Part shown: positions 1-51,234 of the stretch, piece after piece
Position numbering within the stretch: the stretch's first letter is position 1
Layout: each line of letters begins with the position of its first letter
Virus record (IMG/VR): IMGVR_UViG_3300049048_000105
Coordinates: 1-51,234 of that record
Source: a virus
Strand: one strand, 5' to 3'
DNA length: 51,234 nt
Notes under the pieces: model-generated
The model's input: only the letters and a program-made list of their open reading frames with translations
Database searches by the model: none
What the model was told of the DNA's origin: nothing
Program-made: the position numbers and the translations under genes

Positions 1-147
1 GGGTGCAAGCGTCAGCGCAGCAGGGCTTTAGCCCTTTACCACGCCGCAAATCGTGCGCCCCGCTCCTGGCGATGTCGTAAGCTCCCATCAGCCGAGGGCA
101 TACACTCACCCTGCACAATGCTCACGCTCAAAATCGACTAATCCCCC

Positions 148-188
148 GTGCAACGACCCTGCACAGTGAGTGTGCAGGGTCGTTGCAC
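148..188 (-). terminator. Long perfect hairpin after the replication-relaxation gene
   Basis: Two perfect 18-base arms (148-165 and 171-188, beginning GTGCAACGACCC) enclose a 5-base loop. The hairpin lies 33 bases past the stop of the minus-strand gene ending at 221. It has no clear U tract, so it could be a terminator, an mRNA-stabilising stem, or a site acting in DNA. Positions 1-147 hold no gene that I can see. Confidence 0.55.
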
Positions 189-220
189 ACCTTTGGTGCA
201 CACCCATTTCGGGTTTTCGG

Positions 221-1198
221 CTACACAAAGACGGTGTGTTGCCCGGTCGTGATGATCGGCCGGAGCAGGCTGCTGGTCTTCTTCACGGTGTCGATGTAGC
301 GCCAGCTCGCGCCGAGCCGGTCGGGGTGCACGTCGCCCTCGATGGCGAATAGGTACCGCTTGCTCCCCTTGCCCAGGACGCCCGCCGTCGCCTGCATCAG
401 CGTCATCCGCTGGGCTTCGGTGGTCGTGATCACCAGCAGCGTGAAGTCGTTGACGCCGTAACGCTTCATCAGTGCACCACTTCCCATGTAGGCATCGTAG
501 GCGGCAATCTTGTCGGCCCAGGTCTGGGTTGGTCGGGTGCCACGATCCACCTCGATAAACACGCGGCCGCTGATCCGCTCGCCCTTGTCGAAGCCATGGA
601 AGACGCAGGTGGCATCAGGCTGGATGCCGGCCTTCTTCCACAGGAACGTGCCGCCCGATCGCCGCAGGCACGCCTGCACGGTGTCATAGTCTTTGGCCGT
701 CAGGTGTTCGCCCTGCCAGTCCGTGAGCTCAAGGCCCTGGACAGCCTCGAAGCGGCTGCGGATCGCGGCGTAGACCTGGCCAATCATCGCGCCGTGCTCA
801 ACGTTCTGGAACGAGCGCTCGCGCTTGCGGGTGTAGTAGCAGTCCTCAATGAAGGTGCCCTCGTGGTTCTCGGCCAGCAGGCGAGCGCCCAGAGCGGCCA
901 GCATGTAGATGTCCGGGGCGCGGCCAAAGGTGTCGCGCGATCGCTCAATGGGGCGGCGCAGGCGGTACACGATCTCGTGATCGACCAGGTGGCTGAGGCG
1001 GCGGTAGAGGTGGGGTGCGGGGCGGTACGCCTCGGGGGTGCCGGCGGCCTGGGCGGCGGCCCAGCGGTCGCGCCAGGTGGGGAAGTGGAGCCACTCCAGG
1101 GCCTGCGGGGTGATGTAGCGGGCGATGTTGATGGATGCCAGCATCTCGACATCCCGGGGCGTCAGGTAGAACCTCCGTGTTTTGGTTGCAGCAGTCAT
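221..1198 (-). CDS. Replication-relaxation family protein
   Basis: 325 aa. The N terminus has the pattern of the replication-relaxation family (Pfam Replic_Relax): a winged-helix-like start reading LTPRDVEMLASINIARYITPQ, then a region around HLYRRLSHLVDHEIVYRL. The C-terminal half has a nuclease-like core (FIEVDRGT, then KIAAYDAYM) seen in this family. Members are thought to act in DNA relaxation or replication of plasmids and integrative elements and often sit near FtsK/TraB-type translocases. One such translocase is present at 19.8 kb. A GAGG-type ribosome site precedes the ATG. The gene stands alone between a hairpin and the repeat array upstream. Family call good, exact biochemical role unknown. 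Confidence 0.8.
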   Translation of the reverse strand: MTAATKTRRFYLTPRDVEMLASINIARYITPQALEWLHFPTWRDRWAAAQAAGTPEAYRPAPHLYRRLSHLVDHEIVYRLRRPIERSRDTFGRAPDIYMLAALGARLLAENHEGTFIEDCYYTRKRERSFQNVEHGAMIGQVYAAIRSRFEAVQGLELTDWQGEHLTAKDYDTVQACLRRSGGTFLWKKAGIQPDATCVFHGFDKGERISGRVFIEVDRGTRPTQTWADKIAAYDAYMGSGALMKRYGVNDFTLLVITTTEAQRMTLMQATAGVLGKGSKRYLFAIEGDVHPDRLGASWRYIDTVKKTSSLLRPIITTGQHTVFV

Positions 1199-1242
1199 TA
1201 CTCTATCCTCGTGTACATACTCGAATCGGCTGTATTCTAGCG

Positions 1243-2110
1243 CAATTAATATGTCGGGGGTAGAGGATCAGGGGTTTAGGCCTTTGGGCTGCGCTAAAAC
1301 AATGGGTCCGCATGGAGCCTCGTACACCGCCCCGTATGGAGCCTCGTACACCGCCGTTTTCATCTGGTTGTCAGGTTGATAGTGGAGCTGCACGCCTATA
1401 AAGATGTAGGGGGTCTGGAGCAGGTGGTTTGGCACATTGGACTGGGGTAGAGCACGTGGCCTGGATGCGCCCTGGTATGCGTCCTCGCACGCGCCCTGGT
1501 ACACGCCACTTTTCAGATTCAGAAGCGGAAGTATGCTCTTAATTATGTGGGGGGTCTGGGGCAGCCGGTTCAGGGCATTAGGGTGGGTCAAACACATGGT
1601 TCCGGATAGGAACCCGTATGGGAACCTGACATGGGGAACCCGTAAGGGAACATTATCAGGTTGCGGTGGCTGCGCGCCATATTAAAGATGTTTGTGGCGC
1701 AAAGTAAACCGTCCTAAAGGGATGAAGCGGCTGTTTTGAGGCATCAGTAAAGGTGCGGTGAAGTGTACGCTGAAGGTGCAGTAACGTGTATGCTGAAGGT
1801 GCGGTAAAGGTGCGCGGCATATTAAAGATGTGCGGCGTGCGGTTCAGGGCTATAGGGTGGGGCAGATCGGCGGTTCTGAGGGCACACAGAATTACAACAG
1901 GATAACAACAGGATTGCAACAAAATCTCAGCAGGATTACAACAGGATTGCAGAGCGGTGGCTGCGCGGCTCCTTAAAGATGTGCGGCGATGGGTTCAGAG
2001 CATTGGGGCCAGCGAGATCCTCGGTTTGAGGTGATCACTGAATTGCCACAACCATTCCAGTGCCTTGCCGCTACCTTGCCACGATCTTGCCACGACCTTT
2101 TGCATTTATG
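1243..2110. repeat. Six-unit nested repeat array, period 140-153 bp
   Basis: Six diverged units have a shared motif (TTAAAGATGT and variants) starting near 1245, 1398, 1539, 1682, 1822 and 1973. In most units this is followed by GGTTCAGGGCATTAGGGTGG-like sequence, and several end in GGTGGCTGCGCGGC. Between the shared blocks, each unit carries its own unrelated short tandem repeat: a 20-base element at 1312 and 1336; an 11-base element at 1467 and 1491; GGAACCCGTA at 1609 and 1635; AAGGTGC at 1750, 1773 and 1796; CAACAGGAT at 1895, 1906, 1928 and 1939 with a degenerate copy at 1917; CTTGCC at 2064, 2075 and 2086. Inner periods are thus 11 or 23-26 bp. No supported gene lies here. The open frames have no ribosome sites. 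Confidence 0.8.
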
Positions 2111-2150
2111 GAATATGCTAGTACGATATGAGCACATTGGAGGTATAGAA

Positions 2151-2921
2151 ATGGCCGAGATTATCGAATATGAAGAGGCTTCTTTTCGATCCTTATTTCT
2201 TAATTGCTGTTATAACGATCAGTCATTAAGCACGGCAACCGGGTTTGTCGTTGCTCGACCTGATGGGTCTTTTCTGCTTATAACCAACTGGCACGTTGTT
2301 ACAGGTAGGCGTACAGACACAAAAGAGCTTATGAGTTCAAAGGGGGCTATCCCCGATAGAATACGTATCTTTCACAACAGGCTAGGTGTGGTAGGTGAGT
2401 GGGTAGAGAGAACGGAATTCCTGTACGACGAATCAGGTAATCCGCGTTGGCTTGAACATCCTCAGTATAGATCACGGGTTGACGTTGTAGGTCTACCTCT
2501 AACAAATCTTGAAGGGGTAGAAGTTCTGCCGTACTCCTATCATTACAAAAGGCCATTCGGGGTGAGTGACCACTTAAGCATTATTGGTTTTCCTTTTGGA
2601 CTGACAGGAGGAGGTGCTTTGGGCATTTGGGTACAGGGTACTGTTGCTACGGAACCTGCTGTTAATTTCGATGGCTTACCCTGTTTTCTCATTGATAGTC
2701 GTACCCGATCAGGACAATCTGGCTCTCCAGTTGTTGTGTTCAATCGATCAGGAATCGATATATCTCAGGTAGGTGGACTAAGAGCTTATGGAAGCTCTAC
2801 TACGGATTTATTAGGTGTTTACTCGGGACGTATCAATGAAAATTCAGATCTAGGAAGAGTATGGAAGACCTCCGTGGTTGAAGCGATTGCACTATCTGGA
2901 GTAGCTGGTGCCGAAGTCTAA
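2151..2921 (+). CDS. Trypsin-like serine protease
   Basis: 256 aa from ATG 2151, preceded by GGAGG at 2139-2143. The same frame is open back to 1989, but that part lies in the repeat array. The chymotrypsin/trypsin triad is visible: His in TNWHVV, Asp in SRVDVVGLPL, Ser in RSGQSGSPVV. There is no signal peptide, so it probably acts in the cytoplasm. It is AT-richer than its neighbours and monocistronic, which suggests acquired cargo. Stand-alone trypsin-like peptidases of this kind occur in defence-related loci, but a role here is only a guess. The catalytic call is strong, the substrate unknown. Confidence 0.85.
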   Translation: MAEIIEYEEASFRSLFLNCCYNDQSLSTATGFVVARPDGSFLLITNWHVVTGRRTDTKELMSSKGAIPDRIRIFHNRLGVVGEWVERTEFLYDESGNPRWLEHPQYRSRVDVVGLPLTNLEGVEVLPYSYHYKRPFGVSDHLSIIGFPFGLTGGGALGIWVQGTVATEPAVNFDGLPCFLIDSRTRSGQSGSPVVVFNRSGIDISQVGGLRAYGSSTTDLLGVYSGRINENSDLGRVWKTSVVEAIALSGVAGAEV

Positions 2922-2922
2922 A

Positions 2923-2954
2923 CCACAAACGACCCCGATTGGGGCCGCGTGTGG
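2923..2954 (+). terminator. Hairpin after the protease gene
   Basis: The arms ACCCC/GGGG-C around GATT, extended by CCACA and TGTGG, form a stem 2 bases after the protease stop. No T tract follows, so this is a candidate terminator only. Confidence 0.5.
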
Positions 2955-3018
2955 GAGAGAAGAGAGAGGAGAAGGTTTGGCCAGAGTATAGCACGAACTG
3001 GCCGCCAGCGACATTACA

Positions 3019-3594
3019 TCACGGTGTCGGTGGCGCCGGCACCTTAGCCGGGAACTCATAGATGAACTTCAGCAGCATTTCGGTGAACGATATCAACTGC
3101 TCGGCATCCTGCTGTTTCATCAACACAATCTCGTGAGTTGCCTCATTGCCTTTCTTGCGAATGACATCAACCCACCCGCGGCCATTCGGCGGAATAAATC
3201 CCTGTGCTGCAAGGAAGTCAATATACTCGAAAAACTTCAGGTTTGGAGCAGCACCCTGCTCCACCCCAATATGAACAAGCATTTTGCGACACGCCAAAAC
3301 AGCCGCTGTGAAAGCAGAGACGGACATACAGCTCCGCGCCTCGTTATAAAGCTCCTCGACGTGTCTGGGAAGATGTTCCACCGGATTCCCGTAGGCAATA
3401 CCTGGATACTGTTGGCCTGCATCAATATATGTTGGACGTGTACAATAAGAACAAATAAAGATCTTGTAATTTGGATTTTTCGCATAGAACCCTTTGTTGG
3501 GGCCAACAGTTTTTCCACAGTTCCAGCAGGTATAAGAACGGGGTTCTAAGACTCTCGGGTCCTGCCAATCAATCGGGTTGAGCGGTGTTGTCAT
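3019..3594 (-). CDS. DUF4145 domain protein with N-terminal zinc ribbon
   Basis: 191 aa. The N terminus has two Cys pairs, CWNCG near residue 23 and CSYC near residue 50, forming a zinc ribbon. The remainder has the DUF4145 pattern (LYNEARSCMSVSAFTAAVLACRKML, then GNEATHE). DUF4145 is HEPN-related and frequently found in restriction and defence contexts. TAGGAG precedes the ATG. It sits between the protease and the integrase, so it is probably accessory cargo. Function unknown. Confidence 0.75.
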   Translation of the reverse strand: MTTPLNPIDWQDPRVLEPRSYTCWNCGKTVGPNKGFYAKNPNYKIFICSYCTRPTYIDAGQQYPGIAYGNPVEHLPRHVEELYNEARSCMSVSAFTAAVLACRKMLVHIGVEQGAAPNLKFFEYIDFLAAQGFIPPNGRGWVDVIRKKGNEATHEIVLMKQQDAEQLISFTEMLLKFIYEFPAKVPAPPTP

Positions 3595-3638
3595 AGAGTT
3601 CTCCTACAAAGGCGGCTTCGCCGGGATGGATGGATGGT

Positions 3639-4694
3639 CTACTTCAATCCTTCGTTCGATATCTTCTCCGCCTCAATATACCGCATCGGCATATCCAGCG
3701 AGTTCCAGCCGCCGGCGTCCATTAGACGATCGGGCGGCGTCCCAGCCCGGGCGCGTGCAGTGGCCCAGTAGTGGCGCAGGTCGTGGGCCGATAACCCATG
3801 AATGCCAATGGCGCGGCCCAGCTCGGCCACTCGGCCGGTGATGGCGCGCTCGCTCATACCCTGGTGGGTCAGCTGGCCGCCCTTGCGGCTGGCGATCAGC
3901 AGCGGCCCGGTCATAATGGCATCGGTTGCGAGGTATGCGGCCAGGGCGCGCTTGGCATCGGGCCAGAGCTTGTGGGTCTGCACCTTCTGCACCTTGGGTC
4001 GCAGGAAGCGGAACAGGCCACGCTTCATATCAACATCGTCCACCCGCAGCAGGGCCAGCTCGCCGCAGCGCAGACCGTGATCGATGAGCATGGCCATCAG
4101 CACGGCATCGCGCCGACCCTGGGGCGTGTCCGGCTGCTGCTTGAGTGCTGCGGCCTGCTCCGGGGTGATCAGCAGTGTGGTCGCCTTCTTCTTCCCGATC
4201 CGGGTGATGGTGCGTTTGTCGTCGACGCGGCGCAGCTCTTTGTCCTGGTAGCCCTTGACGGTCTTGATGCGGGTGTAGTTGTCGGCATCAACGGTGCCGG
4301 CCTTCATCGCCAACTCGGCATAGACCTTGATCGTCGAAAGCCGGCTGTTGATGGTGGCCAGGGCATAGCCGCGCTGGAGCATCCATTCCACAAAGCCCTG
4401 CACGATCCCCCAATCCAGCCCCGCCCATTGCGCGGGGCTACTGTTGAGGGCCAGGTCAGGACTGGGATCAAGGACGATCTGCGCCTGGTGCAAGTAGACG
4501 CCGAACAAGACAAGGTCCTCGTCCTGGCGCTTGGTGGTGTTGGCCGCCCGCCGGCGCCGGTATTCGGTGAACAGGTGATGCGCCGCCGCCCGGTTGGCCG
4601 CAGCAGCGGCGACGGCGAGCGGCGCAGCTGATCCCGAGGGGAGCACGAGATCGCCGGCGGGAAGAATAATTATGTCGTGTTGCTCATCCATCAT
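3639..4694 (-). CDS. int: Tyrosine recombinase (phage integrase)
   Basis: 351 aa from ATG 4694 (AGGAAG 7 bases upstream); an upstream GTG/ATG at 4718 is less likely. An N-terminal SAM-like DNA-binding domain occupies about residues 60-150. The catalytic domain shows Arg in GLRCGE, the HDLRH box, Trp in AGGWNS and the nucleophile Tyr in MRYIEA. The usual second His is replaced by Trp, which the family tolerates. It should integrate the element into the host chromosome or resolve multimers. No duplicated attachment core can be seen in the window. Confidence 0.92.
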   Translation of the reverse strand: MMDEQHDIIILPAGDLVLPSGSAAPLAVAAAAANRAAAHHLFTEYRRRRAANTTKRQDEDLVLFGVYLHQAQIVLDPSPDLALNSSPAQWAGLDWGIVQGFVEWMLQRGYALATINSRLSTIKVYAELAMKAGTVDADNYTRIKTVKGYQDKELRRVDDKRTITRIGKKKATTLLITPEQAAALKQQPDTPQGRRDAVLMAMLIDHGLRCGELALLRVDDVDMKRGLFRFLRPKVQKVQTHKLWPDAKRALAAYLATDAIMTGPLLIASRKGGQLTHQGMSERAITGRVAELGRAIGIHGLSAHDLRHYWATARARAGTPPDRLMDAGGWNSLDMPMRYIEAEKISNEGLK

Positions 4695-4762
4695 GATATA
4701 GCTTCCTATAACCCCCAATTATCAGTAGCTATTATAGCCCATTCTTTCTGATAATCGGACCC

Positions 4763-5689
4763 TCAATCCAGCGTCGGTTCCTGCACCTCCGCTGCCATGC
4801 GCTGAAGCACCGCCAGCAGCGCCCGGCAGTCGCCCATCGCCGTGTGGTCGCCGCCCGGCAGCCGCTGCCATTTGAAATCCCCATGGTATTCCGACCACTC
4901 GCCCACATAGGCGGAATACTTTGGCATGGCATCAACCCACGTCCCCCGATCTACCCAGGCCCGCGACCAGTCGTAGCGATCGAACGATCGGATCTCTTGC
5001 TCGGGGTCCCAGGCCCGCTCGAGCGCCGAGCGCAGCGCACCATGGTCAAACGGCGCGTTGTAGGCAATGACGGTCCGGCCAACGATCGCCGCCTCTATCT
5101 GATCCGCGATCTCCAGCAATGGTGGCGCGGTTGCTACCATCGCATCGGTAATGCCGTGGACGGCCTGCGCCCCCGGATCGATTGGGTGGCTCGGCCTGAC
5201 CAGCGTGTCGAGCAGGACGCGGCCATCCACGTGGAGGATCGCAATCTGCACGATGTCCGGATTCTCCAGCCGGGTGGTCTCCACGTCGACGAGGACCACG
5301 TCGCCGGCGAGCATCTTCTGCGACCAGCGGGCGGCTTTGCGGCGGGCCGCATCTGCTTCGGCCTGCATCGCCTGCTCGATACACGTATCGCAGATGCCGT
5401 CCTCATCAAGGCCGCCAACCACGACCAGGCCGCACCCGCCACAGGTCCAGCGCTTGGCCTCCGTGGCGGCGCGCGCTTTCTCCAGCGCGGCGAGCTGAGC
5501 CGGCGTGGCGGCCTGCTTCGGCCGCGTCTGGGTGGGGTCGTAGAGCTGGGCGGTACGCCGGCCGCCGCGCCAGACCACCAGCGCTACCGGTTGTCCAGTT
5601 GGAACCAACCCCTCTGCCGCCAGCTGCTTCCTCGTCTTGAGATGAGCGGGCGCCTTATCAAACCACGGATATTCGGGTAGCTGAGCCAT
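4763..5689 (-). CDS. Zinc-binding domain fused to DEDDh 3'-5' exonuclease
   Basis: 308 aa. Residues 1-115 resemble the RRQRL-motif zinc-binding proteins (YPWFDKAPAHLKTRKQLAAEGL, WRGGRRTAQLYD) and carry CGGCG and CDTC cysteine pairs. Residues 125-300 are a DnaQ/RNase T-like exonuclease: LVDVETT (DxE), AYNAPFDHGAL (Asp) and GGDHTAMGDCRALL (His...Asp). It probably trims or proofreads DNA during phage replication or recombination. The fusion of these two domains is unusual to my knowledge. Catalytic residues are complete. Confidence 0.85.
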   Translation of the reverse strand: MAQLPEYPWFDKAPAHLKTRKQLAAEGLVPTGQPVALVVWRGGRRTAQLYDPTQTRPKQAATPAQLAALEKARAATEAKRWTCGGCGLVVVGGLDEDGICDTCIEQAMQAEADAARRKAARWSQKMLAGDVVLVDVETTRLENPDIVQIAILHVDGRVLLDTLVRPSHPIDPGAQAVHGITDAMVATAPPLLEIADQIEAAIVGRTVIAYNAPFDHGALRSALERAWDPEQEIRSFDRYDWSRAWVDRGTWVDAMPKYSAYVGEWSEYHGDFKWQRLPGGDHTAMGDCRALLAVLQRMAAEVQEPTLD

Positions 5690-5710
5690 ACAATGCTCCT
5701 AGTATATTCT

Positions 5711-5749
5711 CCGCAGGTCTAGCGGCCACCAGAGCGGCTAGACCTGCGG
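5711..5749 (-). terminator. Hairpin between ASCH-like gene and exonuclease
   Basis: The 13-base arms CCGCAGGTCTAGC and GCTAGACCTGCGG are perfectly complementary. The stem lies downstream of the minus-strand gene ending at 5825, and an A/T-rich stretch follows on the minus strand. It is probably a terminator or partial attenuator in the minus operon. Next to it, 5757-5797 contains two copies of TCTCCCTGATTTCTC. Confidence 0.6.
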
Positions 5750-5824
5750 ACCGGTCTCCCTGATTTCTCTGCCAATTCTCCCTGATTTCTCGCCGATTTC
5801 GCACGTCTATTCCCGGCCCAATTC

Positions 5825-6607
5825 CTACGCTGATTCTATAGCCGACAGTGCTGTCAGGCTGACAGTGCTATCGGCCTCATCGGCGCTGACGGCGCTGACG
5901 GCGGCCAGGCTGTCAGCGCCGTCAGCGTGCCGGCGAAAGTCGAGCACCCAGACCCACGGGTTGCTTGCCCAGGGTGCCCGTTCAACATTGATCGTGTCCC
6001 ACAAGGAGGCAAACGAATCACGGGGCGTATAACACGGAAAGCCATCAGCATTGAGCGGGTTATAGTTGCGCCACTCGTCGGCATACTCGGGCGGGCAATC
6101 ACCGCCAATCCAATTCTTGTCTATCCCCTCGGCTATAGCATCGGCGTCGCTGATGTCCTGAAGCCGCTCCACCCGGAGCTTCAGGAAGTTCAGGTCGATG
6201 CGGCTGGCCCACCTCGGCAGGTGGATGGATGGCCGCCACACCATGTTCGGGGTGGCATAGCGGCCGGCATTTGGATGCGTGGTACGGCGCATCTCCGGCG
6301 AGCCAGGATCAGCCTTATAGTCCAGGAAGTAGTCCGTCCCGCGGCGCTCTACCCGCCACGCCTCCCGAATCCACAGGCGCCCGCCAGGCTTACCATAGCG
6401 GCAGGTAACGCGGGTCAGGCAGCCGGTGGTTCGGTGGCACGCCAGTGGCCAGCCATCGTCATCAAAGTCGCCCTCGAAGGGGAAGTAGTAGCGCTGGTAC
6501 TGGGCATCCTCAAACAGGCGTCGGGTCTGCGTCTTCAAATCAGCCAGGACCTTGCGCACCATGGCGCCGGTAAATGATAGCGGCCGCTCTACAACATCTG
6601 TAGTCAT
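5825..6607 (-). CDS. ASCH-like conserved phage protein
   Basis: 260 aa from ATG 6607 (AGGAG 7 bases upstream). It has the pattern of a widespread phage protein family related to ASCH domains: PLSFTGAMVRKVLADLKTQTRR near the N terminus, GGRLWIREAW, VWRPSIHLPRWASRI, VERLQDISDADAIAEGI and ERAPWASNPWVWVLDFRR. ASCH domains are predicted to bind RNA or nucleotides. The last 30 residues are Ser/Ala/Asp-rich, encoded by repeated GCTGACGG-type DNA. Function unproven. Confidence 0.75.
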   Translation of the reverse strand: MTTDVVERPLSFTGAMVRKVLADLKTQTRRLFEDAQYQRYYFPFEGDFDDDGWPLACHRTTGCLTRVTCRYGKPGGRLWIREAWRVERRGTDYFLDYKADPGSPEMRRTTHPNAGRYATPNMVWRPSIHLPRWASRIDLNFLKLRVERLQDISDADAIAEGIDKNWIGGDCPPEYADEWRNYNPLNADGFPCYTPRDSFASLWDTINVERAPWASNPWVWVLDFRRHADGADSLAAVSAVSADEADSTVSLTALSAIESA

Positions 6608-6653
6608 GTGATAGCTCCTGGTCATAACATCGGTTACACATAGCTGTCCAGCC

Positions 6654-6672
6654 CGGCACAACCTATGTGCCG
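6654..6672. promoter_or_regulatory. Inverted repeat between divergent genes
   Basis: CGGCACA and TGTGCCG flank a 5-base spacer in the 98-base gap between the minus gene starting at 6607 and the plus peptide starting at 6706. It could be an operator for either gene. Confidence 0.4.
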
Positions 6673-6705
6673 ATCGAACGTACAACCTCCAACAAGGAGG
6701 TATAT

Positions 6706-6885
6706 ATGAAGAATCGCATCATTGGTCGGCTCTTAGGCATCGGAATTTGTCTATCTCTATTCGCAGGCGTTTTTGAACTCGGCACCCCATCGCGGGACTA
6801 TCCCGCTGCGCATGATGAAGTTCCTACGCCAACACCTACGCTTGCTATCGAACTACCGCAACCAGTCATGCAAATTCGGCGCTAA
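6706..6885 (+). CDS. Small secreted or membrane-anchored peptide
   Basis: 59 aa. The start is fixed by a strong AAGGAGG 6 bases upstream of ATG 6706. A positive N terminus (MKNRIIGR) and a hydrophobic core (LLGIGICLSLFAGVF) make a signal peptide or anchor. A Pro-Thr linker (EVPTPTPTLAIELP) follows. It is the only plus-strand gene in a minus-strand region and is bounded downstream by a strong hairpin, so it may be a lysogenically expressed moron. Function unknown. Confidence 0.65.
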   Translation: MKNRIIGRLLGIGICLSLFAGVFELGTPSRDYPAAHDEVPTPTPTLAIELPQPVMQIRR

Positions 6886-6924
6886 TGTGGCGCGAATCTG
6901 GCGCTAGTCCGGTGCAAAGGCGTA

Positions 6925-6969
6925 GCGCTGTCCAGGCCGTTCTGGTGAACTGAATGGCCTGGACAGCGC
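6925..6969. terminator. Bidirectional terminator hairpin between convergent genes
   Basis: The 14-base arms GCGCTGTCCAGGCC and GGCCTGGACAGCGC are perfect, with a 17-base loop. The stem lies exactly between the plus peptide ending at 6885 and the minus early operon ending at 6979, so it probably terminates both. Confidence 0.75.
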
Positions 6970-6978
6970 CAACATTAA

Positions 6979-7899
6979 TTACTCTCCTGTGTTGACTTCC
7001 ACCCGGACGTTGGCTGCAATGAACCCAACCTGGGCTTTAAACGCCGGCGACTCGATGAACATCGCCGCAGCGCTGCGTACTGCATCCAGATCCATGTGCG
7101 GGATAGCCTCAAAGCCCTGGCCGAAGATTTGTTCCTGCAAGGCTTCCACTCGAACCGTGCCCAGCCGCAGCAGTTGCCGGGCGAACTCCACCACCGCCGA
7201 GGCGTAGGCGAACCCCTGCGTATCGATCGCGGGCGCGGCCGCCACCGGCGGAGCAGCGTCGATGATCAGCTGCTGGATGCCACCGGCTCCGCCGGGCGTG
7301 GCCACGGCCAGGTCCTGGGGGGCATCATCGGCCTGGCCAGTGAAGGCGGCGACAGGCACAACGCTCTGCCCAATGATCAGGAGCGGCGGGATCTCGCCGA
7401 TGCTCTGCACGGGGGCCGGGCGGCTCGGCAGCGGCGCTGGGGTGGGCAGCCGTACATTCGTCGTGCTGGCGGGCTTTGGCGGCGGCGCCGGCTTGTGCTT
7501 CTGCACGATGGCTTTGGCCTGAGAGCCGGTCACCTTGACGCCCTGCTCGACCAGCGCCATAGCCTCATCTCGTGCAGCCGGCGGCGTAGAGGGTGATGAC
7601 AGCGCGTACATGGCCGATGCCGCCAGAAATTCCGAAACGTTCGGATTATCCCCAAACTCGCGGGCGGCGCGCATGTAGTTGCCCGCTGTATCTTCGGACC
7701 AGCGGAACTCAGACTTAATCCACTGCAAAAATCCTCCGTGCGGCAACCTCTCCTTCACCTCCATCAGGACCTTCCCGACCTCAATCACCGCCCGGCCCAT
7801 AAACCCACGGATCTCGCTGGTCTTCTGCTCCACGAGCGTCCGGGTATCGGTGTCCAGCGCATCGTAAGAAAACTCCGCGATCATCATCTGCTCGGTCAT
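6979..7899 (-). CDS. DUF3102 domain protein
   Basis: 306 aa. The N-terminal half has the DUF3102 pattern (IEVGKVLMEVKERLPHGGFLQWIKSEFRWSEDTAGNYMRAA), found in phage and plasmid proteins. A Pro-rich linker spans about residues 135-175, and a helical C-terminal domain follows. Its start overlaps the ThiF gene stop by 4 bases, so the two are translationally coupled. It closes the PRTRC-type operon where a ParB-related gene might be expected. A DNA-partition or regulatory role is only an inference. Confidence 0.75.
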   Translation of the reverse strand: MTEQMMIAEFSYDALDTDTRTLVEQKTSEIRGFMGRAVIEVGKVLMEVKERLPHGGFLQWIKSEFRWSEDTAGNYMRAAREFGDNPNVSEFLAASAMYALSSPSTPPAARDEAMALVEQGVKVTGSQAKAIVQKHKPAPPPKPASTTNVRLPTPAPLPSRPAPVQSIGEIPPLLIIGQSVVPVAAFTGQADDAPQDLAVATPGGAGGIQQLIIDAAPPVAAAPAIDTQGFAYASAVVEFARQLLRLGTVRVEALQEQIFGQGFEAIPHMDLDAVRSAAAMFIESPAFKAQVGFIAANVRVEVNTGE

Positions 7900-8771
7900 G
7901 CTGCTGCCTTCCTTTCAACTGGCTGGGTCAATTCTTCCACCGTCATCTTCGCGGCCTTGGCGACGTTGGCCGCCGTGATGGTCGTCGAGCGCATCGAAAA
8001 TGCGCCCAGGTCGATCTCCGTCTCGAACGTGGTGAGCCGGCGCTGGATAACAATCTGCGTGAGGTACTGGCCCACGATGGTGGCCACCTGCTCGTTGATC
8101 ATCAGGCTCTGGCGGTTATCCTCCATGGCCGCTGCGCAGTCCTGGCGTGGCTGCTCGGCCTGCGTTCGAATCAGCCGCGGGTACACCAACGCCGGCGATG
8201 GCAGGCCGGAACAGAAGCCGCCCAGCGCGAACGCGCCGCGCAGGTCCTTGCGATTGGCCTTGGTCCCAAGCACCACCTGGCCGGCGTGCTCATGATTACC
8301 GGCATCAATCCACATGTCGTAGTGCCACGAGTGGAGCGCATCGGCCATAGCACTCCGGCCGGCCGGGCCATCCACCGCGCCGACGAGGATGTGATAGGAG
8401 TCATCACGACGCATCCGGTTGCGGATCGGCGTCGCCTGGCCGGTCAGCAGCTCGGCGGTGGCCATGACCGGCAGCGCCTCCATCTGAAGCCCAAAGGCGG
8501 CATTGAACCGGGCCACCAACGTGGCGGCCTTGTTGCGGCCCACCTCAGCATGGCTGAACAGCTGCCTGCCAACGTTCTTGTGTTCGACAACATCAGCGTC
8601 CAGCACCAGCGCGCTGATCGGTGGCCCACCGGTGGCGCGACAGTGGGCCATCAGCCTGGCCAGGCTCTGCACGACATAGCTGCCCGTGCCACCAGCGCCC
8701 ACAACGGTTATAAAGAATGCCTGTGCGCCAATGCCAAACGGCACGGCCGGATCAATAGTCAGTGTCTGCAT
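7896..8771 (-). CDS. PRTRC system ThiF/E1-like protein
   Basis: 291 aa. A Rossmann E1-like fold is shown by VVGAGGTGSYV (residues 23-32, ATP loop), VLDADVVEHKNVGRQLF (the conserved Asp plus the Asn-Arg-Gln motif) and VGRNKAATLV. A candidate catalytic Cys lies in GGFCSGLPSPA. By homology with E1 enzymes it should adenylate the C terminus of a ubiquitin-like partner, here most likely protein C at 11303-11512. It overlaps the JAMM gene by 20 bases and the DUF3102 gene by 4, so it is part of a tight operon. Confidence 0.88.
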   Translation of the reverse strand: MQTLTIDPAVPFGIGAQAFFITVVGAGGTGSYVVQSLARLMAHCRATGGPPISALVLDADVVEHKNVGRQLFSHAEVGRNKAATLVARFNAAFGLQMEALPVMATAELLTGQATPIRNRMRRDDSYHILVGAVDGPAGRSAMADALHSWHYDMWIDAGNHEHAGQVVLGTKANRKDLRGAFALGGFCSGLPSPALVYPRLIRTQAEQPRQDCAAAMEDNRQSLMINEQVATIVGQYLTQIVIQRRLTTFETEIDLGAFSMRSTTITAANVAKAAKMTVEELTQPVERKAAA

Positions 8772-9420
8772 ACTGCACTCCTGCTACATCCTGGAACGGC
8801 CCCAGGCTATCGAAGATCATCAGCGCCGGGATTACCTGGTGATGGCCGTAGACATTGAGCCGGCACATGATCTCCGGCCGGGCCGAGTGGATACGGCCGA
8901 TGACGACGGAGACGCTCAGGCCAGTGTCGTCCGCGTCGTCCGTGCTGCTGAAGAACGCCGGCATGCCGTGATGGGAATGGATGTCCACGAGCACATCAAC
9001 GCCGACGGGAACCTCGTAGTGGACGCGGGCCGCCGTCGCCAGTTGGCGGCCGGCCGGGCGTAGCACGAGGCGCTGGTCCGCAGGGTTGAATAAGACGAAA
9101 TATTGCTTCTCGATCGGCCGGGCAATGCCGCCGATGGTGTGCGCCGCCTGCTGGGCATCTTGGAGCAGCGGCGTCAGCCACACGCCCGGTATGCGCTGCG
9201 GCCAGGCAAACCAGCGGATGCTTGGTAGCAGACTGGCCAGGCCTGGCACAGCACAATCGCTCGTTCCGACCTGTACCACCAGCTCCAGCACCTGGTTGGC
9301 GCCGCGCTTGAACACGCCGTTCTGCGCCCAGAGCCAGGCCACGCCGCTGCCGGTCGGCCTGGGGGCGGTCGGCGTCGCGACGTGGTAGGACAGCAGCCCG
9401 GCCAGCGTGGGAATGTTCAT
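8752..9420 (-). CDS. PRTRC system protein A, JAMM/JAB protease-like
   Basis: 222 aa. The C-terminal half holds a complete JAMM signature HxHx7SxxD: His148, His150, Ser158, Asp161, with a candidate Glu136 (VHYEVP). JAMM proteins are zinc deubiquitinase-like proteases. In PRTRC cassettes protein A accompanies ThiF and an E2-like protein. It probably trims the ubiquitin-like protein or removes it from targets. The N-terminal 110 residues are a separate domain without a clear motif. It overlaps both neighbours. Confidence 0.85.
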   Translation of the reverse strand: MNIPTLAGLLSYHVATPTAPRPTGSGVAWLWAQNGVFKRGANQVLELVVQVGTSDCAVPGLASLLPSIRWFAWPQRIPGVWLTPLLQDAQQAAHTIGGIARPIEKQYFVLFNPADQRLVLRPAGRQLATAARVHYEVPVGVDVLVDIHSHHGMPAFFSSTDDADDTGLSVSVVIGRIHSARPEIMCRLNVYGHHQVIPALMIFDSLGPFQDVAGVQYADTDY

Positions 9421-10124
9421 AGCTGGCCTCGCAGCACCGATGCAAACGATGTGGGGTGGGGCACCAGGTCATCAAGCGGGTACTCGGTCGCTCCCTGCTC
9501 ATTGAGCCGCGACAGCATGCCTAGGACATTACTGGTGGCCAGCTGGCTCTTCCCAGCGGCCGCGTGCGGGCTAAAGCGGCTCCCCGTCAGGAAAAGGTCA
9601 AGGGTCTTCATCAGCGTGGCCGGCGCCGCCGGCGCCCGGCCGTCGCTGCTCCCCCAGCAAATACTGGCGTTGGGAAACACATTGGGGAAGGGTGCGTTGT
9701 AGAGGATCGTCTCTTCGCTGGCGGGAAACTCGTGGCTGGCCAGCGCCCAGATATGAAAGGATTCAATACAGCCCGACCAGACCAGCGGGGGGGTAGGGAT
9801 CGTCCAGATCTGGAGGCGGGAACCGTGCTCAACCTGGATGCGGATGGTCCGCGCCGGCACGTAGACGACGTAAAACGGCCGGCCGTTGCGCAGGCCGGTG
9901 GCCAGTGTGTTCGGCGGCAGGAGTCCAGAGGACGCCGGCAGCTTGCCGAGCACGCTAGCCAGGGCCGCAGGGTTGATCGGGTAGGATGTCCAGCGGCCGA
10001 ACTTGCGCCGGGTGACGACAACGCAGTTCTCGTAGAAGTCGAGCTGGAGCCGCGGCGGCGTGGCCAGTTCGACCTCACGCTGGTACGGCCTGGCGCCGCG
10101 TTTAGACAAGGGTGTTTTCACCAT
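9417..10124 (-). CDS. PRTRC system protein B, E2-like
   Basis: 235 aa. Residues 144-157 (APFPNVFPNASICW) match the active-site segment of ubiquitin-conjugating enzymes (HPNV-x-GxICL pattern), placing the catalytic cysteine at Cys156. The His of canonical E2s is absent, as in the prokaryotic E2-like family D to which PRTRC protein B belongs. It should receive the ubiquitin-like protein from the ThiF partner. The gene overlaps the JAMM gene by 4 bases (ATGA). Confidence 0.83.
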   Translation of the reverse strand: MVKTPLSKRGARPYQREVELATPPRLQLDFYENCVVVTRRKFGRWTSYPINPAALASVLGKLPASSGLLPPNTLATGLRNGRPFYVVYVPARTIRIQVEHGSRLQIWTIPTPPLVWSGCIESFHIWALASHEFPASEETILYNAPFPNVFPNASICWGSSDGRAPAAPATLMKTLDLFLTGSRFSPHAAAGKSQLATSNVLGMLSRLNEQGATEYPLDDLVPHPTSFASVLRGQL

Positions 10125-11091
10125 AGACCTCCATCAATGTGCGTGGCTGCTGGATACGTGCGCGAATGACTGCCGCCGCTCCGTAGATGTGCAGCATCAG
10201 GTCGATAATCAACCCGGGGTCATCATGCAACGCCACCCCGAGCTTATGCGCCTCAAGCGACCAGGCATTTGCTTCGTCCTGTTGATCACGAAGGGATTGG
10301 ATGTACTCCTGATCCTCCCAGTTCAGGCAGTCCTGCCAGCCGCCGCCCTCATCCAGCTCGCCGCTGCTTAGGTCAGCGTACTGGTTGCCTGTGCCTTTCA
10401 GCATGTAGACCAGCACGTCTCCAAATTCCTCGCAGCCAAGGATCGGCGTTCGATTCAGTTCATCGCGGAGGGCCTCAAGGCTCAATGGCTGAATGGTTGG
10501 CATCTGCTCTACCACATCAAGGATCTCCGAGGGAACGCCCTCAAAGTCGGCGAGGTCGTCAATCAGATGCACCATAGTCTGCCGGAATGGGACCCAACAG
10601 GCGGCGGCAATGCCGTGGTAGATCTCGGTTGTTTCGTGGATTGCGTGAGGAAACCCAAACACGGCAAGCGGCGGGTTGTCCAACCAATCGGAGATATTCG
10701 ATCCAACCCGCTCGTGCTCCAGCAGCGGGTGCCCCTCTTCTGCCAGTTCCTGGCCAATGACCTGTTGCTCCATCTCATCCCAGTCCATTCGATATTCCAG
10801 GTGTTCAGCAAAGTCATAGTCAACGATGAGCAGCTTGGGAAGGAGATAGGCGAACTGGAGCGCCGCCGCCATAACTGCGCCGCGCGTTGCCGGCGTCGCA
10901 ACGATCTCTGCCATCACGTCAGGAAACCAGATCGAGAGCGCCCGGAGGCCGCGTAGGCCAGCCCCCCAGGAGCGCAGATCCTCACGATCAGCAATCGACC
11001 CGCCGCGCAGCGTCCGCGCATCTACCATCCGTCGGGCAACATGTCCGGCTGTTCGAGGGGGGATGCGGGAATGTCTTCTAATTGCTGCCAT
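10102..11091 (-). CDS. PRTRC-cassette protein, position of protein F
   Basis: 329 aa, starting at ATG 11091 with AGGAAG 7 bases upstream. It is acidic and helical (DWDEMEQQVIGQELAEEGHPLLEHE; a long negatively charged stretch around residues 205-260). I see no catalytic motif. Its place between genes C and B and its length fit PRTRC protein F, but this rests on synteny alone. The N terminus is basic and overlaps the preceding small gene by 70 bases. Confidence 0.6.
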   Translation of the reverse strand: MAAIRRHSRIPPRTAGHVARRMVDARTLRGGSIADREDLRSWGAGLRGLRALSIWFPDVMAEIVATPATRGAVMAAALQFAYLLPKLLIVDYDFAEHLEYRMDWDEMEQQVIGQELAEEGHPLLEHERVGSNISDWLDNPPLAVFGFPHAIHETTEIYHGIAAACWVPFRQTMVHLIDDLADFEGVPSEILDVVEQMPTIQPLSLEALRDELNRTPILGCEEFGDVLVYMLKGTGNQYADLSSGELDEGGGWQDCLNWEDQEYIQSLRDQQDEANAWSLEAHKLGVALHDDPGLIIDLMLHIYGAAAVIRARIQQPRTLMEVYGENTLV

Positions 11092-11306
11092 AATCCGCTT
11101 CCTATCTGTAACGCGTTATGGGTGTTCCGGCTGGCGTGCCGGAAGTCGCGGTCAAGGTTCAGCCGAAGGACATCACCGAGCGTGTAGTCTGATGTCCCAT
11201 CCATCAGCCGGCGGAGTTGGTTGCTCGGGCCGTCCGTTGGCCAGAAGGCCGGCAGGGACTCCAGGGCGGCAATCAATGCCGCCCCGCCCGTCAGATCCTC
11301 GCTCAT
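11022..11306 (-). CDS. Small PRTRC-cassette protein, unknown
   Basis: 94 aa. The start is coupled to gene C by an ATGA overlap. The central segment LRRLMDGTSDYTLGDVLRLNLDRDFRH is helical, with no zinc or catalytic motif. It overlaps the next gene by 70 bases in a different frame, unusually long for this operon. Expression is likely because of coupling. Function unknown. Confidence 0.6.
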   Translation of the reverse strand: MSEDLTGGAALIAALESLPAFWPTDGPSNQLRRLMDGTSDYTLGDVLRLNLDRDFRHASRNTHNALQIGSGLWQQLEDIPASPLEQPDMLPDGW

Positions 11307-11512
11307 CCCTTGGTCCCGACCTTCTTCACGAACTCCACTGTCGGGTACTCCACGCCGTCGATGGTTTCCTTGCCAGCCTGGATGGTGGCCGTGCTGACCA
11401 TCGGGTAGGTCGCGGCGAGCTGGGCGCGGATGGCCTCGTTGTCCGTCTCAATCGGAACCTGGAAGCGTTGGCCGTCGACGATGATGATCTTTGCGGTAGC
11501 GGTAGTAGTCAT
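11303..11512 (-). CDS. PRTRC system protein C, ubiquitin-like
   Basis: 69 aa. It has a short beta-grasp pattern: IIIVDGQRFQVP, a helix of the type NEAIRAQLAATYP, and C-terminal strands ending VKKVGTKG. The ATYP segment and the GTKG end are characteristic of PRTRC protein C, a prokaryotic ubiquitin-like family. The terminal Gly would be the site activated by the ThiF protein. There is no tail beyond it, so it may not need processing. Confidence 0.83.
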   Translation of the reverse strand: MTTTATAKIIIVDGQRFQVPIETDNEAIRAQLAATYPMVSTATIQAGKETIDGVEYPTVEFVKKVGTKG

Positions 11513-11545
11513 AGTTCTTATCCTCGTATCAGATACTGGAATAAT

Positions 11546-11842
11546 TCAATTCAGGTCCATCGTCTGCTGCTGGCGCGCGTGGCCGAGCAGCTGGGCCATC
11601 TCCGCCAGGCGGTTGTCCAGGTCCTTCTCGCACTCCTTGGCCGTCTTCAGCGCGTCGGTGGCGCGGGTGGCGAAGTAGGCCTTCTGTGCGGTGCGGGTGC
11701 TGGCGGCGGCCGTAAACAACTGCATGGTGTCCTGGGCCATTCCTTCGATCATCCTCGTGAGGATCTCCTCGGCGGCCGGGCTGATGGCGTTGACATCGCC
11801 ACACCGCTGCCGCACGTTTTGGATAAGTTCAGCGACCTTCAT
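11546..11842 (-). CDS. Small helical early protein
   Basis: 98 aa from ATG 11842 (TAGGAGGC just upstream). It is predicted to be all-helical, with the acidic-basic pattern of a coiled coil in its second half (DALKTAKECEKDLDNRLAEMAQLLGHAR). It lies between the ATPase gene and PRTRC protein C, 33 bases before the latter. It does not resemble PRTRC protein E by motif. Function unknown. Confidence 0.65.
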   Translation of the reverse strand: MKVAELIQNVRQRCGDVNAISPAAEEILTRMIEGMAQDTMQLFTAAASTRTAQKAYFATRATDALKTAKECEKDLDNRLAEMAQLLGHARQQQTMDLN

Positions 11843-11851
11843 CAAAGCCTC

Positions 11852-12538
11852 CTACAGCCCAAGGCCCTTGGCCAGGCTGGCCCAGGCCAGCGGTCGGGGG
11901 GTGGCGCCAAACACGCCCGTGCGGTCCTTGCCATACACGCTGCCGTTGGCCGTGAGCGTGTGCTCACAGATCATCTGCCGGCTGCTGGTATCACTCTTCC
12001 GGCAGTAGGCGATCACATCGAACATCTGCTCCACCTTATCCCGCAGCGCGGGCGGCAGGGCGATGTTGGTGTGGTGCAGGCCGTCCTCTGACTCCCGCTT
12101 GCTGTGGGCGGTCACGATTTTCAGCATCGGCAGGGCGACGAAGCGGCGCAGCGACGGCACCATGCGGGCAATGGGTTCGATGTGGTTGCTTCGGGAGTCC
12201 CTGTTGGCGGATTTACCCTTGAGCGCCTCATAGGTCAGCTCGTAGAGCGCGTCCAGGCCGTCCAAGATCACAACCTCGTAGGGGTGGTCCATCTTGGCCA
12301 GGTAGCTGGTCAGGATGTCGAGCTGCTCCAGCGACTGCACCTCAGCGCTCGGGCCAGTGAGTTTTTTGCAGCCGCCCTCCACGTCGATGATGATCCGGCG
12401 GCCGGCCGGCGCGCCCGTGGCGGCCGTCGTCTTGCCGACCCCGCCCCGGCCATACAGCAGCACGGCGGCGTTGGACCAGTCGGGGGCTTCGATATTCCGA
12501 ATGAAGTTCGGAATTTGGGTTTTTGCTGACTGTGCCAT
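11852..12538 (-). CDS. RecA-like AAA ATPase, phage nucleotide-binding protein
   Basis: 228 aa. Walker A is GRGGVGKTT (residues 31-39) and Walker B is EVVILDGLDAL. This fits the AAA_24/Sak4-type phage ATPase family, which binds single-stranded DNA and supports recombination or annealing. Other support comes from the RecA-like core size and its place in an early operon with an exonuclease. AAGGAA precedes the ATG. The family is confident, the exact role inferred. Confidence 0.82.
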   Translation of the reverse strand: MAQSAKTQIPNFIRNIEAPDWSNAAVLLYGRGGVGKTTAATGAPAGRRIIIDVEGGCKKLTGPSAEVQSLEQLDILTSYLAKMDHPYEVVILDGLDALYELTYEALKGKSANRDSRSNHIEPIARMVPSLRRFVALPMLKIVTAHSKRESEDGLHHTNIALPPALRDKVEQMFDVIAYCRKSDTSSRQMICEHTLTANGSVYGKDRTGVFGATPRPLAWASLAKGLGL

Positions 12539-12554
12539 TGTCGATTCCTTTATG

Positions 12555-12779
12555 TCAATCCTGCTTCTTGTAAACCTGCCACTTCGCCTCGTTCTCGGCC
12601 CTCGCCTGGGCCAGCCGCCGCTCCATCTGCTCTTTGTTGTAGACCCGGAGCCGGCGGGCCGCCTCGTTGAACTCGCGCTCGGCGAACTGGGCGACGTGCG
12701 GGCCGTAGTGGATGGCCAGTGCGTTCAGCATGCTGGCGAACGCCGGCGGCGGGGCGTTGGGATCGCGTGGTCCTCGCAT
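12555..12779 (-). CDS. Small early protein
   Basis: 74 aa, start supported by AGGAGG 5 bases upstream. The N terminus is Pro-rich. A charged helix follows (EREFNEAARRLRVYNKEQMERRLAQARAENEAKW as pattern, not identity). It is the first gene after the 81-aa gene in the operon. Function unknown. Confidence 0.6.
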   Translation of the reverse strand: MRGPRDPNAPPPAFASMLNALAIHYGPHVAQFAEREFNEAARRLRVYNKEQMERRLAQARAENEAKWQVYKKQD

Positions 12780-12788
12780 CGCCGCCTC

Positions 12789-13034
12789 CTATGCTGAACT
12801 CGTCCATCTGGCGGACGCTTCGCGCATGGCCTGGTCAGCCTGGGCGATGATGGCGTCAACCTCGCCCGGCCCCATCCATTGGCGGGCGCGCTCAAGCGCC
12901 CGGTCGTACTGGGCCAACAGCCCAGGCGCGGGGTTGCCACTGGCAATCAGCCCCGCCCGGTTCAGCGCCGCCAGGTGGACCAGCTCGGCCATCGTGTCGA
13001 GCAGGCCGGCGACAACAGAAATAGCACGCGTCAT
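12789..13034 (-). CDS. Small early protein
   Basis: 81 aa, helical (MTRAISVVAGLLDTMAELVH at the N terminus; ALERARQWMGPGEVDAIIAQADQ). Its start overlaps the preceding gene stop by 4 bases, so it is coupled. No recognised domain. Confidence 0.6.
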   Translation of the reverse strand: MTRAISVVAGLLDTMAELVHLAALNRAGLIASGNPAPGLLAQYDRALERARQWMGPGEVDAIIAQADQAMREASARWTSSA

Positions 13035-13192
13035 CGGCCACCGCCCAGGCTCTGCACCTGCTCAATCCAAAACTTGCGGGTGCAGTTCTGACCGGTCAGC
13101 CGGACCCACACCCACTCGCCGCAGATATCCTCGATAAATCCCAGGCGGCGCACGCCGTCATCGTTGACCTGGACTTCTTGATTGATGCTCAT
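13031..13192 (-). CDS. Small early protein, beta-rich
   Basis: 53 aa from ATG 13192, preceded by AAGGAG. The pattern VNDDGVRRLGFIEDICGEWVWVRL suggests a small beta barrel. The frame runs open further upstream through the GTAATTA repeats, but the ribosome site decides for the short form. Function unknown. Confidence 0.65.
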   Translation of the reverse strand: MSINQEVQVNDDGVRRLGFIEDICGEWVWVRLTGQNCTRKFWIEQVQSLGGGR

Positions 13193-13204
13193 CGTTGCTC
13201 CTTT

Positions 13205-13229
13205 GTAATTATGGTAATTACCGTAATTA
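13205..13229. repeat. Three GTAATTA repeats at 9-base spacing
   Basis: GTAATTA occurs at 13205, 13214 and 13223 in the 37-base gap between two minus-strand genes. It is strikingly AT-rich in a GC-rich operon. Regular spacing suggests a protein-binding site or a translation-control element. Confidence 0.6.
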
Positions 13230-13691
13230 CTATCGCTCGCTGGTCCGGTGCTCATCGAACTGGCGCTGCGCCCGTTCGCGCTGAGCGGCCGCTGGGATGA
13301 CGCGGGACGTGTTCTCGGGGTGCAGGAAACTGCCGAACTCCATCAGGCGGCAGCTCCGGGTAGCCGGGCTGGGCCAGAACTGCTCCTGCACGTCATACAG
13401 CTCACCATAGACCTCGGCCACGGCGGCCGCGCCGGCGGCCGGGATGGATGGATGGATGCGACACTGATGCGACTCGGACGCGACAGGCTGCGACAGCGGC
13501 GCGACATGGTCCGATACATCTGCAAGAGAATCGGACACAGACGCGACGTGCTTGCGACGGCAGGCGGCCTGATGGGTTGCCAGGCCGCGCACGGTCAGGC
13601 CGTCGCGCCCGCAGATCTCGCACGTCTGATCAGCTGGAGCGGAGACCGGCTTGGGCGCCGCGCCGGGGATGATGAGGGTGATCGTCTTCAT
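13230..13691 (-). CDS. Early protein with C2H2-like zinc finger
   Basis: 153 aa. CEICGRDGLTVRGLATHQAAC near residues 24-44 is a Cys2-His-Cys zinc finger that could bind nucleic acid. A disordered middle contains a region encoded by a GGAT tandem tract (13442-13458). The C terminus is basic. GGAGGT sets the start. Overlap with the next gene upstream is 4 bases. No known family recognised. Confidence 0.65.
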   Translation of the reverse strand: MKTITLIIPGAAPKPVSAPADQTCEICGRDGLTVRGLATHQAACRRKHVASVSDSLADVSDHVAPLSQPVASESHQCRIHPSIPAAGAAAVAEVYGELYDVQEQFWPSPATRSCRLMEFGSFLHPENTSRVIPAAAQRERAQRQFDEHRTSER

Positions 13692-13930
13692 GCCGGCACC
13701 TCCAGCACGCGCTCAGCGCCGATCTGGATCTCCAGCGCCAGGCTGGAGAGGATGACGTTGGCGGTCAGCGTGGAGCATTCAGCAATGAACTCCGTGGGGT
13801 TGAGCGGGTGCGTGGAGACGCCGCGCCGGCGAAAGATCCCCACCAGCGTTGCGGACAGCTCGGCCGGCACCTCGGCGATCAGGGTCAGGGGCGCGCCCTC
13901 GCGGGCATTCTTGATTTTGTGGATATTCAT
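13688..13930 (-). CDS. Small early protein
   Basis: 80 aa. Alternating hydrophobic pattern (LTLIAEVPAELSATLVGIFRRRG; NVILSSLALEIQIG) suggests a compact alpha/beta fold. It is coupled to the zinc-finger gene by a 4-base overlap. Function unknown. Confidence 0.6.
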   Translation of the reverse strand: MNIHKIKNAREGAPLTLIAEVPAELSATLVGIFRRRGVSTHPLNPTEFIAECSTLTANVILSSLALEIQIGAERVLEVPA

Positions 13931-13963
13931 GTCTCGCTACCTCTGGCTCAGGACAAACAAGGA

Positions 13964-13989
13964 ATGCGCAGCCCCTACGGGCTGCGCAT
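13964..13989 (-). terminator. Hairpin after the first early gene
   Basis: The perfect 11-base arms ATGCGCAGCCC and GGGCTGCGCAT enclose CTAC, 7 bases after the stop of the first gene of the minus early operon. No strong U tract follows. It may be an attenuator between the first gene and the rest. Confidence 0.65.
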
Positions 13990-13995
13990 CAGGAA

Positions 13996-14334
13996 TCAGC
14001 AGGCGATCCGGCGCTTGGACGAACGCCGCCAGTTGCGGTCTTCGTTCGCCGAGGTCGGCGCGGCCACCGTGCCGAGCAAACCAGCCGCGTTTTTCTCGCG
14101 GAAGCTGATGTCGGCCCAGCGGGTATAAATGTCCTGGGCTTGTTTGTACAGGGCAGAGTACTGGGACAGGAGCGGGGAGCGCTTGGGCAGCTGCTTCTGC
14201 GCGATCAGCAGCGCCAGGCGCAAGCCGGAGATTTTGGCGACGCGGGTTTCGGTTGCGGGCGGAACATCCGCGCCATGGTCAACGAGAGGCCCTGCGCCGA
14301 ACCGGAGCAGGGTGTCGAGCGAAGAAGCAGGCAT
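13996..14334 (-). CDS. First gene of the minus early operon
   Basis: 112 aa from ATG 14334, preceded by AAGGAGG. It is predicted to be helical, with a basic C terminus (NWRRSSKRRIAC). It is the first gene behind the minus-strand early promoter and is followed at once by a hairpin. By position it could be a regulator such as an antiterminator or antirepressor, but no motif shows this. Frames further upstream lack a ribosome site. Confidence 0.65.
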   Translation of the reverse strand: MPASSLDTLLRFGAGPLVDHGADVPPATETRVAKISGLRLALLIAQKQLPKRSPLLSQYSALYKQAQDIYTRWADISFREKNAAGLLGTVAAPTSANEDRNWRRSSKRRIAC

Positions 14335-14415
14335 AGCCTTGTCCTCCTTGGTATGGGTTGTGGGTTCGAAACGTTGATTGTGCTTATCTTGGCGGACGGC
14401 CAATCAACTGAGGGG

Positions 14416-14445
14416 AGTATAACATGGGGATAACTTAGATGTCAA
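14416..14445 (-). promoter_or_regulatory. Early promoter, minus strand
   Basis: On the minus strand TTGACA (14440-14445) and TATACT (14416-14421) are separated by 18 bases. It is correctly placed to drive the gene starting at 14334 and the early operon behind it. Confidence 0.7.
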
Positions 14446-14449
14446 CTAT

Positions 14450-14515
14450 AATATGCATATTAAAATATGCAGATTATTATTGACATTCTACGACTGATCA
14501 GTATAATATGCATTA
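14450..14515. promoter_or_regulatory. Repeated operators of the regulatory switch
   Basis: AATATGCATATT (14450-14461, perfect palindrome), a partial AATATGC at 14464-14470 and ATAATATGCATTA (14503-14515) lie between and over the divergent promoters. The last copy overlaps the plus -10 box. They are the natural binding sites for the adjacent XRE regulator. Confidence 0.65.
14480..14507 (+). promoter_or_regulatory. Promoter of the XRE regulator
   Basis: TTGACA (14480-14485), a 16-base spacer and TATAAT (14502-14507) match both consensus boxes fully. The -10 box overlaps an ATGCAT operator, so autoregulation is likely. Confidence 0.8.
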
Positions 14516-14535
14516 AATATCCCAGGGAGGTAAAC

Positions 14536-14775
14536 GTGCCTAAATATCGCATTCGCGAAATAGCCGAGGAAAAAGGTTGGAACATGACACGGCTTGCACG
14601 TGAGGCCAACATTGAAAGGGCTACCATCACTCCACTATGGAAGGGTGAGGATGCCAACCCGCGTATGTCCACACTGGAAGCAATCGCACGCAAATTAGAT
14701 GTTGAGGTTGGGGATCTTCTTGGTGAGGGACTAGCGGGAAAAATCGAAGACGGCCTAGCGAGGACTAGTCGCTAG
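14536..14775 (+). CDS. XRE/Cro-CI family transcriptional regulator
   Basis: 79 aa, GTG start at 14536 with GGAGG at 14526-14530. A single helix-turn-helix domain of the Cro/CI type fills most of it (IREIAEEKGWNMTRLAREANIERATITPLWKGE, then TLEAIARKLDVEVGDLL). It has no cleavage or dimerisation domain of the LexA/CI kind. Divergent promoters and ATGCAT operators beside it suggest it is the switch regulator controlling the early operons. Confidence 0.85.
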   Translation: MPKYRIREIAEEKGWNMTRLAREANIERATITPLWKGEDANPRMSTLEAIARKLDVEVGDLLGEGLAGKIEDGLARTSR

Positions 14776-14781
14776 GCCGTC
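14749..14781 (+). terminator. Hairpin overlapping the end of the regulator gene
   Basis: The arms GACGGCCTAGCGA and TCGCTAGGCCGTC (13 bases) enclose 7 bases and span the regulator stop codon. A second stem, GGCCG-CGGCC type, follows near 14787-14801. It is a likely terminator region for the regulator transcript. Confidence 0.6.
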
Positions 14782-15108
14782 GGTTGGCCGCCGAGACGGC
14801 CACAAAAGCCAAACGGGCTAAGCTGCCTAGATTTCGAGGTCCTGGCACAGCTATCGCCCGCTTTGGTTTCGGCGCACCTACAAGCGCACCTTTACAAATT
14901 GTTCACGTGTGCGGAGTTTCGCACAAATGATCTATGCTGATTCGGCATTTATTAAGGGAATCAGCTATAATATCCGTAATTGAAAGGGGCTGTCCGTCCG
15001 CCAAGACTAAGCACAGCCCCCCCGTTTCGAACCTTAACACACACAAAGGTGGCCAAGGCCAACGTCACTACAAGCGATAGCGCCGTCGTTTGCTATCATA
15101 CCACAACC
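14782..15108 (+). other. Non-coding segment with small transcript-like signals
   Basis: No gene is seen. It holds a TGTGCG...CGCACA stem (14908-14925), a TATAAT box (14966-14971) without a good -35, and GGGGCTGT...ACAGCCCC (14986-14993 and 15013-15020). The last two could bound a very short RNA of about 45 bases. Evidence for a small RNA is weak. Confidence 0.3.
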
Positions 15109-15192
15109 ATGGGACAAATGGGACAAATGGGACAAAACTTTTAGGTGATTTTTACCTACCTGTTGCCCACCTTATCGGGGGATGATAGCAAA
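15089..15192. repeat. Long-range inverted repeat enclosing three 9-base repeats
   Basis: TTTGCTATCAT (15089-15099) pairs with ATGATAGCAAA (15182-15192). Between them ATGGGACAA is repeated three times without gap (15109-15135). A related GGGACAAATG recurs at 15826. It lies upstream of a small helix-turn-helix gene, so it may be regulatory or part of a replication region. Confidence 0.6.
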
Positions 15193-15213
15193 CCACGACA
15201 TAGAGAGTGTCGT

Positions 15214-15444
15214 ATGAACCATAGTACTACTGGCGGGAAGGGGGATGCAATGCCGCAGCGCTTCAAAGACATCATCACTGCAATCCGCACCCTCCCCAGG
15301 CCCCGCGTTCGTGACATCGCCCAATACGTCGGGTTGTCACCCACGCAGACCCAGCGCCTCATCGTCCAGATGCATCAAACAGGGATCATCACCATCCTCA
15401 GCGACCCGGGATGTCCCTACAAAATCAAGATCAACCACTCCTAA
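15214..15444 (+). CDS. Small winged-helix DNA-binding protein
   Basis: 76 aa from ATG 15214; ATG 15250 (64 aa) has the better purine-rich leader and is an alternative start. The segment VRDIAQYVGLSPTQTQRLIVQMHQTGIITI is a winged helix of the MarR/Lrp-like type. It precedes the replication operon and could regulate it. No family is assigned. Confidence 0.6.
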   Translation: MNHSTTGGKGDAMPQRFKDIITAIRTLPRPRVRDIAQYVGLSPTQTQRLIVQMHQTGIITILSDPGCPYKIKINHS

Positions 15445-15465
15445 AACCTACGTGCACGTGATGTT

Positions 15466-15491
15466 GGCCGCTCCACCTGGTGGAGCCGGCC
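15466..15491 (+). terminator. Terminator hairpin after the winged-helix gene
   Basis: GCTCCACC and GGTGGAGC (15470-15486) form a perfect stem around one base, within GGC/GCC flanks, and are followed by CTTTGTGTTTT. This looks like a factor-independent terminator. The core CTCCACC...GGTGGAG recurs at 50856-50870. Confidence 0.7.
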
Positions 15492-15546
15492 TTTGTGTTT
15501 TAGCCGGAGGACTGTACTGGCCAGCGTCCTGAGGGGAGGTGGTAAA

Positions 15547-15564
15547 TTCCGAACTCGTTCGGAA
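15547..15564. promoter_or_regulatory. Palindrome TTCCGAACTCGTTCGGAA, copy 1 of 5
   Basis: An 18-base palindrome in a gap without genes upstream of the replication operon. Related copies lie at 23307, 25095, 25351 and 48093. It is a candidate operator for one regulator. Confidence 0.6.
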
Positions 15565-15576
15565 AATGAGGCGCGA

Positions 15577-15681
15577 CATGCATTAAACATGCATTGCGTT
15601 TGGTACCATCAATGGAACGATCATTTAGCGATCATTTAGGTAGCGTACACGAAACATGCATTTCGCGTGCATTTCGACCCG
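15577..15681. repeat. ATGCATT and CGATCATTTAG repeats
   Basis: ACATGCATT at 15577 and 15588, AACATGCATT near 15653 and GTGCATTTCG near 15667 flank two tandem copies of CGATCATTTAG (15618-15628 and 15629-15639). The ATGCAT core matches the operators near 14450 and 14505. The whole 15445-15897 stretch has no gene and looks regulatory or origin-like. Confidence 0.6.
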
Positions 15682-15730
15682 GTACACTAGTAGCTGAGCG
15701 GGCTGTTGCACCTTAAACGTGCAAACGCTT

Positions 15731-15759
15731 TAGACAATTTCAAACGTATGCCGTACAGT
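15731..15759 (+). promoter_or_regulatory. Possible promoter of the replication operon
   Basis: TAGACA (15731-15736), 17 bases, TACAGT (15754-15759), about 140 bases before the first gene. The matches to consensus are partial. A small TTGCAC...GTGCAA stem precedes it. Confidence 0.35.
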
Positions 15760-15897
15760 GGTTCGCTCGATTTATGAGGTTTCTCATGCAGACAAGCAGC
15801 GAGTCCCAGTTAACAATAGGAAAGTGGGACAAATGCGGGACTAAACCGGTTCTCACGACCGACCGAAACCGATAGAGTACGGTAAAAGGAGGACCTA

Positions 15898-16173
15898 ATG
15901 CCACGAGCTTATCGCCCCGAGTTTGTACCGCCCATCAGCCTGCGTGACCTGGATGTGCAGGCCATCGCCAGCGTCTGCGCGACCTGGCCGGATCTGGAAG
16001 CGCTCGAACCCAAAGCGCCGGAGCAATTTCGCTTTGGCTGCCAGGGGACGATCGTCGTGGGCTATGTGTCCAGCGCGATGGTGCAGGGAACATCCAGGCC
16101 GCATATGGAGGAGATCGCCGCCGCCATTCGCACGCGGGTGGGCCAGCTGGAGAACACGAGGAGGGATCTATGA
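15898..16173 (+). CDS. Small conserved-looking protein, unknown
   Basis: 91 aa, start set by AAAAGGAGG. The C-terminal half (RPHMEEIAAAIRTRVGQLENTRRDL) is helical; the middle (FRFGCQGTIVVGYVSSAMV) is beta-rich. It is the first gene of the plus-strand replication operon and is followed by a hairpin at 16188-16219. Function unknown. Confidence 0.65.
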   Translation: MPRAYRPEFVPPISLRDLDVQAIASVCATWPDLEALEPKAPEQFRFGCQGTIVVGYVSSAMVQGTSRPHMEEIAAAIRTRVGQLENTRRDL

Positions 16174-16187
16174 GGTCGTCTAAACGA

Positions 16188-16219
16188 CGAAACGCCTCCC
16201 CTGGCCGGGAGACGTTTCG
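16188..16219 (+). terminator. Hairpin between first gene and GIY-YIG gene
   Basis: CGAAACGCCTCCC and GGGAGACGTTTCG form a stem with one mismatch and a 6-base loop. It could be an attenuator. It lies inside a short open frame (16170-16367) that I do not accept as a gene. Confidence 0.5.
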
Positions 16220-16371
16220 GTGGTTCGGTACACTGACCTGGGGCAAACAAGTAGAACTGCCTGAGAGTGTACCACGGGTAAGAGTCCCCTGCAACCCACT
16301 ATCGCCCGCCGCCAGCATTGCAGCTGCGCGGCTATTCGCGCTGCCGTGGTGCAGCTCAGAGGAGTAGGATT

Positions 16372-16977
16372 ATGGACAGCCAGCCGGAAACTAATGAGGA
16401 TCAATTCGCTTTTGATCCTGCATTCCTCGAAAGCCGAAATATTACCTGGGATGCAAAGGGCATGTTGATCTACCTTGTTAGCAAGCAAGGAGAACCTACA
16501 TCGCTTCAAGAACTCATTGATGCTTCACCTGCGGGCCGGGATAAGGTTCTGAATCTTCTCGGTCAACTTGAAACTGCCGGATATATTCGAAAAGTTCGAG
16601 ACACTGTCGAGGGGCGGTTTCAACCCACACGGTACATCATCAATTTCAGGCCAGAATATTCAGCCTATACCCAATATGTCTACCTCATTACGGATGGTCA
16701 ATTACAAAAAATTGGCATGAGCCGTACACCAAAGGCCCGTATTCGGGCCATCGAATTTCAAGCAAAGGTTCCCATCACGACACTGCACATCATCGCCGCC
16801 GAAAACATGTCGGAGCTGGAAGAATGTCTGCACCTCAAGTTCGCTCGAAGACGAATATCTGGGGAGTGGTTCGCGCTCGATCCGGATGATGTGGCGTGGG
16901 TTCAATCTCTATCCAACGTAAGTATCGACGACTGCGCAGCCATTCGCGCCTCGCTCGACTTGGAAGCGGAGGGCTAA
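16372..16977 (+). CDS. Winged-helix plus GIY-YIG (T5orf172/Mug113-like) protein
   Basis: 201 aa from ATG 16372 (GAGGAG upstream). Residues 15-85 look like a winged helix (SLQELIDASPAGRDKVLNLLGQLETAGYIRKV). Residues 100-185 have the GIY-YIG-type pattern of the T5orf172/Mug113 group (YVYLITDGQLQKIGMSR, LEECLHLKFARRRISGEWFAL). Such domains may nick DNA or have lost activity. It is AT-richer than its neighbours and lies 4 bases before the initiator gene. Confidence 0.75.
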   Translation: MDSQPETNEDQFAFDPAFLESRNITWDAKGMLIYLVSKQGEPTSLQELIDASPAGRDKVLNLLGQLETAGYIRKVRDTVEGRFQPTRYIINFRPEYSAYTQYVYLITDGQLQKIGMSRTPKARIRAIEFQAKVPITTLHIIAAENMSELEECLHLKFARRRISGEWFALDPDDVAWVQSLSNVSIDDCAAIRASLDLEAEG

Positions 16978-16981
16978 GGCT

Positions 16982-18118
16982 ATGGCAGCATATACAGCAA
17001 CACCTACCGTCATGGCCTTCAAGGACATGGCCTTCCACGGCAATGTCGTGCCTATGACGTGGTACCACCATCTCACGCTGGAGGATGGCAAACCAAACCT
17101 TCCGGCCATTATCATCCTCTCGGACATTGTGTACTGGTATCGGCCCGTTGAAATCCGCGATGAAGCCACCGGCATGGTGGTCGGATATCGCGCGAAGTTC
17201 AAAGCCGACCAGCTGCAACGCAACTACGATCAGTTCGCCGAGCAGTTCGGATTTACAAAGCGCCAAGCGAAGGATGCTATCAATTACCTGATCAGCCGAG
17301 GCCTCATTACCCGCGAATTCCGCACCGTTCCTGGGCCAGGCGGCTCACTCTTAGGGAACGTGATGTTTGTCCAACCCCTGCCAGAAGCCATCCAGAAGAT
17401 CAACCAACTGGCCCCTCGGCACCCACTTTATCGAGCTGGAGAGGACCAGCACCCCTCTGACGTTATAACGCCGGAGGGGTCTGAGGATGCCCCCCCCTAT
17501 GACGATATACCGCCAGAGGGGGATCATCCTACCGATCCCCCTATGACGTTTAAACGTCAGACATTAACAGAGAGTACAACAGAGACTCCTACACAGAATT
17601 CTGTTAATGATCCATCCATGCATCCCGGAGGCGATCGCGAGAACGAGAAGCCGAACGGGGATGGATGGATGGATGGATCATTTCGTAATTGGGAAGAGCT
17701 TTGTGGAACGGAGCAGGGACGGTTCCTCTATGAAGCCGGAGTTCGATCCCTTTCCGCTGCTCGTGAATTGATTCACATTCCATTAGAGGTGATGCAGGCG
17801 GAGTGGGAGCGGGTACAGGTGGGGACCGCCAGGGACAAGGCGGCGACGCTGATCCTGAACCTGCGCGGCCTGCCACCGCTGCCGGCGGCCGCGCCAGCGG
17901 AACCGGCCTACGCCCCGGCAGCGGATCAACGGCGACCAGACTGGGTGCCGCTATACGCCTGGGCCGAGATGCAGGAGAGGATTCGCGACATGCTCACTGG
18001 CGCACGACTGGTTGATGGGCAGATTGTCGCCACTCACCCGATCATGACGGAGATGCTTCGTGCCCCACAAAACGCCCTCTACTTTGAATTTTTGACTAAT
18101 CAAGAGGTGGCAGCATGA
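16982..18118 (+). CDS. Phage replication initiator, winged-helix (O/DnaD-like)
   Basis: 378 aa. The N terminus (about residues 10-130) fits a replication-initiator winged helix: WYHHLTLEDGKPNLPAIIILSDIVYWY and EQFGFTKRQAKDAINYLISRGLI. Residues 150-240 are a disordered, acidic and Thr/Pro-rich linker whose DNA carries three iterons. The C terminus may contact the helicase loader. Lambda O has the same plan, with its origin in its own gene. The stop overlaps the loader start by 4 bases (ATGA). Confidence 0.8.
   Translation: MAAYTATPTVMAFKDMAFHGNVVPMTWYHHLTLEDGKPNLPAIIILSDIVYWYRPVEIRDEATGMVVGYRAKFKADQLQRNYDQFAEQFGFTKRQAKDAINYLISRGLITREFRTVPGPGGSLLGNVMFVQPLPEAIQKINQLAPRHPLYRAGEDQHPSDVITPEGSEDAPPYDDIPPEGDHPTDPPMTFKRQTLTESTTETPTQNSVNDPSMHPGGDRENEKPNGDGWMDGSFRNWEELCGTEQGRFLYEAGVRSLSAARELIHIPLEVMQAEWERVQVGTARDKAATLILNLRGLPPLPAAAPAEPAYAPAADQRRPDWVPLYAWAEMQERIRDMLTGARLVDGQIVATHPIMTEMLRAPQNALYFEFLTNQEVAA
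17452..17565. other. Putative replication origin: iterons inside the initiator gene
   Basis: Three 28-base related elements begin at 17452, 17494 and 17538 (spacing 42 and 44). All start CCCCTNTGACG. The first two end GAGGGG and are near-palindromic with CCCCT and GAGGGG ends; the third has the central palindrome ACGTTTAAACGT but lacks the right end. A weaker copy starts at 17413. An AT-richer segment with ACAGAATTCTGT follows at 17594. This is the layout of a lambda-type origin. Confidence 0.75.
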
Positions 18119-18798
18119 GCGACGATGCTTGTTGTACCACGTGCGGCGGCGCTGGCTACTACGTCCTGGACGTGGATATCCACGATCCGGAGTTCGGGAA
18201 GCTTCAGCCATGCAGCTGTAGGACAAAGGCGAAAACGGCCAAGTTGCTGAAGAAATCCGACGTGAACCCGACCAAGACCTTCGACAGCTTTACGGCCAGT
18301 TTCGCGCCGGCGGCCTACCGCGCGGCGCGGGCCTACGCTATGGCTCCTGGTGGCATTCTGTACCTGCACGGGGACCCTGGATGCGGAAAGACCCACCTGG
18401 CCTACGCGATCGCTAATTCCGCCCTTTCTGAGGGCACTGAGGCGGCTTTCCGGGTGGTTCCTGATCTGCTCTTCGAGATGCGTTCGAGCTTCAAAAGCCG
18501 GGGCGAGGATAGCTTTGATGCCAAGCTGGAGCGGCTGCGCGTCATCCCGTTGCTCGTCCTCGACGACTACGGCGCCGAGCGGTCCTCGGACTGGGCGACC
18601 GAGCTGCTGTTCCAGATCATCAACCACCGGTATGAGCGGCACCTGGCCACCATCATCACCAGCAACCTGCCGCCAACGCACGCGCACTATAGCCCGCGGC
18701 TCCAATCGCGGTTTGATGACCAGGCGGCCGCAACAGTGGTGCACATTCTGGCGGCCGACTATCGCCGGCGGCCGATGACGGAACGGGTGGCCGCCTGA
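18115..18798 (+). CDS. DnaC-like helicase loader ATPase
   Basis: 227 aa. An N-terminal zinc motif (CTTCGGAG... CSC) is followed by an AAA+ core: Walker A GDPGCGKTH, Walker B LLVLDDYGAE, sensor I TSNLPP. This is the DnaC/DnaI pattern of proteins that load the replicative helicase. It is coupled to the initiator gene. Together they should open the intragenic origin and recruit the host helicase. Confidence 0.88.
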   Translation: MSDDACCTTCGGAGYYVLDVDIHDPEFGKLQPCSCRTKAKTAKLLKKSDVNPTKTFDSFTASFAPAAYRAARAYAMAPGGILYLHGDPGCGKTHLAYAIANSALSEGTEAAFRVVPDLLFEMRSSFKSRGEDSFDAKLERLRVIPLLVLDDYGAERSSDWATELLFQIINHRYERHLATIITSNLPPTHAHYSPRLQSRFDDQAAATVVHILAADYRRRPMTERVAA

Positions 18799-18830
18799 TG
18801 AACGCCCTGGAAGATGGAGTGTAATCATCT

Positions 18831-18890
18831 GTAATGGATTCATTACACAAAACGACAACAAACCTACAACAAGTGTAATGGATTCATTAC
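18831..18890. promoter_or_regulatory. Twin palindromes GTAATGGATTCATTAC
   Basis: Two identical 16-base palindromes lie at 18831-18846 and 18875-18890, 44 bases apart, with half-sites GTAAT at 18821 and ATTAC at 18895. The gap 18799-19152 has no gene. It also contains ACAACAA/TTGTTG inverted repeats and a CGCCCG...CGGGCG stem near 19049-19076. These are likely operators for the translocase operon. Confidence 0.65.
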
Positions 18891-19102
18891 GGAACATTAC
18901 ACCTGGTGATAACAAATGTTGTTGGGCTGTTGTGGGTTTTGTGGGAAATGCCGGTCGTGGTCTGGAATACCGGCCGGGACCTGTCGCTGAAATGTAAACA
19001 TTCGGCTCTGCTTGCGCCCTTCTGCTATACTTCAGGGCAACAAGAACGCCCGCAACGGTTGGAACGTTCGGGCGCATGGGCCACCGCTAGTCTTGAGCCG
19101 AC

Positions 19103-19132
19103 GGCAGCCATCCGCAGTATAGCATGGCTGCC
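19103..19132. promoter_or_regulatory. Inverted repeat before the membrane gene
   Basis: GGCAGCCAT and ATGGCTGCC flank 12 bases, ending 20 bases before ATG 19153. It could be an operator or mRNA stem controlling the operon. Confidence 0.45.
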
Positions 19133-19152
19133 CCTACTCCTCAGGGGGCACA

Positions 19153-19749
19153 ATGGAACATCAAGAAGAAAAAGATCTCCAGTCCCAGCTGATCCTCGGC
19201 ACCTCGGGTGCAGGAGCCGGCGCGGCCGCCGCGACGCTCCCTGCCGAATCACCCAAACCCGAGCGCGTCCAGCGCCGCACAGCGCCAGCCTCACGCCTCG
19301 AAAAGCAGATCGACAAAGCGATGAACGCCCTGGCCTACCTCGGCATCATCGGAATCGCGGTCCTGCTCTGGTGGTGGGGTGCCGGCTTTACGGTGAACTT
19401 TCTGGCAGGCTTGAGCACCTCGATCAAGACCTGGGGCTGGCCAGCCTGGGGCATTCCAGTTCTGGTCACGATGATCGAACTCAAGCTCTGGCGTCATATG
19501 ACCAACCCGTTGTCGCCCGCCGGCGCCGCCGTGCTCGTGGTGCTGCTGTTCGACATTGGCACGTCGTTTGCCGGCTTCACCCAGTGGGCCGCCGGCCGGA
19601 CCCTGCCGCTGTTTACTGGCATCACCTTCCCGTCGGCTGGCTGGCCGCTGTGGATCGTCGGCATCGGTTTGGGCGTCGTTTTTGCCTTTCTCCCGGAGCG
19701 ACTTTCCCGCTGGGCATTGGCTGAGTTGGCCGCGCTGCGGAAGAAATAG
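19153..19749 (+). CDS. Membrane protein coupled to the DNA translocase
   Basis: 198 aa. A soluble, Ala/Pro-rich N terminus (about 55 residues) is followed by four hydrophobic segments (LAYLGIIGIAVLLWWWG; WGIPVLVTMIELKLW; AGAAVLVVLLFDIGTSFAG; WPLWIVGIGLGVVFAFL). It is placed 8 bases before the FtsK-like gene, so it may anchor the translocase in the membrane, as in conjugative elements. No known family is recognised. Confidence 0.75.
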   Translation: MEHQEEKDLQSQLILGTSGAGAGAAAATLPAESPKPERVQRRTAPASRLEKQIDKAMNALAYLGIIGIAVLLWWWGAGFTVNFLAGLSTSIKTWGWPAWGIPVLVTMIELKLWRHMTNPLSPAGAAVLVVLLFDIGTSFAGFTQWAAGRTLPLFTGITFPSAGWPLWIVGIGLGVVFAFLPERLSRWALAELAALRKK

Positions 19750-19757
19750 GAGACGCT

Positions 19758-21290
19758 ATGGACACTGGTATGCAGATACTCCTCTTGCTGGTAGCGGTCG
19801 GCCTGGTCGGCCTGCTGAAGGGCAAAAAGATCATCGGCGAGTACCGCGCCTTCACCGCCTGGCGTCGGGGCGAGTATGCCGCAGCCCTTGCTGGTGGGCC
19901 AGTGTCCTCAGCCCCCCCTTCCGAGTCATCAACCCCGTCGGCGCCACCCGCTGTGATTGATACCCGCACCCTGTCGGGCGCCGGAACCGCACTCCTCAAT
20001 CCGCCGGCGGACCTCCGCACCGCCCTGGACTTTATCAAGGCGCGGGCGTCCAAACCCTTTCCGTTTCCGCTGGGCTGGCGCCTGACCTCAGGGGGCAAGC
20101 CTGACTGCGTGTACGCCTCGCTAGTGGGCGATGTCAACCACATCGCCCTGACGGGCTTCACCGACTCGGGCAAGGACTCCTGGGCCGCCCAGGCGCTGCT
20201 GTCGATGGCCCTCACGAACACCCCGGACACGCTCCAGCTGGCCATCATTGATGGCAAGGGCGGCCTGTCGTGGATTGGCTGGGAGAACAAGGCCCACGTC
20301 TGGCTGATGGCCGAGCAGCCCGAGGATATGCGCCCCGCGATGGACCGGCTCAAAGCCGAGCGCGAACGCCGGCAGCAGATCCTCAAGGCGGCCCGCTGCG
20401 AGAAGTGGGAAGAGTACAACGCCGGCGATATGCCGCTCATGGTCGTCTTTGTCAGCGAGCTGATGCTGCTCCAGGATGCCACCAGCAAGACCGAGCTGGC
20501 CGACTGGCTCAACACCGAGCTGACGTCAGCTCGGGCGGCCGGCATTCGCTACATCGTGTCTGGCCAGACGTTCACCCGCCTGGATACCCGCTGGCGATCG
20601 CAGATCGGCCTCTACATTGCGGGCTACCAACCCCGCGGCGACGCGGACGAGCCAAACACGTCGTTTACGACTAAGGAGCTGCGCGAGCTGGGGTCCAACG
20701 CCGACGGCGCTGCGTTCGGTGTGCCGCCCTCGGCGCTCCCGGTGCCGCCGGCGGGATCGGGTGTGTTCACCTGCGTCCAGGGCCGCACGGTCCTCACGGT
20801 CCGGGCCTCGTACCTGAACAAAGAGCATCGGCTGGCGCTGCTCAATACGCTGCCCAATCGGGCTGTGGCGGCCGTCGCGCCAGCCCGCCCAGTGCGCTCC
20901 GCAGCGGACATGGATGTTCTTCAAAACCTTCTTCAGACCGGCCAGGCGCTGCCCATCGAGGAAGAACGTTCGTCAGGGCGTGAAGAACGTTCTTCTTCCC
21001 TTCAGAGTGCGATAAAAGAACATTCGGAAGAACCTTCTTCACCGGGAAGAACTTTGGTCGAGTCACGCTCAAAAACGGGATCGTCGGTGGTCTTTGTAGA
21101 ACTCCCGTTGCCGGAGGATGAGGTGCCGTTCGAGGAGCAGCGCCGCATCATTGAGACTGCGCCGCGAGCAAGAAATCGCCGCGCGCTCACGATCGATCTC
21201 TACGGGACTGATGGTGGGAAAAAGGCTGGCTGGGTCAAGAAGGTGTGTGATGCCCTCGGGCTGTTGCCGCCTCAGGGGGTGGCGCAGTAG
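19758..21290 (+). CDS. FtsK/SpoIIIE-like DNA translocase
   Basis: 510 aa. One N-terminal hydrophobic segment (MQILLLLVAVGLVGLL), then a FtsK-type motor: Walker A GFTDSGKDS (about residue 135), LAIIDGKGG, and Walker B PLMVVFVSEL. A charged, Ser/Glu-rich tail (residues 395-440) is encoded by GAAGAAC/GTTCTTC repeats, with a last domain of about 60 residues. It would pump double-stranded DNA, in transfer or segregation of the element. Such a gene is unusual for a siphovirus and fits the replication-relaxation gene at 0.2 kb. Confidence 0.83.
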   Translation: MDTGMQILLLLVAVGLVGLLKGKKIIGEYRAFTAWRRGEYAAALAGGPVSSAPPSESSTPSAPPAVIDTRTLSGAGTALLNPPADLRTALDFIKARASKPFPFPLGWRLTSGGKPDCVYASLVGDVNHIALTGFTDSGKDSWAAQALLSMALTNTPDTLQLAIIDGKGGLSWIGWENKAHVWLMAEQPEDMRPAMDRLKAERERRQQILKAARCEKWEEYNAGDMPLMVVFVSELMLLQDATSKTELADWLNTELTSARAAGIRYIVSGQTFTRLDTRWRSQIGLYIAGYQPRGDADEPNTSFTTKELRELGSNADGAAFGVPPSALPVPPAGSGVFTCVQGRTVLTVRASYLNKEHRLALLNTLPNRAVAAVAPARPVRSAADMDVLQNLLQTGQALPIEEERSSGREERSSSLQSAIKEHSEEPSSPGRTLVESRSKTGSSVVFVELPLPEDEVPFEEQRRIIETAPRARNRRALTIDLYGTDGGKKAGWVKKVCDALGLLPPQGVAQ

Positions 21291-21303
21291 TGGAGATTTC
21301 TTC

Positions 21304-21636
21304 ATGGACAAGCCGAAAATTTCAATGGAACAAATCAAGCAGGCACTTGTAGCCCTTGCCGAACAAGGGAAGATTGATGCTACTACCCACCTCTATATGC
21401 GGGACCCATGTCCTGGCTGTAAGGGGATGGGGAAGCCCTTTCGAATATTCGGGCTATGGCTCAACAAAGCAGGTGATCATTGCAATGCCGTCTACTTCCT
21501 CTGCGGTGACTGCGCCCATAAAATGGCGCACAGCGAAACATTGCGCGTGGCAATCGCACAGAATGTTGAGCGTTTCTTCGCAAAACTTGATGAGACGCTT
21601 CCAACGGTTGAGCCGTATATCACGCCAAGTGCATAA
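21304..21636 (+). CDS. Small zinc-motif protein
   Basis: 110 aa from ATG 21304 (GGAG 8 bases upstream). Two cysteine pairs, CPGCKG and CGDCAH, lie about 35 residues apart and probably bind zinc. No enzymatic motif. It is part of the plus-strand series but AT-richer than the translocase. Confidence 0.65.
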   Translation: MDKPKISMEQIKQALVALAEQGKIDATTHLYMRDPCPGCKGMGKPFRIFGLWLNKAGDHCNAVYFLCGDCAHKMAHSETLRVAIAQNVERFFAKLDETLPTVEPYITPSA

Positions 21637-21654
21637 AACACGGAGCAGCACGAC

Positions 21655-22626
21655 ATGGACGTATTTGAGACCTATGCCCAACGAAAGAAACGAACAGAGC
21701 AGGCTGGTCAGCCCGATGTTTATGAGTATGATGAGATTCCACAAACCTTCCGACAGCAGGTACTGACGATTTGCGACTCCTGTATAGGTCCCTACCAATT
21801 ACGTAGAGTCCATGGTAATCATCTCATTAACCCATCCTCCCATCCTATCTGGACAATTATCCATGATGGATTTGCAGATGCTATAGGATTCGATTCACTG
21901 AGTCATAGTCACAAAAATCCTTATGAGAAGTGTGTTGATTACCTTAAGTCGAATGACACTGACACTGACAATGTTCTTGGTTTAATCGAGGCAATATTTA
22001 TTGTCCTTCTTAATGTTGAAGATGATGAAGATCTCGCACAGCAATATCCATTGCAAGGTTCTGCTTCCAAGGCCGTTGAACTTCTCAACTTTCGTTTTAA
22101 GCAGAACAATCTTGGATATCAATTAGTCAGTGGGAAGATTATTCGTCTAGACTCAGAATACATTCACTCCGAAATCGTCAAGAATGCCTTGCAATTACTT
22201 CGTGGATCGTCTTTCGCTGGCGCATCACAGGAGTTCTGGAAGGCCCACTCACACTACACGCAAGAGAATTATAAAGAAGCCCTTGTCGAAGCGCACAAAG
22301 CGTTTGAGAGCACGATGAAAACCATCTGTGATCTTCGGGGTTGGGGCTATGTCGATCCAAGTAGGCCAAATCTATCTCCCTCAGCAAAACCCTTGGTAGA
22401 TACTATGATTCGGGAAAAGCTGATTCCCGAATTTCTATCAACCCATCTCAAGGGGTTAGCAAATGTTTTAGTCGAGGGTGCGCCACTTCTTCGCAATATA
22501 CTCGCTGGACATGGCCAGGGTGCAGTTGTGGTCGAGGTTCCTGCCTACTTTGCCGCCTATGCCCTTCATCTCACGGCATCCAATATCGTGTTTCTTGTTG
22601 AGGCACATAAGGTGAAGCCGCTTTAG
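21655..22626 (+). CDS. STM4504/CBY_0614 family protein with Abi-type HEPN C terminus
   Basis: 323 aa. The N terminus (MDVFETYAQRKKR, DVYEYDEIPQTFRQQV) has the pattern of the STM4504/CBY_0614 family. The C terminus matches abortive-infection HEPN domains: YKEALVEAHKAFESTMKTIC, then RNILAGHGQG with the Arg...His RNase motif, and YALHLTASNIVFLVE. HEPN proteins of this kind are toxic ribonucleases in phage defence. AT-rich composition marks it as cargo, perhaps for superinfection exclusion. The role is inferred. Confidence 0.75.
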   Translation: MDVFETYAQRKKRTEQAGQPDVYEYDEIPQTFRQQVLTICDSCIGPYQLRRVHGNHLINPSSHPIWTIIHDGFADAIGFDSLSHSHKNPYEKCVDYLKSNDTDTDNVLGLIEAIFIVLLNVEDDEDLAQQYPLQGSASKAVELLNFRFKQNNLGYQLVSGKIIRLDSEYIHSEIVKNALQLLRGSSFAGASQEFWKAHSHYTQENYKEALVEAHKAFESTMKTICDLRGWGYVDPSRPNLSPSAKPLVDTMIREKLIPEFLSTHLKGLANVLVEGAPLLRNILAGHGQGAVVVEVPAYFAAYALHLTASNIVFLVEAHKVKPL

Positions 22627-22641
22627 ATCAGGGGTGTGGTA

Positions 22642-22791
22642 ATGAGGTCCTGGGATTCTATCAAGGCCGCACTTGCCGAAGCCGCTAAGGCGATTTTGGC
22701 GATCATCGTCTTGGTGCTGATTACGGGCGCTATGATGCGCACGTTCTACCCGGAGGCCTGGGCGCTGTTTTGGAAGGATGTGACGCAGTAA
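22642..22791 (+). CDS. Single-pass membrane mini-protein
   Basis: 49 aa, ATG 22642 to TAA 22791. The helix AKAILAIIVLVLITGAMM is a transmembrane segment, preceded by an amphipathic stretch. The stop overlaps the next start (TAATG), so the two are coupled. The ribosome site is weak (GGGGTG). Function unknown. Confidence 0.6.
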   Translation: MRSWDSIKAALAEAAKAILAIIVLVLITGAMMRTFYPEAWALFWKDVTQ

Positions 22792-23231
22792 TGGACTTTT
22801 TTCGCGATAAGGTCTTTGAGCCTGGGCGTGGCTCTGCTCGCACCGCAGATGCGGTTCTGGTTTCGCTCGTAAAAGTAGTAGAAGTTATTCAATATAAGCA
22901 TATCCCCGTTACTCTGTACGTGAATGGATTTATCATCACTGGTGAACTCATCTCCTTCAAGAACTTTTTTGAAATGACGGTGTCCAGACTCAACGATGTT
23001 TTTCCAAAGAATGAAGACCCGACTCCATTCGATGATCTCATGCGTGATTTCACCAACAGCCTGTCTGCATATGTCCGACCCAAGACTATCGATGCTGTTG
23101 GTGAGCCGGTCTTTTTGCAGCTTCAAATGCCCACCATTATCCATACGAACAGTACATACAACGTGGGATTGCATTGTCGTATGCGAATCGACGCCGTTGA
23201 TGCCTGGAGCTTTGGGGCCAACCCGTACTGA
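22791..23231 (+). CDS. GvpU-like protein
   Basis: 146 aa. The segment PVTLYVNGFIITGELISFKNFFEMTVSRL resembles the core of gas-vesicle accessory protein GvpU (beta hairpin, xSGxLIS, then a helix). It begins at ATG 22791, overlapping the mini-protein stop. No other gas-vesicle gene is seen, so if the similarity holds it is an isolated relative doing something else. The remainder has no motif. AT-rich. Confidence 0.55.
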   Translation: MDFFRDKVFEPGRGSARTADAVLVSLVKVVEVIQYKHIPVTLYVNGFIITGELISFKNFFEMTVSRLNDVFPKNEDPTPFDDLMRDFTNSLSAYVRPKTIDAVGEPVFLQLQMPTIIHTNSTYNVGLHCRMRIDAVDAWSFGANPY

Positions 23232-23248
23232 CGTGTCATCCTGTTTGC

Positions 23249-23294
23249 TAGCAATTGCTACCATGTCCCTGGTATCAATCGCTAGCGATCGCTA
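23249..23294. promoter_or_regulatory. Two perfect TAGC-type palindromes
   Basis: TAGCAATTGCTA (23249-23260) and TAGCGATCGCTA (23283-23294) are 12-base perfect palindromes 34 bases apart, both preceded by GC. They lie just after the GvpU-like gene, before the next palindrome. Probably protein-binding sites. Confidence 0.55.
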
Positions 23295-23306
23295 ACCAGG
23301 ATCAAA

Positions 23307-23323
23307 TTCCGAACGCGTTCGGA
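23307..23323. promoter_or_regulatory. Palindrome TTCCGAACGCGTTCGGA, copy 2
   Basis: Same element as at 15547, here 7 bases before a terminator hairpin and upstream of the methyltransferase gene. Confidence 0.65.
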
Positions 23324-23330
23324 CTATGAC

Positions 23331-23357
23331 GAACCCCTGCCGAGCTGGTGGGGGTTC
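23331..23357 (+). terminator. Terminator, first copy of duplicated module
   Basis: GAACCCC and GGGGTTC form the stem, followed by TCTGTGTTT. The palindrome plus this hairpin recur at 25351-25403. Confidence 0.75.
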
Positions 23358-23450
23358 TCTGTGTTTCACCCTGTAGCCCACGCGACTTGACTCTCCCGCA
23401 CCCTCCTGCGATACTGCCGCCCATTCACCATCTGTGCGGAGAAACCCCGT

Positions 23451-25085
23451 ATGCCTCAGCCCATCACTGGCAATACCCTCTACTATGGCGACAACCTCAT
23501 CATCCTGCGCGACTATATTCCCAGCGAAAGCGTCGATCTCGTCTACCTCGACCCACCCTTCAACTCCAACCGGAACTACAATGTGCTGTTCAAGGATGAA
23601 GGTGGCAAGGAGAGTGAGTCCCAGATCGTTGCCTTTGAGGATACCTGGCACTGGAACCGCGTAGCTGAGGATACTTATACTGACCTCATAACAAACGCAG
23701 CTCCGGCCGTCAGCGACATGATTGGCGCGCTCCGTGGCTTTGTCGGTACCAACCAGATGATGGCTTATTTGGTGATGATGGCGGCCCGCCTGGTCGAGCT
23801 GCACCGCGTGTTGAAGCCAACGGGAAGTCTCTATCTGCACTGCGATCCAACGGCAAGCCATTACCTCAAAATCATTTTGGACACCATTTTTGGAGTAAGT
23901 GCTTTTCGGAATGAGATCATCTGGAAGCGGACAAGTAACCATAGTGATGCGAACCGCTATGGTGCTGTTCATGATGTCATCTTCTTTTACTCAAAATCGT
24001 CTCAATGGGTATGGAATAAACAGTACATGCCTCGGGATGACTCTGCCTTGAAAACACATGACCTTGCCCGTGATCCTGATGGACGGATATATCGTCTCGA
24101 TAATATGTCAGCTGCCGGTCAAGGCCCAGCGCGTACCTTTGGTGACAAGCAGCTTGAACCGCCTATAGGAAATCACTGGCGTTTTTCACAAGAAAATATT
24201 GATCGGTTTTTGCAAGAAGGCCGCATCGTATTTACTAAAAACGGAAAACCACGATACAAGCGGTATTTGGATGAATCGCCAGGCTTCGCTGTCCAAGATA
24301 CTTGGACCGATATTCAACCTATAAATTCAGGTGCTCGTGAAACATTAGGCTATCCAACTCAAAAACCACTGTCATTATTGGAGCGCATCATTCAATCCAG
24401 TAGCAACCCTGGCGACATCGTGCTCGATCCCTTCTGTGGATGTGGGACAACGATCGCCGCAGCCCAGAAGCTCGGCCGAACATGGGTTGGCATTGATATA
24501 ACCCACCTCTCGATTGCGCTCCAAAAGTATCGGCTCCAGGAGATGTTTCCCGGCATCTCGTTCAAGGTCGTGGGCGAACCAAAGGACATTGGCGCAGCCC
24601 ACCAGCTCGCCAGCGAGGACCGCTACCAGTTTCAGTGGTGGGCCTTATCGCTGATCAAGGCACGGCCGCTCGGCGGTGACAGCGGCAGCAAGCAGGGCAA
24701 AAAGGGCAGTGACAAGGGAATCGACGGCGTGATTACCTTCATCGACGACGCGACGAATAAGCCCAAGAAGGTCCTGGTGCAGGTGAAGTCTGGCAAGGTC
24801 AAGAGCGGAGATATCCGCGACCTGGTTGGCACGCTCCAGCGTGAGGGCGGCGCGATCGGCGTCTTCATCAGCCTTGAACCAGCCTCGAAAGATATGACCA
24901 CCGAAGCCGTGAGTGCCGGCTACTATGACTCACCTGGCTGGGGCAAGAAGTACCCTCGGGTGCAGATTCTCACCATTGAGGCGCTCCTGCGTGGTGCCGA
25001 GGTGCAGATGCCGCCGGCCTATGGCACGTTCAAGCAGGCCCAGCGGGCATCCACCGATACTGATCAAATAGGCTTCGATGTCTAG
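23451..25085 (+). CDS. DNA methyltransferase fused to Mrr-like nuclease domain
   Basis: 544 aa. A beta-class order of motifs: [13 protein letters not shown] (motif IV, about residue 26) comes before [13 protein letters not shown] and WVGIDIT (motif I, about residue 320). The last 150 residues contain [11 protein letters not shown] and VLVQVKSG, the Asp...Gln-x-Lys core of Mrr/PD-(D/E)xK nucleases. So modification and possible cleavage are on one chain. It may protect the element or restrict rivals. It lies between two copies of a palindrome-terminator module. Confidence 0.88.
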
Positions 25086-25094
25086 CAGGTCAAA

Positions 25095-25112
25095 AACCGA
25101 ATGCGTTCGGAA
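25095..25112. promoter_or_regulatory. Palindrome AACCGAATGCGTTCGGAA, copy 3
   Basis: Variant of the five-copy palindrome between the methyltransferase stop and the small zinc gene, about 30 bases before its start. No hairpin follows this copy. Confidence 0.6.
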
Positions 25113-25142
25113 ATCATGTGCTCGTATGGGGAGGGATAGCAT

Positions 25143-25334
25143 ATGGCGAAGGGGTGTCGGGATTGCAAGCGCTGCACTGAAGCGGTCGCAACTGGGTGTA
25201 TTCTCAGTCCGTTCCGGCTTGTCTTGTGGGTCATGACATTTTGGAACATTGGGCTGTTCGTTCGAAAATGCCCCCAGTGTGGGCATCGCATGCGCCTGCA
25301 CCAGCGCCGCGCGGACGGCTCATTCAAGGACTAG
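25143..25334 (+). CDS. Small Cys-rich protein with hydrophobic segment
   Basis: 63 aa, GGGAGGG upstream. CRDCKRC near the N terminus and CPQCGH near the C terminus flank a hydrophobic stretch (PFRLVLWVMTFWNIGLF). It is probably a zinc-binding membrane-associated peptide. It is bounded by palindromes on both sides and may travel with the methyltransferase. Confidence 0.65.
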   Translation: MAKGCRDCKRCTEAVATGCILSPFRLVLWVMTFWNIGLFVRKCPQCGHRMRLHQRRADGSFKD

Positions 25335-25350
25335 GGTTTACGGCCTCAAA

Positions 25351-25368
25351 AACCGAACGCGTTCGGAA
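25351..25368. promoter_or_regulatory. Palindrome AACCGAACGCGTTCGGAA, copy 4
   Basis: Same element, followed 8 bases later by the second terminator, matching the layout at 23307-23357. Confidence 0.65.
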
Positions 25369-25376
25369 TATGAAAA

Positions 25377-25403
25377 GAACCCCCGCCGTGATGGTGGGGG
25401 TTC
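25377..25403. terminator. Terminator, second copy of duplicated module
   Basis: GAACCCCC and GGGGGTTC around GCCGTGATGGT. It lies between convergent genes, so it may stop transcription from both sides. Confidence 0.75.
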
Positions 25404-25428
25404 TGTGCATTCATCGGACCAGCTGCAG

Positions 25429-25920
25429 TTAGGGCATAGCGACTCGGAAGGGGCCAGGCCGCGGGGTGCCGCCAGGCGCGTAGGTTAGGACCACGTCCTT
25501 GGCATCGGCCTTGATCTCCCAGGCGAGGTTTCCGCGCTCCTTCGTGCCCTGGAGCATAAACCCGCCTCCCTTCCACTGTGGCTCGGGGGCGAAGTAGTTG
25601 GCCGGAAACTCAATCCCCGATCCGTCGCGCACGCGCATCCCACTGGGCGACGTGGTGAATTTGTCGCCGGCGCCGACATTTTCGATCAGCACCTCCACCA
25701 GCAGGTAGGCTACTCCCTCCTTAGCCTGTGCCCCCATGCCGCCCATCTCTGTCTTACGCTCGGCACTGACGACCGTGAACGCTACACCAGCGCTTTCTAC
25801 ACGCTCGCCTACGGCCGCAATTGGCGGCGCTGAACTCGTTGGTATCGCTGTAGGCTCTGCGGCGCCTCCACAGCCCGCCAGTGTGACCAGAGCGACCATC
25901 AGGATGATCAACCTTCGCAT
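25429..25920 (-). CDS. Lipoprotein with DUF4352-like domain
   Basis: 163 aa from ATG 25920 (GGAGG upstream). Signal peptide with lipobox: MRRLIILMVALVTLAGC, Cys18 or nearby as the lipid site. A Pro/Ser/Thr linker, then a beta-sandwich pattern (VGERVESAGVAFTVVSAERK, AYLLVEVLIENVGAGD, GIEFPANYF) of the DUF4352 type. An extracellular anchored protein of this sort could change the host surface in the lysogen. Confidence 0.8.
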   Translation of the reverse strand: MRRLIILMVALVTLAGCGGAAEPTAIPTSSAPPIAAVGERVESAGVAFTVVSAERKTEMGGMGAQAKEGVAYLLVEVLIENVGAGDKFTTSPSGMRVRDGSGIEFPANYFAPEPQWKGGGFMLQGTKERGNLAWEIKADAKDVVLTYAPGGTPRPGPFRVAMP

Positions 25921-25950
25921 AGGACCTCCATCTGATAGAACAATCACCGG

Positions 25951-25966
25951 CAGTATACGCTACAGC
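25951..25966. repeat. Direct repeat CAGTATACGCTACAGC, copy 1
   Basis: Identical to 26945-26960. It contains the last codons and stop (CTA on the plus strand) of the gene at 25960. Confidence 0.75.
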
Positions 25967-26820
25967 TTATCAAGATCAGATTTGGTTTGAGATAATGAAT
26001 CCAGTAACTTTTGTTCTTTTTGCTGTTGCTCTGCTTTTTCTCTGGCTATAAGTTTCTCGTCCAAAATAATTTCAATTGCCAATCTGACATCTTCAAAGAA
26101 TGATAAACATTGTTGTTCTGATAGGGAGTGAATACCCTTACTCATAATTCCGTAAATGATCTTAAGTTTCAAGATTGTTTTCGGGAGATGGCTTTCAAGC
26201 ATTTGAATTTTATCTCCCAACCGTGACTCAGCATATTTTTTCTCATCCCATCCATGCTCCACTTTCGCTACTATATGGGCTTCTTCGATCAGGCTTTCAA
26301 ATACTCGCCGAAGGTATACCAAGGACCCTGCCCCTACTCCATGAGATTTGAGGCCTATAGCTCTTTTCAAGTCAGAGAAATTACTGGAAGATAGGACCTT
26401 GCGATACTTATTTAATTCGGGTGTATCTGTATCGGCAATAGATGGATACTGTCCTACTTTCATTAAGATATTATTGCGAAGTATAAAATGAAAGGTTGTA
26501 ATATGTTGCTTGTTTCTTGAGCAATATCCGGTAAGAGAAAGCCCAAGTGTCTGATCGGATTGCATACGGAAACTCATATTGAGTGTAGTTAGTTTTGGCG
26601 TATTATGGGCTTTGCCTGGGTTATTATTGAATTGAAATATGCTTGTCTGATTACAGTGAATACAATGTGTATCAATAGATCCATCACAGTAAAGAAGATC
26701 TGCAAGTGCTTCTTTATCTGCATCCTCTTCAAGGTTCACATTGAAGCTATCATATAGATGAGCTTTCAACATAATTTCCTTATAACCTGGAAAGGTTTTT
26801 ATAGAATCAGTGTGTGTCAT
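25960..26820 (-). CDS. Unknown accessory protein, possible HEPN fold
   Basis: 286 aa from ATG 26820 (GGGGGAG upstream). A CIHCNQ motif near residue 53 and CSRNKQH near residue 100 suggest a zinc ribbon. The second half is helical (YLRRVFESLIEEAHIVAKVEHG, IYGIMSKGIHSLSEQQCLSFFEDVRLAIEIILDE) and could be a HEPN-like domain. A charged coiled-coil tail follows. Strongly AT-rich, flanked by identical 16-base repeats: inserted cargo, possibly defence. No family recognised with certainty. Confidence 0.7.
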   Translation of the reverse strand: MTHTDSIKTFPGYKEIMLKAHLYDSFNVNLEEDADKEALADLLYCDGSIDTHCIHCNQTSIFQFNNNPGKAHNTPKLTTLNMSFRMQSDQTLGLSLTGYCSRNKQHITTFHFILRNNILMKVGQYPSIADTDTPELNKYRKVLSSSNFSDLKRAIGLKSHGVGAGSLVYLRRVFESLIEEAHIVAKVEHGWDEKKYAESRLGDKIQMLESHLPKTILKLKIIYGIMSKGIHSLSEQQCLSFFEDVRLAIEIILDEKLIAREKAEQQQKEQKLLDSLSQTKSDLDKL

Positions 26821-26904
26821 ACGATGCTCCCCCATAGCCTAAGATTAATAGATCAATCTTAGAGTACAGGAGATCACTTTGCAATAAGTTGCTCTAAAAT
26901 CAAC

Positions 26905-26938
26905 GCCCCGGCCTAGTCCCCATTGACCAGGCCAGGGC
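26905..26938 (-). terminator. Terminator of the late operon
   Basis: GCCCCGGCCT pairs with AGGCCAGGGC (one bulge) around 14 bases, just past the last late gene ending at 26954. Confidence 0.65.
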
Positions 26939-26944
26939 AGCCGC

Positions 26945-26960
26945 CAGTATACGCTACAGC
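26945..26960. repeat. Direct repeat CAGTATACGCTACAGC, copy 2
   Basis: Second copy, holding the stop of the distal tail gene at 26954. The two copies bracket the AT-rich gene 25960-26820. Confidence 0.75.
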
Positions 26961-28687
26961 GCCAGGCGGGCAAACAGCACATCCAGCCGCGGCAGTGGCT
27001 CCTCAGGCGTCACCGAGACCTGCCCGGTCTCCAGGTCCTCGGCCACGTCGGCCACCGTGAAGGTGCGCAGCGAGAAGGTAGACAGGATGGCCGGCAGGTT
27101 GGTGATGGTGATGGTGTCCCCCGGCCGGATCAGCCCGGGCGGATACTCCACGCCGGCCCGGTCGTAGAGTTTGCGGAAGCTGACGCTGCTCTGGGTGGCC
27201 CGCTTCTTCTGGTCGGCCAGGGCGGTGTCGCGGATGAGGGCGGCCTCGGTGGCGCTGCTGGTCTGGGCGCTGATCGTCCGCCGCCGGGTGATGCCGTTGG
27301 CCGCCACGCTGGGCGCATCGGTGGCGTAGGCGGTCACCTGCGGCACGCCGGCGGCATTCTCATACATAACCCGGATGCTGTTGCGGGTGGACTCCACCGG
27401 CCGGCTCAGTTCGATATCGGCCGCCCGCACCGACCACTCGCGGGCGTTGGTCCCTTTGGGCCAGTAGTACAGGTAGGCATCCTCAGTGACGCCATAGGCA
27501 TAGTCCGCCGGCGCCGCCAGCTCGCTGATCACGCTGATCGGCGAGGCGGCCGACCAGGCCTTGTCCAGCAGATCGCGGCCGCTGGAGCGGATGAGCGCCG
27601 TGCTGCTCTTCATGCCGCTCGCCGGGTTGAGCGTCGTCACCTGGCTGAGGATATCGCTCACAATCTCCTGGTCGTAAACCACGATCGCCCGCACCGTGGC
27701 GCCCGCCAGGTGGGCCTTGGTAAACGTCGCGGTGATGGTGCCAACGCCCACCGCCGTCAGCACCACGCTCTCGCTGTCGGCCGCGCCCGAGTTGATGACC
27801 ACCCGCTGGCCCACGTGCAGGTTGGCCGCGTTGGTGCCGGCGGCGGTGCTGACGCTGACCGTGGCCGCGCCGATGGCGATCGCGCCGCTGGTCACCGTGG
27901 TATTCACCATGTTCGTGGTGCTGGTTGCGGCCCGCACATTGGTGAGCTTGAAGTAACAGTCGCCGGTTTCGCCGATGAACAGCGTCGGGGTTGCGGTGTT
28001 ATAGAGCATCGTCGCCACCAGATACTCGGTGGCCGCAAACGCTGCACAGAAGGCCCCCCGAACCACCGTGGTGCTCCCCACCAGGGTCAGGGCATCGCCA
28101 AGGTTCCCCCAGGCGCTGTTGAAGCGCTGGAGCGAGCAGCGCCAGGTGGTATCCGAGGTCTTGTACTCGTAGTCACACTGGAGCACAAGCCATTTGCGGC
28201 TTGAGTCGGCCGGGATGGGCAGGACCTGTGATCCGCTCGTCCCATCGCTGGCGGACACGTTATAGAACTGTTCGTTCTTGCGCGCCGAGATGTAGACCCG
28301 GTTGTTGGTGTCCATCTCATAGCGGTCCTCGCGACGGTTGGCCAGCACGTCTTTGGTCAGCACCGACCAGTGGCTGGTCAGTGTGTCGCTCCACACGGCC
28401 GCGTACTCATCATCCTCGAGCGCGGCGATCAGCAGAATGGCCTCAAAGGCCACGCCGTCGTCGATGAGCTTGGGGGTCATCAGGCGGAACAGGGCGACCT
28501 TGCCCCAGCGGGCCAGGGTCACCAGGCGGATGCGGCTGTCATCGACGTACTGGCTGGCCTCAAGGACGTCCATAGGGATATCGAAGGCCAGGCGCACGCC
28601 GTCCACGCGGGCGTTGCGCGCACGGTTGCTGACGTCGGTGCTGGAGCGGCCGGGGTCCACGATGGCAAGGGTGTACTGCATGGTCAT
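26954..28687 (-). CDS. Distal tail / baseplate structural protein
   Basis: 577 aa. Beta-rich without catalytic motifs. Residues 260-330 are Thr/Ala/Gly-rich with an Ig-like or linker character. The C terminus has GVEYPPGLIRPGDTITITNLP, reminiscent of siphovirus baseplate proteins. It is last in the late operon, after the tape measure and another tail protein, which fits the tail tip or fibre base. The assignment is positional. Confidence 0.65.
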   Translation of the reverse strand: MTMQYTLAIVDPGRSSTDVSNRARNARVDGVRLAFDIPMDVLEASQYVDDSRIRLVTLARWGKVALFRLMTPKLIDDGVAFEAILLIAALEDDEYAAVWSDTLTSHWSVLTKDVLANRREDRYEMDTNNRVYISARKNEQFYNVSASDGTSGSQVLPIPADSSRKWLVLQCDYEYKTSDTTWRCSLQRFNSAWGNLGDALTLVGSTTVVRGAFCAAFAATEYLVATMLYNTATPTLFIGETGDCYFKLTNVRAATSTTNMVNTTVTSGAIAIGAATVSVSTAAGTNAANLHVGQRVVINSGAADSESVVLTAVGVGTITATFTKAHLAGATVRAIVVYDQEIVSDILSQVTTLNPASGMKSSTALIRSSGRDLLDKAWSAASPISVISELAAPADYAYGVTEDAYLYYWPKGTNAREWSVRAADIELSRPVESTRNSIRVMYENAAGVPQVTAYATDAPSVAANGITRRRTISAQTSSATEAALIRDTALADQKKRATQSSVSFRKLYDRAGVEYPPGLIRPGDTITITNLPAILSTFSLRTFTVADVAEDLETGQVSVTPEEPLPRLDVLFARLAL

Positions 28688-28690
28688 CTC

Positions 28691-30058
28691 CTAGCGTGGG
28701 ATCAAGGATGCCGGATGGCGGAAGGCCTGGGTGCGCACGGTGTAGCGGCTGCTGACGCCGAGCGGCAGCGACCAGGCGGCGGTGCCGGGGAACGGCTGCC
28801 AGACCGCTTGCAGCTCCTGGGACTTGGTGAGCAACAACGGGTTGGCATCCAGCGTCCAGAACTCGCGCTGGAAGTTGCCGCCCAGGTCCTGGACTTTCGC
28901 GGTCGGCGCCGTCGCCGTGAGATAGCGGTGGTCGGCAAACAGCCCGGCCAGGTCGAGCGGCGCAGTGACCGCGCCATGCTGGATAAGCTGGGCCTTGGAC
29001 GCCTCCACGATGAACAGCCGGTCCAGGTCCAGGGTGCCGCCGGTGGACGCCGCCTGAATGCCCAGGCGGATGCCGGTGATGGTGCCGGGCGTCGTGACCA
29101 CGCCGAGCACGACGTAGCGGGCGGCGACCGACAGGCCATCGATGACCTCGGAGCGGCCGCGCACCCAGCGATCGCCGGTTTGCAACTCCACATCGATCAC
29201 ATACTCCTTGCCTAGCAGGTTGTTGCGCACCTCGGCCAGCATCAGCGCCTGCTGGAAGGGGACCGACAGGCCGGGGTTGTTCGTCACGCGACGGGTGGTG
29301 GCGGTCGGCGTGAAGCGCAGGATGCTGGCGGACACCGCGCGGTTGGCGGCCGCATCGGCCAGCGTGCTGTAATCCGTCGCGCCGGACAGCGTACTGGCGG
29401 CGATGGTGCGGAGGTTGGCGCCGACGCCGGCGGTGTTGCTTTCGGTCAGGATGGCGAAGCCATAGGCACTGTCGTGGACGAGGCTGCTGGCATTCGTTCC
29501 GACATACAGCTTGGTGGGGCTGGGCGTGGTGGCGGCGGCCGCAAAGCTGACGGTCTGCACGGTGCCGATGTTCGTCGCTGCGGCCTGGCTGGAGCTGGCC
29601 TCCACGGTGCTGACCAGGAGCGGCCGGCGCATGAAGGAGACGGGCACATCCCTGATCCAGAAGCCGTCCTCAAACTCCAGGATGTTGGGGGCGGCGTTGA
29701 CCATGGGTGTGTCGCCGACGGGGCCGAGGATGACGGCGGTCAGGATCTCGGTGGCGCCCAGCGGCTGGACGCGCCAGAGGACCGGGACGGATTGCCGGCC
29801 ATCGGTGAAGTCCGCGGCGTCGTTCAGGCGGGTGATCAGGGTGGTGTAGTTGGTCAGGCACTCGGCGTAGGTGGTGCCGAAGATGTGGATGACCAGCTCC
29901 TCCGCCGCATCCGTAAACGGAATGTCGCGGAGCAGCGATCGTGAGCGGCCGGGCACGCCCATCGTCCAGCCGTTGGTCTTGAGCTGGTAGGGCGCGGTGT
30001 TCGATTGGGCGGTCAGGGCGAGCGTGGTGCTGCCCGCTTTGGCGATCTCCATCAACAT
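28691..30058 (-). CDS. Tail protein following the tape measure (Dit-like position)
   Basis: 455 aa, ATG 30058 with GAGG upstream. The N terminus (LKTNGWTMGVPGRSRSLLRDIPF, AAEELVIHIFG) and beta-rich body agree with distal tail proteins, followed by a Thr/Ala-rich region (160-270) and a carbohydrate-binding-like jelly-roll region. Directly after the tape measure, 3 bases apart. It probably forms the tail end hub. Confidence 0.65.
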   Translation of the reverse strand: MLMEIAKAGSTTLALTAQSNTAPYQLKTNGWTMGVPGRSRSLLRDIPFTDAAEELVIHIFGTTYAECLTNYTTLITRLNDAADFTDGRQSVPVLWRVQPLGATEILTAVILGPVGDTPMVNAAPNILEFEDGFWIRDVPVSFMRRPLLVSTVEASSSQAAATNIGTVQTVSFAAAATTPSPTKLYVGTNASSLVHDSAYGFAILTESNTAGVGANLRTIAASTLSGATDYSTLADAAANRAVSASILRFTPTATTRRVTNNPGLSVPFQQALMLAEVRNNLLGKEYVIDVELQTGDRWVRGRSEVIDGLSVAARYVVLGVVTTPGTITGIRLGIQAASTGGTLDLDRLFIVEASKAQLIQHGAVTAPLDLAGLFADHRYLTATAPTAKVQDLGGNFQREFWTLDANPLLLTKSQELQAVWQPFPGTAAWSLPLGVSSRYTVRTQAFRHPASLIPR

Positions 30059-30060
30059 GG

Positions 30061-33000
30061 TTAGCCTCGCTTGTAGAGAAGAAGTGTTTTGATTCGGGCT
30101 TCAAGTTCAGCGATCTGTTTTTCCATGGCCCGGATAGCAACGGCTTCCATTGCGGCCGGGTTGTTGGTTCCTCGTGCGTCCACGGTGATATGGAATTGGA
30201 AGCTATAGTGGTCGCCGCCCATCCCCCCGGTGGTCACACCGCGCGGGAGGTTCATCAGGCCAGTGGCGGTTTCAGCCGCCGGCGTGACCTTCAGGCCAGC
30301 CGGGACGTTGTAGAGGCCTGGTCCGGCCAGCACATCGATGCCACGCCCCTGTACCCGCTCCAGGCCTTCCTCGCCCATGACCACCAGGCCTTTGGAGGTG
30401 ATACCACCCTCGGCCATGTAGCCAATGTGTGGGATATCGCTCATCGGGTTGACGAGGTTGAGGCCATCAATCACGGTATTGATGCCGGTGATAATGGGGT
30501 TGATGATCCCGGCGACGAAATTTCGCAGCCCGCTCAGGCCATCTTCGATGGCCCCACTAATGCCGTCGCCGATGCCGCTGCCGATGGACTTGGCGGCTTC
30601 GAGTGCTTTGGTGGCGGTGTCACTGATCCAGGTTTCGATGGCGGTCCAGATTTCACCCAGTTTGGTGGGAATGACGGGCAGGACCTCATCGGTGATCCAA
30701 TTGTAGAATTTGCCAGCCAGCTCGGTAATCTTTGGCCCCACCTCGGTGATGACGCCGGCGATGAAGTTGTAGATGCCATTGGCAATGTTGAGTAGGGCAC
30801 CTGGTAGGTTGGGGATCACATCGGTCAGCACCCAGTCCACAAACTTCGCGGCCAGGCTGGCCAGGTTGCTGACGACGCCCGGAATCGCGTCGACGATAAA
30901 CCCGAGCAATTTCCCAAGGAACTCCCCCAGATTGGTGCCGAGCTGCGGCAGGGCATCAATCACCCACCCGACAAAGCTGGCGCCCCAGGCGAGCAGCTGC
31001 GCGATCAGGTTGGGGCCATTCTCAACAATGAAGGTGAAGATGTTGCCGAGCAGCTGGGCCAGGCCGTCCAGCAGACCAGGGATGGCATCCAGCACAAACT
31101 GGAAGAGCGCACTGCTCCAGCCCACCAGGGTTGTTACCACGCCGGGCAGTTGCTCGCCGAGCCAGGTCAGAAGCTGGCTGATCAGGTCGTTGAGCGCACC
31201 AAACATCAGCGGGATGGCATCAATCACCCACTGGCCGAACTGGGCAGCCCAGGCTTCCAGTGTGGCCTTCAGCTCCGGCGTCTGGTTGAGGAGCAACGCA
31301 ATCGCGCCACCGATCGCGATGAAGGGGGCCAGGGCGCCGAGCAGCGGCCCGATCAGCGTGCCCAGCGCACCACCCAGCGACCCGAGCGGCCCGAGCAGGG
31401 CACCGAGGGGCGACAGCAGGCCGCTGACCCAACCAAACAGCGACCCAAGTGGGGTCAGCAGCTGCATGATCCAGCCAAACAGAGAGCCGAGCGGCGCAAG
31501 GAGTCGTCCCAGCCACCCACTCAGCGTGCCGAACACGCCCGCCAGCCAGTCCACCGCCACCGCGACGTTGGCCACCACACCCGGCATCAACCGTAGCGTG
31601 GACATGATCACGCCGCCCAGAGCCACCCCAACGGGCGCCAGGGCCGTGCTCAGGCTGGTGAAGGCGCCCGTGATCGCCGGGCCGGCACCCGTAATCAGCG
31701 GGGCAACCAGCGGCCCCAGGGTCAGGCCGCCGAAGATGGTGGTGAGTGCGGCCAGGATACCGCCTGGCCAGGTCGCGAAGAAGGCCGCCCAGTCGATATC
31801 ACGGATGGCCGCCAGACCCTGCTCGATCAGGTCGCCGAGGATCGTGCCAAGACCATCCAGTCCCGCCTGGATAGCCCCAACGATGCCATCCTCCGCGAAT
31901 CCTTCTTTAACATCACCAACAAACGCCATAACCGCGTCTTTGGCTGGTGCCAGGACGTTGCCAAGGTCCACAATCGCGGTCTGGATATCGCTGATCGCGG
32001 TGCGGAGTGCCGCGCCAATGGGGTTCTCGCGCACACTCTGAACGAGGGTATCCATCGACTCCAGCTGTTTGTCTTTGAAGTCAACAAACTTCTGTTTGGC
32101 CCCATCGGCCGCCTGGGCCATGGCATCGATAGGACCGGGGACGTCGCCGGCGGCGCCGGCGACAGTGCCGAGCATCCCGCTCAAGTCACCCACGCCACCG
32201 GCCAGCCCACCGACCCCACCAGAGAGTCCACCCGTGGCGGCCGTAGCGCCACCCATGGCCTTGCTCGTGGCCTCTAATTCCTTCTGCTGCTGCTGCTCGA
32301 GGGCGTTTACCTGCGTCTTGATGCGCCAGTAGTCGGCGCTGCCCTCGGTGGTGTTGGCCAGCTCGCCGCGCAGGATATCCAGCTTGCCGCCGGTATCGGA
32401 CACGGCGTACTGGTAGTCACGCTCAGCCCGGGTCGCCTCAGCATTCTTTTTTTCGACCTCCTCAAGCTGCTTTGCCCGATCCTTTTCGACCCGGTCAATC
32501 TCTTTCTGGATGCGGTTGTAGTCCTCGCTGCCCACCGCATACTGGCTCTGCTCTTCCTTCAGCGAGGCCAGGCGCGTTTCGGTGTCCTGAAGCGACAGTT
32601 GGTAGTCGCGCTGCGCCTCGGCCGACGCATCCAGCTCCTGCTGGCGCTGTTTCTCCAGCCCGGAGATCTGCCCCTGCAACCGCCAGTACTCGGCGTCGCT
32701 CTGGGTGTATTTGGCCTGGTCTTCCTTGAGCATGGCCAGCTTGGTATCCGTGTCAGCGACGGCGTAGTTGTAGTCACGCTGGGCTTTGGCCGCGGCCTCC
32801 GCCTTCTTGGCGGCATCATCCATCGCGCTGCCGCCACCGCCGCCACCGCCGCCGCCCGCGCTCATGGCTTTGGTAATCAGGTCAATCTGCTGCTGGATGA
32901 GGGTATTCTGTTTCTGGCGGGCGGCAATCTGCTGCTCTTGGAGCGCCAAGTCGGCCTCGAGCGCCGCCCGGGCCTCGGCCGCCGCATCCACCTGGGACTG

Positions 33001-34989
33001 GGCGGCCGCTTCCTCGGTTTCCTGGGCAGTCTTGGTTTCGCGGATCTTCTGGCGCAGCCGCAGTGCCTCAAGCTCCAGCCGCGCCGCCTCGCGGGTGGAG
33101 TCCTTGCCGCCGACGCTGTTAATCAGCCGGAGCAAGCGCTCCTCTTCGGCTTTCTCCTGCACCGCCGCCTGGGCATCCTCAATCGCCGCCAGTTCTTCTT
33201 CCAGCGGACTGAGGATGGCATCGTATTTCTTGGTGATGGCGTTGAGGTTTTCCTGGGCGGCCGCCGCCTGGCGGTTGACCTGCTCCAGGGCTACCAGCGA
33301 GCGGAAGTAAGAATCGACCTGGTCGCCGGCGGCTCCGGCGCTCTCGCGTACCGAGCGGAATGCGACCTCGGAGACGCTGCCGGTGGCGCGCAGCTCGTTG
33401 AGCGCGGTCGCCACGGCCGCCCGGCTGCCCAGCAGCATCGGGATGTAGCCATCTTCCGGCAGGGTGTCGCTATCAACCAGGCCCTTCAGCAGGGTTTCAA
33501 TGGTCGAACTGATGGTGTCGAAGACCCCAAAATCGGCCTCACCCCAGCCAGCCATATACACGTTGGCCGCGTCGGTGCCCCACTGATCCAGATGGGGGAG
33601 CAGCTTGGGCGGCGAGTGCGGTTCCAGCCAGTAGGTGATCAGGCCGCCGAGATAGCTCAGGCTGCTGACTACCGCACTGGCCGCCGCCATGATGCCGTTG
33701 GCCAGCTGCTGGCCGATGTTGGACCCCCATTGGGCGGCTGCCGACGCAAGCTCAATAAAGACCCCAAAGCCCTGCTGCGCCCCGGCCGCAAAGCTCTGGA
33801 AGTAGGGCAGCAGCGTGCTGATTGCACCGCCGATGGCATCGAACACGCCGAGGACCACGCTGCTGATCTGCGGCATGTTCCCGTTGACCCAATCCAGAAA
33901 GACCTGGAACGCCGGAGCGAGGCGCTCGCCCACGTCGGTGAGCAGGACCTGGAACGAGGCCTTGATGCGGTCGATGGTGCGGCCCAGGCCCTGGTCCATC
34001 TGGGCATAGGCCGCATCGGTGGCGCCGGCGCTGTTCTGCATCTGGGTCAGCGCATCGGTAAACGACTGGGTGCCGCGGCCGGTGAGGGTCAGCGCGGCGC
34101 CGCCGGCCTCCACGCTGCTGAACAGGTCGTTGATGCCGACACCACTTTGGTTGGCCGCTTCCTCCATCAGGATCAGCGCATCTTGCAGCGATCGGCCCGA
34201 GGCGATGAAGTCCTTGAAGCCGGTGCCAGCTACCCGCTGGAAGACCTCGGACGCATCCCCGCCGGCCTGCGACAGCTCGATCAGCAGCTGGCGGATCTGG
34301 GTGGTGGATTGCGCCGTCGGCACGCCCTGGGCGGTCATGGCGGCGATGGCGGCCGTCACGTCGGAGAACTGGACGCCGAGCGCCTGGGCGTTGGGGATGA
34401 CGTTGTAGAGGGACGCAGCCAGCTCAGCAAAGGTGGTCTTGCCATAGGCAACGCCCGTGAACATAATATCTGAGGCGCGCTCAACGGAGAGGACATCCGC
34501 GCCGTAGGCGTTGACGACGCTGGTCAGGCCGTCCACGGTGGTCTTGGTGTCGGTGACGCCGCCGATGGCCGCCTTCTGGGCGGTGGCCAGGAAATCAAAG
34601 ACGTTGCCCGGCGCCACACCGGAGGACAGCGACTCATAGAGCGCGGGGATGACATCGTTGGGGAGGGCGCCGAATTCCAGGGCAAACTGCTGGACATCCT
34701 CGGACATCTGCCCCATGGCCGACTGCGAGGCGCCGGGCAGCAGCGTGAAGACCTCGTTCATCCCGCGCTCGAAGCCGATGAAGGCGTTGAGGCCACCGGC
34801 GGCCAGGCCGGTGAGCGCGGTTGTCGCGGCGACCACAGCCCCGGTGACGGCCGTCGTGATGGCGCCGGTAATGCCGCTGCTCAGCCGCTCGGCCCACGAG
34901 GTGTTATCCCGCTCCACGCTATCCCAGGTTTGATCAAGGGATGAGCGGTCCCCAATGAATTTAAAGATCGCAGCGCCCAGATCTGACAT
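30061..34989 (-). CDS. Tape measure protein
   Basis: 1642 aa from ATG 34989 (GAGGTGG upstream; GTG 34998 is an alternative). An N-terminal tape-measure domain (FERGMNEVFTLLPGASQSA, ALPNDVIPALYESLSSG) is followed by a long coiled coil. A poly-Gly stretch lies at about residues 706-718. Three tandem repeats of about 57 residues (736-911) each start like YxYxVxDT and include YWRLQ/YNRIQ/YWRIK. Hydrophobic Trp-rich repeats occupy about 1250-1430. At about 0.15 nm per residue a tail near 245 nm is expected. Confidence 0.93.
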   Translation of the reverse strand: MSDLGAAIFKFIGDRSSLDQTWDSVERDNTSWAERLSSGITGAITTAVTGAVVAATTALTGLAAGGLNAFIGFERGMNEVFTLLPGASQSAMGQMSEDVQQFALEFGALPNDVIPALYESLSSGVAPGNVFDFLATAQKAAIGGVTDTKTTVDGLTSVVNAYGADVLSVERASDIMFTGVAYGKTTFAELAASLYNVIPNAQALGVQFSDVTAAIAAMTAQGVPTAQSTTQIRQLLIELSQAGGDASEVFQRVAGTGFKDFIASGRSLQDALILMEEAANQSGVGINDLFSSVEAGGAALTLTGRGTQSFTDALTQMQNSAGATDAAYAQMDQGLGRTIDRIKASFQVLLTDVGERLAPAFQVFLDWVNGNMPQISSVVLGVFDAIGGAISTLLPYFQSFAAGAQQGFGVFIELASAAAQWGSNIGQQLANGIMAAASAVVSSLSYLGGLITYWLEPHSPPKLLPHLDQWGTDAANVYMAGWGEADFGVFDTISSTIETLLKGLVDSDTLPEDGYIPMLLGSRAAVATALNELRATGSVSEVAFRSVRESAGAAGDQVDSYFRSLVALEQVNRQAAAAQENLNAITKKYDAILSPLEEELAAIEDAQAAVQEKAEEERLLRLINSVGGKDSTREAARLELEALRLRQKIRETKTAQETEEAAAQSQVDAAAEARAALEADLALQEQQIAARQKQNTLIQQQIDLITKAMSAGGGGGGGGGSAMDDAAKKAEAAAKAQRDYNYAVADTDTKLAMLKEDQAKYTQSDAEYWRLQGQISGLEKQRQQELDASAEAQRDYQLSLQDTETRLASLKEEQSQYAVGSEDYNRIQKEIDRVEKDRAKQLEEVEKKNAEATRAERDYQYAVSDTGGKLDILRGELANTTEGSADYWRIKTQVNALEQQQQKELEATSKAMGGATAATGGLSGGVGGLAGGVGDLSGMLGTVAGAAGDVPGPIDAMAQAADGAKQKFVDFKDKQLESMDTLVQSVRENPIGAALRTAISDIQTAIVDLGNVLAPAKDAVMAFVGDVKEGFAEDGIVGAIQAGLDGLGTILGDLIEQGLAAIRDIDWAAFFATWPGGILAALTTIFGGLTLGPLVAPLITGAGPAITGAFTSLSTALAPVGVALGGVIMSTLRLMPGVVANVAVAVDWLAGVFGTLSGWLGRLLAPLGSLFGWIMQLLTPLGSLFGWVSGLLSPLGALLGPLGSLGGALGTLIGPLLGALAPFIAIGGAIALLLNQTPELKATLEAWAAQFGQWVIDAIPLMFGALNDLISQLLTWLGEQLPGVVTTLVGWSSALFQFVLDAIPGLLDGLAQLLGNIFTFIVENGPNLIAQLLAWGASFVGWVIDALPQLGTNLGEFLGKLLGFIVDAIPGVVSNLASLAAKFVDWVLTDVIPNLPGALLNIANGIYNFIAGVITEVGPKITELAGKFYNWITDEVLPVIPTKLGEIWTAIETWISDTATKALEAAKSIGSGIGDGISGAIEDGLSGLRNFVAGIINPIITGINTVIDGLNLVNPMSDIPHIGYMAEGGITSKGLVVMGEEGLERVQGRGIDVLAGPGLYNVPAGLKVTPAAETATGLMNLPRGVTTGGMGGDHYSFQFHITVDARGTNNPAAMEAVAIRAMEKQIAELEARIKTLLLYKRG

Positions 34990-35016
34990 GATGACCACCT
35001 CAGCGAGGGGGAACGC

Positions 35017-35070
35017 AGACGCGCCCGCCCCTCGTTACAACACGTGTGTACAGAGAAGGCGGGCGCGTCT
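35017..35070 (-). promoter_or_regulatory. Large hairpin in the leader of the tape measure gene
   Basis: The perfect 13-base arms AGACGCGCCCGCC and GGCGGGCGCGTCT enclose 28 bases. It lies 27 bases upstream of the tape measure start, in a 200-base GC-rich gap that holds no gene. A possible attenuator or translation control. Confidence 0.6.
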
Positions 35071-35190
35071 CGGGCGGCGCTCACGCGCGGGCGGAGATGG
35101 CGGCGGCCTTGGTGGCGTGGGCGGGCGCTCCCAGGGCGGCACGTGCGTGCGGGCGTGGGAGTCGGCGGCGTTCAGCCCTACAGAAGGTTT

Positions 35191-35382
35191 TTAGTGCTGG
35201 CCAATGCGGTCCAGCAATTCCCTGGCGGACACCCGTTGGAAGGGACGCCCGCGGCGGCTGCGGAACAACCGGGGTTTGGCCGGTGGCTTCGCCTTAAGTT
35301 TATAGGTTTCAATCACGCTGGCCAGTGCGATTAGGGCACGGTGCAGGGCCAGCCAGAACGGGTAGTCAGGGTCGCGGTTCAT
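35191..35382 (-). CDS. Small basic protein after the tail chaperones
   Basis: 63 aa from ATG 35382 (AAGGAT upstream). Its C terminus (RSRRGRPFQRVSARELLDRI) resembles the C terminus of the frameshift product just upstream (RSRSGKVFKRVSASQLMNVV). This suggests a duplicated short motif, perhaps binding the tape measure or tube protein. Function unknown. Confidence 0.65.
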   Translation of the reverse strand: MNRDPDYPFWLALHRALIALASVIETYKLKAKPPAKPRLFRSRRGRPFQRVSARELLDRIGQH

Positions 35383-35387
35383 CGGTC

Positions 35388-36244
35388 CTATCCTTGGGCA
35401 GGGACTCGGCGGGCCTGCACCACGTTCATCAGTTGGGAGGCGGACACCCGCTTGAATACCTTGCCGCTGCGGCTCCGCTCCAGCCCTCCCGGTGCCGGGG
35501 CGGCCGCTCCGGGGGCCGTGGTGGCGGGCTGGGCCGGCGTCTTGCCCGTCAGCATCTGGCCCACGGCGGCGGCCTGTTGCTCGAACTCCCAGCGCTTCCG
35601 CCGAATGTAGCTCAGCAGCAACCACTCGGCGGTGTCCTCGTCCAGGTCCTCGGGGCGAATGCCGTAGATGGCCCAGCAGATCTCAGCGCGGTCATCTATG
35701 CGCGACGGCCACGGCCCATCGTCGACAACAACCGGCTGAGTTGATCGAAAGGGATGGCGTGGCGCACCACCGTCAGGAAGTTGTCGATGATCTCATCGTC
35801 AAAGATGGTCGTTTCGGTCTGCTCACGATCAATCTTGCCGTAGTGGATCAGCAGGTTCAGCGCGCCATCGATGGCGCCATCGACCATCAGCAGCGCCTCA
35901 TGGACCACCTGCTCCAGGTCCTGGGCCTTGGCGCCCTGGACTTTGCCGGCCTGATCGAGCTTCTCGAATGCCGGCAGCAACCCTTGAATGGTCTGCTCCA
36001 GCTCCTTCTTCCAGGCCTGGTTCTCGCGGTAGGCCAGCTTCTTGATGGCGTGGCGTTCGCCGCCGATGGTGATGGTCAGCCAGCCGGGGAGCTGGGCCGG
36101 CTCGGGGAGCGGCGGCAGCACCTGACCCTCGTCGGGCGGGCCGATGTCGATGGCCTGGGTGGCGGTGGCCATGCCGATGTCGCTCGGTTGCAGGCGGGCG
36201 GTCATCTCACTGATGGGAGCGGTCATAGTCGTGATGCCTTTCAT
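35388..36244 (-). CDS. Tail assembly chaperone GT, -1 frameshift product
   Basis: Expected 285 aa: 166 residues of the G gene, then 119 residues from the -1 frame after slippage at 35747-35753. The -1 frame has no start codon of its own in the overlap and is open from the heptamer to TAG at 35388. The added domain includes EICWAIYGIRPEDLDEDTAEWLLLSYIRRKRWEFEQQ as pattern, typical of chaperone T regions, and a Pro/Ala linker with a basic end. It should coat the tape measure during tail assembly. Confidence 0.78.
35696..36244 (-). CDS. Tail assembly chaperone G
   Basis: 182 aa ending at TAG 35696. Located between the tail tube and the tape measure gene, as chaperone G always is. Helical, with FDDEIIDNFLTVVRHAIPF near the end. 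Most ribosomes should make this form; a fraction shift to the GT form at CCCTTTC. Confidence 0.8.
   Translation of the reverse strand: MKGITTMTAPISEMTARLQPSDIGMATATQAIDIGPPDEGQVLPPLPEPAQLPGWLTITIGGERHAIKKLAYRENQAWKKELEQTIQGLLPAFEKLDQAGKVQGAKAQDLEQVVHEALLMVDGAIDGALNLLIHYGKIDREQTETTIFDDEIIDNFLTVVRHAIPFDQLSRLLSTMGRGRRA
35747..35753 (-). promoter_or_regulatory. Slippery heptamer C CCT TTC for -1 frameshifting
   Basis: Read on the minus strand in the G frame (ATC CCT TTC GAT), this is a complete X XXY YYZ site. Slippage re-pairs CCT to CCC and TTC to TTT, and the -1 frame runs on through the T region. It lies 16 codons before the G stop. Confidence 0.75.
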
Positions 36245-36257
36245 TCAGACGGAGGAA

Positions 36258-36284
36258 GCCCGCCGTGAGCCAGTCCCACGGCGG
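36258..36284 (-). terminator. Hairpin after the tail tube gene
   Basis: CCCGCCGTG and CACGGCGGG form a perfect 9-base stem in the gap between tail tube and chaperone gene. It may reduce readthrough, giving more tube protein than chaperone. Confidence 0.6.
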
Positions 36285-36298
36285 GAACGAACAACGGA

Positions 36299-36904
36299 CT
36301 ACGGTGCGATTGGCCCTGTCACCCGCTGCATTTTAAAGAGCTGCTTTCCGCGAACCTTGCTCAGATCCGCCAGGGCGCCGATCTTCAGCGGGGTGCCCTC
36401 GGTGTAGTCGCTCTTCGAGAACTCCAGCTCGCCGCCCTCGGTGGGCGTGCCGCGCCAGATGAAGCAGCGCACGGGGTAGACGCTGCCATCGTCGTCCACC
36501 CACTCGCCCTCGAACGCCCACATGCCTTTGGCCAGCTTCCGCTCGCCGCCGACTTCGAACTCTTCTTTGGCCGGCTGGGCCGGCCCGGCCGCCGTGATGG
36601 TGTTGGTGCCGCCCCAGGCCAGCGGCAGCAGGGCCAGGTTGAGCTGGGCCATCATCGTTTCGAACGAGGCGCCCTCGCTGACCTTGGCGCGCTCCACATC
36701 GGAGAGGGACTCCTGGATGTCCGGCGCGGCGGTGTCGAACTCGTAGGCCACGGTCAGCGGGGCGCTGGTCAAGCCGACGCGAATCCAGCCGACCGGCCAG
36801 GCGCCGTCAACGGCGACGGTGTCCGCCGGCAGCGTGGTGCCGATGGGGGCATAGTAGACTTTGGCCGGGCCGATGATCAGCTCGGCAACGTTGATATCTG
36901 CCAT
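36299..36904 (-). CDS. Major tail (tube) protein
   Basis: 201 aa. The N terminus (INVAELIIGPAKVYYAPIGTTLP) and the length match siphovirus tail tube proteins. The body is beta-rich (WIRVGLTSAPLTVAYEFDTA, FEGEWVDDDGSVYPVRCFIWRG). Between the tail terminator and chaperone genes. Confidence 0.82.
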   Translation of the reverse strand: MADINVAELIIGPAKVYYAPIGTTLPADTVAVDGAWPVGWIRVGLTSAPLTVAYEFDTAAPDIQESLSDVERAKVSEGASFETMMAQLNLALLPLAWGGTNTITAAGPAQPAKEEFEVGGERKLAKGMWAFEGEWVDDDGSVYPVRCFIWRGTPTEGGELEFSKSDYTEGTPLKIGALADLSKVRGKQLFKMQRVTGPIAP

Positions 36905-36915
36905 CGCAGATCCTC

Positions 36916-37299
36916 CTAGTGATTTTTGACCCGAAACGTCCAGAAGGTCAGGAGAAACTCCCAGCCCTGCGTGGACGGCTCGGTGAGCGATTGTGGTAGG
37001 ACATCGATCTGGGCGGACACCGTGCCGTCCCGCTGGTCGTGCCAGGAATCCATGCTGGCGCGCCAGGTGTCGTTCCGCAGCTCCTCGGTTTCGGCGTAGT
37101 AGCGCACCACGGTGGAGCAGAGCGCGATGCGGCCGGTCTTGTCCATCGGACCCCCACGGATGGCAAACACCACGGCCGGGCCAGCGGCGGGGGTATAGCC
37201 AGCGATCGGGGTCTTGCCCGGCCAGATGCGCGGGCCGGTGAACGCGACCACCGCCGGCCGGGCCATGAAGGTTTGCATAGCTGTGTTGAGATCAACCAT
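36916..37299 (-). CDS. Tail terminator-like protein
   Basis: 127 aa. MVDLNTAMQTFMARPAVVAFTGPRIWPG at the start and a beta-rich body fit DUF3168/gpU-like proteins that end the tail tube at the head side. The place just before the tube gene supports this. Confidence 0.68.
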   Translation of the reverse strand: MVDLNTAMQTFMARPAVVAFTGPRIWPGKTPIAGYTPAAGPAVVFAIRGGPMDKTGRIALCSTVVRYYAETEELRNDTWRASMDSWHDQRDGTVSAQIDVLPQSLTEPSTQGWEFLLTFWTFRVKNH

Positions 37300-37302
37300 G
37301 GC

Positions 37303-37725
37303 TTACCCCTTCAGGCCGCGCCGGCGGCCCACGCGCTCCACGGTGGCGCCCAGATCCTTGGCCACCTGCTCGGCGGCCGGGAAGAGAAAGGGCGCGTCCA
37401 GTTCGATGTAGACGCCGTAGCTGGCGCCAATGCCAACCGCCGAGCTGTGGGCATCCGTCCCCGGCAGGTCGGCCGACTCACGGACCACGGTGCGCCCCTC
37501 CTTGTCGGTGGCCGTGGCCACGGTGCCGGGAATGCCAGCGCTCGCCACCGGGATGGCATGGATGGTGTTCAGGGCAAAGCCGGTGTCGATGCTGTCGTTG
37601 GTGACCATATTTTGCTTGGCCAGCGCTTCCGCCTGGAAGGCCGCCTCGTTCAGGATATCGGTCTCCGCGCCGGCGACCTGCACGCGCAGATCCCGGTTGT
37701 GATAGACCGTCACGTGCTTGCTCAT
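37303..37725 (-). CDS. Head-tail joining protein, HK97 gp10-like
   Basis: 140 aa. AAFQAEALAKQNMVTNDSIDTGFALNTIHAIP and SYGVYIELDAPFLFPAAEQVAKDL fit the HK97 gp10 / minor tail family that joins the tail to the head. It overlaps the upstream gene by 4 bases and is 3 bases before the tail terminator gene. Confidence 0.7.
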   Translation of the reverse strand: MSKHVTVYHNRDLRVQVAGAETDILNEAAFQAEALAKQNMVTNDSIDTGFALNTIHAIPVASAGIPGTVATATDKEGRTVVRESADLPGTDAHSSAVGIGASYGVYIELDAPFLFPAAEQVAKDLGATVERVGRRRGLKG

Positions 37726-38129
37726 AGCTGGCTCCCGTCGGTGACTAACTCCAGCTCCACCACCAGGGCGGTTGGGCCGCGCGCCGGCTGGCCCAGGATG
37801 CCGTAGGCCTGAAGCGGCATCACCACGCCGGCCCGCTTGGTCACCACCACCCGGTCACTACTGGTGGCCACCGTGTCGATGGGGAGCCGTAGCACCGCAT
37901 CGGCCGTGACCACCTCGGTGCCTTCCATCACCTCGTCCGTACCGGCGCCGGCCTGGCCGCCCTGCCGGAACCCGCACGGGATCTCCGGGCCACTGGCATA
38001 GGTGGTTTTGACCGGCTTGCCGTAGCGATCGGTAATGATGGTCGCCACCAGGATGACACAGCGATCCTGCATCGCTGCGACCTGGGTGGCTTGAATGGCG
38101 GCCAGCTCGCCGGGAAAGATTGGCAGCAT
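37722..38129 (-). CDS. Head closure / head-tail connector protein
   Basis: 135 aa. Beta-rich (DRCVILVATIITDRYGKPVKTTYASGPEIPCGFRQ), typical of stopper proteins such as SPP1 gp16. It shares its last or first base with the connector gene at 38129. Assignment by position and pattern. Confidence 0.68.
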   Translation of the reverse strand: MLPIFPGELAAIQATQVAAMQDRCVILVATIITDRYGKPVKTTYASGPEIPCGFRQGGQAGAGTDEVMEGTEVVTADAVLRLPIDTVATSSDRVVVTKRAGVVMPLQAYGILGQPARGPTALVVELELVTDGSQL

Positions 38130-38530
38130 TACCAGCCTCCATAGGTATCGGCCGTGCCGCTCGTGGCCGCCTCCTCAGCGGCCACGGGGTAGAGCACGGC
38201 GTACTCGGCCTGAGCCTGGGCCAGCATCGTCAGGGCGTGCTTGTGGATCTCCTTGCGGTCATAGCGCGCACCGTCCGATTCCGAATTGATGGCGGTTACG
38301 GTCTGATTGGCCACCGACCGCCACACCTCGATGCGGGCCAGCGCTTCCAGCTTGACCACGTCGCTGGCCTGGGCCAGGTCGCTGGCGCCGTAGGCCCGCA
38401 GCGTCCGCCGGATGGCCGTGGTGTAGCCGGCGTGGGTTGGGTCGCCCATGCCGAGCACGTCGGCCGTGGCCAGCAGCTCGTCGCGCATCCACTCAGCCAG
38501 GCTGGTGGTGGTGTAGGTGGTCGGCAGCAT
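38129..38530 (-). CDS. Head-tail adaptor protein
   Basis: 133 aa, helical (SLAEWMRDELLATADVLGMGD, LEALARIEVWRSVANQTVTAINSE), as in adaptor proteins that sit on the portal. Order capsid-adaptor-stopper agrees with this. Confidence 0.68.
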   Translation of the reverse strand: MLPTTYTTTSLAEWMRDELLATADVLGMGDPTHAGYTTAIRRTLRAYGASDLAQASDVVKLEALARIEVWRSVANQTVTAINSESDGARYDRKEIHKHALTMLAQAQAEYAVLYPVAAEEAATSGTADTYGGW

Positions 38531-38533
38531 GGC

Positions 38534-38908
38534 TTAGGCCTGGCCCTGGGCGTCGCGCAGCTTCTTGACGGTGGCCTTGCCGACATGCTCCAGGGCCAGC
38601 AGCGTGGCATCGTCGGCGGTGCGCCAGGCCTCCACGCTGCCATAGCCCGCGGCTTTCAGGCTGGCGGCCGCGTCGGGGCCGACCAGGTCGATAAGCGGGT
38701 CGGCCTCGGGCGCCGGCGGCGTGCTGGGCGCCGGCAGGTTCTCGGTCCCGGTGGACGCCGGCGCGGCCGCCGCAGCGGGCTGGGCGGTCGCGGGGATGGC
38801 GCCCCGCGACTCGAAGATGCGCGCCAGCTCGTCGGAGACTTTGTGCTCGCCCGGCAGGTAGGTGGTGCCGGCGTACATCCAGGCATCGGTCAGGGTGATC
38901 TTGGGCAT
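38534..38908 (-). CDS. Head-region protein with helix-hairpin-helix
   Basis: 124 aa. The N terminus (ITLTDAWMYAGTTYLPGEHKVSDELA) is found in small head-region proteins. The Pro/Ala-rich linker (43-68) leads to a helix-hairpin-helix domain (LIDLVGPDAAASLKAAGY, ALEHVGKATVKKLR), often DNA- or protein-binding. It follows the major capsid gene. Confidence 0.65.
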   Translation of the reverse strand: MPKITLTDAWMYAGTTYLPGEHKVSDELARIFESRGAIPATAQPAAAAAPASTGTENLPAPSTPPAPEADPLIDLVGPDAAASLKAAGYGSVEAWRTADDATLLALEHVGKATVKKLRDAQGQA

Positions 38909-38967
38909 CGTGCCCTCCTTCTTTGCTTCAGACGGTGCTTCAGAAACGACTGATCGGCCGACGCGAA

Positions 38968-40050
38968 CTAGATACCCTTGAGGACAAATACAGCCTCGGG
39001 GTCCTGAATGACAACCATAGAGGTCTGCCAGGCCTCGCCCTCAATGCGGGGCGGCTTGTCGAACTTGGCCTCGGCGCGGATCACGCGGCCGGGATCGGAC
39101 TGGCCAGCCGCGCGGCCCATTGCGGTGTAGCCCAGGGCGTTGGGGATGACCGCGGGCACGTCGGCGTCGGGCAGGTCCAGGGTCACGTCGCGGCCGGTCT
39201 CGGCCACAAAGACCATGGAGCCGGCGCTCAGGAAGCGCTGGTCGCCGGTCTGGGTGCGGGTGCGCAGGTCGTAGCGCTCGATCGGCGGCAGGCCGTCCTC
39301 GGCCAGGACCGCGTTGATGGCCGCAATCGACGAGCGCGACGTGGACTGCAACGCCCCGCCCACGATGGTCACCTTGGCCGCGCGGTTGGACGCCTTGGCA
39401 TTGCGGGCCAGCTTGGTGGTGGCGGCCTGGCTGGTGATGATCCGGCTCACGGTGTAGCCCTTCGATTGCAGCAGGTCCACCCCAGCATAGATGTCGTCGA
39501 ACGGGTCGTAGGTGTCATCGGTCCAGTCGCCGGCGACGTTGACCCGGTGGCCGGCCGGGTTGGACAGCGGCACGTCTTCCTCGTAGCCGTTGTCGCCGCG
39601 CAGTTGCACCTCAGCGTTTTCCAACGCCTGCCAGCGCCACAGCTCATTGACCTCGGCCAGGGCCAGGTTGAGCACGACATCGGCCCAGTTGGTGACCTGA
39701 GCCACGGCCTGCATCTCGGCGTTCTGCCCCAGGATGCGGAGCAGGGCATCATAATCACGGCCGGTGAACTCGCGGGCGATGTCCGACTCGGCCAGCTTCA
39801 CATCGAACGAGCCGATGAGGTCGCCGCCTTTCTTCTGGGTCGGCGAGTAGCGGGTGCCGGCGTTGGCCAGGACGGTGCGGTAGCGGATCGATTCCTCGGT
39901 GAACTGGTTGTCCGGGACCGTCACCTCGGGGAGCAGCTCGGCGCCGATGTAGCGCCGGGCCGGCCGGCCGAACTGGGCCAGCGGATTGCGCGCCAGCCGC
40001 ATGAGCGTGCCGTCGCTCATCATGGTGGCGATGAGAGTCAAAATATCCAT
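38968..40050 (-). CDS. Major capsid protein
   Basis: 360 aa, AGGAGG upstream. Pattern of the gpE-type capsid family (HK97 fold): RRYIGAELLPEVTVPDNQFTEE, RGDNGYEEDVPL, a spine-helix region with DDIYAGVDLLQSKGYTVSRIITS, and QTSMVVIQDPEAVFVLKG at the end. Position after scaffold and decoration genes agrees. Confidence 0.88.
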   Translation of the reverse strand: MDILTLIATMMSDGTLMRLARNPLAQFGRPARRYIGAELLPEVTVPDNQFTEESIRYRTVLANAGTRYSPTQKKGGDLIGSFDVKLAESDIAREFTGRDYDALLRILGQNAEMQAVAQVTNWADVVLNLALAEVNELWRWQALENAEVQLRGDNGYEEDVPLSNPAGHRVNVAGDWTDDTYDPFDDIYAGVDLLQSKGYTVSRIITSQAATTKLARNAKASNRAAKVTIVGGALQSTSRSSIAAINAVLAEDGLPPIERYDLRTRTQTGDQRFLSAGSMVFVAETGRDVTLDLPDADVPAVIPNALGYTAMGRAAGQSDPGRVIRAEAKFDKPPRIEGEAWQTSMVVIQDPEAVFVLKGI

Positions 40051-40105
40051 CGAATGCGCCTCCTAACAGGCTTCAAAACGTCTTGATGGGTGTGGTCGGC
40101 GCGGC

Positions 40106-40729
40106 CTAGGCCTGGCCGATGGTGCACTGGTAGCGGGCGCGGATGGCGGTTTTGAGCGCCGTCAGCATGGTGCTCCAGCCGGGCAGGAAGTTCTCTTTGA
40201 CGATGGAGTTGTGGCGGTACAGCTCCACGTCGGCCTGCTTCGACGCGTCGGTCACATCGAACGCCACCAGGAAGATTTCATCGTCGGTCGAGACGGCCGG
40301 CCCGAAGGCCGCGCCACCATCGCGCTCGGCGTAGGTGCGGCCGATGGGTGTGCCGCTGGGCACGGTCTTCGGTTTGGTGCCGTCGCCGGCGTAGGTGGCC
40401 ACATCGGCGTTGGCCAGGGCGGTGGGCAGGGCTTCCACGGTGAGCGCCGTGGCGCCGGCGGCGGCCGCCACGGTGACCCGGGCGAACTTGCCCGCGCCGC
40501 CGAAGTACAGCAGCGTGCCGGCCGGGATGGCGTTGGCCAGCGCCGCCACGGCCAGGGCGACCGCGCCTTCTGCGGCGAGCGCCGTCAGGGTGACGGTGGC
40601 GCCATCGGTGGCCAGGAACTGGGTGGGGTCGAGCTTGGCCCCGCCCGGCATCAGGTGTTCGCGGTTGAGGAAGTCGCCGGCCCACGCGGGCGCCGACAAC
40701 TGATTGGCCTTGACGGTTACTTCAGCCAT
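40106..40729 (-). CDS. Head decoration / fibre-like protein
   Basis: 207 aa, AAGGA upstream. Rich in Ala/Thr/Val with repeated hydrophobic strands; ends with FDVTDASKQADVELYRHNSIVKENFLPGW, as in head-fibre or decoration proteins encoded before the capsid gene. Probable role: stabilising or ornamenting the capsid. Confidence 0.65.
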   Translation of the reverse strand: MAEVTVKANQLSAPAWAGDFLNREHLMPGGAKLDPTQFLATDGATVTLTALAAEGAVALAVAALANAIPAGTLLYFGGAGKFARVTVAAAAGATALTVEALPTALANADVATYAGDGTKPKTVPSGTPIGRTYAERDGGAAFGPAVSTDDEIFLVAFDVTDASKQADVELYRHNSIVKENFLPGWSTMLTALKTAIRARYQCTIGQA

Positions 40730-40732
40730 GAT

Positions 40733-41164
40733 TTAGTCCTTCCGTTGTCCAGGCAGCGCATAGCCAACGTTCTTGGAATGCGTTGCGATCGGGTCGGTGC
40801 TGGGAGCCTTGCCCCCAACGTGCTGCCGCACAAAGCCCGACCCTGTCGGACGCTGCGCGGGGTTCGTATCGGCGCTGAGCACGGGGAGGAACTCCTCCCA
40901 GACGCGCTCGGCATAGGTGGTCAGCAGCTCTTCGGTATCCCCGTCCTTGACGTAGGCCCGTTTCACCGGCTGGCCGTTCTCGGTTTCATCTTTGATGGTG
41001 AAGGTGAGCGTGGCCACCTTCGGCAACTGGCCCAGGACCTTGGCCTTGAAGCCCGCCGCCTCGGCCGCCTCGGCAATCGCCTTGTCGCGCCGGAGCGTGG
41101 TCAGCTCGCTGATAGCGGTCTGCACGTCGGTGGGCTGGCCCAGCGCCTGGTAGGCTTGCCAGCG
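40733..41164 (-). CDS. C-terminal part of the scaffold-like protein, after an in-frame TAG
   Basis: The frame continues directly after TAG 41165-41167: RWQAYQALGQPTDVQ, then TAISELTTLRRDKAIAEAAEAAG and LTFTIKDETENGQPVKRAYVKDGD. The part is helical first and beta-rich after. The first possible start (GTG 41125) has no ribosome site, so it is probably made only by readthrough or is a broken half. About 143 codons. Confidence 0.55.
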   Translation of the reverse strand, partial: RWQAYQALGQPTDVQTAISELTTLRRDKAIAEAAEAAGFKAKVLGQLPKVATLTFTIKDETENGQPVKRAYVKDGDTEELLTTYAERVWEEFLPVLSADTNPAQRPTGSGFVRQHVGGKAPSTDPIATHSKNVGYALPGQRKD

Positions 41165-41575
41165 CTAAGCATCCTCGCCGGCCAGCACGACCGCGCCGTC
41201 GGCGGGCACGCGGCCTTCCAGCTCGCGGATGCGCTCGCGGTAGCCATAGTTCTCGCTGAGCAGGGTGATGCCGACGGTATCCATCGACCCACCATTGCGG
41301 GCGAGCAGGCGCTCCAATACCTGGGCCAGGTCGGGCTGATTGCCGCCTTGATTGCCGCCGTTCTGGTTGCCCTGGTTGCCGCCCTGATTGGCTTGACCAC
41401 CCTGGGCGTTGCCACCAGCGTTCCCGTTCTGACCACCCTGGTTGCCCTGAGCGTTGCCACCCTGGCCACCGCCGGCGTTGGCGCCGCGGCTCTCCTCCGC
41501 GTCCTGGAAGTAGCGGAAGGTGAACGAGCGGGTCAGCATCGGGGAGACAGATACTGGAATAAATGATGTGCGCAT
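41165..41575 (-). CDS. N-terminal part of the scaffold-like protein
   Basis: 136 aa, AAGGAG upstream. A Gly/Asn/Gln low-complexity stretch (33-80) lies before a helix (LAQVLERLLARNG) and a coiled coil ending VVLAGEDA, then TAG. The following in-frame segment reads on as the normal continuation of such phage scaffold proteins. It would help assemble the capsid. Either a premature stop or an amber readthrough site. Confidence 0.68.
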   Translation of the reverse strand: MRTSFIPVSVSPMLTRSFTFRYFQDAEESRGANAGGGQGGNAQGNQGGQNGNAGGNAQGGQANQGGNQGNQNGGNQGGNQPDLAQVLERLLARNGGSMDTVGITLLSENYGYRERIRELEGRVPADGAVVLAGEDA

Positions 41576-41586
41576 AGAGAACTCCT

Positions 41587-42021
41587 TTATGCTTCAGCCG
41601 ATGGTTCGTCGGCCTGGTCAAGATGTGGCCGCAGCGCCCGCGTGAGGCGTTCGATCGTTTGCTCCTCAGCGTCGGTCCACCAGCGCTCGGCGCGGGGCCG
41701 CAGCTCCTCGGGCAGCAGTTCGACGGTGTACTCGTGGGCCTGGGCCAGGAACGCCAGCGCGACGTGCAGCATCTCGTGGAAGATGACCGCCTTCACCCGC
41801 TCGGGTCGAAGGCCGCGCAGGATGGTGATGGTGGCCCGCAGGTAGCGGGTGTTCAGCTCGCAGTAGCCAGCGGTGGCATCGTCACCGCCTGGGCTATCGT
41901 GCTCGCACAGCCAGATATCCCATTCTTGGAGGCCAAACGCCTGGCGACAGGCCTCGGCATAGGCCGCAGTGGCATCAGCGATCAGCGGCGGCGCTTCGGT
42001 TGGAATGTGCAGATCGCCCAT
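41587..42021 (-). CDS. Zinc metalloprotease-like protein (HEMLH)
   Basis: 144 aa. HEMLH at about residue 87 is an HExxH zinc site, preceded by RVKAVIF. This is the pattern of small phage zincins. No prohead-protease motif is seen elsewhere, so a part in head maturation is possible, but SprT-like or unrelated functions remain open. Confidence 0.7.
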   Translation of the reverse strand: MGDLHIPTEAPPLIADATAAYAEACRQAFGLQEWDIWLCEHDSPGGDDATAGYCELNTRYLRATITILRGLRPERVKAVIFHEMLHVALAFLAQAHEYTVELLPEELRPRAERWWTDAEEQTIERLTRALRPHLDQADEPSAEA

Positions 42022-42329
42022 CAGCGGCGTCCTTTTGGCTCTCGGAGCGGACGAAACTCCGCTATCATCTGCCTGAGCGACTCGGTGTTCACCGCCGGGT
42101 CGAAGCCTACATCGACAAGTTCACGTGCCCACACGGCATCCGCCCCCAGAGCAATAAAGCCAAGTACCCGCCGCTCGGTTTCCAGTGCTGCGTTGAGGTC
42201 CCGGCCAGCCTGGGCTAGCATCGGTGCAACGATAAGAAGAACCTCTCCAAGCTTGACGCACGCTAGCGCGAATTGCTGTTTGACATCCTCCATGGCTGCT
42301 TCAAGCTGACTGCGTTCCATCTCGTTCAT
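42021..42329 (-). CDS. Small late protein, unknown
   Basis: 102 aa, predicted helical (SQLEAAMEDVKQQFALACVKLGEVLLIV, LVDVGFDPAVNTESLRQMIAEF). It overlaps both neighbours by 1-4 bases, so it is certainly within the operon. No family recognised. Confidence 0.65.
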   Translation of the reverse strand: MNEMERSQLEAAMEDVKQQFALACVKLGEVLLIVAPMLAQAGRDLNAALETERRVLGFIALGADAVWARELVDVGFDPAVNTESLRQMIAEFRPLREPKGRR

Positions 42330-42544
42330 CGTCGTTCCTTCTTCTGATACAGCACCGTAATGATGAATGCGTGCCGCTCGGGCATGTATGAGTCCGGATC
42401 GTGAGGCATACAGTAGTGGTTAGTGCTGAGCGCAACAGCCTCACTGCTTGGTAACGACTTCAACGCCTCATTGGCCTGCTGTTCGGCCTCAGTGGCCGCC
42501 GTCTCCAGCGTTGGTCCGCTCCCGGCAAATACCCGACAGATCAT
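42326..42544 (-). CDS. Small late protein, unknown
   Basis: 72 aa from ATG 42544 (GAGGAG upstream, and ATGA overlap with the MuF gene). Contains TEAEQQANEALKSLPS and a beta hairpin (HAFIITVLYQKKE). The single-domain alpha/beta look is like a dodecin/ferredoxin-like fold. Function unknown. Confidence 0.65.
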   Translation of the reverse strand: MICRVFAGSGPTLETAATEAEQQANEALKSLPSSEAVALSTNHYCMPHDPDSYMPERHAFIITVLYQKKERR

Positions 42545-43539
42545 CGTGCGCTCCTCTGCTGCAATGCCGTCAGGGTGGTGACCTGGGCCGACCGGCCCCA
42601 CACGCCGGCGTCGCTGATGGTGGCCAGGTCCTGGAACTGGAACGCGCCGCGCTCCCACAGGTCGTAGCGGCCAGGGCCGAGCATCGTGGCCTGCACGTCG
42701 GCCGGCTGCTGGCGGAACCACGCCTCGCCGCTCTGTGTTGCCGGCACAGGCCGGTTCGCCAGTTCAGGGGTCATAGCGCAACGATCTTGTGGATGCAGCG
42801 GCATCATCACGTTCGTCGGATAAACCATGCCATCCAGCGCAAGACAGGCCAAACAGCTTCTTTGATTCTTCGCCGCCAAACGGCGATATCCTCGTACAAT
42901 TCCGCTGGCCTGGTACTGCTGCAAGCTGGCGGTGCGCCAGGCCCGGAGCGACTGATCCCGGTTAACCAGCAGCATGTGCTGCAAGCCATCGGTCAGGCCC
43001 TCCTGCATCATCCTCCGGGTGATCTCCCGTGGGTTGCGGCCCAGGGCGATCCCCTGAAGCAGCTGCGTGGTCATCCCCTGGGCGGCCAGCGGGTAGGCTG
43101 CTTCAAGCAGCGCCGCCAGCGGCTGGCCAGCCCGGGCTAAAGCCACCACGTTCTCGAACGCCCCGGTGCCGAGAGCGGTGAAGGTTCCGCGCACCGCGCC
43201 GGCCGCTTCCATCAAGGCGGTGGCGTTCTCTACGCCCAGACCGGCGAACTCCAGTTGCTGCGCGTTGATGGCGCCGGCGGCATACCGCTCGAAGCGCGTC
43301 AACTCCACCTCTAGGCTGGCCAGCAGCTGCTGGTAGCGGTCGAGCTGGTAGAGCTGCGACTCGCTGATCGGGGTGCCATTCAGCCGGGCGTTCTCAATCT
43401 CCAGGACCAGCGCATCGATCTGAGCCTCGAGCGCCTGCTCCACCGATGCCCAGCGCGCGGCCATCTCGTCGGCCAGGGCCTCGTCAGCAGCCGTCAGGTC
43501 GCGCCGGAACTGGGTGGCGATGTCGACCACGGTGCTCAT
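42541..43539 (-). CDS. MuF-like minor head protein
   Basis: 332 aa. The C terminus shows the Mu F pattern: SGIVRGYRRLAAKNQRSCLACLALDGMVYP, MPLHPQDRCAMTPEL (Cys pair and HPxxRC). The N-terminal half is helical. MuF proteins sit with the portal and may enter the host. Position next to the portal agrees. Confidence 0.83.
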   Translation of the reverse strand: MSTVVDIATQFRRDLTAADEALADEMAARWASVEQALEAQIDALVLEIENARLNGTPISESQLYQLDRYQQLLASLEVELTRFERYAAGAINAQQLEFAGLGVENATALMEAAGAVRGTFTALGTGAFENVVALARAGQPLAALLEAAYPLAAQGMTTQLLQGIALGRNPREITRRMMQEGLTDGLQHMLLVNRDQSLRAWRTASLQQYQASGIVRGYRRLAAKNQRSCLACLALDGMVYPTNVMMPLHPQDRCAMTPELANRPVPATQSGEAWFRQQPADVQATMLGPGRYDLWERGAFQFQDLATISDAGVWGRSAQVTTLTALQQRSAR

Positions 43540-44261
43540 CGGGGCTGCCAGCCTTCGCCGCCATAGCGCTCCCGCCGCGCTTCAATCCACTGCTTCGCCT
43601 TGAACAGCGCCTCGGGAACGGACGCCGCCACCGTGGACGAACTGAAAACCGCATCGTCGCCGCAGTCCCAGCCGTTCTCGCCCTTGCCTGGAATGGGGAC
43701 CGGGCGACTCTCCGGGAACACGACCTCGGCGCGCTGGACGGGCTTGCGCCGGGGCAGCCGCGGCCGCACCCAGACCGACTCGGACAGCGTGACGGTGCAG
43801 GGATACTCGCCCTCTGGCATCACCATGACTGCATCCACAGGCACTGACTCAGCCTTGATATAGCGCTGCTTGCCGAACAGGACCGTCAGCAGCTGCTCGC
43901 GCCAGTTCCAGTGGTTATGCCGCCAGTCCTTGGGGTTCCACTCGTGGTCGTTCCGCCACAGCAGCCACCAGATCGTGCCATCGAACGCGCGGAGGCTCAG
44001 CTCACGTTCCTCCTCTTGGTGGGAGTGGTTCTTCGGCGGCGTGTAGAACCCGCCAAAGGTCAGCCACAGGCTCACGAAGATGAACCGCAGACCAAATGTC
44101 CACTCGCTCTCGCCGTGGTAGCGCCGCACCGACAGCATCGGGGATGTCCAGCGAAACGACCATTCCAGCGCGATGCTGCGGTTGTGCCGGCTTTCCTGGG
44201 TGTCCAGATGCCACCAGCAGCGGCCGCTTCGTTTCCCATCTTTCGTGCTATGAAACCTCAC
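43536..44261 (-). CDS. Conserved phage protein between portal and MuF genes
   Basis: 241 aa, with an unusual number of Trp and Arg (IALEWSFRWTSPMLS, LRFIFVSLWLTFGGFY, FDGTIWWLLWRNDHEWNPKDWR). A phage-encoded family with this composition is common but uncharacterised. It overlaps both neighbours by 4 bases. Confidence 0.65.
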   Translation of the reverse strand: MRFHSTKDGKRSGRCWWHLDTQESRHNRSIALEWSFRWTSPMLSVRRYHGESEWTFGLRFIFVSLWLTFGGFYTPPKNHSHQEEERELSLRAFDGTIWWLLWRNDHEWNPKDWRHNHWNWREQLLTVLFGKQRYIKAESVPVDAVMVMPEGEYPCTVTLSESVWVRPRLPRRKPVQRAEVVFPESRPVPIPGKGENGWDCGDDAVFSSSTVAASVPEALFKAKQWIEARRERYGGEGWQPR

Positions 44262-45835
44262 TGGGTCTGCTCCAATCCGGTGCTTGCTGCACCGCTTGCC
44301 ATCCGCGCCCGGTTTGCCACGAGGGCCGCTGCCAGGGTCTGGGTCTGGCGCTGCTGCGCGGCCTCCTCATCAGCGTTCAGCAGCGCCAGCTCGGCGTCCA
44401 CGTCCTCCACTTCGAGCAGGCTCATCGCCGTCGGGCGGCTGATCAGCTTCTTCTCGTACATCTTGAGGATCGCCTCACGGTCTTCAGCGCTCAGCGGCCC
44501 GATGTAGAGCCGGGCCTGCACCACGCTGCGCAGGCCGTCGAATGCGCCCGCCCGGCCATTCAGGTAGCTGGCGAAGGCCAGGACCGTCTCCAGCAGCCAG
44601 CGGGTCAGGGCGTTGACGGCGCTGGCCGTGGTGGTCAGGCTGGACACGAAGTCCGTAATCGCCTGTTTTCGGCTCTCGCCACTCGCCGCAGCGTCGCCGC
44701 TGATCAGCGCGTGGAGCTGCTTCACCTCCTTGAGCATGCGCCGATAGATGGCGTCGTCCGTTTCCACAAACGTGGTCACGTCCACGGGCTGGCGCCACTG
44801 GATGCTCGGGTTGGCGTAGCCGGTGATCTGCTTGTCCTCGTTGCGGATGGCCCGACCGTTCAGGATGGTAGTCTTGCCCATGCCCACCTGGATTGGTCGG
44901 AAGACCTTCTTTTTCTGCCCAGGCCGGGCCGGGTCATCAATCTCATCGACCGGCATCTCCGCGTTGCTGATCACCCGCTCCACAAACCCGGCCAGCATCA
45001 CGTTGTGGATCATCATCGTGAGGGCCATATTGAGCGCCTGTTGGAGCTGGCGCAGCTGGTCGGTGACCAGGGCGTTGAGCCGTATCTCAAACGAGATCAG
45101 GCGGCCGCCCAGCGGCATGCGGATCTCTTCGATGATGCGGGCCTCCCCCTCCCCCTCGCCGATGATCTGCACCACCGTATCCTCGCCGTCCACAAAGGTC
45201 AGCTCAGCGCGCTCTTGCTCGTCCTCCTCGTAGGCGTACAGGCCCACCCGCTGCATCGACTTCTTATCGCGATCGTGCACCGCCTGGTTGGGCGCTGGCA
45301 CATCCAGCCAGAGGCGGTCAAGGGCATCGGTCAGGCTATCGACCTGCTGCACCACGCCGTTCTCATCGACATAGGCCGGCGGCAGATAGATGCGCAGCAC
45401 ACACCGGCCCGTCTGAAGGGCCTGGGCAATCACATCCTGGATGGTGGCGTGGATGCCGCGCTCGTCCCACCAGGTGGTCAGGGCGGCTTCGGCCTCATCG
45501 ATCTGCGCCTGCTCGGCAGTGGTGGGCTGCTCGTCCTCGCGGAGCGGCCGCGCGACCGTGTAACTCCAGCTGGGTTCACGGCTCACCACGCCGTCGCGGT
45601 GGCGGTTGACCACCTCGCGGATGACGTTGGAGCTGACGAACTGCCGGGCAATCTCGGCCAGGACCTCGGTGGCGCCGGGATCGTTACTCTTCGGCCGCGG
45701 CCCCACCCAGGCGTTGCCGCCCTGCCAGTGGTCGCCGGCGTAGAATGCGGCGTTGACCGCGATCGTGTCCGGGGTCGCCGCTTTCAGCAGCTCCTTCACA
45801 CGCTCCAGGACCAGAGTGTCGAATGGTGTTGGCAT
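44258..45835 (-). CDS. Portal protein
   Basis: 525 aa. N terminus (AFYAGDHWQGG, FVSSNVIREVVNRHRDGVVSREPSWSY) and helical C terminus (KLISRPTAMSLLEVEDVDAELALLNADEEAAQQRQ) are typical of siphovirus portals, with EVEDVD near the wing end. Next to the large terminase, overlapping it by one base. Confidence 0.85.
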   Translation of the reverse strand: MPTPFDTLVLERVKELLKAATPDTIAVNAAFYAGDHWQGGNAWVGPRPKSNDPGATEVLAEIARQFVSSNVIREVVNRHRDGVVSREPSWSYTVARPLREDEQPTTAEQAQIDEAEAALTTWWDERGIHATIQDVIAQALQTGRCVLRIYLPPAYVDENGVVQQVDSLTDALDRLWLDVPAPNQAVHDRDKKSMQRVGLYAYEEDEQERAELTFVDGEDTVVQIIGEGEGEARIIEEIRMPLGGRLISFEIRLNALVTDQLRQLQQALNMALTMMIHNVMLAGFVERVISNAEMPVDEIDDPARPGQKKKVFRPIQVGMGKTTILNGRAIRNEDKQITGYANPSIQWRQPVDVTTFVETDDAIYRRMLKEVKQLHALISGDAAASGESRKQAITDFVSSLTTTASAVNALTRWLLETVLAFASYLNGRAGAFDGLRSVVQARLYIGPLSAEDREAILKMYEKKLISRPTAMSLLEVEDVDAELALLNADEEAAQQRQTQTLAAALVANRARMASGAASTGLEQTQ

Positions 45836-47544
45836 CAGAGGTAGGTGCTCCAGCTATCCGACGGCATCGGCTCATCATCCTCCGGCAGGGCGAACAGGTA
45901 ATCCGGGGCGGTGGCCAGCACAGCGCCATCACCATCATCGGGCGATCGGCGCAGCCGCTTCTTGAACGCTTTCTTTTCCTCCAAGATTTTCACCTCACGG
46001 CCGCTCACGTTCTTCCAGTCGTAGGTGCGCTCGCAGAGGTCGGCCTCAAGGGCCGCCGGCGGATCGATCAGCGCGATGCCTTTGAGCGTTTCGGCCGCCT
46101 CGGCGTACAGCTCGGTGACACAGTTGGCATAGGCATCCTGGTCGTGGGCTGGCACGCCGAAGTGCACCTCGATCACGCGGAAGTCCGCGAAGGCCCGTTG
46201 CAGCTCCAGGTCCTGGGTGAGCCGGTCGGCCACGCCACCGCCGAAACCGCCGCCGCCATCAATGCGGATGTGCAGGCTGGTCACCCCGTCCTTGGCCAAC
46301 GCCAGCGCCTGGGTCTTGATCTCGCGCGCATAGGCGTTGGTGTCGAGCTGGGCGAACTGGGCGGCCCGCCACAGGAGGTAGCCGCGCCGGATGTAGAGCG
46401 TGCCCAGGTCCTTTCCGAAGCGAGACACGTCAACGCCCATCCGGGCGCTGGTGGCCCGGTCGGCGACCGCGTGCTTGCCACGCTCCACGGCTGCCTCATA
46501 GCGGCCGGCCGGGATCAGCGTGTTGTCGGCCATGTTCTTGGGCGCAATGCCGAGCACGCGGAATAGGAACTCGGCATTGGGCCGATAGATGACGCCCGGC
46601 CGCCAGGGAACCTCGAACGTGTGATGATCCGGGTCGTGACCGCCGACCAGCTCGGCGTGCTTCTCCAGCATCGTCTCCACGTAGTCGCGCCGCACCGCGC
46701 CGGGGATGATCTCCCGGCCGGCCAGGACGTTGGGATGGTGGATGCAGGAGATGCGGAACGATTGCACGTTGCTGTCGCCCTTGATCTTGTGGAAGCGGCT
46801 GGTCCTGGTGCGCGGGTTGGCCAGCAGCAGGACGATCACGATGCCGCCGCTGGCCATCGAGTCGATGGCGTTGTAGACGTACTCGGCGATACCTTCGGCC
46901 TCGTCCAGGACAAACATCAGGAACTCGCCGTGCTGGCCCTGCGCCCGCTCGGTGCCCTTGCCGCCGGCGTCGCTGGTCGCGCGGCCCTTGGCGAAGTGGT
47001 TGTCACCTCGGTCGAGCGCCAGGTCCAGGATGCGGCCGGGCAGGCCCTTGCCCCGGCGGTCGGTCTTGATCTCCTTCCAGAGCAGGTCGTGGATCTGCTC
47101 CCAGGTCGGCGCAAAGGTGTAGATGATGGACGGGATAAAGCAGTCGAAAAAGTGGTTGACCAGGCCATCAGCGAGCTTGGTCTTGCCCACCGTGTGGCCG
47201 GCCTCCACCCGAATGTACTTCTGAATAACCTGATCGGGCTGCCAGATCTCGGCATCGTAGGGCTCGCCGGCCTCAAACTTCCGGCGCTCGAACTGCTGGC
47301 GCAGCGCCAGATTGTAGGCTTCGATCACCTCACGCTGGCCGGGTTGCTCCCCTGACCCTGCCCAGGGCGACCAGCCCAGTTTCTCCGTGATGTAGCGCTC
47401 AGCATCGAACTGGTACTCGGCAAACGGCGACCCGCCCAGGCCAGCCGCTTCCAGCTTCATCTTGGCCTTCGCCTGAAGCTGGATACGGAGCGGGGTGCGG
47501 ACCCGCAGGTGGTTATGGGTTGAGAAGGACTGTGATGATGTCAT
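45835..47544 (-). CDS. terL: Terminase large subunit
   Basis: 569 aa. Walker A-like EAGHTVGKTK, Walker B MFVLDEAEG, then an RNase H-like nuclease with MGVDVSRFGKD as first acidic motif and a region DGGGGFGGGVADRL. It packages DNA into proheads. It overlaps the small subunit by 32 bases. Confidence 0.9.
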   Translation of the reverse strand: MTSSQSFSTHNHLRVRTPLRIQLQAKAKMKLEAAGLGGSPFAEYQFDAERYITEKLGWSPWAGSGEQPGQREVIEAYNLALRQQFERRKFEAGEPYDAEIWQPDQVIQKYIRVEAGHTVGKTKLADGLVNHFFDCFIPSIIYTFAPTWEQIHDLLWKEIKTDRRGKGLPGRILDLALDRGDNHFAKGRATSDAGGKGTERAQGQHGEFLMFVLDEAEGIAEYVYNAIDSMASGGIVIVLLLANPRTRTSRFHKIKGDSNVQSFRISCIHHPNVLAGREIIPGAVRRDYVETMLEKHAELVGGHDPDHHTFEVPWRPGVIYRPNAEFLFRVLGIAPKNMADNTLIPAGRYEAAVERGKHAVADRATSARMGVDVSRFGKDLGTLYIRRGYLLWRAAQFAQLDTNAYAREIKTQALALAKDGVTSLHIRIDGGGGFGGGVADRLTQDLELQRAFADFRVIEVHFGVPAHDQDAYANCVTELYAEAAETLKGIALIDPPAALEADLCERTYDWKNVSGREVKILEEKKAFKKRLRRSPDDGDGAVLATAPDYLFALPEDDEPMPSDSWSTYL

Positions 47545-48040
47545 CGCCGTTGGCCAATCCTTGCAATTGATTCAGGGTCAGCTTGTCCAGGTCCAGGTTC
47601 TTCAGCAGGGCGTCCTTCAGCTCGCCCAGCGCACCGTTGTTTTTGCCGAGCAGCTCCAGCGCCTTGAGCTTGTCGTAGAGTTCAACCTCCTCGCCAAATT
47701 TCTCGGAGCTGCTATAGCGGCGCACCAGGTGTAGCTTGCCGTTCTCTCGTGCCTTGACCATGCTGATGTTGCCGTGCTCGTCCAGGCAATCATCCAGCGA
47801 GCCGCGGGCGATATCGGCGATCCGCAGCAGGACCTCGTCGGCGCCCATTGCTCGCTCGGCTACCCCTTCCTTGATCGCGCGAGAAATTTCAAGTTTTTTC
47901 AACAATTGCCCACCAATTGAGCCTGCGGTCTTGGCACTGTACCCTGCGCGAATGGCGGCCTGCGTGGCGTTAAAGTCCTTGAGATACTCCTCAACGAACG
48001 CCTGTTGCTTCATATTCAGTTTTGGCGTGTCGTCGCTCAT
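47513..48040 (-). CDS. terS: Terminase small subunit
   Basis: 175 aa. The N terminus (LNMKQQAFVEEYLKDFNATQAAIRAGYSAKTAGSIGGQLLKK) is the helix-turn-helix of Terminase_2 type. It recognises the packaging start. The gap upstream has a GGAT tract and a palindrome. Confidence 0.92.
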   Translation of the reverse strand: MSDDTPKLNMKQQAFVEEYLKDFNATQAAIRAGYSAKTAGSIGGQLLKKLEISRAIKEGVAERAMGADEVLLRIADIARGSLDDCLDEHGNISMVKARENGKLHLVRRYSSSEKFGEEVELYDKLKALELLGKNNGALGELKDALLKNLDLDKLTLNQLQGLANGDDIITVLLNP

Positions 48041-48092
48041 CGTGGTTACCTGGCCTTACGCCGCTGTCGCGGCGGGATGGATGGATGGGATA

Positions 48093-48110
48093 TTCCGAAC
48101 CCGTTCGGAA
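48093..48110. promoter_or_regulatory. Palindrome TTCCGAACCCGTTCGGAA, copy 5
   Basis: 18 bases, 52 bases upstream of the small terminase start and just after the 70-aa gene's end. Preceded by (GGAT)3 at 48075-48086. Position suits control of the packaging and structural genes. Confidence 0.65.
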
Positions 48111-48129
48111 TTTGCGTAATCGACATAAC

Positions 48130-48342
48130 TCAGATCGGCGGCACGCCTTTCAGCACGCTCTTGATGACTTCAACCAGCACCACCGCAAACCGCTTCAACT
48201 GGATCTCGCTATAGGCGCTAAGATGAACGGTGGTTGGTCTGGGTCTGCTCAGGCCCTCGTGCATCAGGCCGACCAGCTCACGCAACAGGCCGATCATCGT
48301 GTCCATCTTGGCCTCTATCCTGGCCTGCTCGTCGGTCCTCAT
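48130..48342 (-). CDS. Small late protein, unknown
   Basis: 70 aa from ATG 48342 (GGAAGGATAGGA directly upstream). Helical: ARIEAKMDTMIGLLRELVGLMHEG and a hydrophobic end (FAVVLVEVIKSVLKG). Overlaps the next upstream gene. May be part of the lysis or packaging group. Confidence 0.6.
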   Translation of the reverse strand: MRTDEQARIEAKMDTMIGLLRELVGLMHEGLSRPRPTTVHLSAYSEIQLKRFAVVLVEVIKSVLKGVPPI

Positions 48343-48469
48343 TCCTATCCTTCCTCTCCTCTGTCCGACTCCATGGCCCATAGCGCCAGGTCAAAAGCCA
48401 CAGCAGCCACCAGATCAGCGTGGCGGCAAACTTGATGTGCAGCGGCTGGCGCTTGAACAGCTCGATCAT
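48278..48469 (-). CDS. Small membrane protein, holin candidate
   Basis: 63 aa. One transmembrane segment (FAATLIWWLLWLLTW) and a very charged tail (RTEERKDRNEDRRAGQDRGQ). The start is coupled with the endolysin stop (4-base overlap). Holin-like by place and form; overlaps the 70-aa gene by 65 bases. Confidence 0.58.
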   Translation of the reverse strand: MIELFKRQPLHIKFAATLIWWLLWLLTWRYGPWSRTEERKDRNEDRRAGQDRGQDGHDDRPVA

Positions 48470-49575
48470 TGCGGCCTCGTGGTCATATAGCGCATGTCCT
48501 CGCGGATGTTGCTGATGATGCGCGGCACGTCGTTGCCGTCGTCGGCGCGGGCGTGGACTGGAATGATCTGCTCAACGGTCACTCGGCCGCTGGCCCCGTG
48601 GACATTCTTCAGGTGCAGGACGGCGGCGTAGCAGCCCAGCTGGAACGTTTCCGACCACAGCCAGCGGCTACCCCGATAGGCCACAACCGGCCGCCACTCA
48701 TCAACGGCGGCCTTGATGTTGATTGGCTGGTGGGTCTGCTGCTGAAGCGGCGATACGCCGAGCGGGCTACCACCCTCCGCTTTCCAGAGTGCCACGAGGA
48801 AGGCCGGGTCAACCTGCAACCACAGGCAGAAACGATAGATGCGCTCCATCTCCTCACGAGATAGTTGCGCCTTGTGGTCCTCGAGGGCGCCAATGAACTG
48901 CGCCGGCGTGATGCTTGGCCCGACGCCGATGACCTGTACCTCGGGCTGCGCCGTCAGGCCGGCATAACTGGCCAGAGCGTCAGCCATCGCGCCAGCGATC
49001 GTGGTCGGAAAATTCGCGCCGTTCATGATCTTCAGGTCGGCCGGCGAGGTGTAGCTGCCCATCTCCACGAGCAGCCGTCGGGTAGTGGTGCGCAGGCCCT
49101 GCGTGATGCGAAACACGCCCAAGCGATTGCCGCCCAGGCCCACGCCAGTTTTGCGCTCGCTCATGGTCCCGTTACCGCGCCGGGGGATTTTGGTGGCTGC
49201 GGCGATCGCGTTGGCCAGGGCTGGGCCGAGCTGGTCGCGAACCTTGGTATCCACGTCAGCGCCCCAGTCGGGGTAAATGGCGAAACAGCCGCGGCCGGCA
49301 TCACCCGATCCGTTCGCCTCGGCGTGCACTTCCAGGAAGATGTCGGCGGTCCAGCCGGCGGCCGCCCACTGCACGACGGTGCTGGCCACGGCATTCAGGC
49401 CGCCCGGGTGGGTGCCCATACCTTCATCGGGCGTAATCACGCGCACATCGAATCCGCGCTGCCGGCAGGCCTGGGCGAGCGCTTTCGTGACAGGGCCGAC
49501 CAGGCGGATCTCAGTGGCGTGGCCGCCGTCCTGGTTGTGGTGGCCGGCGCTGAGGGCAATTCTAGGAGTTGCCAT
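48466..49575 (-). CDS. Endolysin: N-acetylmuramoyl-L-alanine amidase plus second domain
   Basis: 369 aa, GGAGGAAAG upstream. Residues 1-210 are Amidase_3: IALSAGHHNQDGG, FLEVHAEANGSG and LVEMGSYTS (zinc His/Glu residues and catalytic Glu). The C-terminal half (FLVALWKAEGGSPLGVSPL, INIKAAVDEW, FQLGCYAAVLHLKN) looks like a lysozyme or glucosaminidase-type domain. Degrades the host wall at lysis. Confidence 0.85.
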   Translation of the reverse strand: MATPRIALSAGHHNQDGGHATEIRLVGPVTKALAQACRQRGFDVRVITPDEGMGTHPGGLNAVASTVVQWAAAGWTADIFLEVHAEANGSGDAGRGCFAIYPDWGADVDTKVRDQLGPALANAIAAATKIPRRGNGTMSERKTGVGLGGNRLGVFRITQGLRTTTRRLLVEMGSYTSPADLKIMNGANFPTTIAGAMADALASYAGLTAQPEVQVIGVGPSITPAQFIGALEDHKAQLSREEMERIYRFCLWLQVDPAFLVALWKAEGGSPLGVSPLQQQTHQPINIKAAVDEWRPVVAYRGSRWLWSETFQLGCYAAVLHLKNVHGASGRVTVEQIIPVHARADDGNDVPRIISNIREDMRYMTTRPQ

Positions 49576-50086
49576 GGCTTTCCTCCTGCTTTTCCCAGGG
49601 AATACCGCCGAGACTGTCCTCGTAATCCCTGATCATCACGTCCAGGCGTATCTCGTGAGCCTCATCGATGAGGGGGAACGCATCACCCTCATGGCGCACC
49701 CGGCCATAGAAGGGCGGCGGGACCGGAATGGGTAGGCCGTGTTGCTCCAGCGTAGCCAGCGTGACCTTGAGCCAGTCCTCAAGCGCCATCACGATCTTGG
49801 CAACGCCCTGCGCACGGAAACGGAAATCGGCGCCGCGCTCCTGCTCGCTGGCCACCTGAAGCGTGCTCAGTTGGTGCTCCAAATCTCGTTCCCGATCGCG
49901 TGCTCGGGCACGTTCGCGCAGGCTGGCCACCTCGATTTGCAGCGTGGTGTGCGACTGGCTCTGCTCACGGATGATGCGGTCGCGGCGAGCGCCAGCAATC
50001 TCGGTGCGAATCAGCAGTACCACCAGCACGATCAGGATGATCAGCCAGGCAATGCCGAGTGCGAATGGTTCCTCGAAATTGATCAT
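49562..50086 (-). CDS. Membrane-anchored coiled-coil protein (spanin/holin candidate)
   Basis: 174 aa. An N-terminal transmembrane helix (LGIAWLIILIVLVVLLI), then a long charged coiled coil (RRDRIIREQSQSHTTLQIEVASLRERARARDRERD), as in Rz-like proteins, and a globular end. Overlaps the endolysin start by 14 bases. Role in lysis inferred. Confidence 0.65.
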   Translation of the reverse strand: MINFEEPFALGIAWLIILIVLVVLLIRTEIAGARRDRIIREQSQSHTTLQIEVASLRERARARDRERDLEHQLSTLQVASEQERGADFRFRAQGVAKIVMALEDWLKVTLATLEQHGLPIPVPPPFYGRVRHEGDAFPLIDEAHEIRLDVMIRDYEDSLGGIPWEKQEESHGNS

Positions 50087-50109
50087 AAAAGTCCAGGCTG
50101 GCTAAAAAC

Positions 50110-50159
50110 AAACGACGCGCCCACCATCCCCCAGAAGAGGAATGATGACCGCGTCGTTT
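50110..50159 (-). terminator. Inverted repeat between two lysis-region genes
   Basis: AAACGACGCG and CGCGTCGTTT flank 30 bases. It lies between the 50254-50595 gene and the next gene downstream, so it could be an attenuator or a regulatory stem. Confidence 0.5.
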
Positions 50160-50253
50160 ACGACTCTGGTCAAATGCGGCCTGGGCTTTGTGTGTGACTG
50201 GGCGGCTCAGTCTGCCAGGTCGCTCCGCCGGTCGGCCGAAGCCGCCAAATAAT

Positions 50254-50595
50254 CTATGCTGTGTGCCGTGTAACCAGCCGGCGGATAAGGTGCAGGATGC
50301 GCTCCAGGGAGTGGAGCAGGCTGCTCATGGTTGGCTCATCGGGCTGAACTACAATCGTGGCCTTGGTCACCTTGTCGGCCACGATCACCTGCACGAGGTC
50401 GATGCATTCGGTCGGGTGCTTTTTGGCGTCCAGGTCTGTACAGGCATCCAGAACGCGGTTTGCGAACTGTACCGGATCTTCCTTATCGCCTGGGACATAC
50501 ACGTGCGTTTGCTGCATCATCGCCAGGGTGCCGCCTTGGTACCGGTAGCGATTTTCGCCGTAGCGTGATGGCTTTTTGGTGCGTTGCTCTGTCAT
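50254..50595 (-). CDS. First gene of the late operon, unknown
   Basis: 113 aa. The start is followed by a basic stretch (RTKKPSRYGENRYRYQ), a middle part with VQFANRVLDACTDLDAKKHPTECIDLVQVIV and a helical end (SLLHSLERILHLIRRLV). The ribosome site is weak. The gene stands directly after the promoter-like region. No family recognised. Confidence 0.6.
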   Translation of the reverse strand: MTEQRTKKPSRYGENRYRYQGGTLAMMQQTHVYVPGDKEDPVQFANRVLDACTDLDAKKHPTECIDLVQVIVADKVTKATIVVQPDEPTMSSLLHSLERILHLIRRLVTRHTA

Positions 50596-50673
50596 AGTAT
50601 TTCATCACACAAAAAATAAATGCATCAGCGAAAATATAATTATGCGACTTTGATGTATTCCGGCCCTGATTGC

Positions 50674-50702
50674 AAAGTAGCACGCCTATTCGCCTCTGTC
50701 AA
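50674..50702 (-). promoter_or_regulatory. Possible late promoter, minus strand
   Basis: On the minus strand TTGACA (50697-50702), 17 bases, then TACTTT (50674-50679) with an extended TGC just before it. It is 79 bases upstream of the first late gene. Confidence 0.45.
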
Positions 50703-51234
50703 CCATCGGGTTACTATCGGCCATGGTGCACATATGTGTTGGGTATGGTGTGGCCAGCCTAAGGAGGGCTTATCTTGCTATGCCTCAGAGGTGGCATGCT
50801 CTCCTTACATTGTTTTTCTTTTTTGGGCCACCCGGAGGGGAGCACGGATGTTGAACTCCACCAGGTGGAGTTCGCGTTTGTGCTAGGCTGGCCTGGCCCC
50901 AAAAAAGACATTCCGGGTAGCACCCGCGAAGCACAATGATTATCCTTCCTCGCGGAAGCGATGGGCCATCGGCAAAGGCTGACGGCGCCCTCGTGATCAG
51001 AACCAATTGGTTCGAGCTGGTGATCTGGACGAGCTGCACGATCACCAGGACCACAGCGCCGGCCGCCGCGCCCACCCTGGGAAAAGGTGAGCGACAGTCG
51101 GAGCGAACCCAAGCGCAGCGCAGCCGGGGATGTGGTGGGATCAGCCGTTTATCGAGCGGTCTCCAGACCCGCCGCCAGGCGCTCGCTCTGCGAGGCGAGA
51201 TAGGCCCCACTGCATCCACTGTTTTCCCAGGGTG
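50703..51234. other. Gene-free right end
   Basis: I see no supported gene. A perfect palindrome GAACTCCACCAGGTGGAGTTC (about 21 bases, 50853-50873) shares its core with the terminator at 15470. The open frames on the minus strand show no ribosome site. The last five bases (GGGTG) equal the first five of the window, too short to prove circularity. Confidence 0.4.

Follow-up and report, generated by a model that had tools for sequence, protein, structure and literature searches.

The window, by which we mean the whole 51,234-base virus record from IMG/VR analysed here, carries at 1243-2112 an array of six head-to-tail units of 140-153 bp each, in which a shared block is combined with short direct repeats of the unit's own. 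The explanation that we favour, and to which we give about an even chance of being correct, is that the array consists of six cis-sites in tandem (oriT-like modules) for a MOBC-type PF13814 relaxase, with the direct repeats as its binding sites. The array had been proposed from the sequence to be an iteron-like binding array or a transfer origin, and this is the reading with the best support at present, because PF13814 is the MOBC relaxase family, because MOBC repeats lie 70-120 bp from nic and because a box with private repeats recurs in the Herpetosiphon plasmid pHAU01. An iteron replication origin calls for identical iterons together with an AT-rich unwinding region and a Rep initiator, and the repeats here differ between units, whose GC content is 49-57%.

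Head and tail genes are found at about 27-50 kb of the record, while its left part holds an integrase, an FtsK/SpoIIIE protein, defence-like genes and the PF13814 (Replic_Relax) gene. The array occupies the divergent intergenic gap between the start codon of the latter (1198) and the start of a trypsin-like gene (about 2151). Features of the record outside the array are:

148-188, no strand: perfect inverted repeat of 18 bp with a 5-nt loop, past the 3' end of the Replic_Relax gene and without a T-run
221-1198, minus strand: Replic_Relax protein of 325 aa (PF13814, Pfam E=2e-21), gene start 45 bp from the array
2151-2921, divergent from the Replic_Relax gene across the array: trypsin-like protease gene (phrog_7688)
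7896-10124: bacterial ubiquitin-like cassette, here carried by a virus record, of consecutive ThiF (E1-like), Prok-JAB and Prok-E2_D genes
19153-21290: pair of a membrane protein and an FtsK/SpoIIIE ATPase, matched best among plasmids by the same two genes on Herpetosiphon pHAU01 and pHAU02
21655-22626: AbiJ_NTD4, a defence-like gene
23451-25085: defence-like gene for a fusion of a methylase with an Mrr-like nuclease domain

The inverted repeat at 148-188 is a possible terminator or a possible part of a transfer or replication site, and the FtsK/SpoIIIE protein a possible transfer ATPase; none of the window proteins scanned was identified as a T4SS component. The GC content of the trypsin-like gene is far below that of the adjacent genes. 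Because the Replic_Relax and FtsK-pair proteins find their best matches in the plasmid collection on Herpetosiphon plasmids, the host is probably a member of the Chloroflexota, or the carrier of the array a Chloroflexota virus or mobile element.

The six units, all on the plus strand, are laid out as follows (DR, direct repeats):

1243-1395: unit 1 (U1), 153 bp; degenerate box; DR 1308-1355, 12-bp repeats CCGCATGGAGCC TCGTACACCGCC, twice
1396-1536: unit 2 (U2), 141 bp; box at about 1387-1410; DR 1460-1507, four CTGGTATGCGTC-like 12-bp repeats
1537-1678: unit 3 (U3), 142 bp; degenerate box; DR at about 1598-1657, GGAACCCGTATG-like 12/13-bp repeats
1679-1818: unit 4 (U4), 140 bp; box 1664-1691; DR 1750-1809, AAGGTGCGGTA-like 11/12-bp repeats
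1819-1969: unit 5 (U5), 151 bp; box 1811-1836; DR 1886-1951, 11-bp repeat ACAGGATTACA, six times
1970-2112: unit 6 (U6), 143 bp; box 1955-1987; DR at about 2041-2099, 11-bp repeat CCTTGCCACGA, five times

A six-unit array with a shared block is what the sequence-only reading had described, and the alignments between neighbours bear it out, standing far above shuffled controls over whole units (U1/U2 z=15, U1/U3 z=11, U2/U3 z=10, U5/U6 z=17) and over the blocks (U4/U5 z=7.7, U4/U6 z=7.5). Chance alignment of the blocks, which that reading had named as its own counter-hypothesis, does not account for them, as shuffled sequences fail to reproduce them. The common block is indeed present in all six units but is not uniform across the array: the units fall into two subfamilies (U1-U3 and U4-U6), most of GGTTCAGGGCATTAGGG is gone from U4, and U1 and U3 keep the left half of the block only in degenerate form. 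On the plus strand the blocks are rich in G, with a GC skew of +0.36 to +0.57 in units 1-5, and the GC content of the units is 49-57%. A G-rich run in unit 3 (1549-1587) has a possible G-quadruplex pattern. No inverted repeats of at least 12 nt were found in 1150-2250.

Each of the six units possesses its own inner direct repeat (p=0.000 each; 1000 dinucleotide shuffles, 24-bp window), which starts 61-71 bp after TTAAAG or a variant of it and covers about +61 to +128 from this box in 6/6 units. Set out in register, the periods are 24=12+12 in U1, 12 in U2, 12+13/14 in U3, an alternation of 11+12 in U4, and 11 in both U5 and U6. Of the periods reported earlier, 11 bp is real, whereas those of 23-26 bp are doubled 11-13 bp periods. 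That the inner repeat is private to every unit was confirmed, with the reservation that the inner sequences are partly related: U1 can still be aligned with U2 and U3 (z 3.9 and 5.6), and U5 with U6 (z 5.2). Because neighbours inside a subfamily still align in this way, the inner repeats within a subfamily appear to descend from common arrays which diverged unit by unit. The argument that tandem duplication would have kept the inner sequence consequently fails, since short repeats can re-homogenise in each unit and neighbours retain residual similarity. Duplication with slippage per unit would explain how the form was kept and the sequence changed without any special diversifying machine, and a dedicated "diversifying element" is not supported.

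The array is non-coding and unstructured. Its open frames gave no Pfam or NCBIfam match, tblastn of the plus frame against plasmids gave none either, and codon scores were negative in all array frames, though the same test fails on the foreign-looking trypsin gene too. Single units, folded as RNA from either strand, came out near shuffles (z -2.2 to +1.6), no consensus RNA structure forms across units, Rfam has no match to the array, and scans for sigma-70-like promoters and for terminators stayed at chance level.

The protein encoded next to the array matches, besides PF13814, the family phrog_9381, "replication initiation by nicking" (E=8e-13), and its sole match in the plasmid collection is Haur_5233 of Herpetosiphon aurantiacus pHAU02 (40% identity). 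PF13814 Replic_Relax is equated with the MobC relaxase superfamily in a survey of streptococcal mobilisable elements (Table 1 in PMC5357655), and the "replication-relaxation family protein" of pAM373, a plasmid classed as MOBC in PLSDB, matches PF13814 as well. By this family membership, the 221-1198 protein is a candidate member of the MOBC relaxase family; "replication relaxation" as a separate function is not supported. Among the PD-(D/E)xK-like residues in an alignment of four proteins, E216 is invariant, D195 and D218 are kept in only part of them, and K230 is common to the three Chloroflexota proteins and not aligned in pAM373, so the catalytic lysine of the 221-1198 protein is not clearly placed. 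A single-sequence structure model of this protein reached a pLDDT of 35, which is too low for a reading of the fold. On pHAU01 and pHAU02, MOB-suite called no relaxase and gave no mobilisable typing.

The units share a conserved box, of which the best copy is CGGTGGCTGCGCGGC-nn-TTAAAGATGTGCGGC at 1955-1987 on the plus strand; its quality is best in U6, U4 and U5, fair in U2 and poor in U1 and U3. A search of both Herpetosiphon plasmids (pHAU01, pHAU02) yielded one short match of note, at pHAU01 156288-156319 on the minus strand, with 30 matches in 34 alignment columns between the pHAU01 box of about 30 bp and that of the window. It lies within a 222-bp gap of the H. aurantiacus plasmid (156146-156367) upstream of Haur_5116, which is itself a PF13814 protein (E=4e-10). 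Read on the minus strand, the gap contains CGGTGGCTGCGCGGCTGTTAAAGAGTGTCGGC followed by the 11-bp repeat GGTTCGGACAA (×3), 68 bp past TTAAAG. The locus thus resembles the array in its box, in its offset (68 bp vs 61-71), in its private 11-bp repeat and in an orientation of box and repeats to the PF13814 gene that is identical in both elements, and differs from it in being a single unit, in its repeat sequence and in lacking the GGTTCAGGGC block. When pHAU01 and pHAU02 were cut into 3,950 overlapping 222-bp segments, the alignment score was reached by 1/3950 and the repeat strength by 7/3950, and only the segment upstream of Haur_5116 reached both. The reverse probe, with the pHAU01 box against the whole 51-kb window, proved just as specific, returning U6, U4 and U5 as its top three (46, 38 and 32; next 28). 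Because a 45-bp box query against the whole plasmid collection gives E=8, which is not significant alone, the case for homology draws on box, position and repeat together; with one other locus known, it is genomic context that carries the argument.

No comparable 11-bp array is present on pHAU02 near Haur_5233. Two further arrays were observed on pHAU01. The one at 152719-153000 is nested, a 52-bp higher-order repeat made of 11-bp CCATCGCACAG units, and sits in the gap between divergent genes, with VirB4-like and PF13814 genes no more than about 4 kb away. The other (16740-17066) consists of 11-bp direct and inverted repeats, AACGACAATAA, between Haur_5009 (weakly ParM/MreB-like) and the small gene Haur_5010, and is a candidate centromere. 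Intergenic degenerate 11-bp arrays or pairs of unrelated sequence (e.g. TCTCCCTGATT, ATTCGGCGCTA, CGATCATTTAG) also occur in the window itself at 5745-5840, 6868-6922 and 15566-15675, none of them with the box upstream. Among viral contigs, the DNA patterns TTAAAGATGTGCGGC, TTAAAGATGT-gap-GGTTYAGRGC, GGTTYAGGGCNNTRGGGTGGG and GGCTGCGCGSC-gap-TTAAAGA matched singly and at scattered places or not at all, and relatives of the Replic_Relax and FtsK proteins were not found there; one pattern scan of genome contigs gave 11 scattered, unrelated matches, 0 from Chloroflexota. PF13814 and the array are both absent from seven terminase-related viruses. A related 53-kb virus record carries more than 20 heptamer satellites, recalling those of Chloroflexus aurantiacus. 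A match to a Peribacillus plasmid (GGGGAACCCGTAG array) was set aside, as it looks like convergent low-complexity similarity.

Among known transfer origins, those of MOBC plasmids are the closest comparison. TraX of pAD1, the MOBC prototype, has a winged HTH at its N-terminus, and the five direct repeats to which it binds lie ~70-120 bp from nic (PMC12857230). In pAM373, five tandem 12-bp direct repeats (14552-14629) lie upstream of the PF13814 gene, with perfect inverted repeats of 25 and 18 bp beside them (14392-14533); the direct repeats are the plasmid's only 10-14 bp tandem array at threshold, one further 9-bp site lying within a gene. The array shares with both plasmids a nearby gene for a PF13814-family relaxase, here directly adjacent, and short tandem direct repeats, here of 11-13 bp. 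Its spacing would match as well, though only with the box taken as the core, the repeats lying at about +61 to +128 against 70-120 bp from nic in pAD1. Unlike them, it has six modules with different repeats instead of one, its carrier is probably a Chloroflexota virus or mobile element, and the large inverted repeat of pAM373 is absent from it, the only strong pair in the region being the one at 148-188, beyond the gene as seen from the array. CloDF13 was dropped as a second MOBC yardstick, its record being without an annotated MobC relaxase. A constant core with diverged specificity repeats is likewise seen in the oriT subtypes of the pWBG749 family: a single staphylococcal plasmid may carry 2-3 oriT mimics, which usually belong to different subtypes, have the same core and differing specificity repeats and serve mobilisation by different conjugative plasmids (PMC8136818). 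That system differs from the array in its relaxase family, in a specificity that works via SmpO and IR2, and in having no tandem 11-mers, and a head-to-tail array of six is not described there (PMC8136818).

On the oriT-like reading, the conserved core box CGGTGGCTGCGCGGC..TTAAAGATGTGCGGC of each unit would probably be the nick or core region, and the unit's own 11-13 bp direct repeats, 61-71 bp downstream, the binding site of the relaxase. A winged-helix part of the protein would align on the helically phased repeats and thereby set the nuclease domain on the core box, where a nick would initiate transfer or a mobilisation of rolling-circle-like kind; the divergent relaxase promoter may in addition be autoregulated by this binding. 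Tandem duplication could have produced the six copies, with unequal exchange as the mechanism or, possibly, recombination between cores mediated by the relaxase, after which the direct repeats would have drifted and been re-homogenised per unit by slippage or recombination, so that form and spacing stay while the sequence changes. Binding, nicking, transfer and the set of units that would work are here deduced from protein family and geometry. The box, as noted, is degenerate in U1 and U3, its homology comes from one other locus, and one protein reading six different 11-mers is not expected, all of which count against this reading. So do the missing inverted repeat, the catalytic lysine that is not clearly placed, the lack of a MOB-suite relaxase call on either Herpetosiphon plasmid, and the negative result for T4SS genes in the window proteins scanned.

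The array might instead be a neutral or weakly selected satellite, i.e. a duplicated intergenic segment in a repeat-prone lineage without a function of its own, which we hold to be rather unlikely. Chloroflexus aurantiacus tops a table of bacterial satellites with 76 of them (PMC6749651), further intergenic 11-bp arrays, unrelated in sequence, occur in the window, and the similarity left between neighbouring inner arrays agrees with duplication and slippage; drift alone, on the other hand, predicts no recurrence of box, offset and repeat form upstream of a Herpetosiphon PF13814 gene, and the terminase-related phages show no enrichment of 11-bp periods. An unlikely variant of the transfer-origin reading would have six oriT modules with one nick core and differing binding repeats, usable by several MOBC relaxases. 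Relaxases from co-resident elements may then mobilise the carrier, with the array as a library of oriT mimics whose units might have been gained through relaxase-mediated recombination at the common core. The apparent descent of the repeats from one another inside each subfamily speaks against it, and no partner elements with a matching repeat for any unit were found among the collections searched.

A partition (centromere-like) or maintenance site, with a ribbon-helix-helix or similar protein on the phased direct repeats, is quite unlikely in our view, even though the 11-12 bp pitch is that of R1 parC, where ParR requires two 11-bp repeats (PMC9426499), and of the R388 stbDRs bound by StbA, 9-bp repeats with 2-bp gaps within a promoter (PMC3098194), and even though the array at pHAU01 16740-17066 stands beside a weakly ParM-like gene. 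Direct repeats at this pitch around a promoter are what the array has in common with both; centromere repeats, however, are of one sequence per element and come without a shared core box, whereas the repeats here differ in every unit and, in two elements, the core box accompanies PF13814 genes. Among the proteins tested, ParM, ParA, ParR and StbA were not found adjoining the array, whose neighbours are the Replic_Relax and trypsin-like genes. Improbable, too, is a purely regulatory region without transfer function, consisting of promoters and operators of the two divergent genes with a regulator bound head-to-tail on the direct repeats. The divergent position would suit it, as would the distance of the box from the relaxase start codon (about 45-65 bp in the window and pHAU01 alike) and the 11-bp direct repeats upstream of other genes in both, but six copies over 870 bp far exceed the need for operators, a single regulator would require a common repeat sequence, and the sigma-70-like promoters are no better than chance. 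A decayed, tandemly duplicated coding gene is very improbable: U1 and U3 are open from a shared ATG in the same frame and encode repeat peptides, and a short in-frame reading from an ATG is common to U1, U3, U5 and U6, but there are stops in U2 and U4 and early stops in U5 and U6, and the 11-bp repeats break the frame. The family match which the sequence-only reading had named as evidence for such a gene did not appear, and the tblastn and codon results given above point the same way, the latter under the reservation made there.

No conjugation origin described for Chloroflexota was found in the literature searched. To our knowledge, the only known cases of several oriT specificities per molecule are staphylococcal plasmids with two or three mimics. 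Were the oriT-like reading true, the array would represent six natural variants of one MOBC site on one molecule, from which binding and nicking assays could derive the rule that connects direct repeats with relaxase specificity. The box with private 11-mer repeats upstream of PF13814 genes is suggested as a search rule for transfer origins in Chloroflexota, relevant where, as on the two Herpetosiphon plasmids examined, MOB-suite calls no relaxase. The array would then show the specificity of a transfer origin evolving by duplication and re-homogenisation of its repeats.

Follow-up and report, generated by a model that had tools for sequence, protein, structure and literature searches.

The region at 17452-17602 of the window, the 51,234-nucleotide stretch of viral DNA analyzed here (IMG/VR record IMGVR_UViG_3300049048_000105), is, judging from sequence comparison, very probably the replication origin of this phage, and it lies inside the phage's own initiator gene. 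The wider proposal, which we regard as evenly balanced, is that O-like initiators share a two-part origin code that combines fast-evolving iterons, which would be read by the recognition helix, with a nearly invariant 12-nucleotide word, ACARAGANTACT, which a conserved part of the initiator would recognize on one single strand. In other initiator classes, different words would take its place (GAAAAA repeats, 9-mers, or ATAGAT), so that the unwinding sequence would be a class signature and not merely AT-rich DNA. The opening of origins by phage initiators is usually ascribed to AT-richness. Should one 12-letter word indeed be kept from Chloroflexota to E. coli prophages and vary by initiator class and not by host, strand opening by these proteins would be sequence-specific and directly testable, and origins could be found in phage genomes from gene sequence alone.

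The initiator gene (16982-18118, + strand) encodes a protein of 378 amino acids that matches PHROG 270, “replication initiation protein” (E = 7.8e-18), and the O-like PHROG 391 (E = 1.1e-9). It is directly followed by the gene for a DnaC-like helicase loader (18115-18798, + strand; PHROG 50, E = 7.5e-49). AlphaFold2 predicts a winged-helix N-terminal domain (residues 1 to 142), a disordered linker (residues 152 to 231), and a helical C-terminal part, with pLDDT values of mostly 93 to 98 over residues 11 to 140 and below 50 over residues 179 to 231. The linker, which is rich in proline, threonine, and glutamate, is the coding place of the iterons, the 12-mers, and an inverted repeat; the placement of the repeated elements in a disordered linker, proposed in an earlier note on this DNA, is thus borne out by the model. 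Comparison of the N-terminal domain with solved initiators, by sequence and by fold, yielded generic winged-helix matches only (best E = 0.02), and solved members of the RepA_N and DnaD initiators were matched neither in sequence nor in fold. The 51-kb viral contig also encodes an integrase, a tape measure protein, a capsid protein, and a terminase, with the early genes on the + strand and the late genes on the - strand. The host is likely a member of Chloroflexota because the nearest relatives by initiator sequence come from Herpetosiphon, which belongs to this phylum. The product of the gene just upstream of the initiator gene (16318-16977, + strand) carries a T5orf172/MUG113 domain at its C terminus, and its N-terminal part matches PHROG 270 (E = 2.5e-7).

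Three related elements at the positions and spacing given in the earlier note were confirmed directly from the sequence. Iterons 1 (CCCCTCTGACGTTATAACGCCGGAGGGG, 17452-17479) and 2 (CCCCTATGACGATATACCGCCAGAGGGG, 17494-17521) are near-palindromes, with 12 and 11 of the 14 dyad pairs, respectively, and iteron 3 (CCCCTATGACGTTTAAACGTCAGACATT, 17538-17565) has 9 of the 14; the second follows the first by 42 bp and the third follows the second by 44 bp. Iteron 3 has lost its outer right arm, and its 16-bp core (TGACGTTTAAACGTCA, 17544-17559) is a perfect palindrome. The core common to the three is TGACG-6-CGYCR. The palindromic character noted earlier for the first two elements holds, but palindromes by themselves are not rare in the 51 kb, where five 28-bp windows reach 12 of 14 pairs and five perfect 16-bp palindromes occur. 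Because palindromes of such quality are present elsewhere in the window, it is the threefold recurrence of the element that carries the argument; this was reached by none of 1,000 synonymous shuffles that preserved the protein sequence and its codon counts. The iteron core, with up to 2 mismatches allowed, has no further site anywhere in the 51 kb, and no core was found at the midpoints between the iterons of the window.

The description of the DNA following these elements as AT-richer also stands: the AT fraction is about 0.6 at 17550-17624, compared with 0.36 to 0.48 upstream, and ranges from 0.54 to 0.62 beside the last iteron, across 17525-17624. Within this stretch sit three tandem 12-mers (ACAGAGAGTACA, ACAGAGACTCCT, and ACACAGAATTCT; 17567-17602, + strand) that had been overlooked. 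These are degenerate copies of the 12-nucleotide word, matching it at 11, 11, and 10 of 12 positions, and are placed 7 bp past the last iteron core. The first two make up the best-scoring such pair anywhere in the 51 kb (22 of 24 positions), a score that 5 of 5,000 synonymous shuffles equaled. The spacer GACATTA (17560-17566, + strand) is the counterpart of GACAAAT, which separates the last iteron from the first 12-mer in relatives; when 83 clusters are aligned on the first 12-mer, they read ..AanGtgAgACaaAT-ACAGAGAtTACT-acAgAgAnTACt, and the window reads AACGTCAGACATTA-ACAGAGAGTACA-ACAGAGACTCCT. The 12-mers of the window are the putative DNA-unwinding element (DUE) of this phage. They are flanked by an inverted repeat, CATTAACAGA ... 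TCTGTTAATG (17562-17609), which was read from the sequence and whose arms pair when 17440-17610 is folded as DNA. Another inverted repeat, with 20-nucleotide arms (95%) separated by 37 nucleotides (17606-17682; DNA fold z = -4.65), is specific to the window and was rejected as a family feature, since just 9 of the 82 clusters reached ≤1/60. Lambda likewise carries an inverted repeat adjoining its AT-rich stretch.

Relatives were chosen by protein alone and comprise phages with 39 to 47% identical N-terminal domains together with 160 loci found with an alignment of that domain, which form 87 clusters. A full-length initiator query had no matches in the viral and genome collections, whereas the N-terminal alignment did find relatives. 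The N-terminal domain of the window is 39 to 47% identical to those of eight phage proteins and 59% identical to that of a Herpetosiphon prophage (L091). Class A origins are defined here by a PHROG 270 initiator and a 12-mer DUE. Across these phages, the linker protein changes, whereas iterons are kept at the same place, the opposite of the outcome that the earlier note had named as contrary to an origin within the initiator gene; at the level of sequence comparison, that reading is supported. In the segment that separates the winged helix from the 12-mers, 62 of the 81 testable clusters have a triple repeat equaled by ≤1/100 synonymous shuffles (P ≤ 0.01), with best lags of 22/23 and 44/45. 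The usual spacing of 22/23 bp, which is not class-defining (it is 25 in L091), differs from the 42 and 44 bp of the window. Since the step in the window is about twice the usual 22, its array looks like the family array minus every other site. Geobacillus phage PT9.1 carries four copies of GGGGTGTGACGTTNNAACGTCA, nearly the core of the window, at 22 bp (L002:3419-3506). L091 (2986-4014), the closest relative by protein, has a different core with a 25-bp step that is out of frame with the protein; the sequence and spacing of the iterons change fast while the 12-mer stays. Distances between iterons and between recognition helices remain correlated once the rest of the domain is taken into account (partial Mantel r = 0.34, P = 0.001). 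The rest of the N-terminal domain correlates with the iterons too, given the helix (0.235), so that the co-variation is only partly helix-specific.

Most relatives carry the 12-mer in tandem: at least one copy of ACARAGANTACT within 2 mismatches lies directly after the last iteron in 84 of the 87 class A clusters, and in the other 3 of 87 the frames are truncated or mis-started. Two close copies (9 to 18 nucleotides apart, ≤2 mismatches) were detected in 71 of 86 class A clusters, and in 51 of 86 at one mismatch. The word is kept in phages from Chloroflexota to E. coli, and its phase relative to the last iteron is fixed by the GACAAAT/GACATTA spacer. Its usual protein reading is TTEITTE. Inside this protein-defined motif, glutamate is encoded by GAG in 93% of the cases, compared with 40% elsewhere, lysine by AAG in 81% compared with 37%, and isoleucine by ATT in 91% compared with 42%. 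In 9 clusters, a 13-nucleotide step shifts the next copy to another reading frame. With hardly any variation among synonymous codons, and with the word read in a different frame in some relatives, the 12-mers are DNA-level elements. Weaker copies, partly in other frames, are found in Staphylococcus phage 96, mv4, and BhaS-171. A search of open-access papers turned up no description of the class-specific 12-mer; an earlier account in subscription reviews is possible.

The 12-mer follows the initiator class and not the host; it is carried by classes A, B, and C. A scan of viral contigs for the two-copy pattern returned at least 120 loci. About half of the matches listed fall outside class A, and nearly all of these are in other winged-helix phage initiators, again following an iteron array; among the PHROGs matched by the seven scan loci that were tested are 428, 678, 9773, and 270. 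In samples assembled by protein and scored by the criterion applied to class A, the pair is present in 11/11 clusters of the 9773-type class and 15/15 of the 428-type class, and was found in none of the 45 clusters of the DnaD-like class (class D) and not in the single lambda O (0/1). GAAAAA-type repeats occur in 37 of 45 class D clusters versus 1 of 86 in class A. The same division is seen within one host species, Geobacillus thermodenitrificans, where PT9.1 (class A) has 12-mers and PK5.1 (class D) has GAAAAA, and among B. subtilis phages, where PM1 has 12-mers and SPP1 has 9-mers. Within class A, the same 12-mer is found whether the next gene encodes a DnaC-like loader, a G39P-like loader, or a DnaB helicase. 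Two far relatives of class C, Vibrio phage 27Ua.3 and Flavobacterium phage elemoE, have no 12-mer pair, so the word is not universal. In the DnaD-like phage initiators (L441-L520), ACGATACGTC-type iterons are followed by the GAAAAA repeats, a second class of unwinding word.

Iterons and AT-rich DNA inside an initiator gene are already known from lambda and from SPP1 oriL. The comparison with lambda O drawn in the earlier note holds in layout, including the AT-rich stretch beside the last iteron: in lambda (iterons at 39034-39118 in gene O), as in the window, palindromic iterons after the DNA-binding domain precede an AT-rich stretch and then the loader gene. The lambda iteron starts are 20 to 24 bp apart, compared with 42 and 44 bp in the window, and the lambda AT stretch has no 12-mer pair, unlike class A. 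A similarity search with the initiator of the window did not bring up lambda. The SPP1 origin oriL, in gene 38, comprises direct repeats and an AT-rich DUE within the initiator gene and is bound by gp38 (PMC6316719). SPP1 thus resembles the window in having repeats and an AT-rich DUE inside the initiator gene and differs from it in initiator class and in the DUE repeat, a 9-mer (AACAATGATAACAATG). The best model for the 12-mers is RK2 oriV, which likewise has a winged-helix initiator and iterons adjoining repeated DUE elements; iteron plasmid origins of this type are not known to be intragenic. BLAST of the 12-mer array against plasmids and phages yielded no match, an outcome that follows from the filtering of simple repeats and so says nothing about absence. 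At oriV, TrfA binds the DUE 13-mers sequence-specifically on one single strand (PMC4081077). In the bacterial basal unwinding system and DnaD recognition element, short repeats that are recognized on one strand come after double-strand sites, an order that the window shares. The window differs from the basal unwinding system in lacking DnaA boxes, in its 12-nucleotide period, and in that its class follows the phage initiator.

Taken together, these comparisons suggest a mechanism in which dimers of the winged-helix N-terminal domain would recognize the palindromic iterons in duplex form, as their position, the relatives, and the co-variation indicate. Once assembled, the initiator would melt the AT-rich DNA beside them and keep hold of one strand through sequence-specific recognition of the tandem 12-mers, much as TrfA does with the 13-mers of RK2 and in line with the binding of lambda O to its iterons and to AT-rich single-stranded DNA (PMC7466680). 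The loader encoded by the next gene would deliver the replicative helicase, as in the lambda and SPP1 pathways. That the phage initiator itself reads the 12-mers is reasonably likely. Loaders, such as lambda P and DnaC, can bind single-stranded DNA, and this ability would allow a helicase loader, or the helicase, to be the reader instead; we consider this unlikely given that the class A 12-mer is the same before all three types of next gene. A reading by host DnaA is also quite improbable. The 12-mers would then serve as DnaA-trios (TTA-CTA in the top strand and 3'-AAT-GAT-5' opposite it), with the iterons replacing the DnaA boxes of the basal unwinding system. The perfect 12-mer does contain two trio-like triplets, whose order with respect to the double-strand sites is that of B. 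subtilis, where the trio consensus is 3'-GAT-5' (PMC8287927) and the top strand reads CTACTATTACTTCTACTA (PMC10201434). However, the ACAGAGA part of the 12-mer is conserved equally with the trio part, no DnaA box with ≤1 mismatch is present at 16.5-18.7 kb, and the class of unwinding element tracks the initiator and not the host in the pairs PT9.1 and PK5.1, and PM1 and SPP1. Because the 12-mer tracks the initiator class even within one host species, the phage initiator, not host DnaA, is probably the reader; its constancy across next-gene types, combined with this class dependence, makes both the loader and DnaA less likely than the initiator.

Two other explanations concern the repeats themselves. 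The three palindromes could be operators through which the initiator, or another winged-helix protein, regulates transcription, with replication beginning elsewhere. Their near-perfect dyads do resemble repressor sites, and the GC-skew minimum, which had been expected at the site, lies elsewhere: in the detrended cumulative skew it is at 26.3 kb and does not support the candidate origin, whereas the same calculation places the lambda minimum within 1 kb of ori. The skew has limited force in this phage, whose early and late genes are on opposite strands, so that it partly reflects gene strand. With the palindromes located mid-gene and not at a promoter, no additional sites at promoters, and the array and phased 12-mers conserved among relatives, operators are a very improbable explanation. 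It is scarcely credible that the repeats arose merely from repeated peptides or codon bias in a low-complexity linker, even though the linker is rich in a few residues and the 12-mer is usually read as TTEITTE. The 44-base iteron step is not a multiple of 3, hence not that of a peptide repeat, and the 25-bp step of L091 is likewise out of frame; a peptide repeat was rejected by the frame and shuffle tests, and the codon usage contradicts this explanation as well. Against an origin at 17452-17602 must be counted the degeneracy of the 12-mers in the window, the single outer arm of the third iteron, the failure of the initiator to match a solved one other than as a generic winged helix, and the Replic_Relax gene described below. 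The skew minimum, at about 26340, falls in an AT-rich stretch (26-27 kb; GC, 0.405).

A laboratory model for the class A origin is at hand, since DNA similar to a class A prophage initiator gene (L037:1815-2804) is present in 472 of 5,426 complete E. coli genomes. This initiator is annotated merely as a hypothetical or LvrA C-terminal domain-related protein. In the window, a Replic_Relax (PF13814) protein, assigned to a PHROG for “replication initiation by nicking,” is encoded close to the integrase end of the record (221-1198, - strand) and possibly represents a second replication or mobile system. The early region of this tailed phage includes a gene for an FtsK/SpoIIIE-like ATPase (19758-21290, + strand). 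A protein with AbiJ_NTD4 and DUF7014 domains (21655-22626, + strand) is probably a phage-borne abortive-infection defense gene product, and a DNA methyltransferase gene is located at 23451-25085.
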